Positions 1-20,338 of a stretch of DNA of 20,338 nucleotides are shown one piece after another. Below the pieces are notes generated by a model. The model made no database searches. It was not told the DNA's origin and was given only the letters and a program-made list of their open reading frames with translations. This DNA comes from Proteromonas lacertae (lineage: Eukaryota; Sar; Bigyra; Opalinata; Proteromonadidae): contig NGBS01001238.1 of the NCBI GenBank assembly GCA_002245135.1, positions 1 through 20,338 on the forward strand, given 5' to 3'. Made by a program: the position numbers and the translations under genes. The stretch's first letter is position 1. Each line of letters starts with the position of its first letter.

Positions 1-600
1 GTGATTAGATTCATTAAGATAGATAAATCACTTATCCACTGAGCCAGTGTATTAAGAACTTTGAAGGTTAAGTACTTACTGAATATCTTCTCAGTGAGGA
101 CTAAATAGCTTTACTTAAACCTGATAATTTCTTGCTGTATTCTATCTCAGTGTTGTTCTTGAAAGTTCCTTAGAATTAATCACTTATGCTACTTATGTTA
201 TATCATTATGAGGAGTCTATCAACAACAGGCCCAACAAGTACCAACATTATCCAGATCATTGTAAGTTCCTTAATCTCTTATTGTTGATAACCTTGTGCT
301 GTTTAAGGGCTATTGCAATCATCATCATCTAGAATTTATCAGAGATGCTCTCTTGTTCATGAATGATAACACTTACCTGACATCTCATTGAACTTCCTCT
401 CTACTTTGATCAATCTTGTAATTCCTTGAGAAATTCAAATGTCAGCGTCAATAGAAAGTAAGAATTATACACTCTTGAGTTGATATTTAAAGCAGTCTAG
501 TACGTGCTGAATATAGAGTAATCCTTGATAGTTCTAACTCCTTTGACTTAGACTGGGAAGGAGATCACCGAGGTTGTATTCAGGCAATAGAAGTGATCTT
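1..600. repeat. Degenerate GC-richer repeat DNA, no gene
   Basis: No long open frame is present on either strand. Base composition is visibly richer in G+C than the AT-rich genes that follow, and similar to 4600-5640 and 7740-9370. On the minus strand near 370-436 a stretch beginning AATTTCTCAAGG and ending, about 46 bases later, at AGGTAAG resembles two units at about 8128-8190 and 8379-8435. The first 14 bases (GTGATTAGATTCAT) also recur near 5421. I read it as a decayed piece of the mobile-element family seen at 4600-9370. No function can be assigned. Confidence 0.4.
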
Positions 601-605
601 CAATT

Positions 606-1191
606 TGTTGTGAGCCGTTTGTCATAGTTGGCCGTTTGTCTACCAGACACTTTTAAAACAAACTAAATGTATATTCTTACTTGTCTTGATGAAAAATTGT
701 TACTTTTATACTTATTTTGTTATATGACCTACCTCTGCATTATATTTTTTTGTTAATATAAATAGTTTGAATATTTGCACCGTTTGTTTTCTAGAAATTT
801 TTGAAGCAAACTAAATGCATAATTAGCTAATATAGACAAAAATACATTAGCTGAAATGATTAGAACAACTTAATGTTGATCATAAGACATTTAAAATGAA
901 AAAAGAAGTTATAGAAAGATTTAGTAATTATTACATTCTAATCATTTCAGCTAATGTATTTTTGTCTATATTAGCTAATTATGCATTTAGTTTGCTTCAA
1001 AAATTTCTAGAAAACAAACGGTGCAAATATTCAAACTATTTATATTAACAAAAAAGTATAATGCAGATGTAGGTCATATAACAAAGTAAGTATAAAAGTA
1101 ACAATTTTCATCAAGACAAGTAAGAATATACATTTAGTTTGTTTTAAAAGTGTCTGGTAGACAAATGGCTAACTATGACAAATGGCGAACA
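606..1191. mobile_element. Foldback/MITE-like element with ~260-bp inverted arms
   Basis: Arm 606-865 is repeated in reverse complement at 936-1191 with only scattered mismatches, around a 70-base loop (866-935). The outer termini read TGTTGTGAGCCGTTTGTC on the left and, reversed, TGTTCGCCATTTGTC on the right. GCCGTTTGTC is directly repeated inside the terminus. There is no ORF, so the element is non-autonomous. The first arm plus loop recurs almost identically at 2755-3090. The termini are related to TGTTGTGCGCCGTTGAGCC at 13502, 18065 and 18745. The transposase superfamily is not determined; no clear target duplication is visible. Confidence 0.85.
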
Positions 1192-1204
1192 GCATAATAT
1201 ATAA

Positions 1205-2242
1205 ATGGTAATCTATCCCATTGTCACAGAAACATTAAGAAATGTTATTAGCAGAATCCCAATTACACAACACTGTATTGATCATATGATTATAATTATT
1301 TATGCTCTATTTATTATAGTTTTGATATATTATTGTAATTCTAATTATGAAATTAAACTATTATTTTTTATTGCTTCATATGGATCAAATCAATTAAATT
1401 TATTATATATGCAATTGAAATCTTTTGTTATTATTTGTGAAAATGGTTATACTATAAAAATAATTATACATCATACAGAAATTCTTAAAAATTCATCATT
1501 TAATAATTTCTATTGTTTTAATAACCAAAAATTCCTTGATATAGTTTTAATAAAAGTAAATTCAAATGTAAAACATTATTTAGTAAAAGAACATAGAAAA
1601 TATATTCAAAGAATTAAAAATGAAATTAATTGTTATAATCATATTGGATTTTTTGAAAATGATATTGGATTTAGTTTAGCTAATCTAAAGTATTACTTTT
1701 ACACTCTTAAAATTATGTATGATTATAATATAGATTTTGCTATGCCTGGTTTTAAGAGATATGAGATTTCTAAATGTAGTCGTGGAGATATTTGGAGGAG
1801 TAATAATGATTATATCGATGAAGTAGTATTTTATAATATTAAAGGAAGAGTATTTATAAGAATGATTATCGGATATTCTGCAATGTGGATCTTGCCATTA
1901 AATAAACTTAGGAAATATATGAACGAAGATGACTTTGTAAATATACCTGATAATGAACATAAAGGAATTGAAAGATTAAAACCTTATTATTCTTATTTCT
2001 ATTGGGAAAAGCATTATATACCTTTAATACCATTAGATAGAATAGATGATTGTTTTGTACATCATTTAAGTAACAAATATATTATATATACAGGTACAAT
2101 ACAAATAACTGAATTATACAACCAAATGAATATTTGTAGAAGTTCAAATGGATTGAAATATATAGGCAATGTTAAGAATGGTAAAATTAAAATAAGTAGA
2201 AGACATATTAATAATAACTGTGTTCAGTTACAATCATGCTAG
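1205..2242 (+). CDS. Putative type II membrane glycosyltransferase (GT-A-like)
   Basis: 345 aa, ATG start, TAG stop, uninterrupted. Residues 1-27 would be a short cytosolic tail and residues 28-43 a single hydrophobic anchor, so the catalytic part is predicted in the Golgi lumen. Seen motifs: FFIASYG (54-60), a strand typical of the nucleotide-sugar fold; HRKY (130-133); FFENDIG (149-155), in the place of the acidic metal-binding motif; MPGFKRYE (180-187); and GYSAMWILP (223-231). The order (E/D)ND...PGF.RYE...MWIL resembles a poorly characterised eukaryotic glycosyltransferase family; this is from memory of the family pattern and the sugar specificity is unknown. The start lies 13 bp past the foldback element, which must therefore form or displace its promoter. 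A second in-frame Met at residue 28 would start directly at the anchor and could be the ancestral start. Confidence 0.6.
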   Translation: MVIYPIVTETLRNVISRIPITQHCIDHMIIIIYALFIIVLIYYCNSNYEIKLLFFIASYGSNQLNLLYMQLKSFVIICENGYTIKIIIHHTEILKNSSFNNFYCFNNQKFLDIVLIKVNSNVKHYLVKEHRKYIQRIKNEINCYNHIGFFENDIGFSLANLKYYFYTLKIMYDYNIDFAMPGFKRYEISKCSRGDIWRSNNDYIDEVVFYNIKGRVFIRMIIGYSAMWILPLNKLRKYMNEDDFVNIPDNEHKGIERLKPYYSYFYWEKHYIPLIPLDRIDDCFVHHLSNKYIIYTGTIQITELYNQMNICRSSNGLKYIGNVKNGKIKISRRHINNNCVQLQSC

Positions 2243-2754
2243 ATTTTTCAAATGATATTTCAATTCTTTCATTTTTCTATTGTTTTTATACAGGGTCGTA
2301 TAAATAGTTAACCTATAGGTTTTAGGTAAAACCTATAATCTAGCCTTGACCGTCTGTCGGTCAAACCTGGAGAATAATTTTGTTAGAATCTATTTTAATT
2401 ACTTACTGAACAAAGATTGTTTTATTCAAACTATCATACTATATAAGAATTTATTCCTACTTCTTGTTTTAATTTAGTTACCATAGTTAGAATAAGATTG
2501 GTTTAAATTGTAAAAATATCTATTCTGATATATTAAAATTCATATACAAACTACTTAATAGTGATATTTTACACATTTATAAACAACTTGTTATTTTGAT
2601 GATTTATTTATATTGATTACTATCTCTAAAAAATAAATATAAATGTAATTATAATAATAAATCTCTATTTCTGGATAATAATGATTTCTCTTAAATAATT
2701 ATTTCAAAAAGAATTAAATGAAATAATACCTAGTTTAAAAAATATGTTAAAATC
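2243..2754. other. Non-coding AT-rich interval
   Basis: Apart from the terminal-repeat-like segment at 2291-2370 I see no gene. The rest is AT-rich with no open frame of useful length and no recognisable RNA gene. Confidence 0.5.
2291..2370 (+). repeat. hAT-like terminus with two perfect hairpins
   Basis: Begins CAGGGTCGTATAAATAG, closely resembling CAGGGTTGTATTTATCGG at 14720, which precedes a BED/hAT transposase relic. Two perfect stem-loops follow: ATAGGTTTT/AAAACCTAT (2315-2336, loop AGGT) and TTGACCG/CGGTCAA (2346-2364, loop TCTGT). Terminal CAGGG and subterminal GGTCAAACC-type repeats are typical of hAT ends. No partner end with a matching 8-bp target duplication was found, so this may be a solo end. 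Confidence 0.5.
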
Positions 2755-3090
2755 TGTTGTGCGCCGTTTGTCATAGTTGGCCATTTGTCTACCAGACACT
2801 TTTAAAACAAACTAAATGTATATTCTTACTTGTCTTGATGAAAAATTGTTACTTTTATACTTATTTTGTTATATGACCTACCTCTGCATTATATTTTTTT
2901 GTTAATATAAATAGTTTGAATATTTGCACCGTTTGTTTTCTAGAAATTTTTGAAGCAAACTAAATGCATAATTAGCTAATATAGACAAAAATACATTAGC
3001 TGAAATGATTAGAACAACTTAATGTTGATCATAAGACATTTAAAATGAAAAAAGAAGTTATAGAAAGATTTAGTAATTATAATATTCTAT
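2755..3090. mobile_element. Half copy of the foldback element
   Basis: Starts TGTTGTGCGCCGTTTGTC and stays nearly identical to 606-940 (offset 2149) through the left arm and the loop, then diverges at about 3090 where the second arm should begin. It is therefore a one-armed, deleted copy. The low divergence from the copy at 606 suggests recent duplication or gene conversion. No ORF. Confidence 0.8.
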
Positions 3091-3199
3091 CATAACCTAA
3101 ATATTACATATATACACTTAGTTTTTCATAATAGTTTGTTATATATCTATAACATTGTTTGTTATTACTTAATATTAAACTACAAGTTTTTATATAGTA

Positions 3200-3393
3200 T
3201 GTTGTGCGCCGTTTGTCATAGTTGGCCATTTGTCTACCAGACACTTTATAACAGATGTAGGTCATATTACAAACTAACTATATATTTGTTAATAACTCTT
3301 TATAACTAAGATAAAAATGATATTAGATTGTTTTAAAAGTAATTATATGATGAGAGCGGCTCAACGGCGCAACCGGCTCAAAGGCGCATAACA
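3200..3393. mobile_element. Chimeric miniature inverted-repeat element
   Basis: The left end (3200-3248) matches the terminus of the elements at 606 and 2755 (TGTTGTGCGCCGTTTGTC...CCAGACAC). The remainder, read in reverse complement, matches the left end of the element at 18065, including the GACCTACATCTG, AACAAATATATAG and CTCATCATA segments. The right terminus contains GGCTCAACGGCGC followed by an imperfect second GGCTCAAAGGCGC. The two ends thus come from two related subfamilies. Confidence 0.7.
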
Positions 3394-3739
3394 ATTCATT
3401 TTGAACTTCTATAAACCATCTATGTTTATGTAATTGGTTGCTTTATTGTGCTTTTTATGAAATAAAGAAATTATAATTAAAATGGAATAATGTAAAACAC
3501 AATCTGTTTTTACTCAATTATAGTTAGTCAAATTTCAATATAAAAGCAAAACAAAGTATAGAAATAGCAAGCTTAAAAAAAAGATGATATTATTTGTCTT
3601 AAAAAAATACTTGTATGATAAGCTCATATTACAATGTTCTAGAGACTATTCTAGTTGTCCAACATTATAAAAGTATAAAGTGAAATTATTACTTATCTGA
3701 AGAGGTAAATAGTAAAACTTAAGAGTGTTATTTCGATTT
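3394..3739. other. Non-coding AT-rich interval
   Basis: No gene, repeat or RNA recognised on either strand. It would serve as the 3' flank of the minus-strand methyltransferase gene. Confidence 0.5.
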
Positions 3740-4414
3740 TTATTTTCTGCTAAACACTATATCTATAGGTGAAATATATTTCTTATCTATATAATATCCA
3801 TTATTATTTAGAAGCATAGTGATATTCCGTTTTACATGGTTGTTTAAATGATTCCATTCTATAATCCAATGAGATACTTTTACATTAAAATCAAATGTTT
3901 GTAAAACTTCTAATTCACTCCCTTCTACATCCAAAGAAAATAAATCTATATGATTTACATTATATTTATGAGTTATATTCTTAATTGTGTTACACTTAAT
4001 ACTATTTTTTGTTATATTACTATGATTAATTGATCCTAAATATCCTTTATCGTAATAATTTGTAAATTCTGATTTGCATATTGGTGAACAAATAATAATA
4101 GAATTACTTCTATAGTAAGAGTTATTCATTAATCTTTTACAGTTTTTCTCTCCTCCTTCAATTAAAATACCATGCCAATTAAAATTCTTTTCAAAAAAAT
4201 AAGAGTTACTAATACTAACACCATCAAACGCACCAATCTCAACAAAGAATCCATTCATTTTTTGTTGAAAAAAATAATAGTATAAAGATAAATCTTGATT
4301 AAATTGACTATTTTTATATTTTAACATTATTCTACTATCTTTATTCATGTATTTTGGTGATAAAAATATAAGAATAAAGAAAATTAGTATTATAATAAAG
4401 CATGTCGATAACAT
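3740..4414 (-). CDS. FkbM-type SAM-dependent methyltransferase, membrane-anchored
   Basis: 224 aa from the ATG at 4414; an in-frame TTG at 4429 adds five residues but is a less likely start. Residues 4-19 form a hydrophobic anchor, predicting type II topology with the enzyme in the secretory lumen. Family signatures are clear: Q39-D41 in a loop before the fold; FVEIGAFDG (57-65) as the SAM-binding glycine loop; WHGILIEGG (80-88) with the acidic residue at the end of strand 2; and IDLFSLDVEGSELEVL (156-171), the hallmark FkbM segment. FkbM enzymes O-methylate small molecules and sugars; methylation of a glycan is an inference from the neighbouring glycosyltransferases. Length is normal, with no internal break. 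The stop is TAA. Confidence 0.85.
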   Translation of the reverse strand: MLSTCFIIILIFFILIFLSPKYMNKDSRIMLKYKNSQFNQDLSLYYYFFQQKMNGFFVEIGAFDGVSISNSYFFEKNFNWHGILIEGGEKNCKRLMNNSYYRSNSIIICSPICKSEFTNYYDKGYLGSINHSNITKNSIKCNTIKNITHKYNVNHIDLFSLDVEGSELEVLQTFDFNVKVSHWIIEWNHLNNHVKRNITMLLNNNGYYIDKKYISPIDIVFSRK

Positions 4415-4590
4415 ATCCTCAATTAACAACTAAATAACAATATGTAAAATATAGCATGAATTGATAGTATTGATCTTCTTCATTTAGTAATTGTGGTATA
4501 GCTAACCATAAACTAATTACTAACTATATCATACTTTACTCTAAGCCTATGACTTTTATCCTTTATATTGTGATAAGTCCTACACTTGTT

Positions 4591-4986
4591 TCATAATTTA
4601 TATAATCCCGTTTCATGATTTATAGAACGTGGTGACTTTAAACCACCAGGAAATTGCGTACTATGGATTGCCCATGGTTCATCAATGTCAATCACGTCCT
4701 TCCCGAAGAGTTGCTGCTTCTTCTCCTTCAGTTCCTTGCTTTCTTGAGTATACAACGCATAGCTCTTCCCATTGAGTTGGATCCAAGTAGTTAAATGCTT
4801 AGGAGATTCCTTTGTATTATCCTGATCGATAATAATAACGTCCTTTCTGAAGAGTTGCTTATAGAAGTCTTTACCATCAGGCTTAAGGGTAAGAACGTTG
4901 GGTACTTTATGTCTTTGAAGCTCCTCCTCCTTATGATTGTCAGAATTATCCTTATCCTTGACCTTGCTCTTAGACTTCTTAGTCAT
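4591..4986 (-). CDS. Unknown lysine-rich protein in GC-richer mobile DNA
   Basis: 131 aa, ATG start, TGA stop. I do not recognise the family. The N-terminus is strongly charged (Lys, Asp and Glu in residues 2-25). Two related segments, KQLFRKDVIIID (about residues 44-55) and QQLFGKDVIDID (about 91-102), suggest an internal duplication. Codons are richer in G+C than in the surrounding glycan genes, matching the polB-bearing repeat block next to it, so it probably belongs to a mobile element. Its ATG overlaps the TGA of an upstream zinc-ribbon-like frame (ATGA). Confidence 0.4.
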   Translation of the reverse strand: MTKKSKSKVKDKDNSDNHKEEELQRHKVPNVLTLKPDGKDFYKQLFRKDVIIIDQDNTKESPKHLTTWIQLNGKSYALYTQESKELKEKKQQLFGKDVIDIDEPWAIHSTQFPGGLKSPRSINHETGLYKL

Positions 4987-5208
4987 GGCCTTGTTAGCTG
5001 AATAAGCTTCATCGCCTCCTCAATATCCCAGAAATGTAGGTCATTGAATTCAAGACCCTTCTTAGCTAGGCGCTTCGTAGCACTGTTGCTAGCAGACTAA
5101 CATCTTCCACATTGTCTATAATACCCAGAACCATTCTTCTTGAGTTCATCGGCGACATCCTTATGACAACCACTGCACTTTGCTAGATGCTTGGAATTGT
5201 CATAATTA
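4983..5208 (-). pseudogene. Zinc-ribbon-like fragment with internal stop
   Basis: Minus-strand frame ending at a TGA that overlaps the start of the 131-aa ORF. It encodes CSGCHKD followed about 20 residues later by CGRC, a CxxC...CxxC arrangement expected of a zinc ribbon. A TAG (5096-5098) follows directly after the last Cys, and the open frame resumes with a Lys/Leu-rich stretch and FWDIEEAMKL. No ATG was found for it. It looks like the decayed upstream part of the same protein as 4591-4986; the partner and function are unknown. Confidence 0.35.
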
Positions 5209-5238
5209 AAACTGATAAAGCTGAATTTAGAAATTAGC

Positions 5239-5596
5239 TAGGTGAATTATAAGGATGATAAAACTTACCATTTAGAACCCTCCCGAGAAATCTACAACTA
5301 GCTGGAGTTACCATTTGGTAACTAGTTAACAATTGTAAACTCTCGGTTGCCCAGTTGGTTTCCACGGTTCAATTAAAAGCTCTTACAAGGTCACCAGCGT
5401 AGCAAGGAGTGTCAAGAGCGTGATTAGATTCATCACTTCGAGGTAACCAACACTTCTAGATAGCTTACTGGATTCCCGTAGGAAGTAGACCCGTTAGGAG
5501 GAATCCCGTAGGAACCTTACGTAAATGGGACTATGGTACATTGTCACAGAGTTCTAACGAGTGTTCTAGGAGTCCGTCCCCTTCTAGATTCAGAGT
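5239..5596 (+). repeat. Left inverted repeat flanking the polB fragment
   Basis: Matches 7738-8213 in reverse complement with small deletions. Shared blocks include GTTACCATTTGGTAACTAG, AGCAAGGAGTGTCAAGAGCG, CGAGGTAACCAACACTTCTA, ACGTAAATGGGACTATGGTA and CTAGGAGTCCGTCCCC. The right copy carries about 60 extra bases near 7900-7950. These repeats bound the Polinton polB relic, which ends within a few bases of the right copy. They may be Polinton terminal repeats or an inverted duplication of a host repeat. Confidence 0.8.
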
Positions 5597-5670
5597 TGAC
5601 CTTTATGGTAGATTCATCGATTGCATCGATGAAGGTATTTTATACAGAAATAGGACCTTTATGGCATAAT

Positions 5671-7725
5671 GAAAAATCAAGTTTAAAATTTAGACAAATT
5701 GGATAAGTTGAAGTTCAATTAGTCAAAGCAACTGCTATGGCAGGTAGTGGTAAAAATAAAGAACTTCCAGATTGAATAATTAATAAAAAATGTGTTATAT
5801 CAATAGATAATAATAAAGAAAATGATCAATTATGTTTTCTATATGTTATAACAGCAGCATTTTTTCATGGTAATAATAATAATAAGAATTTAAATAGAGC
5901 AGAACAATATAAAGAATATATTAGAGTTAACTACAATTATAGTATGTTATATTTCATAGCAGATCCTATTAAACATAAAAACAAATTCATGAATTTGAAA
6001 CAATAAATCATATAACATTAAATATATTCAAAATAACAGATAAAGAAGTAGTTCCAATATATGTAACACATATAGATAAATTCAATAGTTATCCACATGT
6101 AAATTTATTATATAATGAAAAACATTATTCTACTATTACAAAATTAAATGTAATATTATTACCTAAAGGAAAGAAGCGTAAAAATTGTTATCCTAGGTAT
6201 AATTATTGTTTTGCTTTATTATCAACAGATGAAAAAAGAATACAACATGAAAAATATAATTGTCAACAACATATAGGTATTATAAGAAATTTCCCTGCGA
6301 AAAATATTCAATTGGAATTTAAAAACTTTAAATATATGCAACTAATACCTATAGTAATATATTGGGATACTGAAGTTTATCAGGAGAAAGTAACAGATCC
6401 AATTTTAAATGAGAAAGGTATTTTATCAAAGCATATATTATCCAGTTGGTGTTTATATGTTGTATCTAAATATCCTAATATAAATCCTAATAAAATTGAG
6501 TATGATTTTAAAACACCTAAAGATAATGAAACAGATTTAGAGGATAGATTAATAGCTAAATTTATGGAAATACAAAAAGAAATATTAGATTTATATGAAG
6601 AAAAATTAAATAATCCAGAAAAAATGATAGGATATAATAGAGATGATCCTAAAAATAAATTGAATTATTGTATATATGTAAAGAACCATTTGATTATAGA
6701 AATAAGAATAAGAAACCTGTTTTACACCATGACCACTTTAGTGGACAATTTATAGGTAGAATATGTAATAATTGCAACTTCCTTATATGTTTAAATAATA
6801 TGCCAATCCCTTGTATTGCTCATAATTCCAAAAATTATGACAATTATTATTTTAATAGAGGATTGTCCAGATGGATAATAAATTAAGAGATGAATTTTGT
6901 AAAGAAAATAATATTGATCCTAATGTAAATTATGTTTCAGATACTGAATCTGATAGTGAAACTGAAGAAGAAGAAGATAATACTAATACTAATACTAACT
7001 CTATTCCTATTCCACATCAAGATAGTGATACATTTACTCCATTACCTCCTTATACTAATGGCTTTATAACAGCAAATAAAATAAAAGATTATGCAAAAGA
7101 TTTGAGAAAAGAAAAATAAGAAGAAAAAGATAATAATTTCAGTATGAGTTAATTTCATGATTCTTTAAGTGTTATGGAAACTCTAGAAGTTAAAAGCGAA
7201 GTAATACAAATTAATAATGAAGAAGTTAATGCATTGTTAGAATTAGAAGAAATGTTAAGAAGAGATAGTCCTAGAAATGCAGAAGATGTTATAGATGAAA
7301 TAGATGAACAATCTGCTTATAGAATTATTAAATGTAAAGATGGTAAAATAAGAAAATATAAAAACAAAAAACAATATAAATCACAATTATCAGTATTACC
7401 CAAAACAGATAATAAATTATTATTAATAAAGTTCAACAAATTATTCTTTATGGACTCATATCAATTCTTACCAAGTTCTTTAGATTCTTTAACAAAGTCA
7501 TATACTCAATCAATAAGAGATAATGGAAATTATCAAAAATATTTCAGTTATGTATATGAAGATATTTATAAAAAATATTCTGCTCCTGGTAAATTGGATC
7601 ATGATATGAATATTGATGCTTTTATCCATAAATGGTGTTTATCTAAAGGATATTTTCCATATGAATATGTAGATTCATTATCTAAATATTTTAATACTTT
7701 TGAACTACCTCCTAAAGATATATAG
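5671..7725 (+). pseudogene. polB: Polinton/Maverick-type DNA polymerase B, N-terminal and exonuclease part, frameshifted
   Basis: Four frame segments, about 5671-6006, 6006-6690, 6690-6886 and 6871-7725, run collinearly with protein-primed PolB of Polintons. Seen in order: an NKKCVISI...LCFLYVITAA block; HVNLLYNEKHYS; a degenerate Cys/His knuckle; VIYWDTEVY carrying the DxE of exonuclease motif I; CKEPFDY; HHDHFSGQFIGR and IPCIAHNSKNYDNY (the second exonuclease region, with the family-typical His-Asn); an acidic low-complexity insert rich in Glu, Asp and Thr; and DSYQFLPSSLDSL with GYFPYEYVDS. It then ends at LPPKDI. The polymerase palm motifs are absent, so it cannot be active. Breaks: stops at 5704, 5773, 7117 and about 7150, and three frameshifts. 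AT-rich codons contrast with the GC-richer flanks. No integrase, ATPase or capsid gene is visible. Confidence 0.85.
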
Positions 7726-7737
7726 TATATAAATGAG

Positions 7738-8213
7738 ACTCTGAATCTAGAGGGGGACGGACTCCTAGAACACTCGTTAGAACTCTGTGAAAATGTACCA
7801 TAGTCCCATTTACGTAAGGTTCCTATGGTATTCCTCCTAACGGGGTCTACTTCCTAACGGGGTCTACTTACTACGGGACTCCTGTAAGCTATTTCTATAC
7901 CTACCTATACATATCTATGAGATGATCTCCTACAGGTACTACTGGAAGCAATCTAGAAGTGTTGGTTACCTCGAAGTGATGAATCTAATCACGCTCTTGA
8001 CTCTCCTTGCTACGCTGGTGACCTTGTAAGGGCTTTTAATTGAACCGTGGAAACCAATCGTGGAACCAGGACTTTACAATTGTTAACTAGTTACCAAATG
8101 GTAACTCCGGGAGGTTCTAGCTAGTTGTGAATTTCTCAAGGCCCTTGAAGATAATAATTAGCAATCTCGGAAGGCTTCTGAAGGTAAGTTTTATCATCCT
8201 TATAACTCTCCTA
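7738..8213 (-). repeat. Right inverted repeat flanking the polB fragment
   Basis: Reverse-complement partner of 5239-5596. It begins 12 bases after the last polB codon and contains an additional stretch near 7900-7950. It runs outward into a repeat unit (about 8115-8225) that is duplicated at 8370-8480. Confidence 0.8.
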
Positions 8214-8480
8214 GATAAGTTCATCCACGACCTTCCCGAGAAGAACAGCCGTGTTGGCAAGGAAAGAATCTCCCAACATGGGAGATTTCTGACGTAGTCA
8301 TACACGGCTGGACGTATCTGGGAAGGTCTTGATGGTTCTTCTATTAATCAGTGACTTTACAACTGGAGGTTCTGGTTAGTACTGGATTTTCTCAAGGCCT
8401 TGAAGATCATCGTAAGCATTCTCGGGAGCTTCCTAAAGGTAAGCCTAATCGTCCTTATTAATCAACTAGGTAACATTTCA
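8115..8480. repeat. Tandem pair of related ~110-bp units, ~255 bp apart
   Basis: Units at about 8115-8225 and 8370-8480 share TTCTCAAGGCC, CTTGAAGAT, a GGAAGCTTC-like block and AAGGTAAG followed by a TAATCGTCCTTAT or TATCATCCTTAT segment. Both can be read as similar short peptides (FSRPLKIIISNLGRLLKV and FLKALKIIVSILGSFLKV), so they may derive from a coding repeat. Related, more degenerate copies lie at about 370-436 (minus) and within 5239-5310 (minus). Confidence 0.5.
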
Positions 8481-8539
8481 ACTATCATCTATACTAGCAA
8501 GGAAGGAGCCCTATAAGAGATCACGCAGTAGTTCCACCG

Positions 8540-8938
8540 ATGGTTAATGATCCAAGACCATTACCTATGGATCAGAGAGTATTCAACATGCATGAGAAGG
8601 AGTTGTCCTCCATGGAGTACTCTAGGGCAATCCAGATGGAGACTCCTCAAATGACCTTAAGAGATAATCCAGAAGCCTTCGTCAATCAACTATACTATGG
8701 CAATGAACCATTCTACGATAGATTGGAGCAGATACTGACTGCCCATGTGAACCTCAAAGTAAGCATCACGTTGATTTGTACTTTCGAAGAGACCGCAGGC
8801 ACCAACAAGATCCATACTGTCAAGTGCGATACATTCTCAATCAACGACTTCATCGATAGGAAGAGCATCTATGAGTTGATCAAAAGCCTAGAGATTGGTA
8901 TATCAATTCCTACTGTTCCTCACAGAGACTCAGCATAG
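8540..8938 (+). CDS. Mobile-element ORF fragment, possibly PolB N-terminal-like
   Basis: 132 aa, ATG to TAG, GC-richer codon use than the glycan genes. I do not firmly recognise it. The segment from FYDRLEQILTAHVNLKVSIT through ICTFEETAG to INDFIDRKSIYELIKSLEIGI resembles in pattern the region that precedes PolB in several Polintons (a strand-rich segment, then a helix ending before a GSGW-like motif). The GSGW is missing because the frame ends in HRDSA. It lies outside the inverted repeat, on the same strand as the polB relic but after it. Probably a fragment of a longer protein broken by frameshifts. Confidence 0.35.
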   Translation: MVNDPRPLPMDQRVFNMHEKELSSMEYSRAIQMETPQMTLRDNPEAFVNQLYYGNEPFYDRLEQILTAHVNLKVSITLICTFEETAGTNKIHTVKCDTFSINDFIDRKSIYELIKSLEIGISIPTVPHRDSA

Positions 8939-9010
8939 TCAAGAGCATTAAAGAGTTGATCAAGAGATTTCAGCAAGGATAGTTGCTATCGATGAAACCA
9001 ATGCCAAGGT

Positions 9011-9378
9011 AAATTCCTTCTGCACTTGCGATAGATCTCAACAAGGAGAGTATCAACCAGATCTGCGCAGAGGCAAGAGCAAGTAACGTCTATACTACCA
9101 AGGCCAACACCGACTGCATCAAAACAATAGTAGACTCCTTGAATATCAATGATATCAATGCCTCTTGTGCATCATCAAGGAGAACAGCTGAGGACAATCT
9201 CCGCATGAACCTAGACGGCTTCTTTAACAACGCCCGTAAAGGTCTCATCGATAAAGCAATCGACAACACCACAACCCTCAAGACAAAGATCGATAACTTT
9301 AACACTAGCACGGTGGAGGCTGCAACTCAGGAGCAGCATTTATACAATCTATGGTTAGATAATATACTTATTAACTAA
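9011..9378 (+). pseudogene. Helical mobile-element protein remnant
   Basis: An open frame without an early ATG runs from after a TAA at about 9008-9010 to TAA at 9376. The predicted peptide is rich in Asn, Thr, Ala and charged residues and looks helical (for example NLRMNLDGFFNNARKGLID). Another frame between 8939 and 9070 also looks coding-like (EISARIVAIDETNAKV), suggesting that this and the ORF at 8540-8938 were one gene with frameshifts. Codons remain GC-rich to about 9350; composition then drops sharply, marking the edge of the mobile block. Confidence 0.35.
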
Positions 9379-9386
9379 TATTTTTT

Positions 9387-9406
9387 GTCCGATAAATACA
9401 ACACTG
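9387..9406 (+). promoter_or_regulatory. Motif 10 bp upstream of the USP start codon
   Basis: GTCCGATAAATACAACACTG, identical at 18 of 20 positions to the reverse complement of 14720-14739, which lies 10 bp upstream of another ATG. It may be a core promoter element with fixed spacing, or the outer end of a hAT-type element: its complement starts CAG and resembles the ends at 2291 and 14720. The sequence alone does not decide. Confidence 0.45.
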
Positions 9407-9416
9407 AAAAATATAT

Positions 9417-10917
9417 ATGTCCTTTTATGATTTTATATTATTTTATTATGGTTATAATATATTGTTATCTTGTAAGCAGTATAAAGTAATAGATAAAGCA
9501 TTGAAAGAAAACAGTATAAGCATTAATATACATTTGTGTATATAGAACTTAAAAATGTATGTTTTCAAGCTATCCGCCTAGATAGGCAAATACCTAATGG
9601 TTTAAAAGACTATATTAATCATGCTGCAAGAATGGTAAAGATTTATAAAGAACAAAATGATGCGGCTATAAAAAATATATCATTTCCCAAAAATGTTTCT
9701 ATTAATTACTTAGATGAGGATTATAAGTTGTACGAAAAGGTTGGAATATGTAATATACATAAATGTGGGTTTGTATTAGTGGCTGGCGGAATAGGGGAAA
9801 GAATGAGATGTGATAAACTTAAAGTATCTTTGCCAATTAATCAAATAACTGGTATAAGTCATTTAAATCTCTATTTTAAACATATTTTATCATACGAAAG
9901 TCTTATGAACACTACAATATTTATTTGTATTATGACTTCACAATCTACGAATAGAAGAATAAGACATTATCTTGAAGAGAATAATTATTTTGGATTGGCA
10001 AAAGATCAAATATTCATTATTCAACAATCTAATGTTCCTTCATTTTGTGACGAACAGTGTAATTTATCATATGAAAGTGGTATAATTAACTCTAAACCTC
10101 ATGGTCATGGTGATGTTCATTATTTGCTTTATCAAGTATACTAATTATATTATTGCCTTAGAGTAAAGTCTTGGACATGTGGAAAGAAAATGGAATTGAA
10201 AATTTAATTATTTTTCAAGATACTAACTCATTAGTATTTGAAGCAATTCCAATATTATTAGGGTATAGTATTATAAATAGTATTGATGTGAATTATTTAA
10301 CTGTAGAAAGATACAGAGGCGAAAAAGCATCTATAATGTGTTCATGTGAAGATAGTAAAAGAAAATATGATTTAAGAGCAATAGATTATTCACTACTTCC
10401 CAATTTAATAGGAGAAAATATAAATCATTGTACTGAAATAATATCGCAGTTTCCAGCAGTAACTAATGTAATATGTTTTGAAATAAATAACTATTATATG
10501 ACTATTAAACAAAATAACAAGTTACCAGAATATATTTTAACAAATAATATGTATAAATCATTTAGACTTGAGTCAGTTTTACAAGATTATTTATTATTAA
10601 CAGATAATCTTTCAAAAACTATTAGCATAATAATGCCTAGATGGTTATGCTTTAATCCAGTAAAAAATATTTCAAACAGCTTTAGCATATATACACCTGA
10701 TGATGGAGAAAATAAGATATATATAAAGAATATAAATAAATTAAGAAAATTAGGATGGGATATTGGTAATGATAGTATAATTTACATTGATCCTTTATTG
10801 ACAATTACTACAGATTGTATTAATAGTCATTTCAGTAATATAAAAATTACTACTAATTCTAAGTTAATAATAACTGGAAATGCATATATCAACAATTTAG
10901 AATTAGATGGATGCTAG
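9417..10917 (+). CDS. USP: UDP-sugar pyrophosphorylase, three exons, late premature stop
   Basis: Makes UDP-sugars from sugar-1-phosphates and UTP in the cytosol. Proposed exons are 9417-9513, 9546-10135 and 10162-10917. Signatures of plant-type USP: FQAIRLDRQIPNGLKDYI near the N-terminus; FVLVAGGIGERM with the nucleotide-binding glycine loop; KVSLP; IIQQSNVPSF; KPHGHGDVHYLLY; and, after intron 2, FQDTNSL...AIPILLGYS, RLESVLQDY, WLCFNPVKN and LELDG. Removing 26 bases at 10136-10161 joins LLYQ to SKVLDMWKENG exactly as in the family. Removing 32 bases at 9514-9545 gives an ATG start and a continuous N-terminus; this first exon is less certain. TAG at 10915 stops the frame right after LDGC, yet family-like sequence (INVKNGG) continues in frame to TAA at 11092-11094. 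Either a recently truncated gene or an early pseudogene. Confidence 0.8.
9514..9545 (+). other. Putative 32-nt intron 1 of USP
   Basis: Starts GTATAAG and ends TATATAG. Its removal joins the ATG-containing exon (codon phase 1) to the USP frame, which otherwise has no ATG upstream of the conserved FQAIRLD segment. It shares GTATA and TAG ends with the introns at 10136 and 19945. Confidence 0.5.
10136..10161 (+). other. 26-nt GT-AG intron 2 of USP
   Basis: Starts GTATACTAAT and ends CCTTAG, with an ACTAAT branch-point-like sequence directly after the donor. Length 26 (2 mod 3) accounts exactly for the frame change, and the spliced junction aligns with the family without gap. If unspliced, translation stops within three codons. 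Confidence 0.8.
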
Positions 10918-11094
10918 ACTATTAATGTAAAAAATGGAGGATGCGTAAAAATATCCAATTTAAAAATTTGCAACAAAGGATTTAAACATGTTAGTGCAAA
11001 ATATTCTTACTATAAAAATGCAATAATATGTATTAGCGAAATAAAATTATACTTTGGAAGAGATAATTATATAGTTAATAGAATCTTTTTATAA
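10918..11094 (+). pseudogene. Conserved C-terminal tail of USP after the in-frame TAG
   Basis: Same frame as exon 3, 58 codons to TAA. TINVKNGGCVKISNL continues the C-terminal beta-helix-like region of USP after LDG. A single base change (for example TTG to TAG) would explain the break. The last 20 bases overlap, tail to tail, the end of the GT61 gene. Confidence 0.6.
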
Positions 11095-12301
11095 ATTTTA
11101 TAAAATCAGTTTCATTAACATAGAAATATTTTAAATATTGAGTTGTAGAATTTGTATAATACATATAATGATTTGAATTCATCTCAATTGTTATTTTAGA
11201 ATAATCTTCTCTAAAATGTGATAAACTAATTTCAAATACTGTTATACCTTTTCTACAAAATAATATATTTGATAGACCAGCTCCAAACTCCCCTATAACA
11301 ACATCTGTATTATAAAACATTTCTATTACTTCCAACAAATTTTTGTTGTTGTCTCTATATACTAAAATATTGTGATCAGGGTAATTGATTTTCAATAATC
11401 TTATAATTTCGTTAAAATTCTTTAGAATTCTATTTTTCAACCTCTGGATAATGACAATATTCTTTTCTTTTTTGTATTTCTTTTTTATTATTTTTCTAAC
11501 TCTTTTTCTTAATAGTCTGTTAAATGATTGGATAATCGCAGAAGAAGGAACTAAATAATGGAAAGGAAATGGTATATAGAGATGATCAACATATATATAA
11601 TGTGAACTAATAATTCTTTCATTAGAAAATCCTAATATATTTAATACCAATCTAATTTCATCTTGTTTATATCTTGGAGGTGATATATGTATATAAATTT
11701 CTTTATGTTTTATCAAAAAATAGTAAAAAGGCGCTATTCTAGAAAGAGAATCTACTAATCCATGATATACAGCATCAGAATGCCATCCTCCAAAAAATAC
11801 AGCATATTGTACATGTAATGTATAAAATTTAGGAGTAGCAGGAGGAATAGATTTCATATAATAGCCAATATCATTATATTGTCCACTAAATATAATTACC
11901 TCACAATTTGCAATAATGTTAGATTTAGTTGAATATAAATTATGTGTTAATAATAATAACGGTTTTACAGTAGTAATTATGTCAAGATTAATTTTGTAAC
12001 ATGTGCCATTTGGATAGCAATAATATACAATATTATTTACTTTATGTGAATTTATAGTGTCAAATTTATAATATTTACTATTTTTATATATCTTGGTAAA
12101 ATCATTATACGTTAAATTATATCTACCCTTATATATTGTACATTTTTTCCTTGTAAAAGTAGTATTAGATTTAAATAACTTCCACCAATCGTTTTCTATA
12201 CTTATATAATATCTACCACATGAAACAATATAAAGTGATATTAAAAACAATATTATATAAATATAATATTTATTAAGTATAATATAGAGATATATATTCA
12301 T
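11075..12301 (-). CDS. GT61/DUF563-family glycosyltransferase
   Basis: 408 aa, intact, ATG to TAA. Residues 5-28 are a hydrophobic signal anchor, so the enzyme should face the Golgi lumen. Family marks: HSDAVYHGLVDSLSRIAPF (174-192), the counterpart of the conserved 'H...L.DSL.R' helix of DUF563; PFHYLVPS (246-253); the basic region 262-280; NIVIIQR (281-287), the 'r..i.R' strand; and DVVIGEFGAGLSNILF (333-348), the GxHGAGL-type nucleotide-sugar loop with Phe in place of His; then TVFEIS (354-359). Members transfer xylose, arabinose or GlcNAc in eukaryotes; the donor here is unknown. The gene is convergent with USP, and 110 bp separate its start from the stop of the upstream methyltransferase gene on the same strand. 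Confidence 0.85.
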   Translation of the reverse strand: MNIYLYIILNKYYIYIILFLISLYIVSCGRYYISIENDWWKLFKSNTTFTRKKCTIYKGRYNLTYNDFTKIYKNSKYYKFDTINSHKVNNIVYYCYPNGTCYKINLDIITTVKPLLLLTHNLYSTKSNIIANCEVIIFSGQYNDIGYYMKSIPPATPKFYTLHVQYAVFFGGWHSDAVYHGLVDSLSRIAPFYYFLIKHKEIYIHISPPRYKQDEIRLVLNILGFSNERIISSHYIYVDHLYIPFPFHYLVPSSAIIQSFNRLLRKRVRKIIKKKYKKEKNIVIIQRLKNRILKNFNEIIRLLKINYPDHNILVYRDNNKNLLEVIEMFYNTDVVIGEFGAGLSNILFCRKGITVFEISLSHFREDYSKITIEMNSNHYMYYTNSTTQYLKYFYVNETDFIKFIKRFY

Positions 12302-12411
12302 GATTTTATAAGTAAAGTCAAATAAGAAAATACTATATCATTTTCAACTAATGTATTAATATATTACTAATATTGAAAAGAAATTGAAATAAATAATTCA
12401 AGCTATAAAAA

Positions 12412-13353
12412 TTAATACTTCTTTAATACTACACATAATGAATATCCTAATTCGTTATTTATTCTTGAATTCATATATTTTCTAATGTCAAGATTATCAA
12501 AGAAAATATAATTTGATTTGTTAACAATCCTAATACCATTATCAAGATGGTAAGATAATGAAAATATATTCAATTTGCATTGATCAGCAATAAATTTAAA
12601 CGAATTATAAGAGTATATTACTCTATGCCCATAATAAGGTTGTTTATTAATTGCATCGGTGTAATTTTTCCAGTATGGACTATCTTTTGCATTTATATCT
12701 GGGATACAAATAAATATATTACCATTTTGTTTAATCAGATATTTTAAATTTAGTAATGAGTTTATTATATCAGTATATGAAATATGCTCTAATACATGCG
12801 TAGCTAACATATTATCAACAGAATCTGGGTATAAATACTGTGTTATATAGTATCTATTTGTAATATCAAGCATATCTTGATCAGTATTTATCCACTTATC
12901 AGAAAACTTATTAATATTATTTTTATATGATGTTCCACAACCAATTATTATATTAATAGATTGTGATATTATCTTTCTTGCTCTTATTATGCTTCTTAAT
13001 TTTATTAATGATTTAATGAGATTGCCTGATGGTAAAGGATATTGACCTTTTATGAGATTTATATAATTACATTTCTTGAATTTATCGCAAATAGGTTTTA
13101 GTTTATATTCAGCTGTATTATTATAAGCAGTATAAATAATATATTTAGGTAAGGAAGATATAAAACATCTGAAGTTAGGAAAATCTTCATAACATAAATC
13201 ATAAATTGCAAGATAATGACTTATTTGATATGAACATAAAATGTTCTTATAATTTCTATTGATTTCTATATACCTACATTCTGTCACATAATTTTTAATA
13301 TAAAATATAACAAAGAATACAATGATTATAATTGTAATTATTATATACTTCAT
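12412..13353 (-). CDS. Class I SAM-dependent methyltransferase, membrane-anchored
   Basis: 313 aa, intact, ATG to TAA. Residues 3-19 form an N-terminal anchor. Residues 20-130 are a linker region I cannot assign. The Rossmann methyltransferase domain follows: IIIGCGTS (135-142, SAM glycine loop), INTDQDMLDI (155-164, strand 2 acidic residue), THVLEHI (185-191, motif typical of methyltransferase type 11/12) and NGNIFICIPD (210-219). YGHRVIYSYNSF (about 241-252) matches the 'H...Y....l..l' segment of bacterial-style methyltransferases found in glycan clusters. Probably modifies a sugar in the secretory lumen; the substrate is unknown. It lies in the same orientation as its two glycosyltransferase neighbours. 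Confidence 0.75.
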   Translation of the reverse strand: MKYIIITIIIIVFFVIFYIKNYVTECRYIEINRNYKNILCSYQISHYLAIYDLCYEDFPNFRCFISSLPKYIIYTAYNNTAEYKLKPICDKFKKCNYINLIKGQYPLPSGNLIKSLIKLRSIIRARKIISQSINIIIGCGTSYKNNINKFSDKWINTDQDMLDITNRYYITQYLYPDSVDNMLATHVLEHISYTDIINSLLNLKYLIKQNGNIFICIPDINAKDSPYWKNYTDAINKQPYYGHRVIYSYNSFKFIADQCKLNIFSLSYHLDNGIRIVNKSNYIFFDNLDIRKYMNSRINNELGYSLCVVLKKY

Positions 13354-13695
13354 AGTATTGTATATTTAACAATATAACGTCTCTTCAGCTTATACTTTAC
13401 CTTCTATTATTCTGATAGACTTTAAACTACTCCATGATTTATATCATATATCGAAACAGAGTATGAAGATAAAGTTTATCTCCTTTATTGAGTTTAAGAC
13501 CTGTTGTGCGTTGTTGAGCCTCTCTCATCATACAATTACATTTATTAACAAATATATAGTTAGGTCTATGATATATATTCAATTACTACTACATATATGT
13601 ATTGTTAATAAAAAATAAAACTAAAATCCTTAATAATATTATCCCTAAATTTGTTCAAAAGTTGATTATCTCTACAAATAATTATTCAATATTAA
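13354..13695. other. Intergenic DNA with a miniature-element end
   Basis: About 340 bp between two minus-strand genes. Apart from the fragment at 13502-13565 I see no gene. The part next to 13353 would contain the methyltransferase promoter, but no motif like those at 9387 and 14720 is present. Confidence 0.5.
13502..13565 (+). repeat. Solo end of the TGTTGTGCGCC element family
   Basis: TGTTGTGCG...GTTGAGCC followed by CTCATCATACAATTACA and TTAACAAATATATAGTTAG matches the left end of the element at 18065 with an internal deletion. No opposite end is seen nearby. Confidence 0.65.
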
Positions 13696-14709
13696 TTAAA
13701 AATATTTCTGTTTATACAAAAGAATTAATTCTTTAGACCTCTCATATTGATGCACAATTAATGGAATAGTTAAATCTTCATTATATATTGTATTATTTAA
13801 AATATATAATCTCTTAACTTGATTTAAGTCAATTGCAGTAGTTAATATTACACCTTTTTGATTTCTGTTTATGTGAAATGTTATATTGTTAAAATAACCT
13901 GTATAATAAGCATAATTTAAACTTCCTTGTTCAGAAACATCAGCATAATTATCAGTTAGAAATTTGCAAAATTGTTTTAAGAATGATATGAAATGTTTAT
14001 TAGAACCTAATATAGATCCAGAATTTAATATTTTATTATTTATTATTTTTTCATAGTTTTTAAAAGGTTTAACAGAATTTAAATTCCATTTTCGATCCTT
14101 TATAACTACATTATCCTTTGTTTCATCAGCTAGATACAATCCATCTTCAAAATTCCATTCAACTGGATTACCTTGAAACACAATATCTCTTACATCTAAA
14201 CTAATTATATGAGTATATTCACTGCCATAATATAATAACCAACATAATAATATAGAAAATCTATATACAACCCACTTTCGTTTATACTTTTTTTTTTCAA
14301 TCATACATTTTTTTAGATTTGCACTATCAATAGGATATAATTTGTTCATTGAAGAATAAAATGGCCAATCCTCTTCAATTATAATGGGAATTATTTTGTT
14401 AATTTTTATTTGTAATTCCATTTCTTTATATTTATGAATTGACAAAGGCATTAATAGATCACCTCTGTAACTATTTTTTCTTAATGAAACAACAAATAGA
14501 CTGATATTTTCCCAATTATATCCACTGGCAAAACCATATATCAATGGCATATCAATTTTTATTACATTAGATGGTTTATAATGGAAGTAAGGATAAAGAT
14601 TGTATTTTTTAAATATTCGAATATCATTATTATGTTGTATATTATTTGTATAATACAAATAATAGAATAGAATTAATATGAACAACATAAAAGTATGAAT
14701 TTCTAGCAT
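13696..14709 (-). CDS. Putative GT-A glycosyltransferase, type II membrane protein
   Basis: 337 aa, ATG to TAA, intact. Residues 6-20 are a membrane anchor. Family-like features: YGFASGYNWENISLFVVSLR (58-77), the first Rossmann strand and helix; IISLDVRDIVFQGNP (168-182), carrying the DxxD-type metal/nucleotide motif; DGLYLADE (189-196); LNSGSILGS (228-236), the acceptor-side loop; EQGSLNYAYYTG (260-271); GVILT (286-290); and VHQYERSKEL (319-328) near the C-terminus. This order recurs in a nucleotide-diphospho-sugar transferase family found in bacteria, plants and protists; donor and acceptor are unknown. The ATG lies 10 bp from the CAGGG-start repeat at 14720, so the hAT end is part of, or coincides with, its promoter. 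Confidence 0.7.
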   Translation of the reverse strand: MLEIHTFMLFILILFYYLYYTNNIQHNNDIRIFKKYNLYPYFHYKPSNVIKIDMPLIYGFASGYNWENISLFVVSLRKNSYRGDLLMPLSIHKYKEMELQIKINKIIPIIIEEDWPFYSSMNKLYPIDSANLKKCMIEKKKYKRKWVVYRFSILLCWLLYYGSEYTHIISLDVRDIVFQGNPVEWNFEDGLYLADETKDNVVIKDRKWNLNSVKPFKNYEKIINNKILNSGSILGSNKHFISFLKQFCKFLTDNYADVSEQGSLNYAYYTGYFNNITFHINRNQKGVILTTAIDLNQVKRLYILNNTIYNEDLTIPLIVHQYERSKELILLYKQKYF

Positions 14710-14719
14710 TGTTAAATAT

Positions 14720-14790
14720 CAGGGTTGTATTTATCGGTCAAAACCTTTAGGTCAAACCTATCGGTCATAGGTGAAGTGATCTACAGCTGC
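14720..14790 (+). repeat. hAT-type left terminus with subterminal repeats
   Basis: Begins CAGGGTTGTATTTATCGGTC and carries repeated GGTCAAAACC, AGGTCAAACC and CGGTCATAGG blocks. This is the architecture expected of a hAT end, and a BED/hAT transposase relic follows 425 bp downstream. The first 20 bases in reverse complement match 9387-9406. The 8 bases before it are TTAAATAT; I did not find the same 8 bases next to a right end. Confidence 0.6.
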
Positions 14791-15141
14791 CTGTACTAAC
14801 TATTAGCTGACCTTTGTTATGTTTTCTGTTTCTAATCATTAAATCATGCACATAATCAAAATATAAACCTATATATATCATTTCTTAAAAACACATTTGA
14901 CCAAGCAATCGATTTACTTTTATATTTTTATAAATCAGATTTTATGCTCTATGATGATTAATTAAATTATAATATGAGTATAGTGTATGTAATATATAAG
15001 AATAAACAATGAGAAAAAAATATAGCTTGGCTTGAATTAATCAATATTCATTTCTCATTTAGTAAAAGTGTGAAATAACATGTATATATATGTCATATAA
15101 AATAATAGGCTAATAAATCTACCTCCAAATGCATCAAAAAA
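14791..15141. other. Non-coding subterminal region of the hAT relic
   Basis: AT-rich, with no open frame and no RNA gene recognised. It lies between the left end and the transposase relic. Confidence 0.45.
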
Positions 15142-15144
15142 GTG

Positions 15145-15990
15145 ATGAACCTTGCTGCAGCTGATAAATTAGAGAAATTGGATTTTAACTATGAAAAGAA
15201 GTACTGGAATAATGTATATAAAATTAAAGGGAGTAATTTCTGTGTATGCATATACTGTGGTGTAGAATACACTTGCAATAACAAAAATGGAAAAGCGATT
15301 AAGTTACATATGCAAAATGTTCACAACATTATTGATCAAATAGACAGTAAAATAAATGTAGATGAATTGAATTGTTTATTATTTGAATGCTTAACATTCA
15401 ACAATATTTCCACTACTATATCAGATTTAATGGAACATGTTAAGAGCTTATATGATATAGTAGTGGAAAACATTATAAAATCCATCAATGATATAAATAT
15501 CCCAAATATACGATGTTTTCTTCACACAATCTAACTGTCTATCAAAAAAGCATTGGATGAATTGGATAAAAAAAGTAGTGAAGAAGATGAGAATGAAAAT
15601 GATATAGATGAGGTTATAGATGAAGATAAAAAGAAAGAAAATATTGTTAAACAAACAATAAATAAATATGTTGTATTATCTAAACTTTCTATATTAATAA
15701 AAGTATTTAAAAAGTATATCAATAAAGCGTAGAAGAATAAATAATAATAAAGAAGTGATGAATTATCTAGAATATACAGAAATATTTAGCACTGGAAAAG
15801 ATCTATCTAAAATATGGCTTACTCTTAAAGCTTCTTTTCAACGTATTTTTAAAATTGCGAAAAAGTACTTAGCATACCAACCATCTTATAGTGAATCAGA
15901 CTGGAAGACTATGCAATTTAAACAAATGTAATATATCATCTGAGCATATTGAAATAATAGTACTAATTTCGAGAAATAGAGATTTATAAA
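15145..15990 (+). pseudogene. hAT transposase relic with BED zinc finger
   Basis: Begins at ATG 15145 (an in-frame GTG lies just before). Near residues 25-55, W...VYKI, then CIYCGVEYTC, then LHMQNVH, form a BED-type Cx2C...HxxxxH finger. The frame then jumps, with a large internal loss, to IPNIRCFLHTI, the conserved 'CxxH' segment of hAT catalytic cores, interrupted by TAA (15532-15534) and resuming LSIKKALDEL in the same frame. After an acidic stretch and a frameshift come KIAKKYLAYQPSYSES, matching the hAT C-terminal 'A.KYL.i..tS..SE' motif, and, one more frame change later, SSEHIEIIVLISRN. Most of the RNase H-like catalytic domain is missing, so the element is dead. Confidence 0.7.
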
Positions 15991-16390
15991 ATATAAAAAC
16001 ATTATTTCTTATTATCATTTGGAATAGAATACTAAAAATAAATAAAATAATAAGAAGATTTAACAAATGTGTAAGTTGGACGATAGTATTTATTTAATAT
16101 TATAACCAAAGTATTACTACAATGTTGCAATATACTATTTTTCATTCTTTTTATAAAACAAATATCCTTCCATAATGAATTAAAATAGGTTTTAATATAA
16201 TGAAGCTTGATATGTTTGATTATATTCCGTACTCTGCAGTAAAAGTTGGCGTTCATAATATGTTTATATTATATTCTTTTCTTTCTTGATTAAAATTCTT
16301 TAAAAATCGATTATATTATTTTGATAAATTATCACTCTCACTAGGATATAATTGCTCCATACGATCCCAGAATCTATTTACAGTGTCTTA
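15991..16390 (-). other. Unassigned, weakly coding-like remnant
   Basis: No intact gene. On the minus strand from about 16381 to 16215, one frame reads through VNRFWDRMEQLYPSESDNL and YNRFLKNFNQERKEYNINIL with single stops between. This looks protein-like but matches nothing I recognise. It may continue the HYDIN-like relic or be a separate mobile-element remnant. Confidence 0.25.
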
Positions 16391-17578
16391 TTATAGAGAT
16401 AAAGTAAATAATGCACTACAAAACAAAACAAAAGTTAAATTACAGTATAGACAATTAATGATATAATCGCAGGCATTATCAATATGGTATTCCAGTTCCT
16501 GTACTTTGATTATACGATAAGTTGGTAGTCCTAGTACTTTGATTAGAATTGCTAAATCATATCTTCCATAAGATAAATCAGGTTTCGCTGTAAAACTAAC
16601 TGTAAATGTCATTGTTGAGCTTTCTATTAATCTTTTTCACTTATGGAAATTCACCTTAATGTAAATTAGATATTTCTTATATGCCATTTTTGTTGTTTTG
16701 ACTGTTTCATCTAATAATGAATCTATATAATATAATTTTAAAACTACAGATTCTCAATCAACTGTGATTTGTAATGCTGTTTTATTCTTTCCTGAAGGTA
16801 ATTTATTTATATTTGTCATGATTTTAGGTGGAGATGGTATTTTATCATCATTTTGTTGTGAATTCTTACTTCTAGCAAATACTGATTTTAGACTATCTAC
16901 TCTAGCAAATTCTGTTGTTTAAGTTGCTTATTCTTGTGGTGGTAATTTTTTAACTGGTGCTTTACCAAGTGTTGGTGAATTGATTGGAATTCCATCTACA
17001 GTTATTGGCTTTTTAGCTTCAACTGGTTGTTCTTTTTCTTCTTCTGCTAATGGTTGTTCTGGTTTTTGTGTTTATCCTCTTTCTATTGGTTGTTTTGATT
17101 TTTCTCCTTCAGTATTTATAGTATTATTATTACTTTCATTGATATACTTCATTGATTGGAGATATTTGATTTTTGGTTTCATCTATTTATAATTCCCAAT
17201 GATAAGGACAAGAAATTGTTCCAAGATTTTCAATTGAAAATAATAAAGTTCTTTCAGTAAATCCAAATCATTCTAAGATAACCATAAATTGGGAAAGACT
17301 ACATCAGCTACACATGGATCTGAATTTTTCTGAGGATGATCTTCATATCTTATATTCAAAATACCATTTATTTTAAAGGCTATTTTATCATCTTTATAAT
17401 TTGGATCAAATTCAACTATCACATTCGTTGACTCATTTGGTTCTAAATGGAATTCATTCATACTTAATAAAAATGGACCTGCTATACTTATAAGCACATC
17501 TAAACTCAACGTTGATATATTCTTAAATATATCTCTCTTACTTTAAACTTCATCTGAAACTATAGCTGTTGTTCCCGT
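16391..17578 (-). pseudogene. HYDIN: HYDIN-like (ASH-domain) flagellar protein relic
   Basis: HYDIN is a giant central-pair-apparatus protein of motile cilia built of ASH/MSP-like beta domains. At 17275-17530 a domain reads FKNISTLSLDVLISIAGPF, then FDPNYKDDKIAFKINGIL, then YEDHPQKNSD and VVFPNL, the pattern characteristic of HYDIN repeats. The next frame continues ENLGTISCPYHWEL. A Pro/Lys/Glu-rich linker follows (17130-16830), then a second folded-looking segment TKMAYKKYLIYIKVNFH with PDLSYGRYDLAILIKVLGLP. Breaks: TAA at about 17546, a stop after NLWLS, further TAA and TGA codons at sites where Gln or Trp would fit, and at least two frameshifts. Only a few hundred codons of a protein usually several thousand residues long remain. 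Assignment of the second half is less sure. Confidence 0.65.
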
Positions 17579-17663
17579 ATGGCGGAAATCCCCATATGGC
17601 GGAACTCTATATTGTAGAATGATTTAATGAAAACTAATATGATATTCATGATGTTCGGAGTTA

Positions 17664-18063
17664 GTTATTAACAAATATATAGTTAGTTTGTCATATGACC
17701 TACATCTGTGATATACTTATTTATGAACTTCATTATTATTAATATTAAGCTATTTTTTGTATATTCTCTATATTAATATTACAGTTACTACTACAGTCTA
17801 AAATACATTATCTGATATGAATAGAATACATTATTTTAAATGTTAAGGTAGTAAAAATTGAAATTAAAATGTAGGCTTGAGTGAGGCTTGAACTTATTTT
17901 TTTCTTTTTTCTTTTTTAACCTCCTTAACATTTAAAAAAGTGAATTCTATTCATATCAGATTATGTATTTTAGACTGTAGTAGTAACTGATACATTAAAA
18001 TAGAGAATATACAAAAATTAGTTTAATATTGATAATAATGAAGTTCATAAATAAGTATATCAC
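17664..18063. mobile_element. 5'-truncated hairpin element, copy A
   Basis: Arms at about 17708-17852 and 17921-18063 are inverted copies of each other (for example ATTCTATTCATATCAGAT against ATCTGATATGAATAGAAT). The loop contains TAGGCTTGAGTGAGGCTTG and a long pyrimidine tract. It lacks the TGTTGTGCGCC terminus on the left and abuts copy B directly on the right. No ORF. Confidence 0.8.
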
Positions 18064-18064
18064 A

Positions 18065-18745
18065 TGTTGTGCGCCGTTGAGCCATTCTCATCATACAATT
18101 ACTTTTAAAACAAACTAATATCATTTTTATCTTAGTTATAATGCGTTATTAACAAATATATAGTTAGTTTGTCATATGACCTACATCTATGATATACTTT
18201 TCTATGACCTACATTATTATTAATATTAAGCTATTTTTTTGTATATTCTCTATATTAATATTACAGCTACTACAGTCTAAAATACATTATCTGATATGAA
18301 TAGAATACATTATTTTAAATGTTAAGGTAGTAAAAATTGAAATTAAAATGTAGGCTTGAGTGAGGCTTGAACTTATTTTTTTCTTTTTTCTTTTTTAACC
18401 TCCTTAACATTTAAAAAAGTGAATTCTATTCATATCAGATTATGTATTTTAGACTGTAGTAGTAACTGATACATTAAAATAGAGAATATACAAAAAATAG
18501 CTTAATATTGATAATAATGAAGATCATAAAATAGTATGTCGTAGATGGTAGTGATTGAAGCAAAAAAATTAAAAATAAAATTATAATTGTTTTCAATATG
18601 TTGGGATAAAGTTCAAAAAAATATTTATCGCAGATGTAGCTTATATGACAAAGTAAGATTATATTTGCATATAACTCGCCATCTAACCACACACTATCAT
18701 TTTAGAATTGAAAAAAGTCTTCTTAACGCTCAACGGCGCACAACA
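18065..18745. mobile_element. Hairpin miniature element, copy B, with both termini
   Basis: Left end TGTTGTGCGCCGTTGAGCC; right end GCTCAACGGCGCACAACA, a perfect inverted match over 18 bases. The interior repeats copy A at a period of 481 bp, with arms at about 18190-18333 and 18402-18541 around the same pyrimidine-rich loop. The subterminal ATATGACCTACATCT near 18175 has a degenerate inverted counterpart near 18632. No transposase, so non-autonomous. No clear target-site duplication is visible. Confidence 0.8.
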
Positions 18746-19447
18746 TCAGATATGATATTCTGTAAAAAAAATGATATAAAAAAAAAGACTGAATTAATCA
18801 CTATGAGAATTTTCTAAGTGCTTTTTTTGTCTTTTTTGTTATTTATTTCAGCAACTAAAAGGAATTAGAAAATAAAAATTTCACACATTGTGACTAATGT
18901 TATAAGGTCTATGAAAATATACTTAGTTACTATATTACCTGATTTAGGTAATTTTTTTCATTTGTCAGTTTATTTAAATTAATTTTCTAGATATTACTAA
19001 ATTACATCATATATTTTTGATTTTACTAATTATTAACTCAAAATTCTGTTTTTATCACTCAAAAATGAATTCAAAAAAACAAAAAAGTTCGTGAGATTTG
19101 AGTCAAAATTGGACATTTTTGAGCTTTTCAGCCGAAGGAGGAATCATATTTAAATGGCTTTATAATATTTTCCGGGAAATGGGATTTGCAAATTTTTAGT
19201 ATGCTTATTTTTTGAATAGGAGGTGAATGGTATTTGAGTTGTAATTCCATATTTTCGTAATTTTATTGGATTACAATATAATATATCAGGTATCTATTTT
19301 GTAGTAATAATATTTTTAACTAATTCACCCTAATTATGGAGATATTCCTAATAGTACATAGAATCAATAGGTGGTGTATATGGTTGTATAATATTATATA
19401 AACACAATAAATAAATATAAAATACTTAAAATTACTTCTACAGTACT
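18746..19447. other. Non-coding AT-rich interval
   Basis: No gene or RNA recognised. Several poly-A and poly-T runs and a slightly GC-richer patch at about 19080-19220 without an open frame. Confidence 0.45.
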
Positions 19448-19460
19448 TTAATTCACTTCA

Positions 19461-19489
19461 TTCTCTTCTCTTCTCTTCTCTTCTCTTCT
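19461..19489. repeat. (TTCTC)n microsatellite
   Basis: Six near-perfect copies of a 5-base unit. On the minus strand it falls within the frame of the kinase relic and encodes the Arg/Glu-rich C-terminal tail. Confidence 0.9.
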
Positions 19490-19944
19490 ACTGATAGTAT
19501 TCTTTAAATACTCATTGTCACTGTTATAAGAATCATTAAATAGTTCCTTAATCTGATCTGAATAACATAGCTTTATATCATTCACATTATATCTATCATA
19601 CTGATTTTTCTTTAACATTCCATTTACACATCTTCTTAAATTATTACTATAACAAGATGGTAATTCCTTTATTTCTTTTTACTATTAACAATATAATATA
19701 ATATACTAATTAAATATCCACTGGATAATTATATTTCTCACTTCGTAGTATCTCTGAAGTTAATAAATCACCAATTTTAGGGTTGTTTTTCTCATCTAGA
19801 AATATGTTAGAAGGTTTTAAATCTCTATGCATAATATGATATGATGATATACTTTTCTTTGAATTGATAATTTCTTTGTTTCTTATATTCTATCAGTTGA
19901 TCTAAATCACCATTTGCTATACATTCCATTGCAATATTTAACCT

Positions 19945-19970
19945 CTACATAAAAACTATAATATATATAC
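19945..19970 (-). other. 26-nt GT-AG intron in the kinase relic
   Basis: Minus strand: starts GTATATATATTATAG and ends ATGTAG. Its removal joins TFVEQR to RLNIAMEC in frame, giving the expected kinase strand-4 to strand-5 hinge. It has the same length, GTATA donor and TAG acceptor as the USP intron at 10136. Confidence 0.7.
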
Positions 19971-20111
19971 TCTTTGTTCTACAAAAGTGTTGTAATAATG
20001 AAGGAAATTGGAATGGATAAGTCTTCTTAATATTAATACTTCTTGAATTGCTTGTTTACGATTTGCTACAGTTAATATCTTCTCTTCTATGATCTTAATA
20101 CAATTTCCCAT

Positions 20112-20338
20112 TTGACTAACAAAAGTAAAGCTTAAAAATTATACAGCCAGGAATATAGAAACCAGTTTGTAGTGGGCTGCAGATTGTAGTCTATAAACAT
20201 ATATGAAATACACTAGTCATACTTTATTCTTGTAGTGATAAAATAGATTTTTGTTGTTATCAATTACATGGTGTTAGGGTTAGATTTCCATGTTGCAATT
20301 ACTATACCTCTGATTACTTTCTGACTAGTGAATGTGGA
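20112..20338. other. Window edge, no gene seen
   Basis: Upstream flank of the kinase relic. A stop lies shortly before the kinase ATG in the same frame. No other feature recognised. Confidence 0.4.

Follow-up and report, generated by a model that had tools for sequence, protein, structure and literature searches.

A probable 26-nt spliceosomal intron in a UDP-sugar pyrophosphorylase gene of an AT-rich genome with many tiny GTAT...TAG introns

The window (bases 1–20,338 of contig C452, the whole stretch of DNA that was analysed) belongs to a genome whose 1181 contigs total 50.22 Mb and whose sampled loci have 25–29 per cent GC. It carries a gene predicted to encode a UDP-sugar pyrophosphorylase (USP), as it has a UDPGP domain (PF01704) and LVAGGxGER, the motif of the USP family. 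A home-made intron scanner models this gene at 9417–10917 with two introns. The second of them, a 26-nt segment (gtatactaattatattattgccttag), was missed when the scanner was run on the whole window and was called when the run was confined to the gene region and the intron penalty was lowered. The features of the gene are as follows.

9417 to 9513, plus strand: USP-like exon 1, MSFYDFILFYYGYNILLSCKQYKVIDKALKEN, with an N-terminus similar to that of the model at paralogous locus L008 (MFFSDFVLYYYGYYLLLSCKQ...)
9514 to 9545, plus strand: intron 1, 32 nt, GTATAA...TATATAG, phase 1
9546 to 10135, plus strand: exon 2, with the N-terminal part of the UDPGP domain (PF01704, E 1.1e-13 on the ORF 9536–10144)
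10136 to 10161, plus strand: intron 2, 26 nt, phase 0, donor GTATAC, acceptor TTAG
10140 to 10145, plus strand: ACTAAT, proposed in the first-pass annotation as a branch site; conserved neither among the inserts of the paralogs nor across the genome sample
10142 to 10144, plus strand: TAA inside intron 2, closing the exon-2 frame
10159 to 10161, plus strand: TAG, acceptor of intron 2, which also closes the exon-3 frame directly upstream
10162 to 10917, plus strand: exon 3, ending in an in-frame TAG; 53–58 per cent identical to its counterparts at L005–L008
10915 to 10917, plus strand: the in-frame TAG, at a position where the six relatives aligned have leucine

Intron 1, which was absent from the first-pass annotation, moves the likely start of the gene to the ATG at 9417. 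The second half of the gene taken alone (ORF 10171–10917) has no Pfam match at E 0.001 and aligns with the second half of the USP paralogs. Because paralog similarity persists past the TAG at 10915–10917 for about 58 codons, to about 11094, this TAG is probably recent; given its presence, the window's gene may be in decay and may no longer use its own intron. We considered, and rejected, a recoding of TAG as glutamine, since the TAG at 10915 matches leucine in the relatives aligned, several TAGs that lie in frame elsewhere mark the ends of introns, and the UGP frame at locus L001 stops directly after its conserved LRILEH end. Gene models were built with the standard genetic code. The USP gene is flanked by two minus-strand genes, for a FkbM-type methyltransferase (3740–4429) and a family 61 glycosyltransferase (11075–12301). 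The window also holds fold-back and repeated elements at 602–1201, 2748–3050, and 17623–18547, with nearby inverted arms of 157–173 nt that are 90–98 per cent complementary and direct copies that are 98–99 per cent identical. A further element, at 5292–8120, has long inverted arms (186 nt at 89 per cent and 107 nt at 96 per cent) and encloses two ORFs, 6312–6755 and 7174–7725, neither with a Pfam match.

Upstream of the 26-nt segment, the frame ...KPHGHGDVHYLLYQ runs on as far as the TAA at 10142–10144, and the downstream frame, SKVLDMWKENG..., is shut by the TAG at 10159–10161. Excision of the 26 nt gives HYLLYQSKVLDMW. In this spliced product, the spacing from HGD[VI] to W is 12 residues, the same as in 117 of the 120 homologs among the matches listed; two of the remaining three lack the HGD[VI]...W motif, and one has a different spacing. 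None of the matches listed in the protein homolog searches is from the organism itself. The segment thus combines GT...AG ends with a restored conserved frame, as a U2-type intron would. It also falls within the ultrashort, AT-rich GTAT...TAG class of 20–60 nt that we describe below for this genome, with an AT content of 77 per cent against a class mean of 86 per cent. Its exact ends are uncommon within that class: among 186 clean introns, six start with GTATAC and one ends in CTTAG. Introns of the Trichomonas type have a fused ACTAACACACAG 3′ motif, and neither the 26 nt nor the 3′ profile of the genome's introns contains it, which bears out an earlier remark that the acceptor is not of the Trichomonas ACACAG type.

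To compare paralogs, we searched both halves of the gene with tblastn against the window and 18 loci of the same genome. Both halves are matched at 11 loci (the window, L005–L012, L014, and L016), and nine of these (the window and L005–L012) have a GT...TAG insert at the site of intron 2. The insert is 23 nt long in L005, L008, and L009–L012, 26 nt in L006 and the window, and 28 nt in L007; since L009–L012 have one insert sequence in common, the nine loci represent six distinct inserts. Together with the restored spacing, which is that of nearly all listed homologs, and the two closed frames, this distribution upholds the initial call of a spliceosomal intron, down to its exact ends. The other two loci, L014 and L016, hold almost identical copies of a distant USP, which shares about 36 per cent identity with the window's first half, has no insert, and reads CATCAA|AGTGGA at the junction; intron 2 therefore either arose in the divergent USP group or disappeared from L014/L016.

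The first intron has a different distribution. In the scanner models, a counterpart of 22, 27, or 32 nt occurs at the matching position in eight of the 11 USP loci, the distant L014/L016 among them, so intron 1 is old; it is missing from the L005 and L007 models, and the L012 model does not include that end of the gene. A third short interruption, after residues KV, is found in L005, L008, and L009 and is absent from the window, L006, L007, and L014. Introns of 22–23 nt are present among the USP paralogs. In the second half of L009–L012, further downstream, the frame breaks near residue 158 of the piece used as query, and some copies may therefore be broken genes; the break is either an indel or another intron, and the scanner bridges it with a doubtful 89-nt intron. 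At L005, L009, L010, and L011, the scanner fuses an upstream ORF (...ILFRVS...) to USP, and this ORF is either a conserved neighbor or part of a fused gene. Turnover is also visible in UGP genes. Over the compared stretch, the exons of copies L001 and L018 are identical, and an intron measures 45 nt in the one and 53 nt in the other; the UGP genes at L017 and L004 have extra introns that are absent from L001/L018. The 45-nt intron of L001 is rich in AT repeats, suggestive of repeat-length change inside introns.

Among the names shown for the 120 matches listed for each protein, UGP homologs come mostly from opisthokonts, at about 58 per cent identity, and homologs of the 26S proteasome ATPase Rpt4 mostly from stramenopiles, at about 71 per cent, with no listed eukprot match above about 73 per cent. 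Sequences with the lgn mark, which we take to denote SRA assemblies, are closer: P0003 is 96 per cent identical to the L014 USP, and P0246 matches Rpt4 at 94 per cent identity in the stretch that follows its second intron. Judged by these identities, a close relative of the organism is present in the lgn-marked data.

A genome-wide search for short GTATA...TAG gaps had been proposed in the first-pass annotation, and we carried it out on a sample of 220 kb (20 stretches of 10 kb plus the window). Before any motif was imposed, an unconstrained GT..AG scan called 227 introns, 138 of which start with GTAT. A scan trained on GTAT and TAG called 238 introns in 117 gene models, 91 of them with an intron; 220 of the 238 start with GTAT and 230 end in TAG, and over all calls the median length is 35 nt (5–95 per cent range, 27–146). 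For introns of 20–60 nt, GTAT/TAG gave 228 calls, compared with six for CATA/CTA and seven for ATAC/CTA, both of them pairs of opposite-strand words. Eight donor anagrams gave 15–43 calls, five acceptor substitutes 59–89, and two double decoys 26 and 33, although decoys control only partly here, because the coding model was retrained on its own GTAT/TAG calls and the comparison somewhat favors that pair. From the 238 calls, we selected a clean subset of 186 introns (22–60 nt, GTAT start, and TAG end), whose median length is 33 nt. A Pfam scan of six of the 117 predicted proteins matched each of them to a family; among the domains, that of D-Tyr-tRNA deacylase is unbroken at residues 2–146 over three introns (36, 32, and 29 nt), as is COG4_m over another three. 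These results point to tiny GTAT...TAG introns as the standard class of the genome sample, and within it, the single intron at 10136–10161 is ordinary.

Some calls at the two ends of the length range are not trusted. In the one case examined of introns called at 16–17 nt, that of Rpt4 at locus L025, removal of 35 nt rather than 17 nt gives a gap-free alignment with 14 relatives in the displayed part. Of the window's calls, the three long ones (86, 98, and 126 nt) are probably false.

In the clean introns, donor position +5 is A in 65 per cent, T in 27 per cent, and G in 6 per cent; +6 is T in 58 per cent, and acceptor position −4 is A in 74 per cent. Only 22 of the 238 trained-scan introns have AG preceding the donor. 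AG is nearly absent 2–12 nt before the acceptor, where 4 are seen and shuffling gives a mean of 34.3 (sd 5.0; minimum 21 in 500 shuffles), a deficit that the scanner's bias toward TAG could slightly increase. At 13–30 nt before the acceptor, AG is slightly low (43 seen, 53.6 expected). Of the other dinucleotides in the 2–12 nt zone, GA is not depleted (46 versus 33.9 expected), TG is high (89 versus 52.2), GT is slightly low (52 versus 61.7), and the deficit of AC (21 versus 31.6) is far milder than that of AG. We read the AG depletion as a sign that the first AG is chosen downstream of a branch site lying at least about 12 nt upstream.

No clear branch motif emerged from the 186 introns: T[AG]A[CT], TAA[CT], and CT[AG]A[CT] occur 10–25 nt before the acceptor about as often as in shuffles (for the last, 7 seen versus 5.7 expected). 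TTGAA near the 3′ end is mildly enriched (19 introns versus 8.1 expected), and T[AG]A[CT] at 3–9 nt before the end is found in 68 introns (55.8 ± 6.2 expected); both lie too near the AG to be a usual branch site. The earlier proposal that ACTAAT, directly after the donor, serves as branch point is not supported: the motif occurs in two of the 186 introns, never at +5, and none of the five other distinct inserts at the site contains it. In this one intron, its use is possible, with the second A 17 nt before the 3′ end. Nor is the strained spliceosome geometry that had been read into this arrangement required: in Stentor, according to the part of the study cited, most branch adenosines are at position 10 or 11 (PMC9505925).

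The host has a major spliceosome as far as its U1, U2, U5, U6, and Prp8 matches indicate. The U6-binding domain of Prp8 is matched at E 1.1e-88 in an open frame of 2361 residues. There are two U6 matches (98.3 and 78.9 bits), and the better copy has ACAGAGA; the second copy (L041, 128–229) has an altered ACAGAGA box and is possibly a pseudogene. U2 is matched at 168.6 bits with GUGUAGUA, U1 at 75.9 bits with the 5′ end AUACUUACCUG, and U5 at 92.2 bits. The key sequences of U1, U2, and the better U6 copy are canonical. A U12 snRNA match of 56.9 bits (G000, C424:32552–32701), slightly above the gathering score of 53, suggests that a minor spliceosome is kept as well.

That match, and the GTAT start of the intron, might recommend a minor (U12-type) intron. 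Such introns have an RTATCCTT donor and a TCCTTAAC-like branch site; the 26 nt contain neither, and the GTAT...TAG pattern is true of most scanner introns, which leaves this reading with a negligible probability. Programmed ribosomal frameshifting, in which the RNA stays uncut and the ribosome slips between frames, would suit two ORFs that are adjacent and in different frames. A slip of +1 or −1 before the TAA at 10142–10144 nevertheless runs into the TAG at 10159–10161, so that the two stops, one in each frame, rule it out. Moreover, TAG stands directly ahead of the downstream frame in all six distinct inserts, the 28-nt insert of L007 is in a different frame class from the 23- and 26-nt inserts, and bypass of the whole insert by the ribosome would leave its GT...TAG ends unexplained. 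We regard frameshifting, too, as exceedingly improbable.

Two explanations at the level of the DNA are a shade less remote. The insert could be a random insertion in a pseudogene, given the TAG that replaces the relatives' leucine and the further frame break in L009–L012; against this, its position is common to nine loci with GT..TAG ends, the flanking frames are still similar to those of L005–L008, with about 50–58 per cent protein identity, and a recent nonsense change leaves the insert unexplained. This makes random insertion very unlikely. Excision from DNA, as with the internal eliminated sequences of ciliates, seems slightly less probable still. The inserts are short, AT-rich, and within genes, and ciliates have both introns and internal eliminated sequences; however, the inserts have GT...AG polarity, the genome contains spliceosomal RNAs and Prp8, and the AG depletion is a sign of acceptor choice on RNA. 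On the sequence evidence, we are therefore highly confident in assigning the 26 nt to a U2-type (major-class) spliceosomal intron of the genome's standard AT-rich, mostly 25–45 nt, GTAT...TAG class. We think it very probable that the insert is truly spliced, as an intron typical of an AT-rich genome full of tiny introns.

For such a U2-type intron, recognition is probably across the intron. U1, through its ACUUACCU end, would make weak contact with the GUA of the donor, after which the ACAGA of U6 would pair with the donor, where +4U and +6U suit its A-C-A and +5A does not. U2 (GUAGUA) would take a degenerate branch site, and the acceptor would be whichever suitable AG comes first at a distance of at least about 12 nt downstream of it. 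Splicing would then join LLYQ to SKVLDMW and restore the USP frame. Splicing itself, the pairing details, and the branch site of intron 2 are what we infer here.

Intron lengths of this order are already known in other eukaryotes. In the portions of the literature cited, introns are 15–16 nt in Stentor (PMC9505925), 16–17 nt in mikrocytids, and 18–21 nt in chlorarachniophyte nucleomorphs (PMC10245619). Paramecium has a mode of 25 bp, and Oxytricha and Stylonychia have a class with a mean of 33–35 bp (PMC5014332); in Blastocystis, the mode is 30 and the median 31 nt (PMC5608401, PMC3129679). The initial statement that 26 nt is close to the smallest introns of any eukaryote was therefore overstated, as this length is well above these known minima of 15–21 nt, although the intron is near the short end in its own genome (7 of the 186 clean introns do not exceed 26 nt). 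As far as these sources go, short introns are shared with Paramecium and spirotrich ciliates, with lengths here broader than the Paramecium peak (PMC5014332). Blastocystis is alike in intron length and in having several introns per gene (PMC3129679, PMC5608401), whereas its genomes are 13–19 Mb with 40–55 per cent GC, compared with 50 Mb and about 27 per cent GC in the sample here. Stentor is also alike in its tiny introns, and the passages cited describe no strong branch consensus and a conserved U1 ACUUACCU and U2 GUAGUA (PMC9505925). Its introns and those of mikrocytids are nearly fixed in length, in contrast to the spread from 22 nt upward in this genome (PMC9505925, PMC10245619). Among the open-licence PMC papers listed in our searches, no report of ultrashort introns in Amoebozoa or Cochliopodium appeared. 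For Cochliopodium minus, the genome paper gives a mean intron of 682 bp, 4.7 introns per gene, and a mean gene length of 3076 bp, figures that do not easily agree arithmetically (PMC9198077). Gene finders or read mappers that set a minimum intron length can miss introns of 22–35 nt, and a genome like this one may then seem to have frameshifts in its genes.

The donors favor +4T and +5A even though U1 and U6 look canonical, and a GUAUAU donor offers this U1 neither of the pairs usual at +4A and +5G. A search of the draft genome, introns disregarded, with the profile PF05971, which we take to be the Pfam family that includes METTL16, gave 0 candidates, with controls from bacteria and archaea only, 5 of 14 of which gave a signal. 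As a check of sensitivity, another methyltransferase family, PF00398, gave four matches on two contigs, three of them over the cut-off. Because the result is a negative one from a draft genome and an intron-blind search, the absence of METTL16 is a lead and not proof. SNRNP27 is present (41.7 bits, model positions 1–43 of 56) at locus L047 (C579:11380–11800), in a gene with apparently two or three short introns. It reads ...RQYMMPK before an apparent intron, and the conserved tail after RQYM is unmatched by the Pfam model. We take a methionine of this stretch to correspond to Met141, which would thus be kept here.

In yeasts, as described in the part cited of PMC10581693, a preference for +4U accompanies loss of METTL16 and of SNRNP27K or Met141, with U1 and U6 unchanged. 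The +4T/+5A donors and the lack of a METTL16-family match in our search fit this association. The likeness to the +4U donors of Saccharomycotina extends to an unchanged U1 ACUUACC and U6 ACAGA (PMC10581693, same part); here, by contrast, +5 is mostly A and not G, introns are many and tiny, and SNRNP27 is detected. Nothing in the host suggests a yeast. It is conceivable, and we propose it tentatively with somewhat more doubt than conviction, that this is an undescribed intron-rich lineage in which the donor consensus has shifted wholly to GUAU(A/U) and METTL16 has been lost in step, with canonical U1 and U6 kept. If true, the METTL16/+4U association would have an independent example outside yeasts, one in which introns have also become extremely short and U1 can hardly pair with the donor. 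With its tiny introns, canonical U1 and U6, +4U/+5A donors, and no METTL16-family gene detected, this genome offers a non-yeast test case, in which the link of U6 methylation to donor choice becomes testable outside yeasts.
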